Below are positions 1-64,000 of a stretch of DNA of 64,000 nt, in pieces; position 1 is the first letter of the stretch, and each line of letters begins with the position of its first letter. Position numbers and translations under genes: made by a program. The DNA lies in the NCBI GenBank assembly GCA_947303465.1, contig CAMYYI010000001.1, forward strand, positions 1 through 64,000, given 5' to 3'. This DNA comes from an uncultured Bacteroidales bacterium. Its GTDB lineage: Bacteria; Bacteroidota; Bacteroidia; Bacteroidales; UBA932. The notes beneath the pieces are model-generated. The model made no database searches and was not told where the DNA came from. It worked only from the letters and a program-made list of their open reading frames with translations.

Positions 1-4
1 CTGA

Positions 5-187
5 TTACTCTGCGCTCTTGACGATGATCTGACGACCGCGGTAGTAGCCGCACTCAGGGCAGACGCGGTGATACATCACCGTTGCGCCGCAGTTGGGGCA
101 GGTTGCCAGGGTGGGTACCGGAGCGAAGTCGTGGGTACGCCTCTTGTCTCTTCTCTGCTTGGAGAGTTTGTGTTTCGGATGTGCCAT
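5..187 (-). CDS. rpmF: 50S ribosomal protein L32
   Basis: A 60-residue protein of the large ribosomal subunit. The basic N-terminus MAHPKHKLSKQRRDKRR and the zinc-ribbon cysteines C30-x2-C33 and C43-x2-C46 are diagnostic of the four-cysteine, zinc-binding form of L32. It is the last gene of a minus-strand group typA-yceD-rpmF and starts 22 nt after the yceD stop. The yceD-rpmF pairing is a very widely conserved gene order, which supports both calls. Length matches the family. What follows on the minus strand lies outside the window. Confidence 0.97.
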   Translation of the reverse strand: MAHPKHKLSKQRRDKRRTHDFAPVPTLATCPNCGATVMYHRVCPECGYYRGRQIIVKSAE

Positions 188-209
188 TGTTCTATAATTT
201 AAATATTAC

Positions 210-605
210 TTATTTGCTCAAAAACTTTATAGTCTCGGGGTTGCAGTCTCCTTCTTCGTGCACCCGCTGCATCGGCAGCGCCGTGCATACGTAATCGTAA
301 ACGTCCTGGTTGAAGTCCAGCTCGTCGCTCTCGGGCGCGTAGGTCTCGCTGAAACCGGTTTCGATCTCTATCTCCAGCGGCTCCAGGCAACGGTCGCAGG
401 GCACGGTTACCGTTCCCTCGATACCGCATTCCACATCCACCGTAACGCCATGGCGCACGATGTCGCAGGACACATCGAGCTTAGCATCCAGGATATCGGG
501 ATTGCCGAAGCTTTCAAAGAACTCCTTGCCGATCTGGTGGTCGAACTCTGTAACGGACAAGCCCAAACCGTGCAGTTTGACTATAAAGGGCTGCAAAGGT
601 AACAA
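210..605 (-). CDS. yceD: YceD/DUF177 family protein, 23S rRNA accumulation/L32-linked
   Basis: A protein of about 131 residues of the DUF177 (YceD) family. The family has a conserved CDRCL segment (seen here as VPCDRCLEPLEIEIE) and acidic surroundings (YAPESDELDFNQDVYDYV), and its gene usually lies directly before rpmF, as here. In other bacteria YceD is implicated in 23S rRNA accumulation. There is no ATG near the N-terminus: the frame opens with TTG at 605, and a second TTG at 596 would give MQPFIVKLHGLGL. The start is therefore non-ATG and uncertain between the two. It lies 12 nt after the typA stop, so it is probably co-transcribed with typA. Confidence 0.88.
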   Translation of the reverse strand: MLPLQPFIVKLHGLGLSVTEFDHQIGKEFFESFGNPDILDAKLDVSCDIVRHGVTVDVECGIEGTVTVPCDRCLEPLEIEIETGFSETYAPESDELDFNQDVYDYVCTALPMQRVHEEGDCNPETIKFLSK

Positions 606-617
606 AAATTTATGTTT

Positions 618-2426
618 TTAACAATCTTCGCTGTCACTATTTCTCTTGCGGGCAAGCGGATCGAGCAAAATCTTGCGGATGCGCATGAAGTGAGGAGTAA
701 CCTCCACGAATTCATCGTCCTGAATGTACTCCAGGGCCTCTTCAAGCGAGAACTTGATGGCTGGAGGCAAGATAATCTTATCGTCCGAACCGGCAGCACG
801 CACGTTTGTGAGCTTCTTGGTCTTGCAAATATTAATGTTGAGATCCCTCTCGCGGGTATGCTCACCCACCACCTGTCCGCAATAGATCTCCTCGCCCGGC
901 TCCACAAAGAAGCGTCCGCGATCCAGCAGCTTGTTGATGGAATAGGCAATTGCCTCCCCCGTTTCCAGAGACACCAGAGAGCCGTTGTTACGCCTCTCTA
1001 TCTCGCCCTTATAGGGCTGGTACTCCTTGAAGCGGTGAGCGATAACAGCCTCTCCCTGGCTGGCTGTGAGCAAGTTGCTGCGCAGGCCCATGAGTCCGCG
1101 GGTAGGAATCTCGAACTCCAGGAGAGTACGGTCCCCTCGCGGCTCCATACGCACAAGCGCACCCTTGCGGCGGGTAGATATCTCGATAGCTGCGCCCACG
1201 AACTCCTCCGGAACCTCAATGCTGAGGTCCTCGATAGGCTCGCAGCGCTGGCCGCCTATGGTCTTGTCCAGCACCTTGGGCTGGCCAACCTGCAGTTCGA
1301 ACCCTTCACGGCGCATGGTCTCTATCAACACGGAAAGATGCAGCACGCCACGGCCATACACCACAAAGGTATCGGCGCTCAGGCCGGGCTTCACGCGCAG
1401 GGCGAGGTTCTTCTCCAGTTCCTTGTCCAGACGCTCCTTGATATGGCGGGAAGTGACGTACTTGCCGTCTTTGCCGAAGAAGGGCGAATTGTTGATGGAG
1501 AAGAGCATACTCATCGTTGGCTCGTCTATGGCTATGGGCGGCAGGGCCTCCGGATTCTCGTAATCGGCGATGGTATCCCCTATCTCAAATCCTTCAATGC
1601 CAACTACGGCGCAGATATCTCCGCAACCCACGGACTCCACATTGGTCTTGCCCAGGCCCTCGAACACCATGAGTTGCTTGATCTTCTGCTTCTGAATCAC
1701 GTCGTAGCGCTTGCACAGGCTTATCTGCGCACCGGTGCGGAGCTCGCCCCTGGTAACGCGTCCGACAGCAATACGGCCAACGTAGGGAGAATACTCCAGT
1801 GATGAGATAAGCATCTGGGGCGTGCCCTCCACCACCGGCGGAGCCGGTATAACCTCCAATATGGTATCCAGCAACGGGGTGATGTTGTCCGTAGGCTTAC
1901 GCCAGTCCAGCGACATCCAGCCCTGCTTGGCCGACCCGTAAACCGTAGTGAAATCCAGCTGCTCCTCGGTGGCGTCCAGGTTGAACATAAGGTCGAACAC
2001 CTCTTCCTGAACCTCGTCGGGGCGGCAGTTGGGCTTATCTACCTTATTGATTACTACGATGGGCTTCTTGCCCATGCTGATGGCCTTCTGCAGCACGAAG
2101 CGTGTCTGGGGCATACAACCCTCAAAAGCATCTACGAGCAGCAGCACGCCGTCCGCCATGTTGAGAACCCTTTCCACCTCACCGCCGAAGTCGCTGTGGC
2201 CCGGAGTATCGATTATGTTGATCTTTACGCCCTTATAAATAACGGATACGTTCTTCGCAAGTATGGTGATACCGCGCTCGCGCTCCAGATCGTTGCTGTC
2301 CAGGATGAGCTGGCCCAGATTCTCGGGCTGGCGCACCAGGTTAGCCTGATATATCATCCTGTCCACCAGGGTAGTCTTTCCGTGGTCTACGTGGGCTATT
2401 ATAGCTATGTTTCTTATTTCTTGCAT
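618..2426 (-). CDS. typA: Translational GTPase TypA/BipA
   Basis: A 602-residue ribosome-associated GTPase. The G1 motif [14 protein letters not shown] is at residues 11-24, followed by [14 protein letters not shown] (G3, about 73-86) and NKVDK (G4). EF-G-like domains II, III and V follow, and then the TypA-specific C-terminal domain ([25 protein letters not shown], split by the family around residue 500). Length is exactly that of the family. TypA acts in ribosome assembly and stress or low-temperature adaptation. A transcription terminator of the preceding gene lies at 2436-2468, so typA should have its own promoter, but no convincing -7 box is visible in the short gap. Confidence 0.97.
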
Positions 2427-2435
2427 ACAGTTCTC

Positions 2436-2468
2436 AAAAAAAGGTTGGTCCTAGAGGCCAACCTTTTT
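2436..2468 (-). terminator. Bidirectional hairpin terminator after the OmpA-family gene
   Basis: The arms AAAAAGGTTGGTC and GGCCAACCTTTTT pair over 13 positions with one G-U, around a 5-nt loop, and both strands end in a run of T. It lies 22 nt past the OmpA-family stop codon and 10 nt before the typA start codon. Confidence 0.88.
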
Positions 2469-2489
2469 ATAGACTTGACAAAGAGGATC

Positions 2490-3845
2490 TTACTTTGCGA
2501 GGAGAACAGTTACACGGTTCTTCTCAGGGATCTTGGAAACCCTCTCGGTGTCACCGTACCAGAACACGGTCACGCGGCTGGGATCGATGCCGGCCTCGGC
2601 CATCCATGCCTTCACACCCTCGCAACGGTTCTCGGAGAGTACCCAGTTGCCGTCAGGAGTACCGGTCTCGCGGTCTGCGAAGCCACAGAGAACAGCCTTT
2701 GCCTCAGGATTTGCCTGGAGCTTCTTGATGAGCCTCTTGATCTTGTTGTGCTCAGAAGTGCGGATGTCGTACTTGCCGATGACATAGTACACATTGTTGA
2801 GGTTGTTCTTGGCGGCCTCCATTGCATCCTGGAGAGCCTGCTGACGTGCAGCTTCCCATGCAGCCTTCTCGGCAGCGGCCTTGTCGGCAGCGGCCTTCTC
2901 GTCGGCGGCAATCTTGTCTGCGAGGTTCTTGCGAGCTGCATCAACTGCATCGTTCAGAGCCTTGATACCAGCCTTGATAGCGTCGATGTCCTTGTCTGCG
3001 ATAGCCTTCTCAAGAGCCTTGATAGCGTCGTTGATGGCGGCGACATCCTCAGGAAGGAAGTCATTCTCTGCCATGGCCTTCTTGGCGTTCTCGATAGCCT
3101 GCTTGGCAGCAGCGATAGCGTCTGCGAGCTCCTTGTCTGCGCGAGCCTGTGCAGCAGCGGCCTGTGCGGCAGCGGCGGCAGCGGCGGCAGCAGCAGCCTC
3201 AGCGGCCTTCTTCTTGCCGGCAGCAGCGCCGAAGTTGAGCCTCAGGCCGGCGAGCAGCTGATGCTGATGGTCGACATAAGAACCCTTCTTGGAGTTGAAA
3301 GCGTCTGACTCTGCATTGTAAACATACTCGAGTTCAATGGCGAGGAGATCGGTAAGACGAATGTCAACACCTGCACCTGCATGAGCAACGGTGCTGAACT
3401 TGAAGCCGTTCCAATAGAGGTTTTCTGCAGGAAGCTGGGCAAGAGGGGCGCCGTTGTTGAAGTAACCGACACCGCCCACACCTATGAAAGCGTAGGGATT
3501 GAGGACACGCTCCTTGTAACCGAAGAGGTTGCAGATATCGAAAGTAGCATCGAGTGCAGCCTGGGCATAGTTGAATTTAAAGGTAGAACCATCGGTGAAG
3601 CCACCCTTGCCCTGCCAGCCGGAGATGTTGGCACGGAGGCCGAACACAGGGCTGATCTGATATCCGAGGTCGAGAGCTGCGGAAGGAGAGAGAAGCTTGG
3701 TATCGAACATACCGGGAGTCTCACCTACGGTGTAAGCAGCACCACCCTTAAGTCCCATGTAGAAACCGGGATAGAAGATGTCCTGTGCAAATGCGCTCGT
3801 AGCGAGAACGAGCATCGAAGAAATAACAAGAACTAATTTTTTCAT
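2490..3845 (-). CDS. OmpA-family outer membrane protein with alanine-rich helical linker
   Basis: 451 residues from the ATG at 3845, chosen because it opens a clean signal peptide (MKKLVLVISSMLVLATSAFAQ); a longer frame adds 14 untypical residues. Residues about 22-205 look like an OMP beta-barrel (alternating hydrophobic/Gly-aromatic strands, e.g. FYPGFYMGLKGGAAY, ending LLAGLRLNFG). Residues about 210-340 are extremely Ala/Lys/Asp-rich and helical, a probable coiled-coil spacer. The C-terminal 110 residues form an OmpA-like peptidoglycan-binding domain (GFADRETGTPDGNWVLSENR, with the conserved Asp and Arg). The protein probably tethers the outer membrane to the cell wall across a long periplasmic spacer. 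It is monocistronic: a strong promoter lies at 3889-3920 and a terminator follows. Confidence 0.9.
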   Translation of the reverse strand: MKKLVLVISSMLVLATSAFAQDIFYPGFYMGLKGGAAYTVGETPGMFDTKLLSPSAALDLGYQISPVFGLRANISGWQGKGGFTDGSTFKFNYAQAALDATFDICNLFGYKERVLNPYAFIGVGGVGYFNNGAPLAQLPAENLYWNGFKFSTVAHAGAGVDIRLTDLLAIELEYVYNAESDAFNSKKGSYVDHQHQLLAGLRLNFGAAAGKKKAAEAAAAAAAAAAAQAAAAQARADKELADAIAAAKQAIENAKKAMAENDFLPEDVAAINDAIKALEKAIADKDIDAIKAGIKALNDAVDAARKNLADKIAADEKAAADKAAAEKAAWEAARQQALQDAMEAAKNNLNNVYYVIGKYDIRTSEHNKIKRLIKKLQANPEAKAVLCGFADRETGTPDGNWVLSENRCEGVKAWMAEAGIDPSRVTVFWYGDTERVSKIPEKNRVTVLLAK

Positions 3846-3888
3846 AATTATCTGAATATTGATTTTGCTTACTTGTCTAAATAACACG

Positions 3889-3920
3889 CAATATTACACA
3901 AAAAACGTCAATTATCCAAA
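3889..3920 (-). promoter_or_regulatory. Bacteroidetes-type promoter for the OmpA-family gene
   Basis: On the minus strand a -33 TTTG (3917-3920) is followed after exactly 20 nt by TAATATTG (3889-3896), one mismatch from the TAnnTTTG -7 consensus. The expected transcription start is about 40 nt upstream of the ATG at 3845. Confidence 0.7.
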
Positions 3921-3933
3921 ACTTGTTACCATC

Positions 3934-6900
3934 CTACTGTATCTTCATGCAACGCACGGAAAGGCCCGTAGCCCTGTATGCATCACCCTGGGGATACACT
4001 TTTCCGCCAAGCGTATAGTCGAAGCAGTAGGAAGCATTAGCTCCGGCAGAATTCGCCGACCATATAAATCCATATTGGGTGCGGCTCTTCAAAATACCGA
4101 GAGAGCCTTCAAGAACCCCTACCAACGGATACCACACACCGTCTCCAAGCATAGAAGAGAAATCGATGCCGCAATTCGAGGCGTCAACAGGTACGTCCGA
4201 CAGGTAATCAGGGGAAAGACCGGATGCCTCGAACGCCTTTGCCCATACTCCGTTAGCACCTCCGTCGGGGACCCTCCAGCCATACGGGCAGGGGTCGTCT
4301 ACCGTCTTGGTACTGCCCCACAACGCCGTATTACCGGTGGTCATCCAGTCCCTGGAAGACTTGATGAACACAGTGGGATGCTCTCTTGCATATTTGGCGT
4401 TTCCGGTTTCCGCGCTGCTTTCAATCGTAGGCCAGTCACCGTAAAGGGACGTGGCAGCCATTTCAGCGTCCACGCTCACAGTCCCAAGCGAAGGGAACGG
4501 ATCTTTGCGCCCCCACTGATACAGCAATCCCATGGTCTTCACGTTTCCATGCTCTATGGACGTAGCGCCAAGGTTGCGGTCCATCATGACCACTTTGTTG
4601 GAATATGTTTGTGCGGATTCTTCGGGATCGAAGTCCTTGCATACCCAGATGTGCCAGCTCCAGAGAATGGTATTTCCGGACTTGGCGCCAATGACAGCAT
4701 TGCCGTCAATCATATCCGGAAGGACTGTAAACAGGATGTATCCGTTCTCGTACCTCACGTCGGTAATCACCGACTTGGCATACTCATATGTATCGGTACC
4801 ATAAGTTTCCCATAGACGCTCAGCCGATGTGGGCTCAATGGAGGTCACGGTACCGTTGCCCTTTACATCCCCCCTGAAGCGATATGTGCCAGGGCGGGAT
4901 ACGACGTAGCAGTTGGCGGTCTTGTTGCCGGCGCTGAGATCCTCTTCCTCTTCAGCTATCAAGGTTATCGTGCAGACATCCTTTATATTGTGGTTGGAAG
5001 CCGAGGACACTATTATATCGCACGCCCCGAGAGTCTTTCCGGGCGTTACCAGTCCGTTCTCGACAGTAGCCACGTTAGGATTGGTTGTTTCCCATACAAG
5101 AGACTGATCCGCAGCTGCAGGTTTGACGGTAGCCGTCAACTGGACAGCCTTCTGATAACGGCGCAGCTGCAGCTCGTGCTTGTCGAGCGTTACGCTGCTG
5201 ACGGATATCTCTTCCGGCTGGAAAGCAGCCATGCAACGGACAGACAGGGCATAACCTCTTGCGCAGGAAGTCTGGATGGATACCTGGCCTCCGTTGCGGT
5301 TGATGCCGAAGGTTTTGCCGTAGTTTCCGTTGACGGCATTGGACCACCAATAGCCATACCATCCCTGCTCGGTAACAAAGTTATTGTTGCTGTTGGGCAT
5401 CCATCCGCTGGCTCCGTACCAAATGTTGTCATCATTACCCAGAGTGCCTCCGAACTGAATTCCGAAGTAAGTCATGGAGAATGGCATAGACATGGTTCCG
5501 GTGGCATTCAGGGCCTTGGACCATACATCGTAATCCGGGACGCGCCATCCGGGAGGACACGGGTCATACATGGTCTTTTCGGAGCCCCACAGGTCATTTT
5601 TACGCTCACCCCAGTACCAGTCGCTTCCGTTGGCATAACTGGCGGCATAGATATAAGTGGTAGGGTGCTTGGCTACATACTCCAGGGTTCCGGTTTCTGC
5701 GGATGCCGCAACTGCCGGAGGCCAGCTGGACGTAGTTGCCGAAGAAGCGCCGCGGAACGGATCCTTACGGCCCCACTGGTACAGGAGGCCCCATGAGCGC
5801 TTGTATGCTCCCGTCTCTTCGCTGGGATTGGCCAGAGATGTAATGGCACCCAGGTTTCTTTCCATCATATAGGTGCCACCGAAATACTTCTGGGCGGAAC
5901 CGTTGTTGTCAAAGCCTTCCCACACCCAGATGTGCCAGCTCCATAGGATATTCTTTTCCAATGTCGCATCCCTGACTGCAATCATGGCGCTGCCTTCTTC
6001 ATTAGCCGTGAAATATACGCAGCCGTCTTTCAGCTCCACTCCGCTGATAACCGAACCGGCACCGCCGGCAGGGGCGGACGCCTTTCCTTCAGTCTCCCAG
6101 AGCACGATGACGGAAGCCGGATCTATGACATCCTGGGGATCCGTGCTGTTGCCCTTCACCGTAGCCTTGAACATATAGCGTTTCCCGATAACCGGGGCGA
6201 TATAGCAGTTGGCTGTTTCTTCGGCGCTGAGGTCAATCGCAAAGGAATCCACAGAATTAAGCAGGCCGAGAGACATTATCTTGTTCTTGCCCAGCACAAG
6301 CTTGTTGGGAGACTCCACAACGGCAAGGCGCGCATCCGAAGAATTGTACAGCTCTATCCGTATGCCGCCAGCCAGTGTACAGGGCAGCAAAGAAATATAA
6401 TAGGTCCTTTCGGAGTTTGGATTGTCTATGTCCCAGTCCCCGGGAAGAGGGGTACGTACGATAACGACATCCGGATCAGCGACCTCGGAGTCGGGGAAAG
6501 ACGGCGTAAATCCTGCCTGTGCGTCATAGCTCATCAGCACTTCGCCGCCGTGATGCAGTTTTTCGCCGCCAAGGGCGATGAACTTTATATAGCTTACCGC
6601 CGGATCGTTGACGCTGAAGCTGACGATGCTGGTAACATTCTTCATCACCAGTTTCTGGTCTTCAAGATTGTCGGTATAGACAAAACTCACGTTTGCGTCG
6701 GAAAACAATCCGCTCTGGTCAGGGCTGACTACGCCACTCAGGAGCAAGCCCTTTAAAGGATCTTTGCCCTCGTCAAGAATGGTTATGGACTGGGCGCCGT
6801 AAGATGCAGCCAGCCAGGTCTCTGTCTCGAGCAGGTTAACCCCGAAAACAGCGGATTGTCCGTTCACGGTAAGCGCCGGCTTGGCGGAAGTCTCTGCCGC

Positions 6901-7104
6901 CTGTACGGTAAGCCGGTCTCCGTTAGTCCAAAGGACGGCATTCTTGTCTCCAAGCGACGTCTTTGTTATTCCGTCAAAACTTGCGGAAAACTCGCGTGTA
7001 ATCCTGCCCTTCTCATTAACAAAATCAGGCCCTGTCTCAATTGTGCAGGACCAAGCCATCAGCACAACAGCCGAAGGCAAAAGAAATCTGAACAAAGTTT
7101 TCAT
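3934..7104 (-). CDS. Large lipoprotein with two FISUMP domains and a Big2 domain
   Basis: 1056 residues from the ATG at 7104, chosen because it opens a lipoprotein signal (MKTLFRFLLPSAVVLMAWSC). After an N-terminal region of about 300 residues, two similar halves follow. Each begins with an NCY-x-(A/V) segment (ANCYIAP..., ANCYVVSRPG...) and a strand-rich module ending ILWSWHIWV. A Fibrobacter-succinogenes major-paralogous (FISUMP) domain comes next, with the hallmarks RNLGA, GLLYQWGRKDPF, DPCPPGWRVPD or DPCPYGWRVPD, and a terminal LSVRCM. A Big2 Ig-like domain (SVTLDKHELQLR...VWETTNPNVATV) separates the halves at about 640-735. Surface-exposed adhesion or binding is the usual inference for such proteins; no ligand can be read from sequence. 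It follows a 43-aa peptide gene by 17 nt and is likely co-transcribed with it. Confidence 0.85.
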   Translation of the reverse strand: MKTLFRFLLPSAVVLMAWSCTIETGPDFVNEKGRITREFSASFDGITKTSLGDKNAVLWTNGDRLTVQAAETSAKPALTVNGQSAVFGVNLLETETWLAASYGAQSITILDEGKDPLKGLLLSGVVSPDQSGLFSDANVSFVYTDNLEDQKLVMKNVTSIVSFSVNDPAVSYIKFIALGGEKLHHGGEVLMSYDAQAGFTPSFPDSEVADPDVVIVRTPLPGDWDIDNPNSERTYYISLLPCTLAGGIRIELYNSSDARLAVVESPNKLVLGKNKIMSLGLLNSVDSFAIDLSAEETANCYIAPVIGKRYMFKATVKGNSTDPQDVIDPASVIVLWETEGKASAPAGGAGSVISGVELKDGCVYFTANEEGSAMIAVRDATLEKNILWSWHIWVWEGFDNNGSAQKYFGGTYMMERNLGAITSLANPSEETGAYKRSWGLLYQWGRKDPFRGASSATTSSWPPAVAASAETGTLEYVAKHPTTYIYAASYANGSDWYWGERKNDLWGSEKTMYDPCPPGWRVPDYDVWSKALNATGTMSMPFSMTYFGIQFGGTLGNDDNIWYGASGWMPNSNNNFVTEQGWYGYWWSNAVNGNYGKTFGINRNGGQVSIQTSCARGYALSVRCMAAFQPEEISVSSVTLDKHELQLRRYQKAVQLTATVKPAAADQSLVWETTNPNVATVENGLVTPGKTLGACDIIVSSASNHNIKDVCTITLIAEEEEDLSAGNKTANCYVVSRPGTYRFRGDVKGNGTVTSIEPTSAERLWETYGTDTYEYAKSVITDVRYENGYILFTVLPDMIDGNAVIGAKSGNTILWSWHIWVCKDFDPEESAQTYSNKVVMMDRNLGATSIEHGNVKTMGLLYQWGRKDPFPSLGTVSVDAEMAATSLYGDWPTIESSAETGNAKYAREHPTVFIKSSRDWMTTGNTALWGSTKTVDDPCPYGWRVPDGGANGVWAKAFEASGLSPDYLSDVPVDASNCGIDFSSMLGDGVWYPLVGVLEGSLGILKSRTQYGFIWSANSAGANASYCFDYTLGGKVYPQGDAYRATGLSVRCMKIQ

Positions 7105-7121
7105 GATAGTATAGTTTAAGT

Positions 7122-7253
7122 TTACCACTGGTATATGTCGGTTTCCGGATCATAGGGTTCGGTGGAAGCACCGCCGCTGTAGCACAACAGTTCATAAGTC
7201 TCTGAAGGAACCAGCTCAAGAGCCGGAGTAAAGTATTTCTTTCTAGTTTCCAT
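7122..7253 (-). CDS. 43-residue peptide of unknown function
   Basis: A short frame from ATG 7253 to TAA 7122 encodes 43 residues beginning METRKKYFTPALELVP and ending DPETDIYQW. It has no signal peptide; a basic start is followed by an amphipathic segment, then a LLCYSGG motif and an acidic Tyr/Trp-rich tail. Such short proteins beside Bacteroidales surface lipoprotein genes are, from memory, a recurrent and uncharacterised class. Support for it being real: a perfect TATATTTG -7 box lies 6 nt upstream, it sits 19 nt after the DUF1573 stop and 17 nt before the FISUMP lipoprotein start, and the frame fills the gap. Function is unknown; a translation-coupling leader or a small secreted or processed peptide are both possible. 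Confidence 0.6.
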   Translation of the reverse strand: METRKKYFTPALELVPSETYELLCYSGGASTEPYDPETDIYQW

Positions 7254-7259
7254 AATATG

Positions 7260-7267
7260 CAAATATA
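7260..7267 (-). promoter_or_regulatory. -7 box for the 43-aa peptide/FISUMP lipoprotein pair
   Basis: TATATTTG on the minus strand is a perfect match to TAnnTTTG and stands 6 nt before the ATG at 7253. No TTTG is seen 19-21 nt further upstream. It implies an almost leaderless transcript that starts inside the cluster. Confidence 0.55.
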
Positions 7268-7272
7268 ACACT

Positions 7273-8325
7273 TTATTCAGATACTACATAGCCCTGGACC
7301 GATATTGTTACCAGAGGGGTCAACGGGGTATCCAACACAAAATAGACATGGAATATATTGGGCCCCACGGGAAGTGAAGCGGCAGCAAGCCCGGCCTCCA
7401 GCCTTAGTTTGGCTTTCCCTTCAATATATTCAGGCACTTCAGGAAAAACAACCGCGGGCTCATCCGAAGAAACGCTGAGAATGCGTACGGCGTCTGACGA
7501 TTTATTCTCTATGCGGACGGTAAAAACAGGAGAAGAAGAATGTGTGACCTGACCGAATCCGACATCTTTATAAACCGCCTGCACATAGGGAGACGAATTA
7601 ATTTCTGCCGGGCTCAACTGCGAATAATCAGGGACAGCGACACCCGTAAAAACGATAGAATCCTGTGCGGCGCCATTGACAGTAGGGACCAGAGAATAAT
7701 TGACCGCTCCCCATTGCATACTGTCAGGGACTACTGAATATGACAAAAAGTGTCTTTCGTATGGCAATAACTCAACATGCCTCTGATCCAGCGCAAGTTG
7801 CTGGGGCAATACCGGAAAATCTATGACCAGCAGGGAATCCGTAGGATTGGCAAATTCCAGCCACTTTCCGGCAGGTTTGCCGGGATGAACCACGCCAAGG
7901 TCTTCCTGAGACGCTCTCAGGGCCAAAGGGCCGCAATGGAATTTAAACTCCTGGACTATAGATGAGAGATCATCGTGAAAACGCCCGGAAATCCTTAGAA
8001 GATAGGGTTTGGATTCTCCCTGCACGAACACCGATATGAATTTTTCGAACGAATCGGCATAACGTTCCCGGTGATAAACAGCCTTGACTGAGCCTTTACC
8101 ACCGGGGGCAATGATGCCTGTTGTCCACTTGACATCGGTGCAGGAACAAGTGGCCAACGCATAAGAAATACTGACATCCCTCGCTGAAGTATTAGTAAAA
8201 GGGAACTCGCAAACGAGCACTTCCTCGGACTTGAGTCTGTCTCCGAAATCGTTAACTATGAAGTCGAAAGACAGAGCCGGTGCTTGTGCCGCCAAAAGTG
8301 CGGACAGGAATGCCAGAAGAAACAT
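7273..8325 (-). CDS. Secreted DUF1573-domain protein
   Basis: 350 residues with a short signal peptide (MFLLAFLSALLAAQAPA). Residues about 18-115 carry the DUF1573 Ig-like signature: a strand pattern DFGDRLKSEEVLVCEFPFTN, then ATCSCTDVKWT and IAPGGKGSVKAVYH. The rest contains further beta-sandwich repeats (TDSLLVIDFPVLPQQL; RIENKSSDAVRILSVSSDEPAVV). DUF1573 proteins are common periplasmic or secreted Bacteroidetes proteins of unknown role. The gene begins 2 nt after the stop of the upstream lipoprotein gene (8328-8870), so the two are surely co-transcribed and perhaps translationally coupled. Confidence 0.8.
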   Translation of the reverse strand: MFLLAFLSALLAAQAPALSFDFIVNDFGDRLKSEEVLVCEFPFTNTSARDVSISYALATCSCTDVKWTTGIIAPGGKGSVKAVYHRERYADSFEKFISVFVQGESKPYLLRISGRFHDDLSSIVQEFKFHCGPLALRASQEDLGVVHPGKPAGKWLEFANPTDSLLVIDFPVLPQQLALDQRHVELLPYERHFLSYSVVPDSMQWGAVNYSLVPTVNGAAQDSIVFTGVAVPDYSQLSPAEINSSPYVQAVYKDVGFGQVTHSSSPVFTVRIENKSSDAVRILSVSSDEPAVVFPEVPEYIEGKAKLRLEAGLAAASLPVGPNIFHVYFVLDTPLTPLVTISVQGYVVSE

Positions 8326-8327
8326 TA

Positions 8328-8870
8328 TTATTGACGGTGTAGCTTAATCGGGGATGGGGCCGGTGCCAGAGGATGGGTCTGGTCTTTTTCGTTCAAATCC
8401 TTGCTGTTCTGATATGCATCCTTTAAAGTAAGATACCAGCGGCCCTCTACCTTTACAGGATTGAGGACAAACTTGATAGCAGGAGAATCAGCAAGGCTGC
8501 CGGAGAATGAATAACGATAAACCATGTCGTTCACGCCTTCAGTAGAAAAAGTAAGGCGGGTAAGTTCATAATCTACCACCGGCATTGATTCAAAGCGGAC
8601 CTTAAGCTCAGAGACAGTTTGGTCCGAAATAGCATAAAGGACATTGTGCTCTACCACCTTCAGAACAGCAAGAGTAGAGTCCAGGTCACCAGCCTTAAGC
8701 CCCGACATGAACATATCGCCCATAACCGCCACTACAAGCGAATCGTCTGCGGTAAGCGACGATATAAACGCACGCTCGGCGTCACTGTAGGTTAAAACCT
8801 TGGGTGAACAAGTACAGGAAAGCGCCGCAAAGAGCAGCAAGCCGGAAAAAAGACAATTGAATGCTTTCAT
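8328..8870 (-). CDS. Small lipoprotein of unknown function
   Basis: 180 residues starting MKAFNCLFSGLLLFAALSC, a lipoprotein signal with the acylated Cys at about 19. The mature part is mostly alpha helix up to about residue 95 (AERAFISSLTADDSLVVAVMGDMF...) and then beta-rich (YRYSFSGSL, IKFVLNPVKVEGRWYLTLKDAY), a layout reminiscent of NTF2-like or DUF4878-like lipoproteins, though I cannot assign a family. The C-terminus is Pro/Gln-rich. It sits between the terminator of the collagen-like gene (8878-8907) and the DUF1573 gene, 2 nt before the latter. No promoter is evident, so transcription may depend on read-through. Confidence 0.7.
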   Translation of the reverse strand: MKAFNCLFSGLLLFAALSCTCSPKVLTYSDAERAFISSLTADDSLVVAVMGDMFMSGLKAGDLDSTLAVLKVVEHNVLYAISDQTVSELKVRFESMPVVDYELTRLTFSTEGVNDMVYRYSFSGSLADSPAIKFVLNPVKVEGRWYLTLKDAYQNSKDLNEKDQTHPLAPAPSPIKLHRQ

Positions 8871-8877
8871 ATCTTAT

Positions 8878-8907
8878 AAAAAGGGCGCGCCTCACAGAGA
8901 CGCGCCC
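8878..8907 (-). terminator. Hairpin terminator after the collagen-like lipoprotein gene
   Basis: On the minus strand the arms GGGCGCGTCTC and GAGGCGCGCCC form an 11-bp stem with one G-U and a 3-nt loop, followed by five T. It lies 24 nt after the stop at 8931 and ends just before the next gene. Confidence 0.88.
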
Positions 8908-8930
8908 GATTAAGAATTGTATTACCCGAA

Positions 8931-11900
8931 TCAATAGGTCTTTGCAACAGGGACCTCGATGAGAGCGGGATACTCACCCCAAGCATAGGTAACCTTGATA
9001 GGAACGAACAGGCTGAAGTCCTTAACGATACCCATGTTGTTGAAGTAGTTGAATACGTAGTCGGAGAGGTTGTTGATGCGTCCGGTACCAAGGTCATAGC
9101 CCTTGATATCAACCTCGGCAGGAATAACCTTGGTCATACGGTCTGCAGTGGTGGAAACCCAGCACTCAGCAGCAGGGTTGACAGTGGTCAGCTTGTAAGG
9201 ATTCTTCTTGGCATCGGTGTCAAGAGTCTTCATGAAGGCGTAACCCTTGGTGACATCCTCCTGGTTGGTCAGGATATTGTCAACATCAACGGTAACCTTC
9301 TCGAACTGATAGAATCCATACCAGTTGACGGTCTTGTCGGTCTTGTTAGGATAGTAGCAGCACTCGTAACCGGTAACCTTTGCAGGATCTAGAGCATCCT
9401 CGTACAGAGGAGCGAAGATCTGGTAGTTCTGCCAATCGGTAGCGGTGAAGAGGGTACCAACGGGGATGAAATCACCGGTAGGAACACCATCCTTCATGCC
9501 CTTAGGAGCCTTAGGCTCGAAGCTGACGGGACGCAGGAAGCGCACATTGAAGGTAGCATCGCCAAGATCGATAGTGCAAGCACCATCCTTGTACTGAGCC
9601 TTCAGGACAACCTTGCAATAGAGGACCTCCTTCACATCGGTGGACTTGTGATCCCAGAGGTTGAGGAGCTTCTTGGTCACATCGTTGTGAGCGTAGGTGA
9701 TATTGTAGTGGGTCTTGGTAGGATCGCCACCGTCAACAACCTCAGCGAGGGATGCGACGAGAGTGCCGTTCCAGGTCAGCTGGTTCAGAGCTGCATTGGC
9801 GGTAAGCTGCTTCTGGACACCGTCGAGGGTGTACTTAGGCTGCTTGGCAGTAGCTGCGAAGTAGTAGTGATACTCAACCTTGTTAGCGTCGAAGTTGGCT
9901 GCCTTGAAGGTTGCGTCACCGGCCTGGCCAGCGAAGGAAACCTTAACCTTGTTACCAATCCAGTAGTCATCAAGATCCTTTACATAGTCGATCACGTTAT
10001 CGTCACCTGCAACCAGGCCGCCAACGCCGTCACCGACGAACTTGTTAGGAACCTTCACGTTGTTACGGACAGTGTTGACACCACCATTGAACTCGGTAGC
10101 AGCAGCATTGAGATCGTTGAACCAGTATGAAGGGTTGGGCTTTGCGAAGCTGCCGACAGGCTGCTTGCCAACGGTAACATTGAAGCCGATGTAGATGTTG
10201 CTGAGAGGGCCGGAGGTGAACTTGGTGTAGATCTTCTGGCTCTTGCCCTGACCGATCTGGTCTGCCTGAGCCTTGGTCACAGTCACCCTGAAGATATCGT
10301 TGACACCACCGTTCACATCATCAGGAACGAAGGTAACGGTACCGTACTTGGTGCTCTCGACAGCCTTACCGTTATTGTCGAAGTAGTAGGTCTTGCCATC
10401 GCAGTTGTATGCAGCGTGGAATGCGAGGTAGCTCATACCGAGCTTCTGGGACAGGATGTCATAGGACATGTCGATCCACTTGGTCTCACGGTTGGTAGCG
10501 CCGCAAATGTAAGGGAAGTCGTTGAACTCCTTCAGGATGAAGTTGTCGTTGATGGTCTTAGGAGCCTCCTGAGTCAGGCGGATCTTGAAGTAACCGGCGA
10601 GAATGATGTTGTTGCCATTCTGGAGGGTTACGAGCACGACGGGCTTACGGCCGATTGCAGCAGCACCAGGGTTGAGAGCCTTGTCGGCTACTTTCTCGAT
10701 GACCTGCTTGCCATAGTCGGAAGCTTCGCTGTCGTTGGTAGGATAGCAAGGGATGAACTTGCCGTTCTCAATCTTACCGTAAGCGGACTCAGGGGTGGTG
10801 TGGTTACCCAGAGTGTAGTTCACGAGCTGATAGTTGAGGGTGAGGTCAGGATAGTTCTCCTTAAGCTGTGCGATAGTCAGAGTTTCCTCGACTGCGGAAA
10901 CGGTGTTGAGCTGGGTCTCATCTGCCTTGAACATGTGGATGTTCACGAAGTTGAGATCAATGCCGCCGCCGTCGAACTCGACAGGAACCTGGTGATACTC
11001 ATCACCGTCCTCGATAGCCTGCTTTGCGGTGGGGAACAGCCTGCGATACTCGGCCTTTGCACCGTTCTCGCCTGCGAGGTAGTCACCGTTGCACTTGACT
11101 GCATAGTAAGTGTCGGGGAGGAATCCGAGGTGAGCGAACTGAGCCTTCATAGGCACAACTGCCACATAGTCGGAGTTGATGGTATTGCCGCTCACGGAGT
11201 CGTCTGCACGGAGGCTGATGACGGAAACCTTGTTGGGAGCTGCGGGATCGAGATCACCGGCCTTGTCAATCTTGAAGGTAACCTTGATCTGGTTGCCCTC
11301 AGCAGCGACGGGAGTTCCAACGACTGAAGGAGTCCAGGTAGTACGGGTCATCTGGCTCTTGTCATCCCAGTTGAAGCCCCAGTTGGAAGCCTTGCTAAGG
11401 TCGTAGTTCTTAGGATTGAGGTGGTAGTAAGCAACGCTGTTGGAAGCGATGTTGTAGGCTGCACCTGCAACAACGTCAGCATTCTTGGGAGCTGTCCAGT
11501 CGATAGCACCCTCGTCATCCTTGGTACCTGCGGTAGCAGTGGTCTTGAGGGTAACATAGTTACCGGCAACATACTTGTAGCCGAAAGCCTCAACACCCTC
11601 GAAATAGAGCTGAGGGATAGCAACGATGCTGCTCAGAGCAACAACAGTGCTGATCTCGAAAGTGTTGTTGGGAGCGCCCTGTACATTGTGGAAGATATAC
11701 TTGCCATCCTTGTACTCGGCCCAAACGGCATTTGAGCCGCTTGCGAGCTGAATCTTCTCGCCCTTTGCATTCTCGAAGTAAGGGGTGCCGTCAGCGTTCT
11801 GCTTGAGAGTCCATACGTTGGCATAGTAGCCTGAAGGCTTGCCATCGATGATGAACTGGCCATTCTCGTCGAGGGAGATGACAGTACCGTTGGTGCCATT

Positions 11901-12284
11901 GGTACCGTTGGTACCGTTGGTTCCATTCTCGCCCTTAGGACCCTGAGGACCCTGAGGACCAGTGGCGCCAGTGGCGCCAGTGTCGCCCTTGTCGCCCTTA
12001 TCGCCCTTATCGCCCTTATCACCTTTCTCACCCTTAGCACCGTTAACGATGTCCCAGGATGTTCCGTCGGCGGCAGTAACCCTGACACCGCCAGTGATAG
12101 GAGTAACAGACTTCAGCACGTTACCGGCGTTGATTGCAGTCTGGATGTCGTTGATCTTGGTCTCAAGACCAGAGACAGCCTTCTGCAATGCATCGATCTC
12201 GACGCTGTAATCTTTTGTACATCCGGTCAAAAGTGCTGCACCAGCGATGGCGAACACGATTGCCAATCTAAAGATTTTTTTCAT
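8931..12284 (-). CDS. Very large lipoprotein with coiled coil and collagen-like Gly-X-Y stretch
   Basis: 1117 residues. A lipoprotein signal (MKKIFRLAIVFAIAGAALLTGC, Cys22) is followed by a short coiled coil (about 26-53, VEIDALQKAVSGLETKIN). A DUF4988/PL29-N-like segment (ITGGVRVTAADGTSWDIV) comes next, and then 17 uninterrupted Gly-X-Y triplets at about residues 82-132 (GEK-GDK-GDT-GAT-GPQ-GTN types). A repeating ISLDENGQFIIDGKPSGYYA-type module follows. The remaining roughly 930 residues are beta-rich and unrecognised. The coiled coil plus Gly-X-Y run suggests a trimeric stalk lifting a large globular head off the outer membrane. Several triplets are encoded by near-identical 9-bp units (11980-12030), so length variation by slippage is likely. 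It has its own promoter (12406-12436), a leader of about 115 nt and a terminator. Confidence 0.82.
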   Translation of the reverse strand: MKKIFRLAIVFAIAGAALLTGCTKDYSVEIDALQKAVSGLETKINDIQTAINAGNVLKSVTPITGGVRVTAADGTSWDIVNGAKGEKGDKGDKGDKGDKGDTGATGATGPQGPQGPKGENGTNGTNGTNGTNGTVISLDENGQFIIDGKPSGYYANVWTLKQNADGTPYFENAKGEKIQLASGSNAVWAEYKDGKYIFHNVQGAPNNTFEISTVVALSSIVAIPQLYFEGVEAFGYKYVAGNYVTLKTTATAGTKDDEGAIDWTAPKNADVVAGAAYNIASNSVAYYHLNPKNYDLSKASNWGFNWDDKSQMTRTTWTPSVVGTPVAAEGNQIKVTFKIDKAGDLDPAAPNKVSVISLRADDSVSGNTINSDYVAVVPMKAQFAHLGFLPDTYYAVKCNGDYLAGENGAKAEYRRLFPTAKQAIEDGDEYHQVPVEFDGGGIDLNFVNIHMFKADETQLNTVSAVEETLTIAQLKENYPDLTLNYQLVNYTLGNHTTPESAYGKIENGKFIPCYPTNDSEASDYGKQVIEKVADKALNPGAAAIGRKPVVLVTLQNGNNIILAGYFKIRLTQEAPKTINDNFILKEFNDFPYICGATNRETKWIDMSYDILSQKLGMSYLAFHAAYNCDGKTYYFDNNGKAVESTKYGTVTFVPDDVNGGVNDIFRVTVTKAQADQIGQGKSQKIYTKFTSGPLSNIYIGFNVTVGKQPVGSFAKPNPSYWFNDLNAAATEFNGGVNTVRNNVKVPNKFVGDGVGGLVAGDDNVIDYVKDLDDYWIGNKVKVSFAGQAGDATFKAANFDANKVEYHYYFAATAKQPKYTLDGVQKQLTANAALNQLTWNGTLVASLAEVVDGGDPTKTHYNITYAHNDVTKKLLNLWDHKSTDVKEVLYCKVVLKAQYKDGACTIDLGDATFNVRFLRPVSFEPKAPKGMKDGVPTGDFIPVGTLFTATDWQNYQIFAPLYEDALDPAKVTGYECCYYPNKTDKTVNWYGFYQFEKVTVDVDNILTNQEDVTKGYAFMKTLDTDAKKNPYKLTTVNPAAECWVSTTADRMTKVIPAEVDIKGYDLGTGRINNLSDYVFNYFNNMGIVKDFSLFVPIKVTYAWGEYPALIEVPVAKTY

Positions 12285-12319
12285 AAATTAATTGTTTAAA
12301 AATTATTAAAATTATTTAT

Positions 12320-12400
12320 GTTCTAGGGTTTAGTAACCTTGCCAATGCCGCTCCGGGGAGCCAAATGGGTACAATACCCACTTGTCCACGAAACGATTTA
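12320..12400 (-). promoter_or_regulatory. Structured 5' leader of the collagen-like lipoprotein gene
   Basis: The leader of about 115 nt between the predicted start (near 12400) and the ATG at 12284 contains two tight inverted repeats: TGGGTA-ttg-TACCCA (about 12365-12380) and GCTCC-cc-GGAGC (about 12350-12362). The last 40 nt before the ATG are almost purely A/T. No known riboswitch was recognised; a post-transcriptional control or stability role is only a guess. Confidence 0.35.
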
Positions 12401-12405
12401 ACGCG

Positions 12406-12436
12406 CAAATTTATATACAAATTTCTTTTTATGCAA
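12406..12436 (-). promoter_or_regulatory. Bacteroidetes-type promoter for the collagen-like lipoprotein gene
   Basis: On the minus strand TTGC (12433-12436), a 19-nt spacer and TAAATTTG (12406-12413, perfect TAnnTTTG) form a full promoter in the A/T-rich gap upstream of the gene. Confidence 0.72.
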
Positions 12437-12511
12437 CAATTTTGGATAATTTTTTGCTTCTGAGCGCTGTCAGGGCCATGTTGGAGCCCTTATATATTAT
12501 ATATAGGTATC

Positions 12512-12902
12512 TCATCCCGCCCTGTATCCGAAGTATTCCGCGAAGAAAACATCCAGTTCTTCCCACGTTACCTCCCTTATTACCATAATGAAGTTGGGAA
12601 ACTTAAGCGAGAGCTTGATCTGGCCGTTGGGATAACGGACTATGCTGGCATCGCCCTCCTTGAAGTGCATGGAGTCCTTCGTCTTCAGCTGGCGGCGTAT
12701 CTCCGGATAGTACTCGTCCCCTATCTCCCGGCGCAAGTCCGAAGGCATAAGCCTGTTGAGGGTCTTGAGCTTGGAGAGCTTCATGGTAAGGTGCACGTCG
12801 GCATAGCGATGGGTGAAATCGATCATCGGTTCCTGACCCTTCGCAGCCGCCGACGGCACCCCTGCCAGCATCGCGGTCAATAATATGACAAGTATCCTTT
12901 TC
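12512..12902 (-). CDS. Small secreted protein of unknown function (TTG start)
   Basis: About 130 residues. The first codon is TTG (12902-12904 on the minus strand), immediately after the ppdK stop TAA with no gap. It opens a good signal peptide (KRILVILLTAMLAGVPSAAA), and no ATG lies closer than residue 12, so a TTG start is the natural reading. The mature part (FTHRYADVHLTMKLSKLKTLNRLMPSDLRREIG...FPNFIMVIREVTWEELDVFFAEYFGY) is alpha/beta and unrecognised. Its abutment to ppdK suggests translational coupling to a cytosolic enzyme gene, an odd pairing that may simply reflect read-through. I do not know its function. Confidence 0.6.
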
Positions 12903-12904
12903 AA

Positions 12905-15622
12905 TTAGTTCTGCTTGATTGCCGCCTGGGCTGCAGCCAGACGTGCGATAGGCACGCGGAAAGGTGAGCAGCTGACGTAATCTACACCTATGCGGTTGAA
13001 GAAGTGCACTGAATCGGGATCTCCGCCATGCTCTCCGCAAACGCCGCACTTGAGCTCGGGACGCTTGCTGCGGCCGCCCTGGATACCCAGTTCGACGAGC
13101 TTGCCAACCGCCTTCACATCAATGGTCTGGAAAGGATCGTTATCCAGTATCTTGTTGCCCAGGTAGTCGCCCATGAACGTACCCACGTCATCACGGCTGA
13201 AGCCGAATGTCATCTGGGTAAGGTCGTTGGTACCGAAGCTGAAGAACTCGGCTGTACGGGCCATACGGTCTGCGGTAAGGGCGGCACGAGGGATTTCTAT
13301 CATGGTGCCGAACTTGTAAACGAGAGCCTCGCCGGTAGCGGCTTCCACACGCTCGCGGATCTTCTCGCAGATAGCTTTCTGGAAGCGGAGCTCACGCTCG
13401 GACACGGTAACGGGGATCATGATTTCCGGCATAGGGTGAAGGCCCTCTTTCTGGAGTTCAGCCTGAGCCGTGAAAATGGCACGGTACTGGGTCTCGGCAA
13501 TCAGAGGGTAGGTAACGTGCAGACGCACTCCGCGGTGACCCATCATAGGGTTGACCTCGTGGAGGTTCTCTCCGCGCTTCTCAATATCGGCAATGGAGAT
13601 GCCAAGTTCATCGGCGAGCTGCTTCTCCTTATCTTCGCCCTTGGGAACGAACTCATGCAGAGGCGGGTCGAGCAGACGGAATACGACCGGCTTTCCGTCC
13701 ATAATCTTGAGGGTGCTCTTGACGGAGGCCTTCATGAAGGGCTCCAGCTCGTCCAGGGCAGCCTTGCGCTCGAGGTCGGTATCGCTGAGAATCATTTTAC
13801 GGAGCTTTGCGAGAGGAGTCTCGGAGTTCTTGCCGTAGAACATATGCTCGATACGGAAGAGGCCGATGCCCTCGGCGCCGAAGGACAGTGCACGTGCGGC
13901 ATCCTCGGGGGTGTCGGCGTTGGTGCGGATGCCCAGACGGCGGTATTTATCGACTATCTGCATGAAGCGGATGAAGAGAGGATTCTCGCTGGCGTCCATG
14001 GTGTCGATCTTCACGGCATAGACATAGCCCTTGGAGCCGTTCAGGGAGAACCAGTCGCCCTCCTTGAAGGTCTTGCCGCCGAAGCTGACGCACTTGCCGG
14101 CGAGGTTGATCTTCATGGTCTCGCAACCAACAATGCAGCACTTGCCCCAGCCGCGGGCCACGAGAGCGGCATGAGAGGTCATACCTCCACGGGTGGTGAG
14201 GATACCTGCAGATGCACGCATACCCTCGATATCTTCAGGAGAGGTCTCTTCACGGATGAGTATAACCTTCTTTCCTGCTGCAGCGGCCTCCATAGCAGCC
14301 TCTGAGGTGAACACTATGGTACCCACGGCTCCGCCCGGAGATGCCGGGAGGCCCTTGGCGATAACCTCCGCCTTCTTCTCGGAAGCGGGGTCAAGTATAG
14401 GATGGAGAATCTCGTCCAGCTGGGCAGGGGAAACACGCATGACGGCTTCCTTCTCGTCTATCATGCCCTCGGAGAGCATGTCCATTGCCATCTGGAGGGC
14501 GGCGATACCGGTACGCTTGCCGATACGGCACTGGAGCATCCAGAGCTTGCCTTCCTGGATGGTGAACTCGATGTCCTGCATGTCATGGAAGTGATCTTCC
14601 AGGCGCTTGCGGATGCCGTCAAGTTCTGCATAGACCTCGGGCATTGCGGTCTCCAGAGACTGGAGATGCTTGTTCTGCTCGGTCTTGGTAGCCTCGTTCA
14701 GGGGGTTCGGGGTACGGATACCTGCAACCACATCCTCGCCCTGGGCGTTGATGAGCCACTCTCCGTAGAACTTGTTGTCGCCGGTAGCAGGGTTGCGGGA
14801 GAATGCCACACCGGTAGCGGAGGTCTCTCCCATGTTGCCGAAGACCATGGACTGCACATTGACTGCGGTACCCCAGTCATCGGGTATCTTCTCGATACGG
14901 CGGTATGCAATGGCGCGCTTGCCGTTCCAGGACTTGAAAACTCCGCCGATGGAGCCCCAGAGCTGGTCGTGGGCGGTATCGGGGAATTCTACTCCGAGAA
15001 CTTCCTTGACCTTCACCTTGAATTTGGCGCAGAGTTCCTTGAGTTCGTCTGCGGTGATCTCGGTGTCCGATTTGTAGCCGCGGGCTTCCTTGAGCTCTTC
15101 CATCATGCGGTCGAGCTGCTGGCGTATGCCCTGGCCGTCCTCAGGCTCAATGCCCTCGGCCTTTTCCATGACCACGTCGGAGTACATCATGATAAGACGG
15201 CGGTAGGCGTCATAGACGAACCTGGGATTGCCGGTCTTCTTAATCATTCCGGGGAGGGTTGCGGAGCAGAGGCCGATATTAAGGATGGTATCCATCATGC
15301 CGGGCATGGAGCTGCGTGCACCGGAGCGGCAGCTGACGAGGAGGGGATCCTCGGTATCGCCGAATTTCTTACCCATGAGCTTCTCGGTTGCTTCGAGGGC
15401 TGCAGCGACGTCCTTCTTGAGTTCGTCGGTATAGCCTCCTCCGAGTTCATAATACTCTGCACAGCATTCAGTGGTGATAGTAAAACCGGCCGGGACAGGC
15501 ATCCCGAGCTTGCTCATCTCGGCGAGGTTTGCACCCTTGCCGCCGAGGAGTTCACGCATGGTGCCGTCGCCTTCTGCGTTCTTTCCGCCGAAGCGGTAAA
15601 CCCTTTTCTTTTTCTCAAACAT
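12905..15622 (-). CDS. ppdK: Pyruvate, phosphate dikinase
   Basis: 905 residues from the ATG at 15622, selected because it gives the family N-terminus MFEKKKRVYRFGGKNAEG and the usual length; the longer frame runs into untypical sequence. It interconverts pyruvate, ATP and Pi with PEP, AMP and PPi. Visible domains: an ATP-grasp-type nucleotide-binding domain (GGKGANLAEMSKLG...), the phosphohistidine swivel domain with TRGGMTSHAALVARG (catalytic His), and the PEP/pyruvate TIM barrel ending with the catalytic cysteine loop CGVCGEHGG and DYVSCSPFRVPIARLAAAQA. It serves glycolysis/gluconeogenesis with PPi economy, typical of anaerobic Bacteroidales. A -7 box sits at 15654-15661. Confidence 0.96.
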   Translation of the reverse strand: MFEKKKRVYRFGGKNAEGDGTMRELLGGKGANLAEMSKLGMPVPAGFTITTECCAEYYELGGGYTDELKKDVAAALEATEKLMGKKFGDTEDPLLVSCRSGARSSMPGMMDTILNIGLCSATLPGMIKKTGNPRFVYDAYRRLIMMYSDVVMEKAEGIEPEDGQGIRQQLDRMMEELKEARGYKSDTEITADELKELCAKFKVKVKEVLGVEFPDTAHDQLWGSIGGVFKSWNGKRAIAYRRIEKIPDDWGTAVNVQSMVFGNMGETSATGVAFSRNPATGDNKFYGEWLINAQGEDVVAGIRTPNPLNEATKTEQNKHLQSLETAMPEVYAELDGIRKRLEDHFHDMQDIEFTIQEGKLWMLQCRIGKRTGIAALQMAMDMLSEGMIDEKEAVMRVSPAQLDEILHPILDPASEKKAEVIAKGLPASPGGAVGTIVFTSEAAMEAAAAGKKVILIREETSPEDIEGMRASAGILTTRGGMTSHAALVARGWGKCCIVGCETMKINLAGKCVSFGGKTFKEGDWFSLNGSKGYVYAVKIDTMDASENPLFIRFMQIVDKYRRLGIRTNADTPEDAARALSFGAEGIGLFRIEHMFYGKNSETPLAKLRKMILSDTDLERKAALDELEPFMKASVKSTLKIMDGKPVVFRLLDPPLHEFVPKGEDKEKQLADELGISIADIEKRGENLHEVNPMMGHRGVRLHVTYPLIAETQYRAIFTAQAELQKEGLHPMPEIMIPVTVSERELRFQKAICEKIRERVEAATGEALVYKFGTMIEIPRAALTADRMARTAEFFSFGTNDLTQMTFGFSRDDVGTFMGDYLGNKILDNDPFQTIDVKAVGKLVELGIQGGRSKRPELKCGVCGEHGGDPDSVHFFNRIGVDYVSCSPFRVPIARLAAAQAAIKQN

Positions 15623-15653
15623 AGTCGTGGTCGTATAAATATTAAAAATCTTG

Positions 15654-15661
15654 CAAATATA
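15654..15661 (-). promoter_or_regulatory. -7 box for ppdK
   Basis: TATATTTG on the minus strand, 31 nt upstream of the ppdK ATG and just past the end of the PhoH-like gene. No matching -33 box is seen. Confidence 0.5.
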
Positions 15662-15669
15662 ATAAAAAT

Positions 15670-17031
15670 CTATAATAACTTGGCTGCGAGATCTGCAAGT
15701 GCGCTGCGTTCTCCCTTGCGGAGGAACACATGCTGGAACAGAGCCTGGCCTGAAAGCTTTTCCGAAAGGTGTGTGAGGCCGTTTGACCACTGATCCAGAT
15801 AAGGCTGGTCTATCTGGAAAATGTCTCCGGTGAAGACCATTTTGGTTCCCTCTCCGGCCCTGGTGATTATGGTCTTGACCTCATGGGGCGTAAGATTCTG
15901 CGCCTCGTCGATGATGAAGAAGCACTTCCCGAGCGAGCGTCCGCGAATGTAGGCAAGCGGCTCGATCACCAGCTTCTCCATGGAGAGCATATTGTCTATA
16001 CGTTGTGCTTCCCGGGAGCCGGGACGGAACTGGTCCTTTATTACGTTCAGGTTGTCCATGAGCGGCTGGAGGAAGGGCCCCATCTTGCTCTTCTGGTCTC
16101 CGGGCAGGAAGCCTATGTCCTGGTTTCCAAGCACTACGGTAGGGCGGGACAGTATTATCTGCTCGTATTCACGCTCCTGCTCCAGGGCGGAGGCCAATGC
16201 CAGCAGAGTCTTGCCCGTACCGGCGCCTCCTGTAAGGGCCACCAGTTCCACTTTCGGGTTCAGGCAGGCATCCAGGGCCATTTTCTGCTCGTCGTTTCGC
16301 GGACGTATCCCAAACGCCTCGCGGGACTTTACCAGCACTATGGCATCGCGCCCGGTGTCGTATCGGGCACACACGGTAGTCTGCCCGTTTTCCGCGGCAC
16401 CTGCGGCATTCTCCGGCCAGCAGAACTTGTAGAGCCGGTTGGGCTCCGGCTTCTTCTCCTGCACCTCCTTCCATGGAATGGCCGTTTCCGGTCCGTAGCA
16501 AAGGGTCTGCATGAGAGCAGCCGGCAGTTCCATACGCAGAACTTCCCTCTGGCTCACCTCCACATGCTCGTCCTCAACTTTGTCCGTGAGGTAATCCTGC
16601 ACCGCCATGCCTGCGGCCTTTGCCTTAAGCCTCAGGTTCACATCTTTGGTTACAAGGGCGACGAAGGTGCCTGGATGCGTATCCCGCACCCACATGGCCG
16701 TAGCAAGAATGCGGTGGTCCTGGGTATCGTCTTTGAAAAGGTCTGCGAATTTGGGAGGGAAAGGGTGGTTGGGCTCGACTTTTATGCGTCCCAGGCCCTT
16801 GCCTATGGATATTCCGTCCTTGCCGAAAGAGCGGCCCTCAGAAATCTTGTCCAGATCCCGCATGAAGCCGCGGGCGTGATAGGAAAGGGTGTCGTTGCCT
16901 TTCTTGAATTTGTCTGCCTCTTCTATTACCGCCGCCGGAATCACCAGGTCGTTGTCGTGAAACTGGCGTATAGCCTTATGGTCGTGCAGGATAACGTTCG
17001 TATCCAGCACGAATATCTTAGCTTTTCCCAT
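15670..17031 (-). CDS. PIN-domain / PhoH-family ATPase
   Basis: 453 residues from the ATG at 17031 (MGKAKIFVLDTNVILHD). The N-terminal PIN-like nuclease domain occupies about 1-140 (VLDTNVILHDHKAIRQF, with acidic active-site residues; TKDVNLRLKA). A C-terminal PhoH P-loop domain follows, with Walker A LTGGAGTGKTLLALA (about 270), Walker B FFIIDEAQNLTPHEVK and the downstream TRAGEGTKMVFTGD motif. This two-domain (PhoH2-like/YlaK) protein family has RNase and helicase activity in characterised members and may act in RNA decay. It starts 4 nt after the upstream stop, so it is co-transcribed with the 17036-18070 gene. Confidence 0.9.
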   Translation of the reverse strand: MGKAKIFVLDTNVILHDHKAIRQFHDNDLVIPAAVIEEADKFKKGNDTLSYHARGFMRDLDKISEGRSFGKDGISIGKGLGRIKVEPNHPFPPKFADLFKDDTQDHRILATAMWVRDTHPGTFVALVTKDVNLRLKAKAAGMAVQDYLTDKVEDEHVEVSQREVLRMELPAALMQTLCYGPETAIPWKEVQEKKPEPNRLYKFCWPENAAGAAENGQTTVCARYDTGRDAIVLVKSREAFGIRPRNDEQKMALDACLNPKVELVALTGGAGTGKTLLALASALEQEREYEQIILSRPTVVLGNQDIGFLPGDQKSKMGPFLQPLMDNLNVIKDQFRPGSREAQRIDNMLSMEKLVIEPLAYIRGRSLGKCFFIIDEAQNLTPHEVKTIITRAGEGTKMVFTGDIFQIDQPYLDQWSNGLTHLSEKLSGQALFQHVFLRKGERSALADLAAKLL

Positions 17032-17035
17032 ATTG

Positions 17036-18070
17036 TCAGTCCTCGCCTTCTGCATTCTGCATAAGGGATTCAAGTATAGTCTGTATGCCCTGGCGGTCCT
17101 GGGCGGCGAAGCTCAGCTTGCCCCCCCTTACGGGGTGTCCCAGAGGGTAGTAGGCTACATCCTGCAGCAGGAATTCCGCGTCGATATAGTCGAAGTCGGC
17201 ATCCCGCACCTGCAGGATAGCTCCCGGGACCTCGGAGAACAGCACATGGGGCAGGTCTGCGCCAGTAGCGCGGAGCACGTCGGACAGGTCTGCCGAGGTG
17301 CCTAAGCCGGATGAGCACAGCTTACGCAACGCCTCCGCTATACCTCCTGCCCCCACAGTAACAGCCGAAAGCAGTATGCCGTCTTCCGCCAGTTCACGCA
17401 CGAGCTCGAAGCAGTCGATGAAATAATCTGCGTCTGTGAGCTGGGGCGCAGTGCCGCCACGGAGCCCCATGGCCTGAGCCAGCAGGGAGCCTCCCAGGCG
17501 GTATTCGGCTATGTCGAAGGGCACGTACAGCAGCCAGCTGTGCTGGTCTGGCCGCAGCTCGTCGTCTACCAGGAGCGGGGCTCCGGAGAACGGTGTGGCC
17601 ACCTTGACGCCGAAGACGCCGTTTTCGCAGACGCAGCGCCGCAGGGCTATTCCCATTGCGTCCAGATAGTCGGCTGCCGATTCCACGGAGGCGTAGAAGG
17701 CCGCCATGTTGCCTACCGTACCGGGATTGAAGGTCCACTTTACGGTCAGGGCCAGGTCGTCCAGACGGAAATTGCCTACACGCCAAACTATGTCGACCAG
17801 CGCCTCCGCAATGAGCGTACGTGTGTACTGGGCGGCGAAGGGCACCGGAACCGCACGTTCAACACCCTGTATTGCAGCAAGATAGTTGTCTATGAGAGAT
17901 GCGTCCAGCACTATGGGCCCGGGGGCCGGATCGATGGTCTCGTCCAGCACCGTGCCACCGGCCTCCTCCTGCTCCGGCGCCTTTTCCAGCACGGGTGACA
18001 GCAGAGCCGCGGGAGTGAGTTCCTGCGGCACGCCGTCGATGATGTACTTTGAGTAAAGGGCCTGAAGCAT
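17036..18070 (-). CDS. Protein resembling the AIR-synthase/PurL C-terminal domain
   Basis: About 344 residues from the ATG at 18070 (MLQALYSKYIIDGVPQELTP); a GTG or ATG a few codons upstream lies before the promoter box and is less likely. The C-terminal half has features like the PurM/PurL C-terminal domain: a Gly-rich stretch VTVGAGGIAEALRKLCSSG followed by LFSEVPGAILQVRDADFDYI and YYPLGHPV. The centre (VKVATPFSGAPLLVDDELRPDQHSWLLYVPFD) would correspond to the preceding half. The ATP/substrate-binding signatures of true PurL are not evident. A degenerate paralogue of FGAM/AIR synthase is the best guess; a catalytic role is unproven. It is the first gene of an operon with the PhoH-like ATPase and has a -7 box exactly 4 nt before its ATG. 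Confidence 0.55.
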   Translation of the reverse strand: MLQALYSKYIIDGVPQELTPAALLSPVLEKAPEQEEAGGTVLDETIDPAPGPIVLDASLIDNYLAAIQGVERAVPVPFAAQYTRTLIAEALVDIVWRVGNFRLDDLALTVKWTFNPGTVGNMAAFYASVESAADYLDAMGIALRRCVCENGVFGVKVATPFSGAPLLVDDELRPDQHSWLLYVPFDIAEYRLGGSLLAQAMGLRGGTAPQLTDADYFIDCFELVRELAEDGILLSAVTVGAGGIAEALRKLCSSGLGTSADLSDVLRATGADLPHVLFSEVPGAILQVRDADFDYIDAEFLLQDVAYYPLGHPVRGGKLSFAAQDRQGIQTILESLMQNAEGED

Positions 18071-18074
18071 CACG

Positions 18075-18082
18075 CAAATATA
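18075..18082 (-). promoter_or_regulatory. -7 box placed for leaderless transcription of the 17036-18070 gene
   Basis: Minus strand TATATTTG-cgtg-ATG: a perfect -7 consensus with 4 nt to the start codon. The region immediately upstream is a REP-like repeat, so the promoter is only about 25 nt long before the repeat begins. Confidence 0.55.
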
Positions 18083-18096
18083 CATATTATTTTTAA

Positions 18097-18161
18097 GATT
18101 CTTCGCTTCGCTCAGAATGACAGATGTCATCCTGAGGAGGTTGCAAACCGACGAAGGATCT
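18097..18161. repeat. REP-like palindromic intergenic repeat
   Basis: Two inverted arms, CTCAGAATGACA and TGTCATCCTGAG (separated by GA), are flanked by outer arms AGATTCTTCG and CGAAGGATCT. The same modules recur at 29979-30110. It fills the gap between the alpha-2-macroglobulin gene and the next promoter, and may end transcription or stabilise RNA. Confidence 0.7.
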
Positions 18162-18163
18162 CA

Positions 18164-21100
18164 TCAGTTGACGGACGAAATCGGACCGCGGCCTTCACCG
18201 TTGGCACGGTAGTGAGGGGCGTACAGGGACTCAATCTCTATGGCAGGCACCTGGAACGCACCTTCCTGCGTAACGTAGAACTCCTCGGTAACCGTAGTAT
18301 TCTCTTCCGGATAGCTGTCGAACCAATATTCCGTCTTGTCGGCAAGCACGTTGCGGTAACCCTGGGGGCTGAAGTTCCAACCGCCGTAGCTGATTGGAGA
18401 AAGCCACCACCCGTAATGGCCGGAGAGCTGGTGCACGGGGCGGAAAGATGCCGGCCTGGGAGCGCTGATGCGCACAAAGCTGCGGTTTTCCTCGCTCCAG
18501 ATGGAGTATCTGGCAGTTACTTTGTCGCCAACGTGCAGCATGTCACCTGTCTCAAGTTCGTTATTGTCTTTGTACCATTTGCACTTGACGGTGAAGCCGT
18601 TGCCGCTGGCCTTGACGTCCGCGAAGGGTTTGGTATAGCTGCCGCTGAGCACTATCACCCTGGTATCCAGGGTTTCGGGCGTTCCGCGAAGGACGGAGGC
18701 GATGGCCTCTATGTAGGAGGCATCGGTTTCCCAGTGCTGGGTTTCCTTTTGCACCATCAGCCACAGGCGGATGCCTTCGGCGACGGTCGTCGCCGAAGGC
18801 ACAAAACTATCCCCCTGCACCCCCAGGGGACGGGGGGCGTTCCCCCCGACACCCCCCCGGTCGCTTCGCTCCAGAAGCCCTGTTGAGACATCAGTCAGCA
18901 GGTCGCAGAGCAGGGAGTGGGCGTAGAGCTCGCTCTCCAGCAGTCCGCGCCATGGCATGACGGCGTTGGGATAGTAATAGCCGCCGCTCCTGTGCTCCAC
19001 CGCATACTGCAGCAGCGACTTGATATCGGCCTCCAGCGAACGCAGGAGGCGCTTTTTGATGGTGATACCCCACGCCTTGGCAAGCTTGACGCCTTCTGCC
19101 GACTGCGACAGCAGCTGAAGGGTGCGGAGACGTCTGGCTTTCGCCAGGATCTGACCGTTCAAGCCCCGTTTTCCGCTGGGAGTCAGGTAATCCTTCACCT
19201 CCTTCTTGAACTGCTTGAGCGCCTTTCCGCTGCCGGCCTCGAAAGGCACTTCGGGGAACATGGCACGCGTCTGCAGGTATTTTTCCAGGGAGATTCCTCC
19301 GCACCACCACGGCCTGCTGCCGGAAGTAAACCAGCTGTCATCCAGATACTTGACTGCTTTTTCGACGTTGATGGGCGAGCTGCTTTCGGGCATGGCATAG
19401 ATTCGCTGCAGCACCGAAGCGGTAAGTATGGGTGACGATTCCATACCCTCGAACCATGCTATTCCGCCTCCGGCATTCTGGCACACGGCAATCTTCCCCT
19501 TGAGGTCCTGCAAGGCTTCGTCGTCAAGCCCGGGGGCTCCAAGACGGCGCGCCAGCACATTGGCGTACCATGCCTCTGTGAGGCTCATCACATCCTTGCC
19601 CTTGGGCTCTACCTTATCCGGAATGGCCTCTCGGATCATCTCCAGGATGCTGCGTTCCTGCGGTTCCAGGCCGGAAGCGTCCATATTCACAAAGCTGGAA
19701 CGCAGACCCGCAACGAGCTTCGCCCTCTGGGAGTAATCGCGAAGCAGGGCGGAATGGGCCTCCGTCAAGGTCTGCAGGGGCCTGTACACCGGGATGCTGA
19801 CGAACATTGCGTCCGCGCCGTCGGATTCATCATCGGGCACGAAGTTCAGCAGTACTCCGAGCTCCTTAATCCCCTCCGGAACGGTGAATCCTGCGCTGAA
19901 ATTGATAGTGCCGCCCGAGGAAAGGTTAACGCTTTCCATTTTGGTAGCAAGCACACGGCTGCTGCGCCAATTGTTTCCGTCGCAGAAACGTATGGCGACC
20001 CGTCCGGAAACCGGCTTCTGAAGGGTGCTTGCCACTGTGGCTCTTGCCACATACCAGTCATTCTCGTAGAGATACTTGGGTTCCATCAGTGAGAGTTTTA
20101 CAGGGATGGTCACCTGCATCTCCTTGCGCAACGAGGCGTTATGCATGCCCTCGCCATGAGCAAACACCTGGACATAGTAGGTAGACAGACGGTCGGAGCC
20201 TTTGAGTTTCAGCTCCACGTTGCCGTCTGCATCCGAGCGAAGGAAAGGTTCCCACGCCATGGTGGCGGCGAAATTATCCCGCGGCTCGGGTTCTTTAGCC
20301 TCTTCCACGTGCTGGAACGGCACTGAGTCGTCCGTCTCTGGTGCCGCTGCAGACTCTTCCATAACCATATCGGCCCTGGCAAGGGAGGCACCCTTCATCA
20401 TGGTATTGTAGTATGGATAGGTGTTTCCGTTTTCGCCACAAGTGTATGAGTAATAGACGCTTGGCTCGGAATGGCGGACCAGTGTCACGGTTCGCCAGCG
20501 GTTAGGCACAATGGTTTCCGTAGCCTTGTCGAACACGGTTGCGGCACACTCCACACCGGGCGCCGTTTTTATCAGCAACGAGAACTCCTCACCGGGACGG
20601 GCGCTGTCGGAGAACCTGGTAAATTCAAGAGGAAGCTTGATCGAAGGTTCCGGCAGCTGGATGCTGCGGCTGTACTTGTACGCCTTTCCCTTGTGGAAGA
20701 ACAGGGCGCAGAGCCTGAGAGACTCGGGCCATCCTTTTTTGCGGGTATAGCTTACCGTTTTAAGTGAACCGGCTTTGCCACGGACACCTTCGAGCTTTAT
20801 TATCTGACTGTCCAGCAGCTCGTTACCGCTGCCGAAGAGCTCGACCACCGCCCATACGGGACCATCTGTAGAACCTATCTGGAGGGCTATGTCTTCTGCG
20901 TCCATCTCCTTAAAGAAGCACAGCACATCCATGTCGAGGGATGTATCGGTATCTGCAGCTTTGATGAATGTAGTGCTTTGCTCAGTTACCACCTTGGTGC
21001 CAGATGCAGATATTGCCGTGGCCACTGCCTCTACCCTGTACAAGCCTGAGGGCAGATTTGCCACGGGAAGATTGAGCGTCTCTCCAGCCTGCACGGTGCC

Positions 21101-23347
21101 TTTGGCAATCTGCTTTCCCTTTGAATCGGAGATGACTTTATAGCTGATTGTAAGGTTGTTTCGCTTGAGATCACGGACGCTGAAGAGTATTTCTGCGGCA
21201 GAGTCGCGCACTATGCCGCTTCCGGAATTCCGCTTGCCGCTGTCACACAAGGTATAGGTGCCCGGAACCTTGTTCTGCAGATAAAGGGAAAGAGGCACGC
21301 TGTTGTAAACTGTGCGGTAAGTGCTGAAATCCAGCGTCTCGCCCGTTCCGTCGGTAACCGTGACGGTAACAGGACAAGTCCAGGTCCAGCTGTTGTCCGG
21401 TGCCGGGAATTCTATGGCGAAGCTGCCGTCCGGAGCAAGCGTGATTTCTCCGGATATTTCCGAACCCTCGTATTTGCCGATGCGATATCGCAACGGGGCG
21501 CTTCCGAGCGAGTGCCCGGAATATGCCTTTACCTTGCCGGAAACCTTCACCACATCGCCTGGCATGTAGAGATTCTTGTCCTCATCCCATATCAATTCGA
21601 AGGTAGGGAGCACGAACTCGTCTACCCGGATCACCCTCCTTGCAAGGCTTGCGTCACCATACTTCAGATTAAGGGTATATTGGCCGCCACGTGTGGTCCC
21701 GTTCAGGGTAAAAGATCCGCCGGCAGAACCGAACTCGTTGGTAACCAGGGATTTGCCGGCCACTTCCTTCCCCTGGGGATCGGTCAGGGTAACAGTTATG
21801 GTGCGCCCCTGCGGTGCCAGGCGGTACTCATAGGTTCCTGTGTAGCAGACAGCTTTGAACTGTACTGTCTCACCCGGGTTGAAGGCTCCGCGGTCCGTAA
21901 GCAGTATTGCCCGGTCGACATCCTTGCCTTCGTACGGGGTATATGAACTTGTCTTACTGATACTTATGGGCCCGGATTGACGGAGCGTCCCGTTCTTGTC
22001 TGTGCTCTTTGCCTGAAGGCGGAAACGGCCTTTGCTGTCATTTAGCTTTCCGGACAGCTGTTCAGGCAGAAGTGTGAAGCCATCGGGACGGAAGTCCGGT
22101 GAGGTCATGATTACCTTACCGTCCGCATCCAGAAGCTGGAGGTCGCAGGACTTCACCGGCTCTCCGGTCATATAATCTGCTACAAAAATGCCCCAGCCTT
22201 TGGAATCCTGGCGGGCAGCTATCGAAAGACTGTGCTTTACCCATGCGCATGTGCTCTCACAATCTCCTGATTTGCATAAGATTGTATAACGTCCGTCGTT
22301 CAGGTCCGGGATATTGGTCCGGAGCGTGTCAATTACGTAGTAACTGGCCTGTTTGTTTGTCAACGAGGTGTCCCAGACAACCGCAACCTTCTCGTCGTCC
22401 ATCACCTGAAGCTTCAATGAGCTTATATTGCGCAGGGTGAGGGTAAGCTTGTCGTCTCTGACATCTATCCCTATGCTCTTGGAATCAAGGGCCTTGATGA
22501 GGCTGGCCGCCTCTGTGCAACAATCTGCTATGAGTTTCTCGCTGCCGGTGAATTTCTTGCGGTCTTTTTCCAGCTGCTCGCAGGCAGCGCGCAGATTCTT
22601 GTAATCCTTTGACTTGCTGTTTCCGGCGTTGTTCAGCTGGCTGAACTCCCACTCGAGCCGACGCTGGCGCGCCAGAAGCGAAACAGCCTTCCCCTCATAC
22701 TCTTTTGCGTAAATGCCGAGTCTGTCGTAAGCGCTTTTGTCCCACCATCTTACGGCATCCGTATATTCAATCAGGGCCTCCTCCGGATAACGGTCCTCGT
22801 AATAGTCTTCCAGGTCTCCTCCACGCCTTCCAAGGTAAAGGCTCCACAGCGCATATTCATAGTCGTTGGTTATGAGTTTCTTGAGCGCTGGAGAATACAC
22901 CTGGGAGTTTATGCGGCTGTCGCGGGCGTGGAACTCGGGATTGAACGTGGCCTTCAGCCGGCTTTCGTTGTCCTTGACGTAGGCAATGGATTCATCCGCG
23001 CTCCAACCGTTGTACTTGGCATAGAACACCATGACTGGCTCATCCAGCGCCATCAACTCTTCGTTCATGGCTTTGCGCTGGTCGTCGCGGTCTTTCCAGT
23101 TGATGTTGATGCGCACCTGCACATAACGGCTGGCGGCATCGTACCAATCCCATGCAAGGCGCTTTGCAGCCGCTTCTCTCTTAATTACTTCCAGAGCCGC
23201 CAGCTGATCCTGTGGGAGATCGGCATCTACTGCCTTGTAATAAGTTTTCCAGAGACTCACGAGGGTGTGTCCGTCATCGTCTTTTACCTGCGCTGGTGCC
23301 ACCGCAGCCTGCATCAGAATTGCCATGGCGAGTAGGAATCGTTTCAT
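18164..23347 (-). CDS. Bacterial alpha-2-macroglobulin family protein
   Basis: 1727 residues with a signal peptide (MKRFLLAMAILMQAAVAPAQ, no lipobox Cys). An N-terminal helical region is followed by MG domains (AILLTDRGAFNPGETVQFKAVCYTG, about 475-500), the A2M domain (NFAATMAWEPFLRSDADGNVELKLKGSD, split around 1020) and an alpha/alpha barrel corresponding to the thioester domain (about 1150-1560). No CxEQ thioester motif is visible, as in many Bacteroidetes members. Such proteins are thought to trap or guard against proteases in the periplasm. It is the last gene of the operon dipeptidyl peptidase-folC-A2M, overlapping folC by 4 nt. Residues about 1490-1525 are encoded by a GC-rich palindromic repeat insert (18773-18880), reading LERSDRGGVGGNAPRPLGV. 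Confidence 0.9.
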   Translation of the reverse strand: MKRFLLAMAILMQAAVAPAQVKDDDGHTLVSLWKTYYKAVDADLPQDQLAALEVIKREAAAKRLAWDWYDAASRYVQVRININWKDRDDQRKAMNEELMALDEPVMVFYAKYNGWSADESIAYVKDNESRLKATFNPEFHARDSRINSQVYSPALKKLITNDYEYALWSLYLGRRGGDLEDYYEDRYPEEALIEYTDAVRWWDKSAYDRLGIYAKEYEGKAVSLLARQRRLEWEFSQLNNAGNSKSKDYKNLRAACEQLEKDRKKFTGSEKLIADCCTEAASLIKALDSKSIGIDVRDDKLTLTLRNISSLKLQVMDDEKVAVVWDTSLTNKQASYYVIDTLRTNIPDLNDGRYTILCKSGDCESTCAWVKHSLSIAARQDSKGWGIFVADYMTGEPVKSCDLQLLDADGKVIMTSPDFRPDGFTLLPEQLSGKLNDSKGRFRLQAKSTDKNGTLRQSGPISISKTSSYTPYEGKDVDRAILLTDRGAFNPGETVQFKAVCYTGTYEYRLAPQGRTITVTLTDPQGKEVAGKSLVTNEFGSAGGSFTLNGTTRGGQYTLNLKYGDASLARRVIRVDEFVLPTFELIWDEDKNLYMPGDVVKVSGKVKAYSGHSLGSAPLRYRIGKYEGSEISGEITLAPDGSFAIEFPAPDNSWTWTCPVTVTVTDGTGETLDFSTYRTVYNSVPLSLYLQNKVPGTYTLCDSGKRNSGSGIVRDSAAEILFSVRDLKRNNLTISYKVISDSKGKQIAKGTVQAGETLNLPVANLPSGLYRVEAVATAISASGTKVVTEQSTTFIKAADTDTSLDMDVLCFFKEMDAEDIALQIGSTDGPVWAVVELFGSGNELLDSQIIKLEGVRGKAGSLKTVSYTRKKGWPESLRLCALFFHKGKAYKYSRSIQLPEPSIKLPLEFTRFSDSARPGEEFSLLIKTAPGVECAATVFDKATETIVPNRWRTVTLVRHSEPSVYYSYTCGENGNTYPYYNTMMKGASLARADMVMEESAAAPETDDSVPFQHVEEAKEPEPRDNFAATMAWEPFLRSDADGNVELKLKGSDRLSTYYVQVFAHGEGMHNASLRKEMQVTIPVKLSLMEPKYLYENDWYVARATVASTLQKPVSGRVAIRFCDGNNWRSSRVLATKMESVNLSSGGTINFSAGFTVPEGIKELGVLLNFVPDDESDGADAMFVSIPVYRPLQTLTEAHSALLRDYSQRAKLVAGLRSSFVNMDASGLEPQERSILEMIREAIPDKVEPKGKDVMSLTEAWYANVLARRLGAPGLDDEALQDLKGKIAVCQNAGGGIAWFEGMESSPILTASVLQRIYAMPESSSPINVEKAVKYLDDSWFTSGSRPWWCGGISLEKYLQTRAMFPEVPFEAGSGKALKQFKKEVKDYLTPSGKRGLNGQILAKARRLRTLQLLSQSAEGVKLAKAWGITIKKRLLRSLEADIKSLLQYAVEHRSGGYYYPNAVMPWRGLLESELYAHSLLCDLLTDVSTGLLERSDRGGVGGNAPRPLGVQGDSFVPSATTVAEGIRLWLMVQKETQHWETDASYIEAIASVLRGTPETLDTRVIVLSGSYTKPFADVKASGNGFTVKCKWYKDNNELETGDMLHVGDKVTARYSIWSEENRSFVRISAPRPASFRPVHQLSGHYGWWLSPISYGGWNFSPQGYRNVLADKTEYWFDSYPEENTTVTEEFYVTQEGAFQVPAIEIESLYAPHYRANGEGRGPISSVN
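18773..18880. repeat. GC-rich palindromic insert inside the alpha-2-macroglobulin gene
   Basis: Contains a 28-bp near-perfect palindrome at 18773-18800 (13-bp arms GCCTTCGGCGACG and its complement, 2-nt centre), a C-G6 / C6-G hairpin at 18831-18848 with a 4-nt loop, a C-rich CCCCCTG...CCCCAGGGGAC module (18811-18831) and a TCGCTTCGCTCC tag (18861-18872). The C-rich module and the tag also occur in the 53.3-kb element. It is in frame with the host gene and adds about 35 low-complexity residues in a region where the family is normally helical. Confidence 0.65.
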
Positions 23348-24645
23348 AGTGATTCTATGTAAGTTATGGCTTCGGACACCACGAAGGTGCTTCCGCCGAT
23401 ATAAACTATTGCTTCTTGCTGTCCGCGCGCCCTGCCGAGAGCCTGTGCCACGCCCTCAGCCACGCTTCCGGCCGCTGTGATATGGAGGTTTTTCAATTTC
23501 AATGCCAGCTCTCCAAGCGGCATTGCGCGTGAGGTCTGCGGCTGCACCAGATAATACTCGGCCTGGGACGGGAGATACTGCCTGATGTCATCTACATCCT
23601 TGTCCTTCATGGCCCCGTAGACTATTATCATCGGTCTTCCTAAAGCCGTAAGCTTCCGCATGTTGGCCTCCATCGCAGGAGGATTGTGACCTATGTCGCA
23701 GATGACTTCCGGATCTTCCAACAGCCTTTCCCAGCGGCCCCGCAGGCCGGTAATCCGGGCCGCCCCGGCGATGGAGCGCAACTCCCTGTCATCCAGCCAT
23801 TTATGGATTTTGCCTGCATCTTTTTTTGTGTAGGCATTTTGCATAAATGGTTGATTGTCAAGGATTTGCAGTGCAGCAAGGACGGTCCGCAGGTTGATCT
23901 CCTGGCAGGGGCCGGAAAGGTCGAGGGACGGAGGCGCTCCGGCAGGAAAATGGTAATCCTCTGCAAAGTGAAGCGGAGCCCCGACAGCCGCAGCGACTCT
24001 CTCGAACACCGGCTGCGTCTCAGGGTCCCGGCCCCAGACAAGCGCGGGAACTCCCGGCTTGAAGATACCCGCCTTCTCCGCCGCTATCTCTGCCCTGGTA
24101 GATCCCAGTAAGTCACAGTGATCCAGACCGATAGACGTTATCACCGATATCTCCGGAGTGATTATGTTGGTGCTGTCCAGCCGCCCGCCTAGCCCTGTCT
24201 CTATGACCGCCACATCCACCCCCTGCTCCGCGAACCACCAGAACGCCATCCCCGTAGTTACCTCGAAGAAAGTCAGCCCATCCCTGTCGTAAATCTCCAT
24301 AAACCGGCACACCGCCTCCTCCGGAATCTCGAAGAATCCGGGTTCTCGGGAGCAAAAATCGCCTATTTTGATCCGTTCCCTGAAATCTACCAGATGCGGG
24401 GAGGTGTAAAGGCCGACGCGGAGGCCGCTGGCGGCCAAAGCTGCAGCCAGCATGGAACAAACCGAACCCTTACCGTTGGTGCCGGCAACGTGAATGGAGC
24501 GGAAACGCCGCTCGGGATGTCCCAGAAATGCAGCATACGAAATCATAGCGTCCAGCCCCGGCTTATAGGCATCGCCGCTGAAACCGGCATCGCGAACGCT
24601 CCGGTGCCTTTCGTACAAATCTGCAACTACGGCTGAGTAATCCAT
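23344..24645 (-). CDS. folC: Bifunctional folylpolyglutamate synthase/dihydrofolate synthase
   Basis: 433 residues from the ATG at 24645 (MDYSAVVADLYERHRSV), chosen over a longer frame for similarity to the family start. It is a Mur-ligase-fold enzyme adding glutamate to folates: the P-loop HVAGTNGKGSVCSMLAAAL, TSPHLVDFRERIKI, the ligase motif EVTTGMAFWWFAEQGVDVAVIETGLGGRLDSTN (split here at about 125-155) and DIGHNPPAM are all present. It overlaps the A2M start by 4 nt and begins 11 nt after the dipeptidyl peptidase stop. The operon partners look functionally unrelated. Confidence 0.93.
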   Translation of the reverse strand: MDYSAVVADLYERHRSVRDAGFSGDAYKPGLDAMISYAAFLGHPERRFRSIHVAGTNGKGSVCSMLAAALAASGLRVGLYTSPHLVDFRERIKIGDFCSREPGFFEIPEEAVCRFMEIYDRDGLTFFEVTTGMAFWWFAEQGVDVAVIETGLGGRLDSTNIITPEISVITSIGLDHCDLLGSTRAEIAAEKAGIFKPGVPALVWGRDPETQPVFERVAAAVGAPLHFAEDYHFPAGAPPSLDLSGPCQEINLRTVLAALQILDNQPFMQNAYTKKDAGKIHKWLDDRELRSIAGAARITGLRGRWERLLEDPEVICDIGHNPPAMEANMRKLTALGRPMIIVYGAMKDKDVDDIRQYLPSQAEYYLVQPQTSRAMPLGELALKLKNLHITAAGSVAEGVAQALGRARGQQEAIVYIGGSTFVVSEAITYIESL

Positions 24646-24656
24646 CGTACTGCCAA

Positions 24657-26582
24657 TCAGAGCCAGCTGTCGAAGTAATCGGTAATCTTGAGATAGAGCT
24701 GCTCCCTCCACGGCCCCATTACATTATGCTCGCACAGCGGGTAAGGGAAATAATCCGCCAGAACATTATGCTCAACACACGATTGCATGAAACTCAACGA
24801 GTTGATAGGCAGCACGGTGCCATCCTTCATTCCCTGGCAGATGAGCAGGCGGGCCTTCAGCAGCGGCGCCTTGTCTGCAAGGGAAACGGCCGCAAAGCCC
24901 TCCGGATTGGTCTCCGGAGTATCCATATACCTTTCCCCATACATCACCTCATACCACTTCCAGTCGATAACCGGTCCTCCGGCAACCGCCACCTTGAACA
25001 GATCAGGATACTTTGTCGCCAGCGTCAAGGTCATAAAGCCGCCATAGCTCCAGCCTACCACACCTATCCGCGACTCGTCCACCCAACCTTCCGCTATCAG
25101 CTGCCTCAGTCCGGCAACCTGATCTGCGCTCTCCACCTCTCCGCATCGGCGGTTAATGGCTTTCTCGAAGGCGGCACCTCGGTTCTTCGTCCCCCTGTTA
25201 TCCTGAATATAAAGCACATAGCCTTTCTGGGCCATCAGCAGTTCCCAATAGCGTATGCCCCCCAGCCAGCGGTCGCTTACCATCTGGCTGTGCGGCCCTC
25301 CGTACACATAAACCACCAGCGGATACTTGCGCGAAGGGTCGAAATCCGCCGGCTTGACCAGGCGGTAATAGTTGACTACCGACGGGTCTGCAGCAGGCAC
25401 AGTTCCCATCTCCACCGTTACCGGGAGGAACGGCGTCATGGGATCGGCAGCCGCATCCAGTTCCTGAACCACCTTTCCGTCCATCGTGCGGAGCACCTTG
25501 CGGCCAGGCATATCCACCGAGCTCCAGCTATCGATGAAGCGGCTGCAGTCGGGACTCACGCTCACCGTATGCCAACCGCTGCCGTCCGTCAGACGCTCCG
25601 GTTTTGAAATCTTCAACTTATGGGGCAGCATCTGCTTGCGTTTGCCGTTGGTGCGCTGCAGGCGGATGCGGAACAGGTGGTTTTCCACCGGCGACACTTC
25701 CGCGGAGGTGTAGTAAACATAGTTGCCGTCGTTGGCCACATAGGCCACGTCTGCATCGCATTGAGTAAGTCGGCGGATGCCTCCATTCAGGTCGCAGATG
25801 TAGAGCTGACGGTAGCCGTCGCGGTTATCTGTCCGATAGATAAAGAGTTCCGTTCCCTTGACGAACCACACCCCGTCCTGCGGCTCCACCCAGGCCTCGT
25901 TGCGCTCCTCCAGCAGAGTTCGCACTAAACTGCCGTCTGCAGCATCGTAAAGGTTGAGGTGCAGCTCGTGCTGACTGCGGTCCAGCACCTGCACCAGCAG
26001 CATGCGGGAATCGGGCGTCCAGGTTACGCCGGCAAGGTAACGCTCGTCAGTGAAATCGCTGATATCCAGCATGCAACGTATTTTACCGAGGGTGTCGCAG
26101 ACGCACAGCGCCACATGCTCGGAGTCCATTCCGTTCATCGGATACTTGACGGTGTTAAGCCGGCCGGTACGGGTGCTCACGTCCACCAGGGGGAAACTTC
26201 CGACCTGAGTCTCATCTACCCTGTATACCGCCAGCAGGGAGCCGTCGGGCGACGGGAACCAGCCGCGGTTGATGCCGAACTCGTTGCGGGAGGGCACCTT
26301 TCCGTAACTTACCTCCGGATTGGGGGCCTCAGGCAGTGCCGGCACGGCCATATTCGGGCGCACTGGCTTATCCGTGAGTTCGGAGCCGGCAGTCCAGAAA
26401 CTGTCCTTCATGAAAGGACGCACCTTGGGGCCGACTATATCTTTGCCGGTAAGGAGACGGCCGTTTTCGCTTCCCACGGTAACACTTTTAAGGACAGTCC
26501 GGCCGGAGGTTTCCTGCGCTCCTGCAGGGCTTGATGAGAGGGCGGCCATAAGCAAAGCCGCCAGTATGGTCATACGCTTCAT
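24657..26582 (-). CDS. S9-family (DPP IV-like) dipeptidyl peptidase, secreted
   Basis: 641 residues with a signal peptide (MKRMTILAALLMAALSSSPAGAQ). The N-terminal beta-propeller of the DPP IV family (about 100-390; PSPDGSLLAVYRVDETQVGSFPLVD, WTPDSRMLLVQVLDRSQ) precedes an alpha/beta-hydrolase domain. Catalytic Ser lies in GWSYGGFMTL, Asp in CQGMKDGTVLPINS and His in PLCEHNVMG. The oxyanion-type VYGGPHSQMV motif is present. It probably trims dipeptides from peptides in the periplasm, as DPP IV does in Bacteroidales. It leads the operon with folC and the A2M gene and is divergent from the histidine phosphatase across a 40-bp gap that carries promoter boxes on both strands. Confidence 0.92.
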   Translation of the reverse strand: MKRMTILAALLMAALSSSPAGAQETSGRTVLKSVTVGSENGRLLTGKDIVGPKVRPFMKDSFWTAGSELTDKPVRPNMAVPALPEAPNPEVSYGKVPSRNEFGINRGWFPSPDGSLLAVYRVDETQVGSFPLVDVSTRTGRLNTVKYPMNGMDSEHVALCVCDTLGKIRCMLDISDFTDERYLAGVTWTPDSRMLLVQVLDRSQHELHLNLYDAADGSLVRTLLEERNEAWVEPQDGVWFVKGTELFIYRTDNRDGYRQLYICDLNGGIRRLTQCDADVAYVANDGNYVYYTSAEVSPVENHLFRIRLQRTNGKRKQMLPHKLKISKPERLTDGSGWHTVSVSPDCSRFIDSWSSVDMPGRKVLRTMDGKVVQELDAAADPMTPFLPVTVEMGTVPAADPSVVNYYRLVKPADFDPSRKYPLVVYVYGGPHSQMVSDRWLGGIRYWELLMAQKGYVLYIQDNRGTKNRGAAFEKAINRRCGEVESADQVAGLRQLIAEGWVDESRIGVVGWSYGGFMTLTLATKYPDLFKVAVAGGPVIDWKWYEVMYGERYMDTPETNPEGFAAVSLADKAPLLKARLLICQGMKDGTVLPINSLSFMQSCVEHNVLADYFPYPLCEHNVMGPWREQLYLKITDYFDSWL

Positions 26583-26589
26583 ATGAAGA

Positions 26590-26597
26590 CAAAGATA
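26590..26597 (-). promoter_or_regulatory. -7 box for the dipeptidyl peptidase operon
   Basis: Minus strand TATCTTTG, a perfect TAnnTTTG, lies 7 nt before the ATG at 26582. Together with the plus-strand box at 26611-26618 it makes a compact divergent promoter in a 40-bp intergenic region. Confidence 0.5.
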
Positions 26598-26610
26598 TCA
26601 AAATTATTGC

Positions 26611-26618
26611 TATTTTCG
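26611..26618 (+). promoter_or_regulatory. -7-like box for the histidine phosphatase gene
   Basis: TATTTTCG-cagc-ATG: one mismatch from TAnnTTTG, with exactly 4 nt to the start codon, the same spacing as three other genes in this window. No -33 box is evident. Confidence 0.4.
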
Positions 26619-26622
26619 CAGC

Positions 26623-27975
26623 ATGAAAAAGAAGTTTGTCTTGCTGCTTGTTGCGGCCTGTCTCGCCCTGGTTTCTTTAAGGGTTTACGCCCAGCAGCGC
26701 AACTCGTTCGAAGAGATACGTCAGGACCCCGACAAGGCCGGTACGGTCTTTTACATGTACAATCATGACGTGCCCCGGTGCGCCCGCCCGCCCAAGGGGT
26801 ATAAGCCCTTCTATATCAGTCATTACGGCAGGCACGGAGCACGCAATCACTCTTCCGAGTCGGACTTCGACAACGTGCTGAAACTGCTGGAAACCGCCGA
26901 AGGGCGCGGCTTGCTGACAGAGCGCGGACAGGAGCTGCTGGAGCGCTACCGCCGCATCTATCCTCTGCTTCACAACCGGGCTGGAGACCTCTGCGACAGG
27001 GGCTTCGAACAGCAGTACAAGATAGCGCACAACATGTACCGCAACTACCCCCGTTTGTTCCGCAGGAACGCCAGGGTGGATGCTGTTTCCACCATCGTGC
27101 CTCGCTGCATCCTCACGATGGCCGCTTTTACCGACCAGCTGCTGAGGGAAAACCCCGGGCTGCAGGTTTCCAAACAGGCCAGCAACGCCACCATGGACTA
27201 CCTCAACCCCTTCTCGCTGAACAATCCGGACGTGCAGTCAACGGACGAGGGATACAACAACAAATACGCTTACTGGCAGAAAGATTACCATCGCATGTGC
27301 GACTCGCTGCTGCGTCCGGAGAGCGTTTTTGCTCCTCTGCTGACCGATCTTTCCATACTCGACGAGATACAGGACGGATCGCATCTGGAGCGGGCGCTGT
27401 TTGCCGATATTTCAGGCCTGCAGTGCAACGGGGAGATAGATGACAACCTTTGGGAATTCATCCCACATGATGAACTCTGCCGCCTCTACGAATGCTACAA
27501 CTTCCGATTCTATGCATCCAAGAGTGCCGACACCCTCTACCAGAAGGGCCGCCAGTGGGCTTTCGCCTGGCGCACTCTGCAGGATATCATAGACAAGGCC
27601 GATTCCGACATAGCTTCCGGAGAATACGCTGCGCGCCTGCGTTTCGGGCACGATATAATTGTCATGTCGCTGTTTGTCCTTCTGGATATAGACGGCTACA
27701 ACAAGCCGGTGGGGCATATGTCAGAGGTCAAGGACGTCTTCCGTTCGTACGACTTCCCCATGTCGCTTAACACCCAGTTCGTTTTCTACAGGAACAGGAG
27801 CGGAGAAGTGCTTGTGCGGCTGCTTTATAACGAGCGGGATATGGCCCTGCCCATTCCGGACTGCGGAACGCCGTACTTCTATCGCTGGGAAGACTTCCGC
27901 AACTTCTCGTTGCAGCGTATTGCGCTGGCACAGAGCATTATAGCTTCAACTCAGGCGCCACCGAAAGTGAAATGA
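26623..27975 (+). CDS. Histidine-type phosphatase, MINPP/phytase-like
   Basis: 450 residues, signal peptide MKKKFVLLLVAACLALVSLRVYA. The branch-2 histidine phosphatase motif RHGAR is at residues 70-74 (YISHYGRHGARN, phosphorylated His71), and the proton-donor HD dipeptide of the family is at about His343-Asp344 (RFGHDI). Other family landmarks such as DRGFEQQYKIAHNMYRNYP are present. Relatives in gut Bacteroidales hydrolyse phytate (multiple inositol polyphosphate phosphatase type), so release of phosphate from dietary inositol phosphates is plausible but not provable here. The stop overlaps the truA start by 4 nt. Confidence 0.85.
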   Translation: MKKKFVLLLVAACLALVSLRVYAQQRNSFEEIRQDPDKAGTVFYMYNHDVPRCARPPKGYKPFYISHYGRHGARNHSSESDFDNVLKLLETAEGRGLLTERGQELLERYRRIYPLLHNRAGDLCDRGFEQQYKIAHNMYRNYPRLFRRNARVDAVSTIVPRCILTMAAFTDQLLRENPGLQVSKQASNATMDYLNPFSLNNPDVQSTDEGYNNKYAYWQKDYHRMCDSLLRPESVFAPLLTDLSILDEIQDGSHLERALFADISGLQCNGEIDDNLWEFIPHDELCRLYECYNFRFYASKSADTLYQKGRQWAFAWRTLQDIIDKADSDIASGEYAARLRFGHDIIVMSLFVLLDIDGYNKPVGHMSEVKDVFRSYDFPMSLNTQFVFYRNRSGEVLVRLLYNERDMALPIPDCGTPYFYRWEDFRNFSLQRIALAQSIIASTQAPPKVK

Positions 27976-28769
27976 GGTATTTGATTGAACTGGCATACGA
28001 CGGGGGGGCTTTTTGCGGATGGCAAATCCAGCCTTCCGACCCTTCGGTACAGGAAGCGCTCGAGCGGGCGCTGGAGACCTTGCTAAAAGTCCGGACCGGC
28101 GTGACCGGAGCCGGCCGCACCGACACCGGAGTCAACGCTTCATACTATGTGGCGCACTTCGACGCTGACGCACAGTTGGACTGCAAGCAGCTGAAATATA
28201 AGCTGAACGCCATCCTTCCCAAGGCAATATGCATATTGTCGGTAACTCAGGCCGAAGAGAACTTCCATGCCCGCTTCGATGCTATCGGGAGACAGTACAC
28301 CTATTACTTGCACAGGGTGAAAGATCCCTTCCTCGAGCGCACTTCCTACTTCTACGGGTATCCTGAAGTGGACTTCGAGGCCATGAACCGCGCGGCCGGA
28401 CTGCTTCTCGGGACGCACAATTTCTCCTGTTTCGAGAAGAGTGGCGGAGACAACAAAACATCTGTCTGTACCGTGTATGAGGCTCGCTGGGAACCCTACC
28501 GGCCTGAGCTCTGTGCAGGAAAGCCTGGAGCCGCTGCAGTTCAGGCCGATTACTGGCGTTTCGTAATCGAGGCGGACCGTTTCCTGCGCAACATGGTCCG
28601 CGCCATCGTAGGCACACTGCTCGAAGTCGGACGCGGCCGTCGCAGTATGGAGGACTTCGCTTCACTGGTTTTACCGCCCGACGCCCCGGAAGCAGAGGCG
28701 TCCAGACGCTCCTCTGCCGGAGAATCCGTCCCCGGCCACGCCCTCTTCCTTTCAGATATTCGTTACTAG
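27972..28769 (+). CDS. truA: tRNA pseudouridine synthase A
   Basis: 265 residues. It isomerises uridines 38-40 in the anticodon arm. The catalytic Asp is D51 in GAGRTDTGVNA; FCGWQIQ, YTYYLHR and the C-terminal FLRNMVRAIVGTLLEVGRG motif are all present. Its start ATG overlaps the stop of the phosphatase gene (ATGA), so it is translationally coupled to a periplasmic enzyme gene. No terminator is obvious after it. The downstream gap of 216 nt carries the promoter of the Bat operon. Confidence 0.96.
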   Translation: MRYLIELAYDGGAFCGWQIQPSDPSVQEALERALETLLKVRTGVTGAGRTDTGVNASYYVAHFDADAQLDCKQLKYKLNAILPKAICILSVTQAEENFHARFDAIGRQYTYYLHRVKDPFLERTSYFYGYPEVDFEAMNRAAGLLLGTHNFSCFEKSGGDNKTSVCTVYEARWEPYRPELCAGKPGAAAVQADYWRFVIEADRFLRNMVRAIVGTLLEVGRGRRSMEDFASLVLPPDAPEAEASRRSSAGESVPGHALFLSDIRY

Positions 28770-28985
28770 CGTTTTCTGCAACTCACAGAGTATCAATCAC
28801 TATTGAGTCTCCATGGTGTATTTTTGCACCAGGGAGAATCGATATGTAGCTGATAGTCAGAATGTTGGCAAAAACGGTCATCGGGCACATTTTTTGCAGA
28901 CAGAATACGCGCGCATCTTGTGCCGCCCTGACAGGCGGGAGCGGGGTGCCGGACACGAAAAAACTGAAAAACCAAAATATCAAAA
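28770..28985. promoter_or_regulatory. Intergenic leader of the MoxR/Bat operon
   Basis: A 216-nt gap between truA and the MoxR gene. It holds a perfect -7 box TATTTTTG at 28819-28826 without a clear -33 box; transcription from it would give a leader of about 155 nt. The leader includes a CCGCC-ctgaca-GGCGG hairpin near 28921-28938 and ends in an A-rich stretch before the ATG. No known RNA element was recognised, and small frames here look like noise. Confidence 0.45.
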
Positions 28986-29978
28986 ATGGAAAGCGTAAAC
29001 ATCAAGGAACTCAACGAACGCATCCAGAAGGAAAGCGGATTCGTAGACATTCTTTCTCTAGAAATGGGCAAGGTAATCGTGGGCCAGAAGGGTCTGGTAG
29101 AGAATCTGATGATTGCCCTCCTGGCAGACGGACACATACTCCTCGAAGGCATGCCCGGTCTGGCCAAAACCTTGGCAATCAGCACTTTGTCCAAGGCCGT
29201 AAATGCCAAATTCAGCCGTATCCAGTTCACTCCAGACCTCCTTCCCGCCGATGTCACCGGCACCCTCATCTACTCCCAGAAGAAAGAGGAGTTCGAGGTC
29301 CATAAAGGCCCCATCTTCGCCAACTTCGTGCTGGCAGACGAAATCAACCGTGCTCCCGCCAAAGTGCAGTCCGCATTGCTGGAAGCCATGCAGGAGCGCC
29401 AGGTCACTCTTGGAGACCAGACTTACAAGCTCCCAGAGCCTTTCCTGGTAATGGCCACCCAGAACCCCATTGAGCAGGAGGGTACATATCCCCTTCCCGA
29501 GGCCCAGGTGGACCGTTTCATGCTGAAAGTCATAGTGGACTACCCCAAGAAAGAGGAAGAGAAGCTCATTGTGCGCATGAACAACAGCGGCGAGTTTCCG
29601 CAGCCCAACCCGGTGGTGAACCCCGAGGATATAATCCGGGCCCGCAAACTCGTCCGCGAAGTTTACATGGACGAGAAGATAGAGCGTTACATCGTGGATA
29701 TTGTGTACGCCACCCGTACTCCTAAGGAATACGGCCTTGGAGAGCTCGAGAGCCTGATTGGCTTCGGCGCCTCGCCCCGTGCCAGCATTTCGCTCAGCCT
29801 CGCAGCCAAGGCCTATGCCTTTATCAAGCGCCGCGGCTATGTTATTCCGGAGGATGTGCGCGCCGTCTGCCCGGAGGTGCTGAGGCATCGTATCGGACTC
29901 ACCTATGAGGCTGAGGCCGAGAATGTTACGACGGAACAGATTGTGGAGAAAGTGATTAACGCGGTTATTGTTCCTTAA
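28986..29978 (+). CDS. batI: MoxR-family AAA+ ATPase, first gene of the Bat operon
   Basis: 330 residues, cytosolic. Walker A is GMPGLAKT (about 57-64), Walker B FVLADEINRAPAKVQ, followed by LLEAMQERQVTLG and MATQNPIEQEGTYPLPEAQVDRF, the classical MoxR sensor region. MoxR ATPases act as chaperones that mature VWA-domain complexes, and the two VWA proteins BatA and BatB are encoded downstream. In Bacteroides fragilis the equivalent gene cluster was linked to aerotolerance. The gap to the DUF58 gene is filled by a REP-like repeat, but the same transcript probably continues. Confidence 0.92.
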   Translation: MESVNIKELNERIQKESGFVDILSLEMGKVIVGQKGLVENLMIALLADGHILLEGMPGLAKTLAISTLSKAVNAKFSRIQFTPDLLPADVTGTLIYSQKKEEFEVHKGPIFANFVLADEINRAPAKVQSALLEAMQERQVTLGDQTYKLPEPFLVMATQNPIEQEGTYPLPEAQVDRFMLKVIVDYPKKEEEKLIVRMNNSGEFPQPNPVVNPEDIIRARKLVREVYMDEKIERYIVDIVYATRTPKEYGLGELESLIGFGASPRASISLSLAAKAYAFIKRRGYVIPEDVRAVCPEVLRHRIGLTYEAEAENVTTEQIVEKVINAVIVP

Positions 29979-30110
29979 AGATCCTTCGTCGCTTCGCTCC
30001 TCAGGATGACAGACAAATGACATTCTGTGACAGACAAAGGTCATTCGATGACCGACAAATGTCATTCCGCGACAGATAATGTCATTCTGAGCGCAGCGAA
30101 GAATCTCTCA
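29979..30110. repeat. REP-like element containing four 21-bp direct repeats
   Basis: Outer arms GATCCTTCGTCGCTTCGCTCC (split; 29980-30001) and GAGCGCAGCGAAGAATCTC (30089-30107) are inverted. Between them four units with a 21-bp period start at 30008, 30029, 30050 and 30071, each of the form GACAGACAAATG-TCATTC-nnn with small changes. It separates the MoxR and DUF58 genes within the operon and is a relative of the 18097-18161 repeat. Confidence 0.8.
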
Positions 30111-30113
30111 ACC

Positions 30114-30995
30114 ATGAAAGCAGAAGAGCTAATAAAAAAGGTCCGGAAGATTGAGATCAAGACCAAGGCGCTGAGTCACCAGATATTCGCCGGAGAATAC
30201 CATTCTGCATTCAAGGGGCGCGGAATGGCCTTCAGCGAAGTGCGTGAGTACCAGTGGGGCGACGACGTCCGCAGCATGGACTGGAACGTAACCGCCCGCC
30301 TGCGCAGCCCCTACGTGAAAGTGTTCGAAGAGGAACGCGAGCTCACGGTGGTGCTTATGGTGGATGTTAGCCGCTCCGGACTGTTCGGCACGGTGGGGCA
30401 GACCAAGCGCGAGCGGATCGCGGAAATAGCCGCCGTACTCAGCTTCAGCGCGATACTCAACAACGACAAGGTGGGCGCCCTGTTCTTCAGCGACCACGTG
30501 GAGAAGTTCATCCCCCCGAAGAAGGGCCGGAGCCATCTTCTGCACATCATTCGTGAGATGCTGGAGCTCGAACCGACTTCCGACGGCACCGACATCTCCG
30601 GCGCCCTCAGGTTCCTCACCAACGCCATCAAGAAAAAGTGTACCGCGTTCATACTCAGCGATATGATTGATGTGGACGAGCAGGGCGAACCCCGTTACGA
30701 GGAGGCGCTCAAGGTGGCCGCGGGCCGTCACGACCTCTCGGTCATCAAGGTGCACGATCCGCGCGAGCAGGGACTGGTGCCGGTAGGCCTGGTGCACATA
30801 AAAGACGCCGAAAGCGGGCGTGCCGCCTGGGTGAACACAGACTCCGCCAAGGTGCGCCGTAGCTATGCCGAATGGTTCCGCAAGCTTACGCAAAAAGAAG
30901 ACAAGCTATTCAACAAGTATCAGATAGACAGTGTGGACATTGCCACGGACCAGGATTACGTGAAGGGTCTGATGGCGCTTTTCGCTCATAAATGA
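30114..30995 (+). CDS. DUF58-domain protein of the Bat operon
   Basis: 293 residues from the ATG at 30114; an open frame extends upstream only because the REP repeat lacks stops. Diagnostic DUF58 core: FKGRGMAFSEVREYQWGDD (about 35-53), then DVRSMDWNVTARLRSPYVKVFEEE, followed by a VWA-like fold (VVLMVDVSRSGLFG). DUF58 proteins accompany MoxR ATPases almost universally and are thought to be scaffold or client proteins. It overlaps the next gene by 4 nt, so translation is coupled. Confidence 0.93.
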   Translation: MKAEELIKKVRKIEIKTKALSHQIFAGEYHSAFKGRGMAFSEVREYQWGDDVRSMDWNVTARLRSPYVKVFEEERELTVVLMVDVSRSGLFGTVGQTKRERIAEIAAVLSFSAILNNDKVGALFFSDHVEKFIPPKKGRSHLLHIIREMLELEPTSDGTDISGALRFLTNAIKKKCTAFILSDMIDVDEQGEPRYEEALKVAAGRHDLSVIKVHDPREQGLVPVGLVHIKDAESGRAAWVNTDSAKVRRSYAEWFRKLTQKEDKLFNKYQIDSVDIATDQDYVKGLMALFAHK

Positions 30996-31987
30996 AAGTT
31001 CTAGCAATCATATTGGCATTGGTAATGGACGTGATTCCCGGGGGCGATGCAGTATTGCAGCAACTCCAGAAGCGCGACTCCATACTGATTGCCGACCAGC
31101 TTCGCTATTCGGTCACTCTGACGGGACTGGAAGAAGGCACGGGCATAGCCCTGCCGGATCTGAGAGAGGCCAGCAACGACACCCTCACGGTGATAGGAGG
31201 ATGGCAGCTGGACACCCTGGTCAAGGGACGCAAGATACACTCCCGCAACGCCAAGGCTGCCGCAAAGCTGCTCCGCAAGCCAATCGACATCAGTGCTGGC
31301 ATAGTACTGGCCCCGTTCGAGGAAGGCACTTACCAGCTGCCGGACATCCCTGTCGTCCGCAAATCCGGAGACCGTTGCGACACCCTTATCTTCAAGGGCT
31401 TGGAGATGGAGGTAAAAACCATGCCGGTAGATACCGCCACCTTTGAGATACATGACATCAAGGGGCAGATCGAATACCCCGTAACCTTCAGGGAAGTGCT
31501 GCCATGGGTGGGCGCGGGTCTGCTTATCATAGCACTGATTCTGCTGGGGGTATGGCTGATCGACAGGGCGAACAAGCGCAAGGCCGAGGCCCTCAAGCCA
31601 AAGGACCCTGCCTACATCGTAGCCCTGAGGGAGCTGGACAAGTACCGCTCCGACAAATTCTGGGTGCCGGAGAAGCAGAAAACCTTCTACTCCGGTATAA
31701 CGGACGCCCTGAAGTTCTACATGGATGACCGCTTCAAGGTGGACGCCCCGGAAATGACTACGGCGGAACTCTTCGACGCGCTCAAGGGCGACAAGGATAT
31801 AACACCGGAAATGTTCTCCGACCTGAAGGAGCTGTTCGAGCGTGCAGACTTCGTGAAATTCGCCAAGCACGTGGCGAGCGACGAGGAAAACGCAGGCGCC
31901 CTGCCACTGGCGGTACGCTTTGTCACCACAACCTATCAGGCTGATATCGAGAAAGAAACAAGCGGACAGGAGGCCGCGGAGGACTGA
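30992..31987 (+). CDS. Membrane protein between DUF58 and BatA (DUF4381-like)
   Basis: 331 residues: a signal-like N-terminus (MKVLAIILALVMDVIPG), a beta-rich periplasmic domain (about 20-165), one transmembrane helix (about 170-192, VLPWVGAGLLIIALILLGVWLI) and a helical cytosolic tail (YIVALRELDKYRSDKFW...FVKFAKH). The same tail architecture, with YxALxELD and F-ADxVKF motifs, is seen in DUF4381-type proteins of MoxR/VWA operons. It is probably a structural partner of the membrane VWA complex. The stop shares one base with the batA start. Confidence 0.75.
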   Translation: MKVLAIILALVMDVIPGGDAVLQQLQKRDSILIADQLRYSVTLTGLEEGTGIALPDLREASNDTLTVIGGWQLDTLVKGRKIHSRNAKAAAKLLRKPIDISAGIVLAPFEEGTYQLPDIPVVRKSGDRCDTLIFKGLEMEVKTMPVDTATFEIHDIKGQIEYPVTFREVLPWVGAGLLIIALILLGVWLIDRANKRKAEALKPKDPAYIVALRELDKYRSDKFWVPEKQKTFYSGITDALKFYMDDRFKVDAPEMTTAELFDALKGDKDITPEMFSDLKELFERADFVKFAKHVASDEENAGALPLAVRFVTTTYQADIEKETSGQEAAED

Positions 31988-32970
31988 TGTTTTTCGAGTA
32001 TCCCAAACTACTCTGGCTGCTGGCCGTACCGGTACTGCTGCTCCTCCATTACCTTTGGATGGAGCTTCGCGGACGCCGTCCGCACCTGCGGGTGAGCACC
32101 TCCGCCCCCTGGCTCAGTGGCGGCACGTCCGTACTCGCCGTGCTGCGCCATCTGCCTTTCGCCCTGCGGCTTGCGGCCCTGTCGCTCATCATAGTGGCGA
32201 TAGCCCGTCCGCGTTCCAGCACCGAGATAGAAAAGATAGACACGGAAGGCATAGACATAGTGCTGGCCATGGACGTCTCTACCAGTATGCTGGCCCGTGA
32301 CTTCAAGCCGGACCGCATCAGCGCCGCCAAGGATATCGCCATTGAATTCATTGCCGACCGTCCCTCCGATCGTATAGGCATAGTGGTCTTTGCCGGGGAA
32401 AGCTACACCCAGTGCCCCCTGACCACAGACCGCGCCACCCTCATCAACCTTATGAAAGAGGTTCAGACGGGCCTGATAGAGGACGGCACCGCCATTGGCA
32501 ACGGCCTTGCGACCGCAGTGGCCCGCATGAAGGACTCGGATGCAAAGAGCCGGGTCGTAATCCTGCTTACTGACGGTGTGAACAACTCCGGGGAAGTGTC
32601 GCCGCAAACCGCTGCCGAGATTGCAAAAACCTATGGCATAAGGGTTTACACAATTGGAGTGGGAGCGAACGGAATGGCCCCATACCCGGTTATGACCCCC
32701 TGGGGCATGGACGTCCAGCAAATGAAAGTAGAAATAGACGAGAAACTGCTGCAGGACATAGCGGACCTCACCGGAGGACGCTACTTCCGTGCGACCGACA
32801 ACACCAAGCTTTCCGAAATTTACTCGGAAATCAACAAGATGGAGAAGGCCCGCACCACCATAGACAGCTTCCCGGTGTATAAAGAACTCTTCGGCAAGTA
32901 TGCCCTGGCGGCACTCATGTGCCTGCTGCTTGAGCTGCTGGTCGTGTTAGCTATAAGGAGGATGCCGTAA
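31987..32970 (+). CDS. batA: BatA: membrane VWA-domain protein
   Basis: 327 residues. Two N-terminal hydrophobic helices (LLWLLAVPVLLLLHYLWM; the helix at about 55-75) precede a VWA domain with an intact MIDAS motif MDVSTSMLARDF (DxSxS) and the TDG loop ILLTDGVNNSGE. A C-terminal membrane helix follows (YALAALMCLLLELLVVLAIR). It probably binds a metal and a partner protein on the periplasmic side. It shares its stop/start bases with batB. Homologous to the Bacteroides aerotolerance gene batA. Confidence 0.92.
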   Translation: MFFEYPKLLWLLAVPVLLLLHYLWMELRGRRPHLRVSTSAPWLSGGTSVLAVLRHLPFALRLAALSLIIVAIARPRSSTEIEKIDTEGIDIVLAMDVSTSMLARDFKPDRISAAKDIAIEFIADRPSDRIGIVVFAGESYTQCPLTTDRATLINLMKEVQTGLIEDGTAIGNGLATAVARMKDSDAKSRVVILLTDGVNNSGEVSPQTAAEIAKTYGIRVYTIGVGANGMAPYPVMTPWGMDVQQMKVEIDEKLLQDIADLTGGRYFRATDNTKLSEIYSEINKMEKARTTIDSFPVYKELFGKYALAALMCLLLELLVVLAIRRMP

Positions 32971-33971
32971 TGTTGTACTTCGCTTCTCCCCAATATCTAT
33001 GGTTCCTGATTCTGGTGCCGCTATTCCCCCTGGTTTACGGTTTACTGCGCGCACTGCGGAGGCGTCGCGTTCGCAAATTCGGCGACGAGGCGCTGGTGAA
33101 GCAGCTTATGCCCTCCTGGTCCCGTTCCAAGGGCTGGATAAGGGTGATTCTCTATTCCCTTGCCTTCTTCTGCTTCATTGTTGGAATCGCCCGTCCGCAA
33201 ATGGGAGCCAAACTCAAGGAGCATGAAACCAAGGGCGCAGAAATAATGATCTGCCTGGACGTTTCCAACTCCATGCTGGCCGAGGACTATTCCCCGTCCC
33301 GCCTGGACAGGGCCAAACTCGCTATCTCCCGCGTGGTGGACAAGCTGCAGGGCGACCGTATCGGACTCATCATCTTCGCCGGCACATCATTCGTACAGCT
33401 GCCTATAACAACGGATTACATTTCCGCAAAGATGTTCCTGAACAGCATCAACACCGAATCGGTGCCGGTTCAGGGAACCGCTATAGGCGAGGCCATACTC
33501 ACCGCCGCCAAGAGCTTCAGCGCCCAGAGCGAAAAGAGCCGTGCCATTATCATCATCACCGATGGCGAAAACCATGAAGACGACGCCGTGGACGCCGCCA
33601 GGCAGGCTGCCGAACTCGGCATCAAGATATACACTATCGGAGTAGGGTCCGTCCAGGGACAGCCTATTCCTATAAACGGAGAGCTGCTCAAGGACAGCGA
33701 GGGCAACATAGTGGTAACCCGGCTGGACGAGAGTACATTGAAGAAGATAGCCGCAGAGGGCGGTGGCGCCTACGTGCATGCAGGCAATGAGGAATTCGGC
33801 CTCGGGCCCATAGTAGACGACATCAAGAAAATGGAGGAAGAGAAGTACAACTCCATTGTGTTCGAGGAATTCGAGGAGCAGTATATGTACTTCTTCGGCG
33901 CCGCCCTGCTGCTGTTCGTAATAGAAATGCTCATAGGGGAACGGAGACATAAAAGGAGACTGTTCGAATGA
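32970..33971 (+). CDS. batB: BatB: membrane VWA-domain protein
   Basis: 333 residues, paralogous to BatA: an N-terminal membrane segment, a second helix (VILYSLAFFCFIVGIARPQMG), a VWA domain with the MIDAS LDVSNSMLAEDYSPSRLDRAK, TDGENHEDDA, and a C-terminal membrane helix (MYFFGAALLLFVIEMLIGERR). BatA and BatB are thought to form a membrane VWA complex with the TPR protein BatC. It overlaps batC by 4 nt. Confidence 0.92.
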   Translation: MLYFASPQYLWFLILVPLFPLVYGLLRALRRRRVRKFGDEALVKQLMPSWSRSKGWIRVILYSLAFFCFIVGIARPQMGAKLKEHETKGAEIMICLDVSNSMLAEDYSPSRLDRAKLAISRVVDKLQGDRIGLIIFAGTSFVQLPITTDYISAKMFLNSINTESVPVQGTAIGEAILTAAKSFSAQSEKSRAIIIITDGENHEDDAVDAARQAAELGIKIYTIGVGSVQGQPIPINGELLKDSEGNIVVTRLDESTLKKIAAEGGGAYVHAGNEEFGLGPIVDDIKKMEEEKYNSIVFEEFEEQYMYFFGAALLLFVIEMLIGERRHKRRLFE

Positions 33972-34714
33972 GGAAACTGATATATACGCTGCTGTGCATC
34001 GCAATCTCTTCAGCCTGCATGTTTGCTCAGGCTGACAAGAAGGACGTGCGCGCCGGCAACCGCAAATTCAAAAAAGAGAATTACAGGGAAGCCGAAATCG
34101 ACTACCGCAAGGCTGTGGTGAAGGATTCCATGTCTGTCGCAGGAAACTATAACCTTGCCTCTACGCTCTATCGCCAGCAGGACTGGGAGGGAGCAGGCAA
34201 GGCCCTGGAACGGGTAAAGGACATTGCGCCTGCTGGAGAGCATGCTGCCGCCTGGCACTACAACAGCGGAGATGTCGCGTTGCAGAAGAAGGATTACGCA
34301 GCGGCTGTGAAGGCATTCCGGGAGGCGCTGCTTCTGGAGCCGGACGACCTGGACGCCAAAGAGAACTACATCTACGCCAAGAAGATGCTTGAGAACCAGC
34401 AGAATGGCGGAGGCGGAGGCGACCAGAACCAGGACCAGCAGCAGGATCAGGATCAGGATCAGCAGAATCAACAAGATCAGCAGAATCAACAAGATCAGCA
34501 GGACCAGCAGCAGGATCAGGATCAGGACCAGAACCAGCAGGACCAACAGCAGCAGCAGCCTCAGGAGCAGCAGCCTCAGGAGCAGAAGATATCTCCCCAG
34601 CAGGCCCAGCAGATGCTGCAGGCCATACAGGCCAAGGAGAAGCAGACCCAGGACAAGGTGAACAAAGAGAAGGCGGCAGCCCTGAAGTCCCGCCAGAAAG
34701 ACAAGAATTGGTAG
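33968..34714 (+). CDS. batC: BatC: periplasmic TPR protein with Gln/Asp tract
   Basis: 248 residues, signal peptide MRKLIYTLLCIAISSACMFAQ (the Cys falls inside the hydrophobic core; lipidation is not certain). TPR repeats cover about 30-145 (NRKFKKENYREAEIDYRKAV, DYAAAVKAFREALLLEPDD). Then a nearly pure Gln/Asp/Asn tract of about 55 residues (from 155 to 210, built of DQQ, NQQ and DQD units encoded by repeated cag/gat triplets) precedes a Lys-rich tail. TPRs suggest binding to BatA/B. The tract length is likely to vary between strains. Confidence 0.9.
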   Translation: MRKLIYTLLCIAISSACMFAQADKKDVRAGNRKFKKENYREAEIDYRKAVVKDSMSVAGNYNLASTLYRQQDWEGAGKALERVKDIAPAGEHAAAWHYNSGDVALQKKDYAAAVKAFREALLLEPDDLDAKENYIYAKKMLENQQNGGGGGDQNQDQQQDQDQDQQNQQDQQNQQDQQDQQQDQDQDQNQQDQQQQQPQEQQPQEQKISPQQAQQMLQAIQAKEKQTQDKVNKEKAAALKSRQKDKNW

Positions 34715-34718
34715 AGCC

Positions 34719-37313
34719 ATGAAACGTATCGTGACCATACTCTCAATCCTGCTCGCTGCCACGGCGGCGCTTGCACAGAATTCCATCAAGGTAAATGTGC
34801 AGAATCTCGTGGCGGTTGATGAGCAGTTCAGCGTGACATTTGTCATAGAAGGCGAAGGACGCCCGACCGACTTCGAGTGGGAGCCGGGAGGTGACTTCCA
34901 ACTGGTATGGGGCCCCCAGAAGGGCACATCCAGCTCCATCAGCATAGTGAACGGCAAGAAGACCCAGTCGTCGCAAACTACTTATACCTACGTACTTATG
35001 CCACGCGGCACCGGCACCTTCCAGTTGCCGGCAGCAACTGCCAGGCTTAAGGGCGATACGATCAGTTCCAGGGCCGTTTCCATTCAGGTAGTATCCAATG
35101 GCGCCACAGCCTCGCAGCCGTCCCAGCAGTCGAAGCAAAGCAGCCAGGGCAGCCAGGGCACGCAGCAGGCACAGACCGGGAACGTATCCGGAGAAGACAT
35201 CTTCATGCGTCTCAGCCTGAGCAAGAACAAAGCCGTGGTCGGCGAGACCATCAGTGCCACACTGAAACTCTACCACAGGGTGAACATAGCCGGCTTCGAA
35301 GACGCCAAGTTCCCAACATTCAACGGGTTCTGGAGCCAGGAGGTGCAGGCGCCCAGCAACATAGAGTTCCACCGCGAGAACGTGGGCGACAAGATTTACG
35401 ACGCCGCCGTGCTCCGCAGCTGGACCCTCATACCCCAGCAGGCCGGGGACATTACGATAGACCCGGCGGAACTGGTTTGCCTGGTGAACGTCCGCTCCCG
35501 CCGAAACTCTACCGGCAGCATCTTCGACAGTTTCTTCCAGGACGACTATACCACTATACGCAAGCGGGTTACGACCCCCGCGCTGAAGGTGCAGGTCTCC
35601 AAGGTGCCCGCCGGCGCGCCCGCTTCCTTCGGAGGCGGCGTGGGCACATTCCGCATGAGCGCATCGCTTACGCGCGACTCCCTCAAGACCCACGATGCGG
35701 CCTCCCTCAAGGTTACGGTGAGCGGAAAAGGCAATATATCGCTGCTCGAGGCCCCCAAGATCAATTTCCCTCCGGACTTCGAGGTATATGACATAAAGAC
35801 CAGTGAATCAGGCGGATCCAAGACTTTCGAGTATCCCTTCATACCCCGCAGCCACGGCGACTTTACGATTGGCCCGGTGGAGTACAGCTATTACGATGTA
35901 GCCGCCGGCAAGTACGTTACCCTGCGCAGCCAGGAGATGACGGTAAAGGTGAGCCGCGGCAACGAAGTCGCAGCACAGCAGGGCTCCGGCCAGCTGGTTG
36001 CGGCGCCTGCGCGCAAGGACGTTCGTGACCTGGGATCCGACATCCGTTTCATCAGCACCCGCACGCCCAAGTTCGGCAAGGCCGGAGAGTTCTTCGTGGG
36101 CTCTGCGGCGTTCTGGCTCATCATGGCGGTGCTGGCCGCAATTGCAGCAGCCATTTACTTCGCCACCCGCAAGATGGCGGCAAGACGTGCCGATGTGGTC
36201 GGCAGCAAGAACCGCGCGGCCACCAAGATGGCCCGCAAACGCCTGTCGCAGGCCGGCGAATTCCTTAAAAAGGACCTCTATACGGCATTCTATGAAGAGC
36301 TGCACAAGGCCCTGCTGGGCTTCGTGGCCGACAAGCTCAACCTGCCCGCCGCCGACCTCAGCAAGGAAAATATCAGCGAGAAGCTGACCGAGGGCGGGGC
36401 GACGCCGGAGCAGGCGGCACGCTTCACCGAGCTGCTGGACGCATGTGAATTCGCCCGCTACGCTCCGAGCGAGGGGCACGAGGCCATGAATGCCCACTAC
36501 GAGGGTGCCGTGAGCGTTATTTCCGAAATCGATTCTGCAATGAAAAGGAAACCAAAGAACAGTGGTGCAGCTGCGCTGCTGGCACTTCTGCTTGTACTGC
36601 CGCTAGGCGCCAGAGCCGCTGAACCGGCAGACTCCCTCTGGAACGCGGGGTTGGCGGCGTATGCCGACGGCCGGTGGAACGAGGCCGGGGAGGCGTGGAC
36701 CTCTATAGCGGATGAAGGCCTGGAAAGTGCCGAACTGTACTACAACATAGGAAACGCCTGCTTCAAGGGAGGCGACATAGCACATGCCATCCTCTGGTAC
36801 GAGCGCTCGCTCAAGGTGGACCCGTCTTACGGCGACGCCCGCTTCAACCTGGAATTCGCCCGCACGCAGGTGCAGGACCGCATAGACGAGGTTCCCGAGT
36901 TCTTCCTGGAAGTATGGGGCCGCAAGGCCTGCTGGCTGCTGCCTTCGGGCGCATGGGCATGGCTGTGCATCGTGTTCTTCGCCATTACCCTGGCCATGCT
37001 GTTGCTCTTCCTGCTCGGCAGCGGCGGCGCCCGGAAAGCCGGCTTCTTCACCGGCATCGCCACCCTGCTTCTGACGCTTCTCTGTCTGGATTTCGCATTC
37101 TGGCAGCGAACGGACGCCCTCAAGCATGACAGCGCCATTATCACGGCCCCCGTAACCGAGGTCAAGAGTTCGCCAGGGAGCGGCGTGAGCCTGTTTGTCC
37201 TGCACGAAGGCACCAAGGTCAAGATACTCGAGACCGTCGGCGACTGGGACAACATAGAGCTCTCCGACGGCCGTCAGGGATGGCTTAAATCCGGTTCCGC
37301 AGAAAGAATATGA
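34719..37313 (+). CDS. batD: BatD-BatE fusion protein
   Basis: 864 residues. Residues 1-607 are BatD-like: signal peptide MKRIVTILSILLAATAALA, several beta-sandwich domains (NIEFHRENVGDKIYDAAVLRS, LRMSASL-type strands), a membrane helix at about 467-490 (FWLIMAVLAAIAAAIYFA) and a cytosolic helical tail. Residue 608 is a Met (ATG at 36540) that opens a second signal-peptide-like stretch (MKRKPKNSGAAALLALLLVL), TPRs (WNAGLAAYADGRWNEAGEAW), two membrane helices and an SH3-like domain (VTEVKSSPGSGVSLFVLHEGTKV...WDNIELSDGRQGWLK): this is BatE. In related genomes batD and batE are separate, so here they are joined in frame without a stop. The stop codon lies inside the terminator stem at 37295-37331. 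Confidence 0.85.
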   Translation: MKRIVTILSILLAATAALAQNSIKVNVQNLVAVDEQFSVTFVIEGEGRPTDFEWEPGGDFQLVWGPQKGTSSSISIVNGKKTQSSQTTYTYVLMPRGTGTFQLPAATARLKGDTISSRAVSIQVVSNGATASQPSQQSKQSSQGSQGTQQAQTGNVSGEDIFMRLSLSKNKAVVGETISATLKLYHRVNIAGFEDAKFPTFNGFWSQEVQAPSNIEFHRENVGDKIYDAAVLRSWTLIPQQAGDITIDPAELVCLVNVRSRRNSTGSIFDSFFQDDYTTIRKRVTTPALKVQVSKVPAGAPASFGGGVGTFRMSASLTRDSLKTHDAASLKVTVSGKGNISLLEAPKINFPPDFEVYDIKTSESGGSKTFEYPFIPRSHGDFTIGPVEYSYYDVAAGKYVTLRSQEMTVKVSRGNEVAAQQGSGQLVAAPARKDVRDLGSDIRFISTRTPKFGKAGEFFVGSAAFWLIMAVLAAIAAAIYFATRKMAARRADVVGSKNRAATKMARKRLSQAGEFLKKDLYTAFYEELHKALLGFVADKLNLPAADLSKENISEKLTEGGATPEQAARFTELLDACEFARYAPSEGHEAMNAHYEGAVSVISEIDSAMKRKPKNSGAAALLALLLVLPLGARAAEPADSLWNAGLAAYADGRWNEAGEAWTSIADEGLESAELYYNIGNACFKGGDIAHAILWYERSLKVDPSYGDARFNLEFARTQVQDRIDEVPEFFLEVWGRKACWLLPSGAWAWLCIVFFAITLAMLLLFLLGSGGARKAGFFTGIATLLLTLLCLDFAFWQRTDALKHDSAIITAPVTEVKSSPGSGVSLFVLHEGTKVKILETVGDWDNIELSDGRQGWLKSGSAERI

Positions 37314-37331
37314 GTTTCTGCGGAATTTTTT
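37295..37331 (+). terminator. Strong hairpin terminator of the Bat operon
   Basis: Perfect 11-bp arms TTCCGCAGAAA (37295-37305) and TTTCTGCGGAA (37315-37325) with a 9-nt loop, followed by six T. The stem overlaps the last codons and the stop of the BatD-BatE gene. Confidence 0.93.
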
Positions 37332-37332
37332 A

Positions 37333-37340
37333 TATATTTG
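37333..37340 (+). promoter_or_regulatory. -7 box for the exbB-exbD-tonB operon
   Basis: TATATTTG immediately follows the Bat terminator and lies 22 nt before the exbB ATG. No -33 box is evident. Confidence 0.5.
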
Positions 37341-37362
37341 TAGGTTAAAGATTGTTTAAGAT

Positions 37363-38064
37363 ATGTTAAGTTATTTGCTTCAGGCAGACATCGTGGATGC
37401 GGTACAGGCCGCTCCGGTGCAGCAGGAAATGTCCTATTCCCTTATCGACATGGCCGCCAAGGGCGGTGTCCTGATGATTGTATTGCTCGCTCTATCTGTC
37501 ATCGCCCTCTTCATCTTTGGAAAGAAATGGTGGATGATTCGCCAGGCCGGCAAGATAGACAAGGACTTCATGATGGACATCCGCGACTACATACATGACG
37601 GCAAGCTCAAGTCCGCCAAAACCCTTTGCGGCAAGTTCGACACTCCCGTGGCGCGCATGGTGGAGACCGGAATCGACCGTTACGGCAGGCCTCTGAGTGA
37701 CATCCAGACCGCCATCGAGAACGTGGGCAACGTTGAGGTGGCACGCCTGGAGAAAGGACTTCCTTATCTTGCCATGATAGCAGGCGGCGCCCCCATGATA
37801 GGATTCCTCGGCACGGTGCTCGGTATGGTCCAGGCCTTCTTCAACATGTCCCAGGCCGGCAACAATATCGATATCACCCTGCTGTCCAGCGGTATTTACA
37901 CCGCAATGATCACCACCGTCGGAGGTCTTATCGTAGGTATCATAGCCTACTTCGGCTACAACTATCTCACCTCCAAGGTGTCCAACGTGGTATTCCAGAT
38001 GGAGAGCAGCACCATAGAGTTCATGGACCTGCTGGACGAACCCCAAGTTAAAGACGAAGACTAA
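37363..38064 (+). CDS. exbB: MotA/TolQ/ExbB proton channel family protein
   Basis: 233 residues with three membrane helices (about 27-45, LMIVLLALSVIALFIFG; 140-165, GLPYLAMIAGGAPMIGFLGTVLGMVQAFF; 178-205, IYTAMITTVGGLIVGIIAYFGYNYL), the ExbB/TolQ signature GAPMIGFLGTVLGM and a cytosolic loop between the first two. With ExbD and the TonB-like protein below it should form the proton-driven energiser for outer-membrane TonB-dependent receptors. The stop overlaps the exbD start (TAATG). Confidence 0.93.
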   Translation: MLSYLLQADIVDAVQAAPVQQEMSYSLIDMAAKGGVLMIVLLALSVIALFIFGKKWWMIRQAGKIDKDFMMDIRDYIHDGKLKSAKTLCGKFDTPVARMVETGIDRYGRPLSDIQTAIENVGNVEVARLEKGLPYLAMIAGGAPMIGFLGTVLGMVQAFFNMSQAGNNIDITLLSSGIYTAMITTVGGLIVGIIAYFGYNYLTSKVSNVVFQMESSTIEFMDLLDEPQVKDED

Positions 38065-38474
38065 TGGCACTTAAGCGCACAACAAAAGCGGATCCGAACA
38101 TGGCGATGTCCAGCATGACCGATATTGTGTTCCTGCTGCTCATCTTCTTCCTGGTCACCTCTACGCTGGTCAACCCCAACGCCCTCAAGCTCCTGCTTCC
38201 CAAGAGCACCGGGCAGGTGGGCGCCAAGGCTACGGCAACAGTGTCCATCAAGGACTGGGGCGACGACCAGTACAGCTTCCATGTCAACGGAGACGAAACC
38301 CCTCTGCCGCTGGAGCAGGTGGAAGACGAACTCATAGAACTGCTGCAGACCGAGGAAGACCCCACTTTCTCAATCTATTCGGACGAGAGCGTCCCCATCA
38401 AGGAAATCGTACAGGTGATGAATATCGCCAAACGTAACCACTACAAGGTAATACTTGCCACGCAACCCGAATGA
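38064..38474 (+). CDS. exbD: ExbD/TolR family biopolymer transport protein
   Basis: 136 residues: a short cytosolic N-terminus, one membrane helix (about 15-40, MTDIVFLLLIFFLVTSTL) with the essential Asp early in the helix, and a periplasmic domain (YSFHVNGDETPLPLEQVEDELIELL, IYSDESVPIKEIVQVM). It completes the ExbB channel. Overlaps the following gene by 4 nt. Confidence 0.93.
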   Translation: MALKRTTKADPNMAMSSMTDIVFLLLIFFLVTSTLVNPNALKLLLPKSTGQVGAKATATVSIKDWGDDQYSFHVNGDETPLPLEQVEDELIELLQTEEDPTFSIYSDESVPIKEIVQVMNIAKRNHYKVILATQPE

Positions 38475-39253
38475 AACAGTATCTCCGAGAACGTAACGAG
38501 AGGGAGCGCAACTCCGTAATCACCGGCATAGCAATGACGGTGATCCTGCACCTGTGCGCCTTCCTGCTCGTATCGTTCACCGGCATCAAATATCTCTATC
38601 CGCCGCCTGCCGAGACCTCCTTCCTGATAGATTTCGAAGAGGAAATGGAGCTTCCGGAGCAGAAGACCGGCCGCGAGCCGCGCGGAGAAGACGTGGATCC
38701 GGAGAAGAATATAGAACTGGTGGAGCGCAGCGAGTCACCTGTTACGAGCAAGAAGCCCAACGTGACTCCCGCCACCAAGCCGGACACCCACGGTGACGTG
38801 GACGTGAACGAACCGCCCCGCAAGGAGGAGCCGACGCTCGACCCCAGGGCGACCTTCCCCGGCATGGCCAAGAAAGACACCACTCTCACGGCCGAGCATT
38901 CCGCCTCCGAAAGTTCCGGAGAATACAAGCCCGGCCAGCCTACTGGCAACACCAGTAAAGGCAACACCGAAGGCCAGCCCAACGCCCATCTGGAAGGCCG
39001 GTATGTTGACAAGGCTGGTCTCAAGAAGCCTGCTTACACGTCCCAGGAGAGCGGAAAGGTGGTCGTCAAGATTTGGGTGGACCAGTACGGTAAAGTTCAA
39101 AAGGCGGTTCCGGGAGCAGACGGCACCACAGTCACGGACAAGGCTCTGTGGACCGCTGCCCGCAATGCCGCGCTGGAAACCGGATTCAACATGAGCGCAA
39201 ACGCCCCTGCGCTGCAGGAAGGCACAATAACTTACATATTTAACCTGAGATGA
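38471..39253 (+). CDS. TonB-like energy transducer
   Basis: 260 residues: a cytosolic start, one membrane helix (about 17-38, VITGIAMTVILHLCAFLLVSF), a long Glu/Pro/Lys-rich periplasmic spacer (VDPEKNIELVERSES, KEEPTLDPRATFPGMAKK) and a C-terminal TonB-type domain (about 185-260: SGKVVVKIWVDQYGKVQKAVPG...WTAARNAALETGFN). It transmits proton-motive force from ExbB/ExbD to receptors in the outer membrane. Genome-specific receptors are not in the window. A GATGAC/GTCATC hairpin (about 39252-39266) follows the stop, without a U-run. Confidence 0.88.
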   Translation: MKQYLRERNERERNSVITGIAMTVILHLCAFLLVSFTGIKYLYPPPAETSFLIDFEEEMELPEQKTGREPRGEDVDPEKNIELVERSESPVTSKKPNVTPATKPDTHGDVDVNEPPRKEEPTLDPRATFPGMAKKDTTLTAEHSASESSGEYKPGQPTGNTSKGNTEGQPNAHLEGRYVDKAGLKKPAYTSQESGKVVVKIWVDQYGKVQKAVPGADGTTVTDKALWTAARNAALETGFNMSANAPALQEGTITYIFNLR

Positions 39254-39288
39254 TGACGTGAGTCATCGCAATTTAGTACTAAAACACC

Positions 39289-40539
39289 ATGGAAGGTTTT
39301 TCTAAAGACGGCCGAAAACTTAGACCTCGCAAAACTGCCGGAAGCGCACCCCGCTCCGAGAAAGTAGATTTTCATTCATCCGGCGAGAGCCGTCCTTACG
39401 GCGAGCGCAGGAGCTACGGAGAACATAAACCTTATGGAGAGCGCAAGCCCTACGGCGAGCATCGCTCTTATGGCGAACAGCGCCCGTACGGTGAGCGCAA
39501 GCCCCGCCAGTATGGCGAAGGCCGCCCCTACGGGGAGCACAAATCTTACGGCGAAGGTAAACCGTATGGAGAGCACAAATCTTACGGCGAGCATAAACCG
39601 TACGGAGAACATAAATCTTACGGGGACAGGCCCTACGGCGAGCGCAAGAGCTTCGGCGGCCGCCCCAACGGCAAAGGTGCCCCAAGGAAGGGTCCCAAGA
39701 GCTATCCTTCCAAATCCCACTTCACCAAATCCTCAGACGATGGCATCAATCGCATGATCAGCCGTCGTCCCCAGGTTCGCGACGACTACGACGGCCCCGA
39801 ATTCAAGCCGGAGAACATACAGAACGAGGTACGCCTCAACCGTTTCATCGCCAATTCCGGCGTCTGTTCCCGCCGCGAAGCCGACACCCTTATCCAGGCC
39901 GGCTGCGTTACGGTGAACGGCGAAGTGGTTACCGAACTCGGTACCAAGGTCAACATATTTGAAGATGACGTGCGCTTCAACGGCCAGCGTCTCAAGGGCG
40001 AGAGCAAGATTTACCTGGTGATGAACAAGCCCAAGGGTTTTGTGACATCTGCCTCCGACCCTCACGCAGAGAAGACCGTAATGGACCTCCTCAAGGACTG
40101 CCCCACCCGCGTCTATCCTGTGGGACGCCTGGACAAGGCCACCACCGGTGTACTAATGTTCACCAACGACGGTGAGATAGCCGAGCGCCTCACCCATCCT
40201 TCTTACGACAAGAAGAAAATCTACCAGGTCGCCCTGGACCGCAACCTTACCCAGGAAGACTACGACAACATCCTTAACGGCATCACCCTTGGGGACGGTT
40301 TCGTAAAGGCCGACGAGCTGGAATTCGTGGACGAGAACGACCACAGCAAGCTGGGCATAGAGATTCATTCCGGCAAGAACCGTATCGTGCGCCGCATCTT
40401 CGAGTCCCTGGGCTACAACGTAAAGGCGCTGGACCGCGTTTACTTTGCCGGCCTGACCAAGAAGGGCCTCAAGAAGGGCGAGTGGAGATATCTCTCCGAG
40501 AGTGAAGTGAACATGCTGAAGATGGGGGCGTACGTATAA
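39289..40539 (+). CDS. RluB/RsuA-type pseudouridine synthase with repeat-rich N-terminus
   Basis: 416 residues. Residues about 20-130 consist of some 16 hexapeptide-like units of the form YGE(H/R/G)(K/R)(P/S), e.g. PYGEHKSYGE. The C-terminal 235 residues are a full pseudouridine synthase: S4 domain (VRLNRFIANSGVCSRREADT), catalytic motif VGRLDKATTGVLMFTNDG (Asp in RLD) and KNRIVRRIFESLGYNVKALDRVYF. It should modify 23S or 16S rRNA. The basic, Tyr/Gly-rich tail, also seen in many Bacteroidetes RluB proteins, may bind RNA. The codon pattern of the tail (tac/tat-ggc-gag) is itself repetitive. Its stop shares a base with the era start. Confidence 0.92.
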   Translation: MEGFSKDGRKLRPRKTAGSAPRSEKVDFHSSGESRPYGERRSYGEHKPYGERKPYGEHRSYGEQRPYGERKPRQYGEGRPYGEHKSYGEGKPYGEHKSYGEHKPYGEHKSYGDRPYGERKSFGGRPNGKGAPRKGPKSYPSKSHFTKSSDDGINRMISRRPQVRDDYDGPEFKPENIQNEVRLNRFIANSGVCSRREADTLIQAGCVTVNGEVVTELGTKVNIFEDDVRFNGQRLKGESKIYLVMNKPKGFVTSASDPHAEKTVMDLLKDCPTRVYPVGRLDKATTGVLMFTNDGEIAERLTHPSYDKKKIYQVALDRNLTQEDYDNILNGITLGDGFVKADELEFVDENDHSKLGIEIHSGKNRIVRRIFESLGYNVKALDRVYFAGLTKKGLKKGEWRYLSESEVNMLKMGAYV

Positions 40540-41420
40540 TGGAGCACCGTTCCGGATTCGTCAATATCATCGGCAACCCCAATGTGGGCAAGTCTACGCT
40601 GATGAACGCGCTGGTGGGCGAAAAGCTCTCCATCGTGACATCAAAGGCGCAGACCACCCGTCACCGCATCATGGGCATAGTGAACGGGGAGGACTGGCAG
40701 ATAGTCTATTCCGACACGCCGGGCATACTCAAACCGTCCTACAGGCTGCAGCAGAACATGATGAACTTTGTGGACGGAGCCCTTGGCGATGCGGATATCG
40801 TGCTGTATGTCACGGACACCGTAGAGACTCCGGACAAGAACGAGGACTACATTTCCAAGCTCCAGCGCATCCAGTGCCCTGTTATCGTAGTCATCAACAA
40901 GATAGACATAAGCGACCAGCAGAAGGTTATGGAACTTGCCGCATGGTGGAAGGAACAGCTGCCTGAGGCGGAAATCATTCCCGCCAGCGCCCAGGAGCGC
41001 TTCAATCTGGAGAGCATCCTGGACGCAGTGGTAAGCCGTCTGCCGGTATGCCCTCCCTGGTTCGACAAGGACGCCTTCACGGACAAGAACCTCCGTTTCT
41101 TCGCCTCCGAAATCATCCGCGAAAAAATATTCCTCAATTACAAGGAGGAGATTCCGTACAGCTGCGAGGTAGGTATTGAGGCATTCAAGGAAGGAGCCGA
41201 ACGCTACGACATAGATGCCGTTATTTACGTCATGCGCGAATCCCAGAAGGGCATAATCATAGGCAAGAAGGGCGCCGCCCTCAAGAAGGTGGGCACCCAG
41301 GCCCGCATAGACATGGAAGATTTCTTCCAGAAGAAGGTGTTCCTGAGCATCTTCGTGAAGGTGGACCCGGACTGGAGGGAGAACAAACGAGAATTACGCC
41401 GTTTCGGCTACGAGGACTAA
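40539..41420 (+). CDS. era: GTPase Era
   Basis: 293 residues. G1 GNPNVGKSTLMNALVG, G2/G3 DTPGILKPSY, G4 NKIDIS, then a C-terminal KH RNA-binding domain (EVGIEAFKEGAERYDIDAVIYV, IIGKKGAALKKVGTQARIDMEDFF). It binds 16S rRNA and couples ribosome maturation to cell growth. The start overlaps the previous stop by one base. It is followed 3 nt later by the topoisomerase gene. Confidence 0.96.
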   Translation: MEHRSGFVNIIGNPNVGKSTLMNALVGEKLSIVTSKAQTTRHRIMGIVNGEDWQIVYSDTPGILKPSYRLQQNMMNFVDGALGDADIVLYVTDTVETPDKNEDYISKLQRIQCPVIVVINKIDISDQQKVMELAAWWKEQLPEAEIIPASAQERFNLESILDAVVSRLPVCPPWFDKDAFTDKNLRFFASEIIREKIFLNYKEEIPYSCEVGIEAFKEGAERYDIDAVIYVMRESQKGIIIGKKGAALKKVGTQARIDMEDFFQKKVFLSIFVKVDPDWRENKRELRRFGYED

Positions 41421-41423
41421 GAT

Positions 41424-44192
41424 ATGGAAGAAGAGAACATTGTTACCGAAGAAATCGTCGAGGACGACGAGCTCGAGATTGCGGAAGACGCGGAATCGAG
41501 CGGCAAATATACCAAGCTTCTGGAGAGCGACGCCCACAAGTTCAAGCTTTCCGGCATGTTCAAGGACTGGTACCTGGATTACGCATCCTACGTAATCCTG
41601 CACCGTGCCGTGCCCCATATCGCCGACGGACTCAAGCCGGTTCAGAGGCGCGTCCTTCACGTCATGAGCAAGATGGACGACGGTTCCTACACCAAGGTGG
41701 CGAACATAGTGGGCCAGGCCATGCAGTACCATCCTCATGGCGACCAGTCCATACTCGGCGCTCTCGTAACCCTCGGCCAGAAAGGTCTCTGCATCGACTG
41801 CCAGGGTAACTGGGGCAACATCCTCACCGGAGACGCCAACGCCGCGCCCCGTTACATCGAGGCCCGCCTGAGCAAGTTCGCCAAGGAGGTTCTCTTCGAC
41901 CCCAAGGTGACGCACACCATGAAGTCCTACGACGGCCGCAACGACGAGCCTACGGAACTGCCGGTCCGCTTCCCGCTTCTGCTCGCCCAGGGCACTGACG
42001 GCATCGGCGTGGGTCTCGCTTCAAAGATACTGCCGCACAACTTCAACGAGCTGATGGACGCCTCGGTGGCCATTCTGGAGGGCAAGCCCTATGAGATTTA
42101 CCCCGACTTCCCCACCGGCGGCTTCGCAGACTGCTCCAAGTACATGCAGGGCAAGCGGGGCGGCCGCGTGAAGGTGCGTGCACGCATAGAGAAGATAGAC
42201 AAGAGCACCATCGCCATTACGGAAATCCCTTACGGCAAATACACCAAGGACCTCATAGAATCCATCCTGAAGGCCAAGGACAAAGGGAAGATCAAGATAA
42301 AGAAGATAGAGGACATGACTACGGACAAGGTGGAGATACTCATCCACCTGCCCGGCGACGTATCCCCGGACAAGACCATAGACGCCCTCTACGCCTTTAC
42401 CGACTGCGAGTGCAACCTGGCGCCCAACGCCTGCGTAATCAAGGACAACAAACCCCAGTTCCTTACGGTCAACGACATACTCGAATACAGCACCTTCCAC
42501 ACCCGCGAAATCCTTCTGCAGCAGCTCGGGATACGCATGGAGGAGCTGGAGCGCGACTGGCACTACAGTTCGCTTGAAAAGATTTACTTCGAGAACCGCA
42601 TCTACAAGATACTTGAGAAGGACCAGTCCAGCTGGGAGGAGCAGAAGGAGGAGACCCTGACCGCGATGAAAGCCTACGAGAAGTCGCTTCGCCGTGAGGT
42701 AGTGATGGAGGATATCGACCGCCTGGTAGACAAGCCCGTGCGCAAGATTTCCAAATTCGACGTCAAGGCGGTGGAAGAGCGCATCCTGGCAATAGAAGAG
42801 GAGATGAAGCAGGTCCAGGACCACATCGACCATATAGACAGATACACTATAGACTGGTTCAAGGCTCTCAAGAAGAAATACGGCAAGGATTTCCCCCGCC
42901 GCACGGAACTTACCGGATTCGAGACCATTGCAGCGACGCGCGTAGTGAACAACAACGCCAAGCTGAGCGCCAACCTGGCAGAGGGTTTCGTGGGTATAGG
43001 CCTGAAGAAAGACGACGGCGGAGAGTTCATCAGCGAGTGCTCCGACCTGTCGGAAATCATAGTGATACGCAAGGACGGCAAGTACATTGTTACCAAAGTC
43101 AGCGACAAGGCATTCTTCGGCAAGAACCTCATTTACGTGGGGGTCTTCAACCGTGGAGACAGCCGTACGGTGTACAATGTAATCTACCGTGAGGGAAAAA
43201 CCTCCATCTATTATGCCAAGCGCTTTGCAGTCACCTCCGTAACACGCGACAAGGAGTACGACATAACCACCGGCCTCGAGGGCTCGGAAATCGTGTGGTT
43301 CACTGCCAACCATAACGGAGAGGCCGAGACGGTACTGGTTCGCCTGCGCCCGAAGCCGAAGCTCAAGAAGACGTCTTTCGAATACGATTTCTCACAGCTC
43401 GGCATAAAGAGCAAGACGGCCCGCGGAAACCTGGTGAGCAAGAACGTCATTCAGCGTATAAGCCTGAAGAGCAAGGGCGTGAGTACCATAGCCGGCAAGG
43501 AGATATGGTATGACACTGATATCCAAAAGCTTAACGACGAGGGACACGGCCTGCTGCTGGGCGAGTTCTGCGAGGGCGACAAGGTTCTGGCGGTGTTCAA
43601 AAACGGCACGTTCTACACTACCTCCTTCGACCTTGTGAACCGTTACCAGGGAGAAGTGTTGAGGATAGAGAAATTCGACCCGGACAAGACTTTCACCGCC
43701 CTGTACTGGGATGCCGGCGTGAAGTCGTTCTATGTAAAGCGTTTCTCCTTCGTGGTCAGCGACAATACTCCTGTGTCGTTCATAGCCGAGGGCAGCAAAT
43801 CCTACCTGGTGGAGCTTACGGACGACCGTCACCCCCAGTACGAGGTTATCTGGAAGCTGGAGGACAAGCCTTCCGACTTTGTGGATGCCGAAGAGTGGAT
43901 TGCCAAGAAAGGCGTGGGTGCCAAGGGCAAGAAGGTCGTGGACCGCGGCGAAGTGAAGAAGGTGCGTTTCGTGGAGCCTCTGGTGAAGCCTGAGGACGAA
44001 GAGCCGGAGCCCGTGGAACCGGAAGCTGCAGAACTTGAGGCTGCAGAACTTGAGGCTGCAGAAGAAGCCGCGCCTGAGGTGCCAGAAGTAACGGAAGCGG
44101 CACCGGTAAAGACCGGGGTTGAAATTCACATTCCCGAAACCGCCGACGAAGAACCCATCGAACTGATTTTTGAAGAACCAACACTATTCTGA
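41424..44192 (+). CDS. parC: DNA topoisomerase IV subunit A (GyrA/ParC type)
   Basis: 922 residues. The breakage-reunion domain shows the catalytic Tyr in APRYIEARLSKFA, preceded by GQAMQYHPHGDQSILGALVTLGQ and LKPVQRRVLHVM. Next come a coiled-coil tower and a C-terminal beta-pinwheel without a clear GyrA-box, which favours topoisomerase IV over gyrase. The first 45 residues are unusually acidic (EEENIVTEEIVEDDELEIAE), and the last 90 form an Ala/Glu-rich tail with a repeated LEAAE unit. The partner ParE gene is not in this window. It removes positive supercoils and decatenates chromosomes. Confidence 0.88.
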   Translation: MEEENIVTEEIVEDDELEIAEDAESSGKYTKLLESDAHKFKLSGMFKDWYLDYASYVILHRAVPHIADGLKPVQRRVLHVMSKMDDGSYTKVANIVGQAMQYHPHGDQSILGALVTLGQKGLCIDCQGNWGNILTGDANAAPRYIEARLSKFAKEVLFDPKVTHTMKSYDGRNDEPTELPVRFPLLLAQGTDGIGVGLASKILPHNFNELMDASVAILEGKPYEIYPDFPTGGFADCSKYMQGKRGGRVKVRARIEKIDKSTIAITEIPYGKYTKDLIESILKAKDKGKIKIKKIEDMTTDKVEILIHLPGDVSPDKTIDALYAFTDCECNLAPNACVIKDNKPQFLTVNDILEYSTFHTREILLQQLGIRMEELERDWHYSSLEKIYFENRIYKILEKDQSSWEEQKEETLTAMKAYEKSLRREVVMEDIDRLVDKPVRKISKFDVKAVEERILAIEEEMKQVQDHIDHIDRYTIDWFKALKKKYGKDFPRRTELTGFETIAATRVVNNNAKLSANLAEGFVGIGLKKDDGGEFISECSDLSEIIVIRKDGKYIVTKVSDKAFFGKNLIYVGVFNRGDSRTVYNVIYREGKTSIYYAKRFAVTSVTRDKEYDITTGLEGSEIVWFTANHNGEAETVLVRLRPKPKLKKTSFEYDFSQLGIKSKTARGNLVSKNVIQRISLKSKGVSTIAGKEIWYDTDIQKLNDEGHGLLLGEFCEGDKVLAVFKNGTFYTTSFDLVNRYQGEVLRIEKFDPDKTFTALYWDAGVKSFYVKRFSFVVSDNTPVSFIAEGSKSYLVELTDDRHPQYEVIWKLEDKPSDFVDAEEWIAKKGVGAKGKKVVDRGEVKKVRFVEPLVKPEDEEPEPVEPEAAELEAAELEAAEEAAPEVPEVTEAAPVKTGVEIHIPETADEEPIELIFEEPTLF

Positions 44193-44193
44193 T

Positions 44194-44370
44194 ATGTTAG
44201 CGTCTATTATTTACATTCTCGGCATTATTGCCGCCGTCTGGTGCGTACTGGACATTTTCAAGCACAACAACCTTGATCTTATCTGGAAGATTATTCTTTG
44301 CGTAGCAGTCCTCGCTACCAGCTGGGTCGGATTCCTGGTCTATTACTTTATTGTCAGGAGCAGAATCTAA
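44194..44370 (+). CDS. Small membrane protein with PLDc_N-type fold
   Basis: 58 residues from the ATG at 44194 (MLASIIYILGIIAAVWCVLDI), which overlaps or abuts the end of the topoisomerase gene by one base; a frame starting upstream inside that gene is less likely. Two membrane helices (about 3-21 and 32-53) flank DIFKHNNLDLIWKII, a pattern matching the small N-terminal phospholipase-D (PLDc_N) family. Function unknown. The hairpin terminator at 44394-44431 ends the exbB-to-here transcript. Confidence 0.75.
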   Translation: MLASIIYILGIIAAVWCVLDIFKHNNLDLIWKIILCVAVLATSWVGFLVYYFIVRSRI

Positions 44371-44393
44371 TCCCGGACACATAGATTAGCGTC

Positions 44394-44431
44394 GGCTGCG
44401 GTCCATTCAGTGGACCGCAGCCATCATTTTT
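44394..44431 (+). terminator. Hairpin terminator after the small membrane protein gene
   Basis: Perfect 12-bp arms GGCTGCGGTCCA and TGGACCGCAGCC with a 5-nt loop, followed by ATCATTTTTG. A second hairpin with GGTCCA...TGGACC arms lies at 44451-44466. Confidence 0.88.
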
Positions 44432-44510
44432 GCCCATTTTTGACGGTAGCGGTCCATCTTTTGGACCCCTGCCGACACTCCCATCACATTCTCTCCGCCG
44501 TAGTAGCGTC

Positions 44511-44666
44511 AGGCTGTCTCCTCAGGGGCCCGTGTCCACCCCGCAGGGCAGATGTCCCTCGGGGGACTACAGGGGGGGAATACGTCTCGTAGAGACGGGA
44601 GGGGCCCACAAGCGCAGTGCAGTGGGAGGGATGAGCGAAGAGAAGGCTTCCTGAGGAGAGCAGCCT
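44511..44666. repeat. Palindromic interspersed element (intergenic copy)
   Basis: Terminal arms 44511-44530 and 44645-44666 are imperfect inverted repeats (AGGCTG, then TCTCCTCAGG, shared). The core (about 44536-44646) matches, on the opposite strand, the core of the element inside the 53.3-kb gene: ACCCCGCAGGGCAGATGTCC, GGGGGACTACAGGGGG, GGGAGGGGCCCAC and GTGGGAGGGATGAGCGAAG. It carries no gene. It lies in the 478-nt gap between the small membrane protein gene and the PspC gene. Confidence 0.8.
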
Positions 44667-44740
44667 GCGCCCGGAGGCGGGAAAATGGCGACTAAAATTC
44701 TTGGTGCTGCAAAATATTTTAAAATTTTCTGTACTATGTA

Positions 44741-44772
44741 TTGCAAAGTATTAAAAAGTTTTTATATCTTTG
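44741..44772 (+). promoter_or_regulatory. Bacteroidetes-type promoter for the PspC-PadR-exporter operon
   Basis: TTGC (44741-44744), a 20-nt spacer and TATCTTTG (44765-44772, perfect TAnnTTTG). The predicted leader is about 72 nt and includes CCGAAACCGGTCCGG-type inverted sequences. Confidence 0.72.
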
Positions 44773-44848
44773 CATCGTAAAACATAATACGGGACGACCG
44801 AAACCGGTCCGGAAGGCTACGGAGCCCCGATATATAATAGGTATAGAA

Positions 44849-45409
44849 ATGAAAAAGGTTATTTCAGCCGGCATAGGTGGCCGGAGCTTCACCATCAACG
44901 AAGACGCTTACGAGCGCCTTTCCTCCTATCTTAATCTTTTCCGTAACCATGTTAAGGAGATCGGGACGGAAGAAGTGATGGACGAACTCGAATCGCGCAT
45001 CGCCGATCTGTTCTATGAATCCGTGGGCGACAGCACCCGCGTGGTTGATCTGGAACTGGTAGAGAAAGTAATAAACCAGCTGGGGATGCCGGACGGCAGC
45101 AGCACCAACACCACTGCATGTCCGGAATATGATCCCAAAGCCAACCGCAAGCTCTATCGGGACACCGACGACGTGCGAATTGCAGGCGTGTGTTCCGGTC
45201 TTGCCCTCTATTTCAATATCGATACCGCACTTATGCGTATCATTATGCTGGTAGCCCTGATTGCCGGTTCCGCCGGTTTCTGGGCATACCTCATCCTTTG
45301 GATAGCAGTACCCAAGGCTACCACCCCAGCACAGAAGTGCGAATTGCGCGGATGGCCTCCCACCGCGGAGAATTTATCCAGGTTCACCACTTACAGCAAT
45401 AAGAAATAA
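44849..45409 (+). CDS. PspC-domain membrane protein
   Basis: 186 residues from the ATG at 44849 (MKKVISAGIGGRSFTINEDAY); a longer frame would start upstream of the promoter. An N-terminal soluble domain (about 1-85, ERLSSYLNLFRNHVK...VVDLELVEKVINQLGMP) precedes a PspC domain at about 100-160 (KLYRDTDDVRIAGVCSGLALYFNIDTALMRIIMLVALIAGSAGFWAYLILWIAVP) with two membrane helices. The N-terminal part matches that of the second PspC protein at 45740, so the two are paralogues flanking a PadR regulator. Probably an envelope-stress or membrane-integrity sensor; the exact role is inferred. Confidence 0.85.
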   Translation: MKKVISAGIGGRSFTINEDAYERLSSYLNLFRNHVKEIGTEEVMDELESRIADLFYESVGDSTRVVDLELVEKVINQLGMPDGSSTNTTACPEYDPKANRKLYRDTDDVRIAGVCSGLALYFNIDTALMRIIMLVALIAGSAGFWAYLILWIAVPKATTPAQKCELRGWPPTAENLSRFTTYSNKK

Positions 45410-45413
45410 AGTT

Positions 45414-45743
45414 ATGGAAAGCAATGCCGACAACGTGCGCTCACAAATGCGCAAAGGGGTCCTGGAATACTGCATACTATGCATCCTGGACAAGAACGAG
45501 GCATACGCCTCCAACATTATCGAGGAGCTCAAGAAGGCCGACATGATAGTCGTGGAAGGCACACTCTATCCGCTCCTGATCCGACAGAAAAACCAGGGAC
45601 TGCTGTCTTACAGGTGGGAAGAATCCACCCAGGGGCCACCCAGGAAGTACTACTGTATCACCGAAAAGGGACGCGCCCAGTTATCAGAAATGGACGCCGC
45701 ATGGCAGGAAATGGTAAAGGCAATTGAAACACTGAAGAAATGA
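45414..45743 (+). CDS. PadR-family transcriptional regulator
   Basis: 109 residues, PadR winged helix: MRKGVLEYCILCILDKNEAYASNIIEELK (helices 1-2), DMIVVEGTLYPLLIRQKNQGLLSYRWEES (recognition helix and wing), PPRKYYCITEKGRAQLSEM. PadR proteins usually repress a neighbouring membrane-protein or efflux gene and respond to a ligand. Sandwiched between two PspC genes and upstream of an efflux system, it likely controls this operon. Overlaps the next start by 4 nt. Confidence 0.92.
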   Translation: MESNADNVRSQMRKGVLEYCILCILDKNEAYASNIIEELKKADMIVVEGTLYPLLIRQKNQGLLSYRWEESTQGPPRKYYCITEKGRAQLSEMDAAWQEMVKAIETLKK

Positions 45744-46768
45744 AACAGATAGAAAAAGTGAGCATTGGAGGCTACGTCTTCACACTGGATACGGAAGCCG
45801 CAGCAGAGACCGAACGCTACCTCAAGGAGATGGCGACCTACTACACCAACCCGGAGATTACCGATGGCATAGAGGAGCGCATGGCAGAGCTTTTACGCGA
45901 GAGGGTGAAGGCCGATGAGGTTGTAAGCAAGTCAACGATACTCAGCATCATAGATATCCTCGGCAGGCCGGAAAGCATAGTCCAGAGCGAGCCGGATTCC
46001 GCGGCTCCGGACAGAAACGGCACTTCTGAAAAGAAGGTGAAAAAGCTTTATCGCGACGTAGACAATGCCAAGGTTGCCGGCGTATGCAGCGGGCTTGCAG
46101 CCTACTTCAACACCGACCCGGTCATCTTCCGCGTTGCATTCGCCGTGCTCGCGATAGTTGGCCTGGTTCTGGGAGACAAATCCTGGGTGGACTGGATAGG
46201 CGCATTCACCATACCTGCAATCTACTGCATCATGTGGATCTGCATGCCCCCGGCACGCACCGCCCGCCAGCGCTGGGAGATGCGGGGTGACGACGGCAGC
46301 GCCGAAAGTGTACGACGTAATATAGAGTCTGCGGCGGGCGACGTAGGGAATGCTCTGCGCCAGGTTGGGCAGTCTCCCGCATGGGGTACTGTGGGCCGCA
46401 TTATGGAGGTCATTTTCGGCTTGATACTGCTCATTATCTCCGTATCCGGACTCTTTGCCGGAGGTCTGGCGATCTTTGGCTGGCAGTGGCTGGGCTTTAC
46501 GGACGTGGTTAACGACCTGCTGGCAGAAATCACCACCGAAATCCCTCAGGCGGCAGAAATCCTGGCAACCAAGTGGGTGGGGATACTCGCCGTGGCCGTT
46601 TACGCACTACCGTTCATCGGCATGCTGTACGCGAGCATCATGCTGCTGTTCCGCATCAAATCCCCGAGCTGGCGTCCCGGACTTGTCATCTTTGTCCTGT
46701 GGCTCATTGCCATAATAGCTTTCGGAATCCTGGTGGCTGCAACATTTGCATCATCCTCTGTCGTTTAG
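45740..46768 (+). CDS. Larger PspC-domain membrane protein
   Basis: 342 residues: N-terminal soluble domain similar to the 44849 protein (VSIGGYVFTLDTEAAAETERYLKE), PspC domain (about 95-165, KKLYRDVDNAKVAGVCSGLAAYFNTDPVIFRVAFAVLAIVGLVLG), then further membrane helices (about 215-245, 275-300, 312-340). Fits the extended PspC/DUF-type proteins paired with PadR in Bacteroidetes. A membrane-stress or regulatory role is inferred from family and context. Confidence 0.85.
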   Translation: MKQIEKVSIGGYVFTLDTEAAAETERYLKEMATYYTNPEITDGIEERMAELLRERVKADEVVSKSTILSIIDILGRPESIVQSEPDSAAPDRNGTSEKKVKKLYRDVDNAKVAGVCSGLAAYFNTDPVIFRVAFAVLAIVGLVLGDKSWVDWIGAFTIPAIYCIMWICMPPARTARQRWEMRGDDGSAESVRRNIESAAGDVGNALRQVGQSPAWGTVGRIMEVIFGLILLIISVSGLFAGGLAIFGWQWLGFTDVVNDLLAEITTEIPQAAEILATKWVGILAVAVYALPFIGMLYASIMLLFRIKSPSWRPGLVIFVLWLIAIIAFGILVAATFASSSVV

Positions 46769-46807
46769 AAGGCTTTTTGGAATAATAGTTGTGGTAAAAA
46801 CTGCGCC

Positions 46808-47530
46808 ATGTTAATAGAATTAAAAGACGTCAACAAGACCTACAACAACGGGCAGCCGCTGCATGTCCTGAAGGGCATCAGCCTGGGAATAGACAGTGGC
46901 GAGTTCGTGTCCATCATGGGCGCATCCGGCTCCGGCAAATCCACCCTGCTGAATATAATAGGCATCCTGGACAACTACGACACCGGTGAGTACTACATAG
47001 ACGGGCGACTTATCAAGAACCTTACCGAGAGGCAGGCGGCCGACTACCGCAACCGTATGATCGGCTTTATCTTCCAGTCATTCAACCTGATAGGTTTCAA
47101 GACCGCGGTAGAGAACGTAGAGCTGCCCCTGTTTTACCAGGGAGTGAACCGGCACAAGCGCCACGAACTCGCGATGCAGTACCTGGACCGGCTCGGCCTG
47201 GCTGACTGGGCAGGGCACTACCCCAACGAGATGTCCGGCGGACAGAAGCAGCGCGTCGCCATTGCCCGTGCTCTAATTACCAATCCCAAGATTATCCTGG
47301 CCGACGAGCCTACGGGCGCCCTGGACTCCAAGACTTCCGAGGAAGTAATGCAGCTTCTGGGGCAGCTGAACCGCGAGGACGGAGTGACCATAATTGTGGT
47401 TACCCACGAGAGCGGCGTGGCCAACTGCACTGACAAGATTGTCCATATCAAGGACGGTATAATCGGGCGTATAGAGGACAACCGCGAGCACCGCGCTTCC
47501 GTCTTTGGCTCTAGTACTATAATGAAATGA
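46808..47530 (+). CDS. ABC exporter ATPase (MacB/LolD type)
   Basis: 240 residues. Walker [18 protein letters not shown]-loop FIFQSFNLI, signature [15 protein letters not shown], Walker [16 protein letters not shown] and the H-loop VTHESGV. It belongs to the MacB/LolD-like subfamily that powers export with separate permeases. It leads a five-gene exporter block: ATPase, two permeases, adaptor and outer-membrane channel. The gap to the first permease carries a repeat. Confidence 0.93.
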
Positions 47531-47570
47531 GAGAGGGACGTTTCTTTGAGCCACTTTGTGGCGATGGTAA

Positions 47571-47626
47571 GTCCCTTCCCCGAGGGAAGGGATTTAGGGA
47601 TGGGGTAACGTGTAGCATTTATAGCA
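47571..47626. repeat. Short palindromic intergenic repeat inside the exporter operon
   Basis: Perfect arms TCCCTTCCC (47572-47580) and GGGAAGGGA (47584-47592) with a CGA loop are followed by ATTTAGGGATGGGGTAACG. The gap of 105 nt is unusual within this tightly packed operon. Only one copy was seen in the window; I recall similar sequences between genes in other Bacteroidales, which was not checked. Confidence 0.55.
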
Positions 47627-47635
47627 TATAAAGCT

Positions 47636-48901
47636 ATGAAAGATCTGTTCACAGAGATATGGGAAAGCGTACGCCGTAACAAGCTGCGCACTGCACTCAC
47701 CGGCTTCGCGGTATCCTGGGGCATCTTCATGCTCATCGTACTGCTGGGCGCCGGCAACGGCCTCATGAACTCTTTCATGCAGGGAGGAGAGGGCTTTGCC
47801 TCCAACTCGGTGAGCGTAGGCGGCGGCTGGACGTCCAAACCGTACGACGGCCTCAAGGCAGGCCGGCGCATACGCCTGGACGACACGGACGTAGCCCTGA
47901 CCGGCGGCGACACTTTCGCCGAACACGTGGACCAGGTGTCCGCCACGGTGGGCACCAATGCCACCGTGAGCTACGGCAAGAAGTCCTTCAGCGGCTACAT
48001 CGACGGGCAGTACCCGGCTGCGCAGGAGATGAGCAAAGTGGAGATGCGCTATGGCCGCTTCCTGAACGACAAGGACATTGCAGACAGCCGCAAGGTGGTT
48101 GTAATGCCTGAATCTACAGCCCAGAGACTGCTGGAGCTGGGCCAGAGCCCGGAATCGCTGCTCGGCAAGTACGTCAAGGTCGGTTCCCTGGCATTCCGCG
48201 TAGTTGGAATAAGTAAGTCGGACAGGATGCGCAACGACAACAACCTTTACGCCCCGTTTACCACCGTAAAGACCGTCTATGGCAAGGGCCAGGAGGTAGG
48301 CAGCATAAGTTTCACCACCAAAGGGCTTGATACTCAGGCCGCTAACGATGAATTCGAGAAGCAGTACAAGGCCGTCATCAACCTGCATCACAGGGCGGCC
48401 CCGGATGACGAAAGGGCCATATGGGTATGGAACCGCGCGCACCAGAACGTGCAGATGAGCCAGGGCCGCAAGATACTCGGTACCGCCCTCTGGATCATAG
48501 GCCTGTTCACCCTGCTTGGCGGCGTTGTGGGCGTGAGCAACATCATGCTAATCACCGTAAAGGAGCGCACCCATGAGTTCGGAATAAGAAAAGCCATAGG
48601 CGCCAGCCCATGGAACATCACCAAGCTCATTATTTCCGAGAGTATCGCCATCACCGCCTTCTTCGGTTACCTGGGGATGTTCCTTGGGATGCTTGCATGC
48701 ACTTTGCTGGACAAGACGCTGGGGCAGGCGAAGATGAGCCTCATGGACGAGCAGATATCCATGCTGGTGAATCCCGGCGTGGGCCTGGACGTAGCGATTG
48801 AGGCCACCCTCGTATTGATAATTGCCGGTACGCTGGCGGGGTTCTTCCCTGCCCGCAAAGCCGCAGGAGTAAGACCAATTGAAGCACTGAGAGCGGAATG
48901 A
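47636..48901 (+). CDS. ABC exporter permease (MacB_PCD/FtsX), first of two
   Basis: 421 residues. N-terminal helix ([25 protein letters not shown]), a large periplasmic MacB_PCD domain (about 45-270) and three C-terminal FtsX helices, with the conserved [27 protein letters not shown] and a final [17 protein letters not shown]. Four membrane helices in total. It overlaps the second permease by 4 nt; the two would form a heterodimer around the ATPase dimer. MacB-type pumps move macrolides, peptides or lipoproteins through a TolC channel; the substrate here is not predictable. Confidence 0.92.
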
Positions 48902-50145
48902 GACTGGATATAGACACATATCGCGAGATAGCGGATTCTCTCGTGCGCAACAAGAGCAGGAGCCTGCTGACAGGCTTCGGAGTCTTCTGGGGCATATTTA
49001 TGCTGCTCTTCCTCATGGGCGGCGGCCAGGGCCTCAAACAGGTGATTTCCTCCAACTTCGAGGGCTTTGCCACCAACACGGCCATCATGCTCCCGGACCG
49101 CACCACCAAGCCCTGGAAGGGCATGAAGGAGGGCCGCAGATGGACCATGACATACACCGATGTGGAGCGTATGAAACGCATGGTGCCGGAACTCGATGTG
49201 GTAACTCCTATCACATCTCAATGGGGACAGGAAGCCGTAAACGGCACCAATACCGTGAATGCAAACGTCAAGGGCGTGTATGCCGACTACCGCTTCATAG
49301 AGGAGCCACGCATCAAATACGGGCGTTACCTCAACGAATCGGACATAGCCCAGGAGCGCAAGGTCTGCGTCATAGGCAAGCGTATCTATACCAGCCTTTT
49401 CCCTTCAGGAGGCGATCCTTGCGGCACCATGATAAAGGTGGGCCCGGTCTATTACCAGATAATCGGCGTCGATTTCAGCTCCGGCAACATCAGTATAAAC
49501 GGCAGCGCCGACGAATCGGTAGCGGTACCACTCCCGGTAGTCCAGAAAATTTATCACGAGGGCAACAACATAGAGCTGCTCTGCGTGACGGCGCAAAGCG
49601 GCATAAGGATATCTTCTCTGGAAGACCGCATGCGCCAGATAATGGCACGGGAGCACAACTTCGACCCTACGGACAAGGAGGCCATGTTCGTTCTTAATAC
49701 GGAACAGCTCTTCGCCATCATCGACAACCTGTTCACCGGCCTCAGTTTCCTAATCTGGCTGGTTGGACTGGGCACCATACTCGCCGGCATCATTGGCGTG
49801 AGCAACATAATGATGGTGACCGTAAAGGAGCGCACCACGGAGATAGGCATCAGGCGTGCCATAGGCGCTACGCCAAGGGATATCCTGAGCCAGATCATCA
49901 TGGAGAGCATCAGCCTGACCCTGGTGGCGGGCTCCTTCGGAATAGTCTTCGCCGTGCTGCTGCTCAGCCTGTTGGAGACGATAGTCAACGGAAGACCGGA
50001 CGCCATGCCGGCAGACTTCCAGGTAAGTTTCTGGACTGCAGTGATTTCCGCCCTTCTACTCACGGTACTGGGCGTGATAGCAGGACTGGCCCCGGCATCC
50101 CGGGCCATGGCAATCAAGCCGGTGGATGCAATGAGAGACGAATAA
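48898..50145 (+). CDS. ABC exporter permease (MacB_PCD/FtsX), second of two
   Basis: 415 residues with the same layout as its neighbour: LTGFGVFWGIFMLLFLMGGGQGLKQ, periplasmic domain, ISNIMMV-like motif (GVSNIMMVTVKERTTEIGIRRAIGATPRDI) and C-terminal GLAPASRAMAIKPVDAMRDE. Divergence from the first copy (about a third identical by eye) suggests an old duplication within the operon. Confidence 0.92.
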   Translation: MRLDIDTYREIADSLVRNKSRSLLTGFGVFWGIFMLLFLMGGGQGLKQVISSNFEGFATNTAIMLPDRTTKPWKGMKEGRRWTMTYTDVERMKRMVPELDVVTPITSQWGQEAVNGTNTVNANVKGVYADYRFIEEPRIKYGRYLNESDIAQERKVCVIGKRIYTSLFPSGGDPCGTMIKVGPVYYQIIGVDFSSGNISINGSADESVAVPLPVVQKIYHEGNNIELLCVTAQSGIRISSLEDRMRQIMAREHNFDPTDKEAMFVLNTEQLFAIIDNLFTGLSFLIWLVGLGTILAGIIGVSNIMMVTVKERTTEIGIRRAIGATPRDILSQIIMESISLTLVAGSFGIVFAVLLLSLLETIVNGRPDAMPADFQVSFWTAVISALLLTVLGVIAGLAPASRAMAIKPVDAMRDE

Positions 50146-50160
50146 CAAAAACACAACATA

Positions 50161-51261
50161 ATGAAAAAAGTAATCAAGTACATCGTTTTTGCGCTGATAG
50201 CGCTGCTGTTCATCGGTACCTTCGTGTTCCTGTTCAAGAACTCACGTCCCGAGCAGGAACAGTACATGGAGCACACGGTCAAGATTGCCGACATCAGTCG
50301 TACTACCGTGGTAACCGGCAAGATTGAACCCCGCAACGAGGTGAATATCAAGCCCCAGATAAACGGCATCATCTCCGAGCTCCGCAAAGAGGCCGGACAG
50401 ATGGTGAAGGAAGGCGACGTGATTGCCAAGCTCCGCGTGATTCCCGACATGAACTCCCTGAGCTCCGCCCAGAGCCGCGTCCGCCTTGCAGAAATCAACC
50501 TCAAGCAGGCCAAGACCAACTGGGAACGCGAAAAGGCGCTCTACGACAAGAAACTCGTGAGCGATGAAGAGTACGACCAGGTGCTTCAGACATACAACCA
50601 GGCAGTCGAGGAGAAAAACGCCGCCCAGGAGTCCCTGGAGGTGATTCGCGACGGAGTGAGCTCGAACAACGCCACCGGCAGCTCCACCCTCGTGCGTTCT
50701 ACCATTACCGGTCTCATCCTGGACATTCCGGTTAAAGTCGGTAACTCCGTGATTCAGGCCAACACCATGAACGACGGTACCACCGTAGCTACCATCGCCA
50801 ACATGAACGACCTCATCTTCGACGGCAACATAGACGAGACGGAGGTCGGTTCCCTTACCGAGGGCATGCCCATGCGCATCAGCATCGGCGCCCTGCCCGA
50901 CTACAGCTCAGAGGCGGCTCTGGAGTACATTTCGCCGAAAGCGGTAGAAAACAACGGTGCCAACCAGTTCGAAATCAAGGCTGCGGTAAAGGTGAGCGGC
51001 GACCATATGATACGTTCCGGCTACAGCGCCAATGCCGAGATAGTGCTGGAGAACGCAGAACAAGTGCTTTCCATCCCTGAAAGTGCACTTGAATTCCAGG
51101 GCGACAGCACCTTCGTGTACATAAAGAAGGCGGAAGAATACGAGCGCGTACCCGTAGAGACAGGACTTAGCGACGGCATTAACATAGAGGTACGCAGCGG
51201 TCTCCAGGAAGGCGACGTAGTCCGCGGCACCCGTATCATCAACACCGGCAAAAAGAAATGA
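50161..51261 (+). CDS. Periplasmic adaptor (HlyD/MacA-like membrane fusion protein)
   Basis: 366 residues: a membrane anchor (about 5-25, YIVFALIALLFIGTFVFLF), lipoyl/biotinyl-like half motifs (VVTGKIEPRNEVNIKPQINGIISEL), a coiled-coil hairpin (about 100-165: LAEINLKQAKTNWEREKALYDKKLVSDEEYDQ), and beta-barrel domains (GMPMRISIGALPDY, NAEIVLENAEQVLSIPESALEF). It bridges the MacB-type permeases and the TolC-like channel encoded next. Overlaps the channel gene by 4 nt. Confidence 0.93.
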   Translation: MKKVIKYIVFALIALLFIGTFVFLFKNSRPEQEQYMEHTVKIADISRTTVVTGKIEPRNEVNIKPQINGIISELRKEAGQMVKEGDVIAKLRVIPDMNSLSSAQSRVRLAEINLKQAKTNWEREKALYDKKLVSDEEYDQVLQTYNQAVEEKNAAQESLEVIRDGVSSNNATGSSTLVRSTITGLILDIPVKVGNSVIQANTMNDGTTVATIANMNDLIFDGNIDETEVGSLTEGMPMRISIGALPDYSSEAALEYISPKAVENNGANQFEIKAAVKVSGDHMIRSGYSANAEIVLENAEQVLSIPESALEFQGDSTFVYIKKAEEYERVPVETGLSDGINIEVRSGLQEGDVVRGTRIINTGKKK

Positions 51262-52577
51262 GACAGATAGTTATATGCGTCGCAGCGCTGCTGTTCTCCG
51301 CTGCGTCCTGGGCCCAGAACGGCCCTTGGAGCCTCTCCAAGTGCATAGACTATGCGCTTGAGCACAATATCAGCGTGCGCCAAAGCGCCCTTAACGTGGA
51401 ACAGCGTGAGGTAGAGCTTAACACGGCCCAGATGAGCCGCCTGCCGTCCTTGAGCGCATCGGCGTCCGAGAACCTGTCTTTCGGCCGTGGTCTTACTGCA
51501 GACAACACCTATTCCAATTCCAACACCACCTCCACCTCCTTCAACCTCGGCGGCAACGTCCCCGTGTTCCAGGGCTTCGAGATCAACAACAACATCAAGC
51601 TCGGAAAACTGAACCTGGAGGCTGCTACGGTAGATTTGGAGAAGGCCCGCGACGACATTCGCGTGGCGGTGGCACAGGCCTACGTTCAGATTCTTTACGA
51701 CCAGGAACTGCTGCGGGTGGCACAGGAACAGTCGGCTCATGACGAAGAGCTGCTGAAGCAGATCCAGGAGCGCGAGCGCGCAGGCAAGGTGAGTTCGGCT
51801 GAAGTATCAGCCCAGCAGGCCACCCTGGCCCAGAGCCGCCAGTCCGAGATACAGGCAGACGGCAACCTTAAGCTCGCCATGCTGGAACTTACCCAGCTGC
51901 TGGAACTCCAGTCTCCCGAGGGTTTCTCCATAGTAACACCTGAGGTCGGCGACGTGTCCCAGGTGCTTCTGATGCGCCCGGAGGCCATTTTCGCCGAGGC
52001 TGTAGAGATTAAGCCGGCGGTGGAATCGGCCCAGTTGGGAGTAGATTACGCCAAGCTGAGTATAGACAAGGCAAAGGGCGCCTACCTGCCCTCCCTTTCC
52101 CTGAGCGGAGGCATAGGTACAAATTACTATACCAATTCCAAAATGGCTTCCGATCCGTTCTGGAACCAGCTTTCTAACAACTTCAGCCAGTATGTGGGGC
52201 TGTCGCTCAATATTCCAATCTTCCAGCGCTTCAGCACCCGCAACAACGTGCGCAACGCGGAAATCAACTACCGCGGGCAGCAACTCAACCTGGAAAACGT
52301 GAAAAAGTCTCTCTACAAGGAAATACAGCAGGCATACTACAGCGCCGTAAACTCCCAGGCCCGCTACACCGGAAGCCGTGAGAATGCGGAAAGCGCCAAG
52401 CTGCATTATGAGCTGACAGAGGAAAAATATTCTGTGGGTAAGGCAGGAATCGCGGATTACAACGACGCCCGCAACAATTGGCTTAAGGCAGAATCCGAGC
52501 ACATCCAGGCCCGCTACCAGTGTCTCTATCAGACCAAACTCCTGGACTTCTACCGCGGCGAACCGCTGAATTTCTAG
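51258..52577 (+). CDS. TolC-like outer membrane efflux protein
   Basis: 439 residues, signal peptide MRQIVICVAALLFSAASWA. Two repeated OEP halves: WSLSKCIDYALEHNISVRQSALNVEQREVEL... and ...VESAQLGVDYAKLSIDKAKGAYLPSLSLSGGIGTNYY, each helix-helix-strand as in TolC. It forms the outer-membrane duct for the exporter. The operon probably ends here; the 52-bp tandem hairpins (52597-52720) follow. Confidence 0.93.
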   Translation: MRQIVICVAALLFSAASWAQNGPWSLSKCIDYALEHNISVRQSALNVEQREVELNTAQMSRLPSLSASASENLSFGRGLTADNTYSNSNTTSTSFNLGGNVPVFQGFEINNNIKLGKLNLEAATVDLEKARDDIRVAVAQAYVQILYDQELLRVAQEQSAHDEELLKQIQERERAGKVSSAEVSAQQATLAQSRQSEIQADGNLKLAMLELTQLLELQSPEGFSIVTPEVGDVSQVLLMRPEAIFAEAVEIKPAVESAQLGVDYAKLSIDKAKGAYLPSLSLSGGIGTNYYTNSKMASDPFWNQLSNNFSQYVGLSLNIPIFQRFSTRNNVRNAEINYRGQQLNLENVKKSLYKEIQQAYYSAVNSQARYTGSRENAESAKLHYELTEEKYSVGKAGIADYNDARNNWLKAESEHIQARYQCLYQTKLLDFYRGEPLNF

Positions 52578-52596
52578 AAGCGGAATCGCGTTATTT

Positions 52597-52720
52597 GTTA
52601 GTCGGCGACATTTTTGACCCCATAGTGTCGCCGACCAACTTATTTTTGGCGTGTCGGCGACATTTTTGACCCCATAGTGTCGCCGACTAACTTATTTTTG
52701 GCGTGTCGGCGACGTTTTGG
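52597..52720 (+). repeat. 52-bp tandem repeat of hairpins after the TolC-like gene
   Basis: Units start at 52601, 52653 and 52705 (the third is partial). Each full unit contains arms GTCGGCGACA and TGTCGCCGAC around TTTTTGACCCCATAG, then a TTATTTTTGGC stretch. The hairpin plus U-rich tail makes each a plausible terminator, duplicated in tandem. Pairing extends to 13 of 14 positions in the first unit. Confidence 0.82.
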
Positions 52721-52761
52721 TAGTCAAAATGCTACCGTGTCAATAGTACGCAATAAAATGC

Positions 52762-52769
52762 TATATTTG
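52762..52769 (+). promoter_or_regulatory. -7 box placed for leaderless transcription of the 52774 gene
   Basis: TATATTTG-cgtt-ATG: perfect TAnnTTTG, 4 nt before the start codon. No -33 box is evident. Confidence 0.55.
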
Positions 52770-52773
52770 CGTT

Positions 52774-54153
52774 ATGAGACTGTACACGCTGACTTCCGAC
52801 TTACATGGCGAACTTGCCCACAACGCTCATAACGAGCAGTTTATCAGGGATATAGAAGAGGCCATAGGAGAGACTTTCGATTACCGCGAGAGCGACTTCT
52901 CCGATTACGGCGCCGCGGGGGATGTGATATATGTGCGTACCGGCGGCACGGAGGGCATCTTCCGAGAGGTGTTTAAGGGCCATGAAGGCGCCCGCGTGAG
53001 GCTGCTGACCAGCGGCCAAAGCAATTCACTGGCCGCGTCCATGGAAATCCTGAGCTGGCTGAACCAGCAGGGCCTGGACGGCGAGATTATTCATGGTTCA
53101 GTGAAGGAAATTGCAAACGAGCTCATGAGATATTATCCGTCCAGTGTAAGGACTTCACCTTCTCTGATACGGCGTTTCTCCGGTCGTAAAGTCCTGGCAG
53201 GAAAGCGTTTCGGAGTCATTGGCAAACCGTCTGACTGGCTGATCAGCAGCAGTGTAGACTATGCCAAGGTCCGCAAGACCCTCGGCGCTGAGATCATAGA
53301 TATTCCGATGACGGAGCTCCTCAGCGCTGTAAAGGGCCAGGAGGCGTTGGGGGCGACAACCTTCGCTTCGCTCATCCCTCCCACGCCAGACGGCGTGGGC
53401 CTCTCCCATCTCTCCGAGATTTCGTTTCCCCCTGTAGTCCCCCAGGGGACATCTGCCCTTCGGGGTGGCCATGGGCGGCCACAGGTTGCTGCCCCCAATG
53501 CCTCCTGGCCATGTGCGCTGAAGGCACTGAACGAACCGAAATACGGCAAGTCGTTGACGGACAAGGATATGGAAGGGGCGCTGATAATCTATGCGGCGCT
53601 GAAGCAGCTAGTCGCAAAGTATCACCTGGACGGCTTTACGCTCCGTTGCTTCGACCTTCTGACCACCGTTCATAATACCGGCTGCCTCGCCCTTTCGCTT
53701 CTGAATTCTGAAGGCATCATAGCCACCTGCGAAGGCGACATCCCCGCCATGCTCTCAATGGCCATCACCCGCATCAAGTACGGAAAATCCGGCTTCCAGG
53801 TTAACCTTTCCCGCATTTCCGGCGGCAATTTCCTCTTCGCCCACTGCACCATACCTCTCGATATGGTCTCCGACTACTGCTACGACACCCATTTCGAGTC
53901 CGGCATAGGAGTAGCCATTCACGGCATACTGCCCGTAGGCCCCGCGCGCCTGTTCAAGCTCGGCGCCGACCTCGAGCACTGCATAGACGAGCGCGTGAAC
54001 ATCATAGACAACCCTTACGGAAACAATCTCTGCCGTACGCAGGTAGTAGTGCGCAGCTGGGCGGACAGGGACAAAGAGGTAGGAAAAGATGCCCTGCGCA
54101 ACTATATGCTGCACGAGCCCCTGGGCAATCATCACATTCTGATCACTCAGTAG
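52774..54153 (+). CDS. L-fucose/arabinose isomerase-like protein with in-frame palindromic insert
   Basis: 459 residues. N-terminal sugar-isomerase-like domain: YVRTGGTEGIF, LTSGQSNSLAASMEILSWLNQQG, GKRFGVIGKPSDWLI. C-terminal domain: FTLRCFDLLTTVHNTGCLALSLLNSEGIIATCEGDIPAML and NFLFAHCTIPLDM, which match the fucose-isomerase C-terminal fold (Glu/Asp metal ligands plausible in CEGDIP). Residues about 184-249 are encoded by a palindromic repeat (53322-53520) and read as low-complexity sequence (GATTFASLIPPTPDGVGLS...). The frame stays open through it, so the product is not truncated. No substrate is known for this uncharacterised family. The insert sits between the two domains. Confidence 0.8.
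   Translation: MRLYTLTSDLHGELAHNAHNEQFIRDIEEAIGETFDYRESDFSDYGAAGDVIYVRTGGTEGIFREVFKGHEGARVRLLTSGQSNSLAASMEILSWLNQQGLDGEIIHGSVKEIANELMRYYPSSVRTSPSLIRRFSGRKVLAGKRFGVIGKPSDWLISSSVDYAKVRKTLGAEIIDIPMTELLSAVKGQEALGATTFASLIPPTPDGVGLSHLSEISFPPVVPQGTSALRGGHGRPQVAAPNASWPCALKALNEPKYGKSLTDKDMEGALIIYAALKQLVAKYHLDGFTLRCFDLLTTVHNTGCLALSLLNSEGIIATCEGDIPAMLSMAITRIKYGKSGFQVNLSRISGGNFLFAHCTIPLDMVSDYCYDTHFESGIGVAIHGILPVGPARLFKLGADLEHCIDERVNIIDNPYGNNLCRTQVVVRSWADRDKEVGKDALRNYMLHEPLGNHHILITQ
53322..53520. repeat. Palindromic element inserted in frame in the isomerase-like gene
   Basis: Core terminal inverted repeats 53341-53361 and 53484-53504 match at 18 of 21 positions, are extended by GGCCAG/CTGGCC and, after a short unpaired stretch, by CAGCGC/GCGCTG, giving about 199 bp overall. 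The interior matches the 44.5-kb element on the opposite strand. It contributes about 55-66 residues to the host protein without a stop or frameshift, recalling the palindromic elements that insert in frame in Rickettsia genes. No transposase is present. Confidence 0.8.
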
Positions 54154-54175
54154 GCAACATATCCGGAAAGAGCAC

Positions 54176-54204
54176 AAAAAAAAAGGCGCGGGATTCCTCG
54201 CGTC
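54176..54204 (-). terminator. Hairpin terminator for the Cys-rich lipoprotein gene
   Basis: On the minus strand a GC-rich imperfect stem (GACGCGAGG...CCGCGCC, one mismatch) is followed by nine T. It lies 31 nt after the stop at 54235. It may also serve the converging plus-strand gene. Confidence 0.7.
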
Positions 54205-54234
54205 TTCTTCTTTTCGGTCTTGCTGGTCTGAATC

Positions 54235-54444
54235 TTATTCAGCCTTCTCGCAATTCTCAGCGTTCTCGCAATTCTCGCAGGTCTGGCCCTCGGCGCACTC
54301 GCCGCAGCAGCACTTGGTGGAATCGCAAACTTCCTCGACAGCGGCCTCGGCCTCACCTTCGGCAGCCTTGTTGCCACAGTTGTTGCAGCAGCAGGAGCTA
54401 AGGCAGAAAGCGGCGATAGCAAGAGAAATGATAAGCTTCTTCAT
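54235..54444 (-). CDS. Cysteine-rich mini-lipoprotein of unknown function
   Basis: 69 residues. Lipoprotein-like signal MKKLIISLAIAAFCLSSC, then a short mature part with some 12 cysteines in clusters (SCCCNNCGNK; CDSTKCCCGEC; TCENCENAENCEKAE) and many Glu. It could bind metal in a metallothionein-like way or become a disulfide- or heme-related surface protein, but no family was recognised. It has a complete promoter (54480-54510) and its own terminator, so it is an independent, probably well expressed gene. Confidence 0.75.
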   Translation of the reverse strand: MKKLIISLAIAAFCLSSCCCNNCGNKAAEGEAEAAVEEVCDSTKCCCGECAEGQTCENCENAENCEKAE

Positions 54445-54471
54445 GGTTTTAAAAAATTTTAATAATACTAA

Positions 54472-54984
54472 CTAGCGCGCAAAGGTAGAAAGTTTTTTCG
54501 GATATTCAAATACCTCCATGTCTTTTACTGCACCTTCTTCTATCTTGAATCTCAATGCAGTACGCACTAACTGCCATCCCTGGAGCCCTGCAGCACCGGG
54601 GTTGATATATAACAGGGAGTACTTCTCATCCCGCATGACTTTGAGAATATGAGAGTGCCCGCAGATGAAGACATCCGGCTTGTGCTTGTTTATCAGGGCC
54701 TGTGCGGAAGGATAATAATGCCCCGGAGAGCCGCCGATATGAGTCATGAGTACCGTTAGTCCCTGGAGCTTGAGCACCTGGGCCTCGGGATACTGATAGC
54801 GTATGGAAGATCCGTCGCAGTTGCCGTAAACGCCCACTACCGGCTTGAACGCCGCAATGTCTTCCGCAAAGGCAATATCGCCGCCCCAGTCGCCTGCATG
54901 CCATATCACATCCACCGGCGCCAAGAACTCCCTGAACGCGTCATCAAACACTCCGTGAGTATCGGAAATAAGACCTATGTACAT
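54472..54984 (-). CDS. YfcE/MJ0936-type metallophosphoesterase
   Basis: 170 residues of the calcineurin-like fold: SDTHGVFDD (D-x-H), HAGDWGG (GD), GNCDG (GN-D), THIGG (H) and CGHSHI (GH-x-H), the complete dimetal site. Such enzymes hydrolyse phosphodiesters in vitro; the natural substrate is unclear. Starts on the TGATG overlap with the Sua5-type gene above it and is the last gene of the mutL operon. A promoter for the next gene (54480-54510) overlaps its 3' end. Confidence 0.9.
   Translation of the reverse strand: MYIGLISDTHGVFDDAFREFLAPVDVIWHAGDWGGDIAFAEDIAAFKPVVGVYGNCDGSSIRYQYPEAQVLKLQGLTVLMTHIGGSPGHYYPSAQALINKHKPDVFICGHSHILKVMRDEKYSLLYINPGAAGLQGWQLVRTALRFKIEEGAVKDMEVFEYPKKLSTFAR
54480..54510 (-). 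promoter_or_regulatory. Bacteroidetes-type promoter for the Cys-rich lipoprotein gene
   Basis: Minus strand TTTG (54507-54510), a 19-nt spacer and TACCTTTG (54480-54487), both perfect matches. It lies inside the 3' end of the phosphoesterase gene. Confidence 0.78.
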
Positions 54985-55547
54985 CAGGCACGGATTATTT
55001 CCACCTCGCCGCGGAGGCCAAGTTTGATGATTTGGGAAGCCCGCCCCGTTGCGCCCGCCTCATACTTACGGGGAGCGCACCAATCGGCCGCAGACACAAT
55101 CGCAGGGTCGATTTCGGCATAACAGGAAGGCGTGGGCTCGCCGGAAACGTTTGCGGAAGTGGACACCAGAGGCCGGCGGAAGCGGCGTGCCAGTTCCCGG
55201 CAGAAATCGCTCTGAGGAATACGTATCCCCACGGAGCCGTCTTCTGCCACCACAATGGGGGCCAGCCCCTGCGCGCCCGGATAAACTATGGTCATGGGGG
55301 CATCGTTCACCTCCACCAGATCTATCGCTATAGAGGGAATCTGCTTTATGTATCTGGCCACCATGTCCAGGTCGGCCGCCAGCAGCACCAGCGATTTGGC
55401 CTCGCTGCGCCGCTTGATTTTGAATACCCTGGCCACGGCAGCCTCATTGGTGGCGTCACAGCCCAGACCCCATACGGTGTCGGTAGGATAAAGAATCACC
55501 CCGCCGTCCTTCAGGACCCGGACGGCCTCTTCAATCACCTCTCTCAT
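54984..55547 (-). CDS. Sua5/YciO/YrdC-family threonylcarbamoyl-AMP synthase
   Basis: 187 residues from the ATG at 55547 (MREVIEEAVRVLKDGG). YrdC-fold motifs KDGGVILYPTDTVWGLGCDATNEAAVARVFKIKRR (KxR-type, split), MTIVYPG, RIPQSDFC and PLVSTSANVSGEPTPSCYAEID are present, as expected for the TsaC role in tRNA t6A synthesis. The start overlaps the rhomboid stop by 4 nt. Alternative YciO-type function cannot be excluded. Confidence 0.88.
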   Translation of the reverse strand: MREVIEEAVRVLKDGGVILYPTDTVWGLGCDATNEAAVARVFKIKRRSEAKSLVLLAADLDMVARYIKQIPSIAIDLVEVNDAPMTIVYPGAQGLAPIVVAEDGSVGIRIPQSDFCRELARRFRRPLVSTSANVSGEPTPSCYAEIDPAIVSAADWCAPRKYEAGATGRASQIIKLGLRGEVEIIRA

Positions 55548-56236
55548 AAGACTTCCTGATCGAAGAGCACGCCCCTGCGCCTCCACCATTTAATCATCAG
55601 CCAGCCTATCAGCATGCCGCCCAGATGCGCGAAGTGGGCTATTCCGTCTGCCCATCCGGCCACTCCGGTAAAGAGCTCGATGGCGGCAAAGATAACCACC
55701 ATCCATTTGGCACTCAGGGTAATGGGCGGGAACAGCAGGGTCATGCGGGAATCCGGGAACAACATGGCGTAACCCATCAGCACACCGTAAATGGCTCCGG
55801 AGGCGCCCACAGTAGGCGTGGACTTGAGCGCAATGATGCCCTTGAGGGCGGCTGCCGAGTCGGAACTCAGGAAGGACTGCATCTCTATGTACTGGGTGAG
55901 CATCTGCAGGCCGGCGGCACCGAGTCCGCACACAAAGTAGAACAGCAGGAATTTCTTGCTGCCTATTATGCGCTCCACCACCACACCGAAGATGAACAGG
56001 GTGTACATGTTGAAGAAAATGTGCCAGAAGCCTCCGTGCATGAACATGTGCGTAACCGGCTGCCACCAGCGGAAATACGCCGAGCTGGGATAGAACAGGC
56101 CGAACGTCCTGATCATGAAATCCTCGTTGAAGAGGGTAGCCACGAACACCAGGACGTTGATAATTATCAGGTTCTTGGTGACTTTGGGCACATTGGAGAA
56201 CGGCCCTCTCTGGCTCTCTTGGTAATAGTATGACAT
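55544..56236 (-). CDS. Rhomboid-family intramembrane serine protease
   Basis: 230 residues, about six membrane helices. The catalytic Ser is in GASGAIYGVLMGYAML and the catalytic His in FAHLGGMLIGWLM; the conserved WWQPVTHMFMHGGFWHIFFNMYTLFIFG segment (HxxxN) is intact. It cleaves membrane proteins within or near the bilayer; targets unknown. The sequence keeps every catalytic element, so it is probably active. Located between mutL (4-nt gap) and the Sua5-type gene, which it overlaps. Confidence 0.94.
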   Translation of the reverse strand: MSYYYQESQRGPFSNVPKVTKNLIIINVLVFVATLFNEDFMIRTFGLFYPSSAYFRWWQPVTHMFMHGGFWHIFFNMYTLFIFGVVVERIIGSKKFLLFYFVCGLGAAGLQMLTQYIEMQSFLSSDSAAALKGIIALKSTPTVGASGAIYGVLMGYAMLFPDSRMTLLFPPITLSAKWMVVIFAAIELFTGVAGWADGIAHFAHLGGMLIGWLMIKWWRRRGVLFDQEVL

Positions 56237-56240
56237 ATAC

Positions 56241-58064
56241 TTAGAATCTCTTGTCTATTTCGTCCACCGGCAGTACGGAGACCACACGGCGGCCGTTGAA
56301 AGTGAATTCCGGATTGTCGCTCTGGAAAAGAGCGTCCAGAAGACGCATGGCGGCCAGAGGAGTCTCCGGAGCGGATGCGTTAAGCGCCCCGAGCATGGCG
56401 AATTTGGCTGCGGTCTTCTGCCGCATCACCTCTTCCAGCGCCGGGCCCAGGTCGGAAAGTATGAGCAGCAGGTCGCCCACCATCTGCTCCACCTTGCCGG
56501 ACTCGCAGCTGTAGCCCTCCGGAACGCCGGCAACGCATACCGAGTCCTCGCCGGCCGGCTGAATGTCGAAGCCCAGGCTGGCAAGCATGGCGGCATGCTC
56601 CTCGAACAGGAGGCACTGCTGCACGCCCACCTGTACCTGAACCGGGAACAGCGCCGTCTGGGTAACGTGCTCCCCGGACGAAAGCGCCTTCAGCGCACGC
56701 TCGTAAAGAAGCCTCTCCCAGGCGCGCCTGATGTTCACTATCATGAGCCCGGAAGGAGACTTGCGCACTATATATTTGCCCTGGACGATGAGCACGTCCT
56801 GCTCTGAAGGAGCCTGCTGGAAAAGCCTGCCGTAATCCTGATGGCCTGCGGAAAGGCCGCCGCCCGAATAGGGGGCGCCGCCGCCAAAGCCTGTGCTGCG
56901 GCTCCCTGATGGCTGCTGATCGAAGCCGGGGAAGGGCACGTCGTCAAAGGGATTGAAACCTGAATCTGGCTCGAAAGCCGGCGAGAGCTTTTCCGCCTTG
57001 TACTCCTCGAAACTGCGGCCGAGCTGGGGCAGGTCAACAGCGCCCTCGCGCTCGAAATCCAGGCCGGCGCTGAAGCTGTTGCGTCCCAGGCCCTCCCGCA
57101 CACAGGCGCTGAGTACCTGGAATATGACGTTGTCGTCCTCGAACTTTATCTCAGTCTTGGTAGGATGGATGTTCACGTCCACCGCAGTAGGGTCCACCTC
57201 CAGGAAAATAAAGTAGGAAGGGGTGAGACCTTCCGGTACGAACTCTTCGTAGGCCCTCATAACTGCCTTGTGCAGATAGGGGCTGCGGAAGTAACGGCCG
57301 TCCACAAAGAAATACTGGTTCCCGAGGGCCTTGCGGGCGCTCTCCGGGCGGCCGGCAAAGCCGCTTATCTTAACCACGGAAGTATCTGCGGAAAGGTCTA
57401 CCATTTCTCCGGCCACAGTCCTGCCCAACAGGTCCATAATACGGAATTTCAGCGATTTGGCCGGCTTGAGCACATATATCTCACGGCCGTTGTGACTGAG
57501 GCTGAAGCCTATGTCAGGACGGGGTATGGCCACGCGGGTAAACTCTTCCACTATATGCTTGAACTCCACCTGGTCCGACTTGAGGAACTTCCTCCGCGCG
57601 GGGGTGTTGTAGAAGAGATTGCGTACTGCAAAATTGGACCCCTGGGGAGTTGCGACGGAAGAAGTCTTGACAGGGGCGTCGCCGCCTATGACAACCTGGG
57701 TGCCGGTCTCGTCTCCGGCACGGCGGGTGCGCAGAGTAACCTGCGATACCGCCGCAATGCTGGCCAGGGCCTCCCCGCGGAAACCGTAGGTCTGAATGCG
57801 CTCCAGATCGGCTGCGGTGGCTATTTTGGAGGTAGCGTGGCGCTCGAAGCACAGGACGGCGTCGGATGGGCTCATTCCAGCCCCGTTGTCTATGACCTGA
57901 ATCAGGGTGCGTCCGGCATCGGTAATCACCACGTCCACCTGGGTGGCTCCGGCATCTACCGCGTTCTCCATCAGCTCCTTGACCACGGACGCAGGCCTCT
58001 GTACCACCTCTCCGGCGGCAATCATGTTGGAAATCCTGGCGGGCAGTACTTTAAGGCGTCCCAT
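56241..58064 (-). CDS. mutL: DNA mismatch repair protein MutL with a degraded endonuclease motif
   Basis: 607 residues. The N-terminal GHKL ATPase is complete: MENAVDAGATQVDVVITD, IDNGAGM, TYGFRGEALASI, NLFYNTPARRKFLK. Residues about 315-400 are a low-complexity linker (NPFDDVPFPGFDQQPSGSRS). In the C-terminal domain, the place expected to hold the endonuclease motif DQHA(x)2E reads MIVNIRRAWERLLYE, so the Asp, Gln and His are lost (N, I, R). The end (FTFNGRRVVSVLPVDEIDKRF) is a normal family ending. It may thus work by matchmaking without cutting. Second gene of a minus-strand operon. Confidence 0.93.
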   Translation of the reverse strand: MGRLKVLPARISNMIAAGEVVQRPASVVKELMENAVDAGATQVDVVITDAGRTLIQVIDNGAGMSPSDAVLCFERHATSKIATAADLERIQTYGFRGEALASIAAVSQVTLRTRRAGDETGTQVVIGGDAPVKTSSVATPQGSNFAVRNLFYNTPARRKFLKSDQVEFKHIVEEFTRVAIPRPDIGFSLSHNGREIYVLKPAKSLKFRIMDLLGRTVAGEMVDLSADTSVVKISGFAGRPESARKALGNQYFFVDGRYFRSPYLHKAVMRAYEEFVPEGLTPSYFIFLEVDPTAVDVNIHPTKTEIKFEDDNVIFQVLSACVREGLGRNSFSAGLDFEREGAVDLPQLGRSFEEYKAEKLSPAFEPDSGFNPFDDVPFPGFDQQPSGSRSTGFGGGAPYSGGGLSAGHQDYGRLFQQAPSEQDVLIVQGKYIVRKSPSGLMIVNIRRAWERLLYERALKALSSGEHVTQTALFPVQVQVGVQQCLLFEEHAAMLASLGFDIQPAGEDSVCVAGVPEGYSCESGKVEQMVGDLLLILSDLGPALEEVMRQKTAAKFAMLGALNASAPETPLAAMRLLDALFQSDNPEFTFNGRRVVSVLPVDEIDKRF

Positions 58065-58068
58065 GGGC

Positions 58069-58371
58069 TTAAAGCATCTGGTAGAATTTGGCGATGAACC
58101 ACAGCACGGCGACTATCAGCAGCAGCGTGATTATGCCTATGACAGTCTGCACCTTGCCCATGTGGCTGCGACTGCGGCGGTAGGCCCCGTCGCGCAGCGA
58201 ACCCTGGATGTACGAGCCGGGCACATAGGTACCCTTCGCCTTCTCCTTCTCCAGTGTGCCGTCGACGGCTCCGAACATCTGTTTGCGCTTCTCCTCTTCG
58301 GGATCGTAATATATTGGTTTGTAGTTGAATACGCGATGTTCACCCTCGCCGAAAAAATTAAAAAGTGCCAT
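58069..58371 (-). CDS. Small tail-anchored membrane protein of unknown function
   Basis: 100 residues: a charged cytosolic part (KPIYYDPEEEKRKQMFG, EKEKAKGTYVPGSYIQGSLRDGAYRRSRSHM) and one C-terminal membrane helix (about 75-95, VIGIITLLLIVAVLWFIAKFY). Similar small proteins lie before mutL in other Bacteroidales, from memory, without a known role. The first gene of the mutL operon, 4 nt before mutL, with a -7 box 7 nt before its ATG. Confidence 0.75.
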   Translation of the reverse strand: MALFNFFGEGEHRVFNYKPIYYDPEEEKRKQMFGAVDGTLEKEKAKGTYVPGSYIQGSLRDGAYRRSRSHMGKVQTVIGIITLLLIVAVLWFIAKFYQML

Positions 58372-58378
58372 GATTGCA

Positions 58379-58386
58379 CAAAGTTA
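58379..58386 (-). promoter_or_regulatory. -7 box for the mutL operon
   Basis: Minus strand TAACTTTG, perfect TAnnTTTG, 7 nt before the ATG at 58371. It shares the 41-bp divergent intergenic region with the plus-strand box at 58401. Confidence 0.5.
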
Positions 58387-58400
58387 GTGTTTATTTTTTA

Positions 58401-58408
58401 TATTTTTG
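58401..58408 (+). promoter_or_regulatory. -7 box placed for leaderless transcription of the YhhN gene
   Basis: TATTTTTG-catt-ATG: perfect TAnnTTTG with 4 nt to the start codon at 58413. Confidence 0.55.
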
Positions 58409-58412
58409 CATT

Positions 58413-59129
58413 ATGAAAACACTGAAACTATGGCTGATTCCCGCGGCCTTCTATGCCGTGGCGTGCGCACTGAACCTCATAGGCTGCCTCAGCGACGGAC
58501 CGCTGGAGCGCTTCGTTAAACCCGCCCTGCTTCCACTGCTGTGCGCTACCACCCTGGCATACCTGCTGTCGTCCGGCGTAAGCATTTCCGGCAAAGCTGC
58601 AAAATACACCGCGCTTCTGATTACCGGGCAGCTCTTCGGTTTTGCCGGGGACACCATGCTGCTGGGCAGCGGATTCGCTTACTTCGCCGGCGGAATAGGT
58701 TTGTTCCTCATCGGGCACCTGTTCTATATCTGCCTGTTCGGCGGCATTTCCTGGAAGGTACTCAAGCCGCTGCATTGGGCGCTCGCCCTGGCCTGCATGC
58801 TGGCGGCTACCGCCGGTCTTATTCTCGCCATTGGAGTAGAAGGGGCAATGCTCGCCCCCATGGGCATTTACGGATTCGTGCTTACCGTGCTGATTTTCAG
58901 CGGACTTGCCGGAGTTTTAAGGCCCGGCAGCGTAAGCGTCGGCAATCGGGCCACCTGGTGTATCATACTTTGCGGAGCCCTGCTTTTCACCTTCTCCGAC
59001 GCCCTCATCGCCGTGCGCAACTTCGGCGGCCTGAGCCCCTTCATGGGAGGGTTTGTAGTCATGTTCACGTACCTTATCGCCCAGACCCTCCTTGCCATAG
59101 GAGGAATAAGGCTGATTTTGAATAAATAA
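58413..59129 (+). CDS. YhhN-family (TMEM86/lysoplasmalogenase-like) membrane protein
   Basis: 238 residues from the ATG at 58413 (MKTLKLWLIPAAFYAVACALN); the upstream extension in frame lies in the promoter. Around eight hydrophobic helices (e.g. KPALLPLLCATTLAYLL, LFGFAGDTMLLG, FLIGHLFYICLF, LFTFSDALIAVRNFG). The KP...GDxxL...GHxxYxxxF...SDxxLA pattern matches the YhhN family, whose eukaryotic member hydrolyses lysoplasmalogens. Bacterial substrates are less clear. The gene ends 15 nt before the XylR-type regulator on the same strand, so partial read-through is possible. Confidence 0.85.
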   Translation: MKTLKLWLIPAAFYAVACALNLIGCLSDGPLERFVKPALLPLLCATTLAYLLSSGVSISGKAAKYTALLITGQLFGFAGDTMLLGSGFAYFAGGIGLFLIGHLFYICLFGGISWKVLKPLHWALALACMLAATAGLILAIGVEGAMLAPMGIYGFVLTVLIFSGLAGVLRPGSVSVGNRATWCIILCGALLFTFSDALIAVRNFGGLSPFMGGFVVMFTYLIAQTLLAIGGIRLILNK

Positions 59130-59144
59130 ACATCTGCTGAGAAT

Positions 59145-60311
59145 ATGCGCTTGCTCTTTATCACTGATTTTACGGAGCAGTTCGCTTACCGCATGCTCCG
59201 GGGCGTTCTTCAGTACGCCGAAGAAACAGAGCCATGGGTAGTGTGCAGAATGCCGCCTGCGTACAAGAAACAGGTTGGCATCGAAGGGGTTATAGCCTGG
59301 GCCAAGTGCTGGAAGGCAGATGTAGTGATAGGTCAGTTCTATCCCGACGACGACGTCGAGCTGTTCAAGAAAGAGGGCATCGTGGTCATGGCCCAGGACT
59401 ATATCGCCAAGTTCAGCAACATACCAAACATAACCGCAGACTACGACCTTACCGGCGCCATGGTTGCAAGCCGTTTCCTGGCCAGAGGCTTCCAGAACTT
59501 TGCTTTCTTTGGCTACAACAATGTCTGCTGGTCCGACGAACGACTCGCCGGTTTTCGCAAACGCATAGAAGAGGCCGGTTTCGGCAACAACCTGCACCTC
59601 TATAACGAGCAGCATATAGACAACCTCTGGGCCTACGACCTGCCCATGCTCTCCGACTGGCTGAAGAGACTGCCCAAACCCGTGGCCATCATGGCCTGCG
59701 ACGACACCCAGGGCGTTATTCTCCTTCAGGCCTGCAATTCCTTTGGCATAAAGATTCCGTCAGAGGTGGCTCTGATGGGTGTAGATAACGATGAGGTTCT
59801 CTGCAACCTCTCAAGCCCGGCCCTGTCTTCCGTGAACATAGATATCGAAGGCGGCGGATACAATGCCGCCAGGCTCGCCGAGCGCATGGTACGCAACCAC
59901 GTGTTCGAAGCGGAAGACGTGGTTCTGCGGCCTCTGAGCATTGTCAGCAGAATGTCCTCCAGCATATTCGCCACCAAGGATACTGCAGTTCTTACCGCCC
60001 TGCAGTTCATAAGCGCCAACTTAGATAAGAAAATACTTGTAGAAGACGTTCTGAGACAGGTTCCGCTGTCCCGTCGGCTGCTTGAGCAGAGGTTCCTGAA
60101 AGTGACCGGAACCACCATCTACAAATATATCAGCGAGATGCGAATGGACCGTTTTGCCGAGCTTCTTCTATCCAGCAAAGAGTCCATTGCCAACATTGCT
60201 GCAAAGATGGACGAGTCCGATACAAAGAGCATCTCTCGCCGTTTCCTGGCACTGAAAGGATGCACCCCGTCAGAATTCAGAATGCGAGAATTGCGTAAAA
60301 TGGGTGTATAA
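59145..60311 (+). CDS. XylR-type transcriptional regulator (periplasmic-binding-like + AraC HTH)
   Basis: 388 residues. Residues about 1-275 have a LacI/periplasmic-binding-like fold (MRLLFITDFTEQFAYRMLRGVLQYA; GVDNDEVLCNLSSPALSSVNIDIEGGGYNAARLAERM); the rest is an AraC-type double helix-turn-helix (DVLRQVPLSRRLLEQRFLKVTGTTIYKYI; SIANIAAKMDESDTKSISRRFLALKGCTPSEF). This is the domain order of E. coli XylR, so the effector is likely a sugar. It lies upstream of the operator and the ROK kinase-GH2 pair, which it probably controls. Confidence 0.9.
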   Translation: MRLLFITDFTEQFAYRMLRGVLQYAEETEPWVVCRMPPAYKKQVGIEGVIAWAKCWKADVVIGQFYPDDDVELFKKEGIVVMAQDYIAKFSNIPNITADYDLTGAMVASRFLARGFQNFAFFGYNNVCWSDERLAGFRKRIEEAGFGNNLHLYNEQHIDNLWAYDLPMLSDWLKRLPKPVAIMACDDTQGVILLQACNSFGIKIPSEVALMGVDNDEVLCNLSSPALSSVNIDIEGGGYNAARLAERMVRNHVFEAEDVVLRPLSIVSRMSSSIFATKDTAVLTALQFISANLDKKILVEDVLRQVPLSRRLLEQRFLKVTGTTIYKYISEMRMDRFAELLLSSKESIANIAAKMDESDTKSISRRFLALKGCTPSEFRMRELRKMGV

Positions 60312-60345
60312 TTACGCAAATTTCGCACTCTCCTAGCCGTGCTTT

Positions 60346-60369
60346 GTACTACATTTGTAGTACTACAAA
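60346..60369 (+). promoter_or_regulatory. Operator with three alternating half-sites and a -7 box, between regulator and kinase genes
   Basis: Two overlapping palindromes: GTACTACA-tt-TGTAGTAC (60346-60363) and TTTGTAGT-ACTACAAA (60354-60369, perfect). The three half-sites read GTACTACA, TTTGTAGT and ACTACAAA. The box TACATTTG (60350-60357, perfect TAnnTTTG) lies inside the palindrome, so binding would occlude or position the polymerase. The leader to the ROK gene at 60390 is about 28 nt. Confidence 0.7.
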
Positions 60370-60389
60370 CTCAATAACCAGTTTTCAGC

Positions 60390-61214
60390 ATGCTACTAGG
60401 AATCGACATTGGCGGCACCACCATCAGTTTCGGCCTTGTCCAAGGCACCGAAATTGTCCGGCAGAACCGCGTGCCCTCTTTCCCAAAAGACGCCAGTCTC
60501 CAGGAAACATTGGACTATCTGATAGGGAAAATTGAAGACATTATCACCCCCGAAGTCTCCAGCATAGGCGTGGGAGTCCCCACCCTCGTAGACGTCAAGA
60601 ACGGGATAGTATTCGACGCCGCGAACATCAAGTCGTGGAAGAGAGTCCCGTTGAAAGACATCCTCGAAGACCGCTTCAAGATTCCCGTCAACGTAAATAA
60701 CGATGCCAACTGCTATGCGCTTGGCGCTGCTGCAAAACTTGGCGCACACGATTACGAAGTCGTGGTGGGCGTAACTCTCGGCACGGGTACCGGAGTCGGT
60801 ATTATCGCCAACGGCAAGCTGTTCTGCGGCGACAACTGCGGCGCCGGCGAGATCGGGAGCGTTCCATACAACGGCAAGGACTTCGAGTCCTTCTGCTCCA
60901 AGAAATTCTTCGAGGACCGCGGCCTGAATCCGCGTGAGGCCTCAAAGGCCGCGGATGAGGGCGACCCCGATGCCGTTGCACTCTTCAACGAATTCGGTAC
61001 ACATCTGGGAGAACTGCTGTCCCTGGTAATGTATTCCTACGATCCCGGATGCATTGTCTTTGGCGGAGGCGTAGCCAACACATTCAAGCATTTCAAAAAC
61101 AGCCTGATGCTTGCCCTGCGCAAACGATATCCCTACTCACATGCCCTGGACAGGCTGGAAATCAAGGTTATGCCTTCGGAAGACGTAGCTCTCCTGGGCG
61201 CTTCACTTTTATAA
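60390..61214 (+). CDS. ROK-family sugar kinase/regulator without zinc-binding cysteines
   Basis: 274 residues. ATP-binding GIDIGGTTISFGLV (N-terminal), catalytic region NVNNDANCYALGAAAKLGA (Asp in NNDAN) and GTGTGVGIIANGKLF. The usual ROK zinc cluster (CxCGxxGCxE) is absent; the place reads CGAGEIGSVPYNGKDFESFC. No DNA-binding helix-turn-helix is present, so this is a kinase rather than a repressor, probably of a hexose such as glucosamine given the adjoining GH2 gene; the substrate is inferred from context only. The gap to the GH2 gene is 9 nt. Confidence 0.88.
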   Translation: MLLGIDIGGTTISFGLVQGTEIVRQNRVPSFPKDASLQETLDYLIGKIEDIITPEVSSIGVGVPTLVDVKNGIVFDAANIKSWKRVPLKDILEDRFKIPVNVNNDANCYALGAAAKLGAHDYEVVVGVTLGTGTGVGIIANGKLFCGDNCGAGEIGSVPYNGKDFESFCSKKFFEDRGLNPREASKAADEGDPDAVALFNEFGTHLGELLSLVMYSYDPGCIVFGGGVANTFKHFKNSLMLALRKRYPYSHALDRLEIKVMPSEDVALLGASLL

Positions 61215-61223
61215 ACGGGTCTT

Positions 61224-63806
61224 ATGAAAAAATACATCATCATCCTGTGTCTGGTCTGCGCCAGCATAAGCGCCGGTGCAGTCGAACTCGTAAACTGGAA
61301 AATGCAGCGCCAGGGAGATAAGCGCACCTACGACGTAACTGTGCCATGCACCGTTGCCGGAGCCCTCAACGAGGCCGGTTTCTTTGGGAAAGACATCCTG
61401 GACGGAGAACGCTACAAGAACATAGACAAGAGCATATTCGACAGCCCCTGGGTGTTTACCACCACCTTCGAGGCGGCAAAAGGCCTGCACCACGTGCTCA
61501 GGTTCGAGAGCCTCGGATACTCTGCCGAGATTAAAGTGAACGGCACCCTGATTGCCAGCGCCGACACCACCGCCGGCCCCTTCTGCGTCAGGGAATTCGA
61601 CGTCAGTTCACTGGTGGGCAGGAAGAAGCAGAACAAACTCCAGGTAACCGTATTCAAGGCTCCGTCCAAATCCCTCAACCACGGTTATGTAGACTGGAAT
61701 CCCCGCCCGGTGGACGAGACCATGGGCATACTTCGCAAGGTGGAGCTCATCTCCACTCCCGACGTGCAGGTGCAGGACGTATTCGTGAAGCCTGAGGTGA
61801 ATCCCGAGGACCTCAAGCACGCGGCCATCACCGTAGTCACCACCCTGGTGAACCGCTCCGACAAGCCGGTCAGCGGCGTGCTTCAGGGCGCCTATGACGG
61901 CGGCGGCTTCCGGGAGCAGGTGAGCCTCGCCCCCGGCGAGACCAGGGAAGTCACAATTAACCAGGAAGTCAAGTATCCGCGTATCTGGTGGAGCCGCGAC
62001 ATGGGGCGCCCGGAGATGTACACCCTCCAGATGTCTTACATCCCTTCCGGAGACACCAAGGTCTCCCATAGCAGGAAGGTTCGCTTCGGCCTCAGGGATA
62101 TCAAGGGCGTGATAGACAAGAACGGACACCGCCTCTTCATTCTCAACGGCCGCGAGGTGCTCATCAAATCGGCCGGCTGGACAGACGATATCTTCATGCA
62201 GGACACTCCGGAGCGCACCCGCGCCCAGCTTGAGTTCGTCTGCGACATGAACCTCAACAGCATACGCTTCGAGAACATCTGGGGCAAGGACGACACCGTG
62301 TATGACCTCTGCGACGAGATGGGCCTGCTCGCCATTGTTGGATTCAGCTGCCAGTGGGAGTGGAAAGACTATTGCGGTTACGAGGAGAAAAAGGGCGTAG
62401 GCTGCATCCATGAGCCGGAGACCGAGGCCCTGGCCGCACGCTATTTCCATGACCAGATTCTCCGCCTGCGCAACCATCCCGCCATCATTGCATGGCTTAC
62501 CGGCAGCGACCGCGTTCCCAACGGACGCCTGGAAGCCGAGTACATGAAGATTTACAACAAACTCGAGTACCGCCCCTATGTCTGCTCCGCCAAGGGCATG
62601 AGCAGCGAGTTCGGCGGCCCTTCGGGCATGAAGATGGAAGGTCCCTATGAGTACGTAGGTCCCGACTACTGGTTCATCGACACCAAGCACGGCGGCAATT
62701 ACGGCTTCAATACGGAGACCGGCATAGGCATGAACATACCCCAGCTGGAGTCTGTACGCCGCATGGTGGGAGCAGACAATCTCTGGCCTCTCAACGAGAC
62801 ATGGAATTACCACTGCACCGCCTCCGCCTCCCATATGAACGACACCAGGATCATAGAGCAGGTGATGGCAGGACAGTACGGCGAGGCGACAGACATCAAC
62901 GACTTCATGCGCAAGGCGCACGCCATAGATTACGACGGTACCCGCGCCATGTACGAGGCCTTCCGCTGCAACGTACCCAAGGCCACCGGCATAGTGCAGT
63001 GGATGCTGAACTCGGCATGGCCATCGCTATACTGGCAGCTGTACGACTGGTACATGGTTCCTACCGCAAGCTACTACGGCGTAAAGAAGGGGTGCTCCCC
63101 CATACAGCTTGTCTACAACTTCAAGGACCATAACGTGTACAGCGTGGACGAGACCGTCTCCGGCTGCGAGCTCAAGGCCCGCATGACGGTGTACGACAAA
63201 GATTCCAAGGTGATACGCAGCGAGGAAACCATAGCCAAGTTCCGCCGCCGCAGTCCCCGCAAGATATTCGAGAACGTCCAGGGCCCCTGCTTCGTCAAGC
63301 TGGAGGTATTCGGCGAGGACGGCCGCGTAGTTGCAGACAATTTCTACTGCATCCCCGCCGAGGGCGCAGAGTACAACTGGAAGAAGACCGACTGGTGCTT
63401 TACTCCCACCTCAAAGTATGCAGACCTGAGCTTCGTTTCCGCCCTTCCCGCCACCAGCGTGAAGATGCACAGCGCAAAGACGGACAAGGGCTTCAAGGTG
63501 ACCCTGTCCAACGAGTCCGACGTCATAGCATACCAGAACATCGTCAAGGCCAAGACCACCGACGGGGAACTCGTTCCCGAGGTTATCTGGTCGGACAACT
63601 TCTTCACCCTCTGCCCTGGCGAGAGCCGCACGGTCAGCTGCCGCCTGCCCAAGGACTGCGGTCCCGTGAGCATCTCCCTTGAAGGCTGGAACGCCAGCGC
63701 CGCAATGGTGAGTTCCCCCGACTCGCTCCGCCGCGACCGCTCCGTTTTTGCTACTTACAACTTCAGCCGCGACGATGTTTATTCCAAGGAAGACACCTAT
63801 GACTAG
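61224..63806 (+). CDS. Secreted GH2 glycosidase, exo-beta-D-glucosaminidase-like
   Basis: 860 residues, signal peptide MKKYIIILCLVCASISAGA. Modular GH2 layout: sugar-binding domain (about 20-170, GYSAEIKVNGTLIASADTTAGPF), Ig-like domain, TIM barrel (about 285-570), and C-terminal beta domains. Acid/base is the Asp in WLTGSDRVPNG (about D429), as in the CsxA-type glucosaminidase subfamily (GSD rather than NE), and the nucleophile is probably Glu498 in FNTETGIG. The spacing of 69 residues is close to that of CsxA as I recall it (about 72). It may remove glucosamine from chitosan-like oligomers or related amino-sugar chains. Co-transcribed with the ROK kinase. Confidence 0.85.
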   Translation: MKKYIIILCLVCASISAGAVELVNWKMQRQGDKRTYDVTVPCTVAGALNEAGFFGKDILDGERYKNIDKSIFDSPWVFTTTFEAAKGLHHVLRFESLGYSAEIKVNGTLIASADTTAGPFCVREFDVSSLVGRKKQNKLQVTVFKAPSKSLNHGYVDWNPRPVDETMGILRKVELISTPDVQVQDVFVKPEVNPEDLKHAAITVVTTLVNRSDKPVSGVLQGAYDGGGFREQVSLAPGETREVTINQEVKYPRIWWSRDMGRPEMYTLQMSYIPSGDTKVSHSRKVRFGLRDIKGVIDKNGHRLFILNGREVLIKSAGWTDDIFMQDTPERTRAQLEFVCDMNLNSIRFENIWGKDDTVYDLCDEMGLLAIVGFSCQWEWKDYCGYEEKKGVGCIHEPETEALAARYFHDQILRLRNHPAIIAWLTGSDRVPNGRLEAEYMKIYNKLEYRPYVCSAKGMSSEFGGPSGMKMEGPYEYVGPDYWFIDTKHGGNYGFNTETGIGMNIPQLESVRRMVGADNLWPLNETWNYHCTASASHMNDTRIIEQVMAGQYGEATDINDFMRKAHAIDYDGTRAMYEAFRCNVPKATGIVQWMLNSAWPSLYWQLYDWYMVPTASYYGVKKGCSPIQLVYNFKDHNVYSVDETVSGCELKARMTVYDKDSKVIRSEETIAKFRRRSPRKIFENVQGPCFVKLEVFGEDGRVVADNFYCIPAEGAEYNWKKTDWCFTPTSKYADLSFVSALPATSVKMHSAKTDKGFKVTLSNESDVIAYQNIVKAKTTDGELVPEVIWSDNFFTLCPGESRTVSCRLPKDCGPVSISLEGWNASAAMVSSPDSLRRDRSVFATYNFSRDDVYSKEDTYD

Positions 63807-63838
63807 TGTATGCTTATTGGTTAATTATTGTGTGGTTT

Positions 63839-63872
63839 GAGGGATCGGCATCATGCCGGTCCCTCATTCTTT
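63839..63872 (+). terminator. Hairpin terminator after the GH2 gene
   Basis: Arms GAGGGATCGGCA (63839-63850) and TGCCGGTCCCTC (63854-63865) pair over 12 positions with one G-U, loop TCA, and are followed by ATTCTTTAATT. Confidence 0.82.
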
Positions 63873-63881
63873 AATTATTCT

Positions 63882-63889
63882 TATATTTG
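63882..63889 (+). promoter_or_regulatory. -7 box for the last gene
   Basis: TATATTTG, perfect TAnnTTTG, 20 nt before the ATG at 63910. No -33 box is visible. Confidence 0.5.
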
Positions 63890-63909
63890 TGCGATAATCG
63901 ATTATCACC

Positions 63910-64000
63910 ATGAAGTACCGTATAGTTTTAATCCTGACAGCGCTGCTTGCCGTATGCAGTTGCGGAACCATGATGCAGTCCGGCACCGGATCCGGAGATT
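63910..64000 (+). CDS. Lipoprotein, N-terminal fragment (cut by window end)
   Basis: The frame opens with MKYRIVLILTALLAVCSCG, a lipoprotein signal with the Cys at about 18, and continues TMMQSGTGSGD to the window edge. Function cannot be assigned from 30 residues. Its own promoter box and the preceding terminator support it as a new transcription unit, rather than part of the glycosidase operon. Confidence 0.6.
   Translation, partial: MKYRIVLILTALLAVCSCGTMMQSGTGSGD

Follow-up and report, generated by a model that had tools for sequence, protein, structure and literature searches.

A palindromic DNA element is present in many copies, chiefly in one Bacteroidales genus, and sits in frame in a wide range of unrelated housekeeping genes. 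Related species carry it in one or the other orientation between arms that match, and the probable cause is template switching by a polymerase at its hairpin. This is the explanation that we favor for a family of repeats recognized from a copy in a stretch of 64,000 nucleotides of an uncultured Bacteroidales genome, which is referred to here as the window. An outline of the proposed process is as follows: DNA polymerase would switch templates at the hairpin and copy one arm onto the other, so that the two arms could change together, or it would re-copy the core backwards, so that the core would flip. Selection would remove insertions that break a reading frame, and in-frame copies would be left in loops that tolerate a disordered insert. 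A further-reaching form of the same explanation is offered tentatively: the element might be a recombinase-free coding inverton, that is, a selfish palindrome that enters core genes in frame (among them those for DNA polymerase I, UvrA, TilS and Fmt), rebuilds the arms peculiar to it and is flipped again and again as replication switches templates, and dozens of housekeeping proteins in one genus would then carry inserted peptides read alternately from either strand.

The focal element and its host gene

The features of the focal locus, and the second copy in the window, are as follows (window coordinates).

52774 to 54153, plus strand: host gene, 459-codon open reading frame for a fucose-isomerase-like protein, open across the insert
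53322 to 53327, plus strand: outer inverted repeat CAGCGC
53335 to 53510, plus strand: palindromic element, long form with forward core, protein residues 188-246 (own-genome search; covariance-model match, E 1.3e-17)
53335 to 53362, plus strand: left arm, pairing at 25/28 positions with the right arm
53363 to 53482, plus strand: core, 120 bp between the arms, with the family boxes TTCGCTTCGCTCATCCCTCCCA .. GGGCCTCTCCC .. GGGCGGCCAC
53483 to 53510, plus strand: right arm, 28 bp, partner of the left arm
53515 to 53520, plus strand: outer inverted repeat GCGCTG
44504 to 44671, minus strand: second copy in the window, intergenic, long form (covariance-model match, E 6.9e-15)

In this long form the focal element measures 176 bp. 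Its inverted repeats with the outer CAGCGC/GCGCTG pair, the host frame running uninterrupted across it, and the match of its interior, on the opposite strand, to the intergenic copy at 44.5 kb (82 nt, 83%) had been noticed in an earlier sequence-only reading of the window, and all of them were recovered. The gain of 55-66 residues that this reading had ascribed to the host protein proved too large: compared with orthologues lacking the insert in eight other genomes, its excess length is 129-157 nt in seven cases and 94 nt in one, which gives about 31-52 residues.

The host protein had 7912 homologues at E ≤ 1e-30 among 8000 scored, and one of the 120 homologues listed (P0086) is named L-fucose isomerase-like by its source. 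No Pfam match was found at E ≤ 0.001 and no PDB sequence match at E ≤ 1. Named records containing the host gene are assigned to uncultured Bacteroidales or Bacteroidia, many of them ruminant-derived by title, and a Candidatus Cryptobacteroides record shows 48% identity; the present genus presumably belongs to that group. Other repeats lie close to both copies in the window. A REP-like palindrome, GTCGGCGACATTTTTGACCCC..GTGTCGCCGAC, is found in tandem copies immediately upstream of the host gene (52597-52704), and by eye like repeats flank an HUH-type gene in the sister genome G027 (L284); a REP-like palindrome pair, GTCGGCTGCGGTCC..GGACCGCAGCC, adjoins the copy at 44.5 kb (44387-44480), and by eye the same type occurs downstream of another HUH-type gene locus in G027 (L286).

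Homologues of the host gene were found in 59 of 101 genus genomes, and G027 is the only one, apart from the window's own genome, whose alignment runs unbroken across the insert. Filled and empty forms of nearly the same protein exist side by side: a filled protein of 439 aa (P0005) and an empty one of 407 aa (P0007) are identical at 399 of 407 aligned residues (98%), the empty P0030 and the filled P0018 at 396 of 405, and the empty P0010 and P0013, which is filled with a reversed core, at 394 of 406. Such near-identical homologues without the insert speak for the earlier view that the segment was inserted into the gene and is not a conserved part of its product. P0001 (417 aa) matches the window protein at 194/197 and 211/212 residues on the two sides and keeps the arm-encoded residues with most of the core missing, which could be a true deletion or a collapse in assembly. 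At the cleanest empty site, where CTAACT is directly followed by AAGAA, no target-site duplication was evident by eye; the other empty sites are more diverged.

Structure prediction of the host protein, made with 49 sequences, gave a mean pLDDT of 83. The sole segment of at least three residues with a pLDDT below 50 comprises residues 201-246, within the insert and between two well-predicted parts. The insert is thus predicted to be disordered, and it is expected, from its sequence, to be translated into the host protein.

A repeat family inside and outside genes

A search of the window's own genome (G000; 1.93 Mb in 56 contigs, 81% complete) with the 176 nt revealed 13 additional places bearing the core (16 matches minus the element and its two arms). 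A covariance model of 124 positions, built from 22 copies, gave at E ≤ 0.01, the E-values being rough, 34 matches in this genome, 48 in G027, 48 in G047 and 40 in G023. With 34-48 matches per genome the palindrome is multi-copy, and the length of the model lies within the size class of about 100-150 bp; the matches in the own genome bear out the claim that the element is an interspersed one. The genomes compared are mostly metagenome assemblies, one per species, and the comparison within species covers a few proteins. The family is present in 47 of 61 genomes of the same genus and in 1 of 40 others (E ≤ 0.001). An order-wide draw gave the element in 5 of 393 genomes, the own one included, and in 5 of 206 genera (E ≤ 1e-5); two further genomes of the genus in this draw gave no element at the same threshold. 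No earlier description of the element was found in the open-access literature searched, subscription papers being mostly outside its scope.

The four genomes together contain 170 model matches, of which 150 were listed, and 131 of these lie in fetched stretches with room at the ends. As had been anticipated from the focal copy, many in-frame copies lie in unrelated genes: among the 131, 57 are inside open reading frames (17 in the own genome, 18 in G027, 12 in G047 and 10 in G023), 66 are intergenic and 8 are at edges. A copy was called in-gene when it lay within one open frame called by codon usage, by a crude caller and with broken genes left out of the count, so that "in frame" is partly built into the number 57. 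Since the in-gene call requires an open frame, the length difference to a shorter orthologue was used as a second measure. It proved divisible by three in 19 of 21 in-gene copies (77 of 86 comparisons) as against 9 of 21 intergenic copies (12 of 26 comparisons), although a second copy is present in some of the shorter orthologues themselves. Each of the six core frames is in use: in the 56 copies with the motif, which omit one of the 57, the counts are 18, 9 and 3 for the forward frames and 17, 7 and 2 for the reverse ones.

The hosts in the own genome include, by family match, TrmB, TilS, TsaB, Fmt, a TrmH/RlmB-type methyltransferase and a NapH/NapG-like protein, and further a PcrA/UvrD helicase, UvrA, DNA polymerase I, a penicillin-binding protein, a MiaB-like radical SAM protein and an EamA transporter; those in relatives include AroB, DnaX, a KsgA-type methyltransferase and a PrmC-type methyltransferase. 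In-frame copies in so many unrelated genes, absent from near-identical homologues and from most orthologues, agree with the proposal of a Bacteroidales element that works like the palindromic elements of Rickettsia, and the earlier interpretation as a whole is partly supported. We also observed that Fmt with its insert shares one open frame of 852 aa with an LptF/LptG-like part (own genome, L151:7646-10201).

It had also been supposed that reading frames open on both strands may help the element to survive inside genes. The support for this is weak: cores flipped in silico leave the frame open in 40 of 53 in-gene copies (four of the 57 being omitted), compared with 893 of 1648 flips of control segments from these genes. 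A special openness of all six frames was rejected, as in-gene cores have 3.47 of six frames open and other windows of the same genes 3.53.

The same loop may hold different things in different genomes. An RlmI-like methyltransferase gene of the own genome (L142:9233-10375) holds two in-frame copies whose arms are different. Its loop 1 contains family-A copies with differing arms in G000, G047 and G011 (in another frame in G011). The loop is empty in G023, whereas G027, G048, G058 and G008 have other inserts there that look repeat-like by eye. As a separate observation, also by eye, at least three other repeat families occupy the same gene loops or sites (loop 1 of L081 in G027; L085; L091; L093; and the G027 site matching G047:C31:32005, L187); they include repeats with the peptides SILAAxQLRLSNA and SDSGGFGGNAPRE and an CAGAATGACA/TGTCATTCTGAG repeat (peptide HVILSEAKNL in P0014).

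Dispersed palindromes in genomes that also have Y1 HUH-type genes recall REP/REPIN repeats with their RAYT partners, and a repeat of this type moved by the REP-associated HUH (Y1) transposases of these genomes was considered. Weak Y1_Tnp matches are indeed present (4 in G000, one of them below the cut-off, 5 in G027 and 3 in G023; genus maximum 42 bits), and 9 of 15 fetched Y1_Tnp loci have ORFs of 284-362 aa bearing an MSNH[VI]H motif. As a rule, REPs border the gene for their transposase (PMC6006769). Here, in contrast, no convincing copy of the element lies within about 2.5 kb of the 15 loci (best 10.4 bits, E 0.24), several of the HUH-type genes are by eye flanked by other palindromes, and the element occurs inside genes as well as outside them. 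The overlap in occurrence is also loose: among 37 genus genomes covered by both searches, the element and Y1 occur together in 24, the element alone in 6, Y1 alone in 3 and neither in 4. The link to a REP transposase was rejected, as no copies adjoin the HUH-type genes at these loci, and we regard this origin as improbable. The ORFs with MSNHVH or MSNHIH (284-362 aa) are themselves found several per genome, some with flanking palindromes of their own (L280, L281, L282, L284-L287, L290, L291).

Arms, core orientation and core folding

The arms of the element are private to each site but self-complementary. A completeness filter left 29 distinct copies from loci L001-L049, in which the two arms of one copy align with a mean score of 19.1, whereas arms paired across copies score 6.0 ± 1.5 (maximum 12; 812 pairings). 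In a larger and looser set, a score of 30 or more is reached by 96 of 131 copies and by 77 of 1000 pairings across copies, the latter having core sequence in their windows. Terminal inverted repeats common to the copies, as in MITEs, were not found by these scores. The innermost arm bases are semi-conserved across copies. This point, and the fact that the Bacteroidales are rich in invertons, would suit a dedicated site-specific recombinase that flips the core as in classical phase-variable invertons. However, because the arms differ from copy to copy, little of a shared recombination site is left; no such shared sites were found in the inverted repeats, the arms being private apart from the semi-conserved innermost bases, and we consider a recombinase quite unlikely.

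Template switching, the explanation preferred here, would copy one arm onto the other, and the arms do partly change together between species. The 23 shared-site pairs whose arms are at least 60% alike comprise 572 arm columns. Of these, 343 are unchanged, 101 show changes on both sides that preserve pairing and 128 are changed without compensation; this count was made without gaps, so that indels count as unmatched columns. When the threshold is raised to 70%, the summed rows of the remaining 15 pairs give 30 compensated columns and 68 that are not. Since compensated changes are not more numerous than uncompensated ones, our confidence in the explanation is slightly lowered. The compensation is distinct in single pairs: pair 101/105 (flanks 87/88% alike) has 14 compensated arm columns and none unmatched, and in pair 111/114 (G047 and G023; flanks 94%) one genome has GGCCGGATG and the other ATTCTGTTA as a block of nine arm bases, and in both the partner arm fits.

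Mismatches between arms bear on the level at which pairing is kept. In-gene copies have, on the mRNA strand, 39 A.C and 36 G.T mismatches; RNA-level upkeep of the arms was rejected since this strand shows no G.U bias, which argues for upkeep at the DNA level. Relative to the strand on which the core runs forward, the mismatch classes differ in number (A.C 77, G.T 54, C.T 56, A.G 14), perhaps because the alignments extend into the core.

As to where the arms come from, inverted duplication of the target had been suggested by the P0030/P0031 versus P0018/P0020 alleles and by loop 1 of the RlmI-like gene, but it was rejected as a general source, both arms being nearly absent at the cleanest empty sites. 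Identical nucleotides number 0 on the left and 2 on the right of 29 at site #123, 2 and 0 of 25 at #88 and #89, and 0 and 0 of 27 at #92; the arms there are therefore new DNA and not duplicated target. Other sites share more (for instance #106, right 8/23; #61, 17 and 16 of 21-22), which is partly due to a different copy being present in the orthologue, and a host origin of some outer parts of the arms is possible. Copying of arms from elsewhere in the genome was likewise rejected: the one arm tested, from G047, was found, with up to 3 mismatches allowed, solely in its own element.

Between species the core is found inverted in place. This feature and the private arms had both been missed by the sequence-only reading. 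Fifty shared-site comparisons at 28 sites, which are not mutually independent and of which 11 are without a scorable arm on one side, gave the same core orientation in 26 cases and the opposite one in 24, and 16 of the 28 sites have at least one inverted pair. When the arms on both sides are at least 60% alike, which is a mild cut, 9 of 23 pairs are inverted (6 of 13 for G047 versus G023), and at 70% or more 6 of 15. The clearest case is G047:C31:27435 against G023:C6:37193, in which the flanks are 95/97% and the arms 96/100% alike and the core is inverted. Three intragenic inversions are in frame in both genomes compared, namely those in the focal gene, in TrmB (pair 14/29) and in a PUA-domain RNA methyltransferase (pair 32/40). 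The focal gene in G027 has the same arms around a shorter, reversed core, and relative to the own genome the inner tails of the arms are swapped along with it. The orientation calls rest on assemblies, and a graph collapsed at the arms might in principle place a core backwards.

Shared sites could instead be hot spots, at which separate insertions have occurred repeatedly in the same permissive loops, in either orientation and with new arms, nothing being flipped in place. In 16 of 39 scorable comparisons the arms are less than 60% alike, and 9 of these 16 are inverted, so that some of the "inversions" may be separate insertions. In the host protein itself, P0002 and P0003 are identical at 404 of 424 aligned residues and have opposite cores at this site with different arm-encoded residues, and the differing contents of loop 1 of the RlmI-like gene (copies with differing arms, other inserts or none, by genome) also favor hot spots. 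Against them stand the nine inverted pairs that retain alike arms, including the clearest case above, and the inner arm tails of the focal gene, which swap together with the core. We take hot spots to be a rather unlikely account of the shared sites taken together.

The core itself appears to fold. Its helices covary: 12 of 22 pairs have changes on both sides, with 43 such cells compared with 9.8 in shuffles; related sequences may exceed shuffles without any structure, and slid controls reach 7 cells at most. Two of the covarying helices, CCCGT/ACGGG and CGTGGCC/GGCCACG (alignment A1 columns 57-112), are interlocked, which suggests a pseudoknot and suggests that the folded single strand of the core matters, as RNA or as DNA. 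These covarying interlocked helices are left unexplained by a DNA-only model. In addition, an A.C that is frequent at columns 57/76 of alignment A1 would be a G.U on the reverse strand.

It is on these helices that one further alternative depends, namely that the insert is a structured RNA, self-splicing or bypassed by the ribosome, and is removed or skipped at the RNA level. However, open frames and lengths in multiples of three would be needless if the segment were skipped, the arm mismatches have no G.U preference on the mRNA strand, and inversion would put an RNA on the wrong strand. A known RNA family was rejected as well: no Rfam family is above threshold in the element at 10 loci searched at E ≤ 1, and the sole match touching it, Acido-Lenti-1, has 21 bits (threshold 37, E 0.95). 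Removal or skipping at the RNA level is, in our judgment, very improbable.

Comparison with known systems

Protein-coding palindromes are best known from Rickettsia and Wolbachia: the Rickettsia palindromic elements and their Wolbachia equivalents are described as hairpin-forming sequences of about 105-146 bp, found between genes and in frame within conserved protein genes (PMC2229807). By description, the present element is alike in being a hairpin palindrome that is both intergenic and in frame inside conserved genes. It differs in belonging to another phylum, in having arms that are private to each site and partly co-changing, and in having its core flipped between species. The Rickettsia elements are reported to lose the identity of their repeats (PMC6649704). 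The private, self-complementary arms and the core flipped in place go beyond these elements as they are known. In enterobacteria, intragenic small mobile sequences with open frames have been reported (PMC2759123).

Template switching between inverted repeats is described as homogenizing the arms and inverting the spacers, also in coding DNA (PMC8604942), and it can create and maintain hairpins (PMC8794818). Inversion of a spacer between kept arms is what is seen in the inverted pairs with alike arms. In yeast genes, spacer inversions gave substitutions of 2-5 bp, and long inversions in proteins were deemed unlikely to be neutral (PMC8604942), whereas the intragenic cores that differ in orientation here measure about 70-120 bp. 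Palindromes within translated genes are also found in nematomorph mitochondria, for which template switching has been proposed to explain concerted arms (PMC6649704); there both arms encode conserved regions of proteins, whereas the present element adds extra sequence that is predicted to be disordered.

Hairpin-loop inversions of 5-50 bp with flanking inverted repeats of 11-24 bp have been found by species comparison in chloroplasts (PMC2939885). Those small inversions are scattered single loci, whereas the present ones belong to a dispersed repeat family. Intragenic invertons, in which inversion within a coding sequence changes the protein, were reportedly described by Chanin and colleagues in 2024. 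Intragenic invertons are tied to recombinases acting on shared inverted repeats. Here, in contrast, the repeats differ from copy to copy, and the DNA that inverts is a dispersed repeat in housekeeping genes.

The family provides a further natural experiment beyond the intracellular Rickettsia and Wolbachia, in which inserts of several kinds have entered the same loops and in which alleles that are filled, empty or flipped exist next to one another. It makes testable the way in which selfish DNA turns into protein sequence, the upkeep of complementary hairpin arms without selection on RNA and the frequency with which inversions of 20-40 codons are tolerated in core enzymes.
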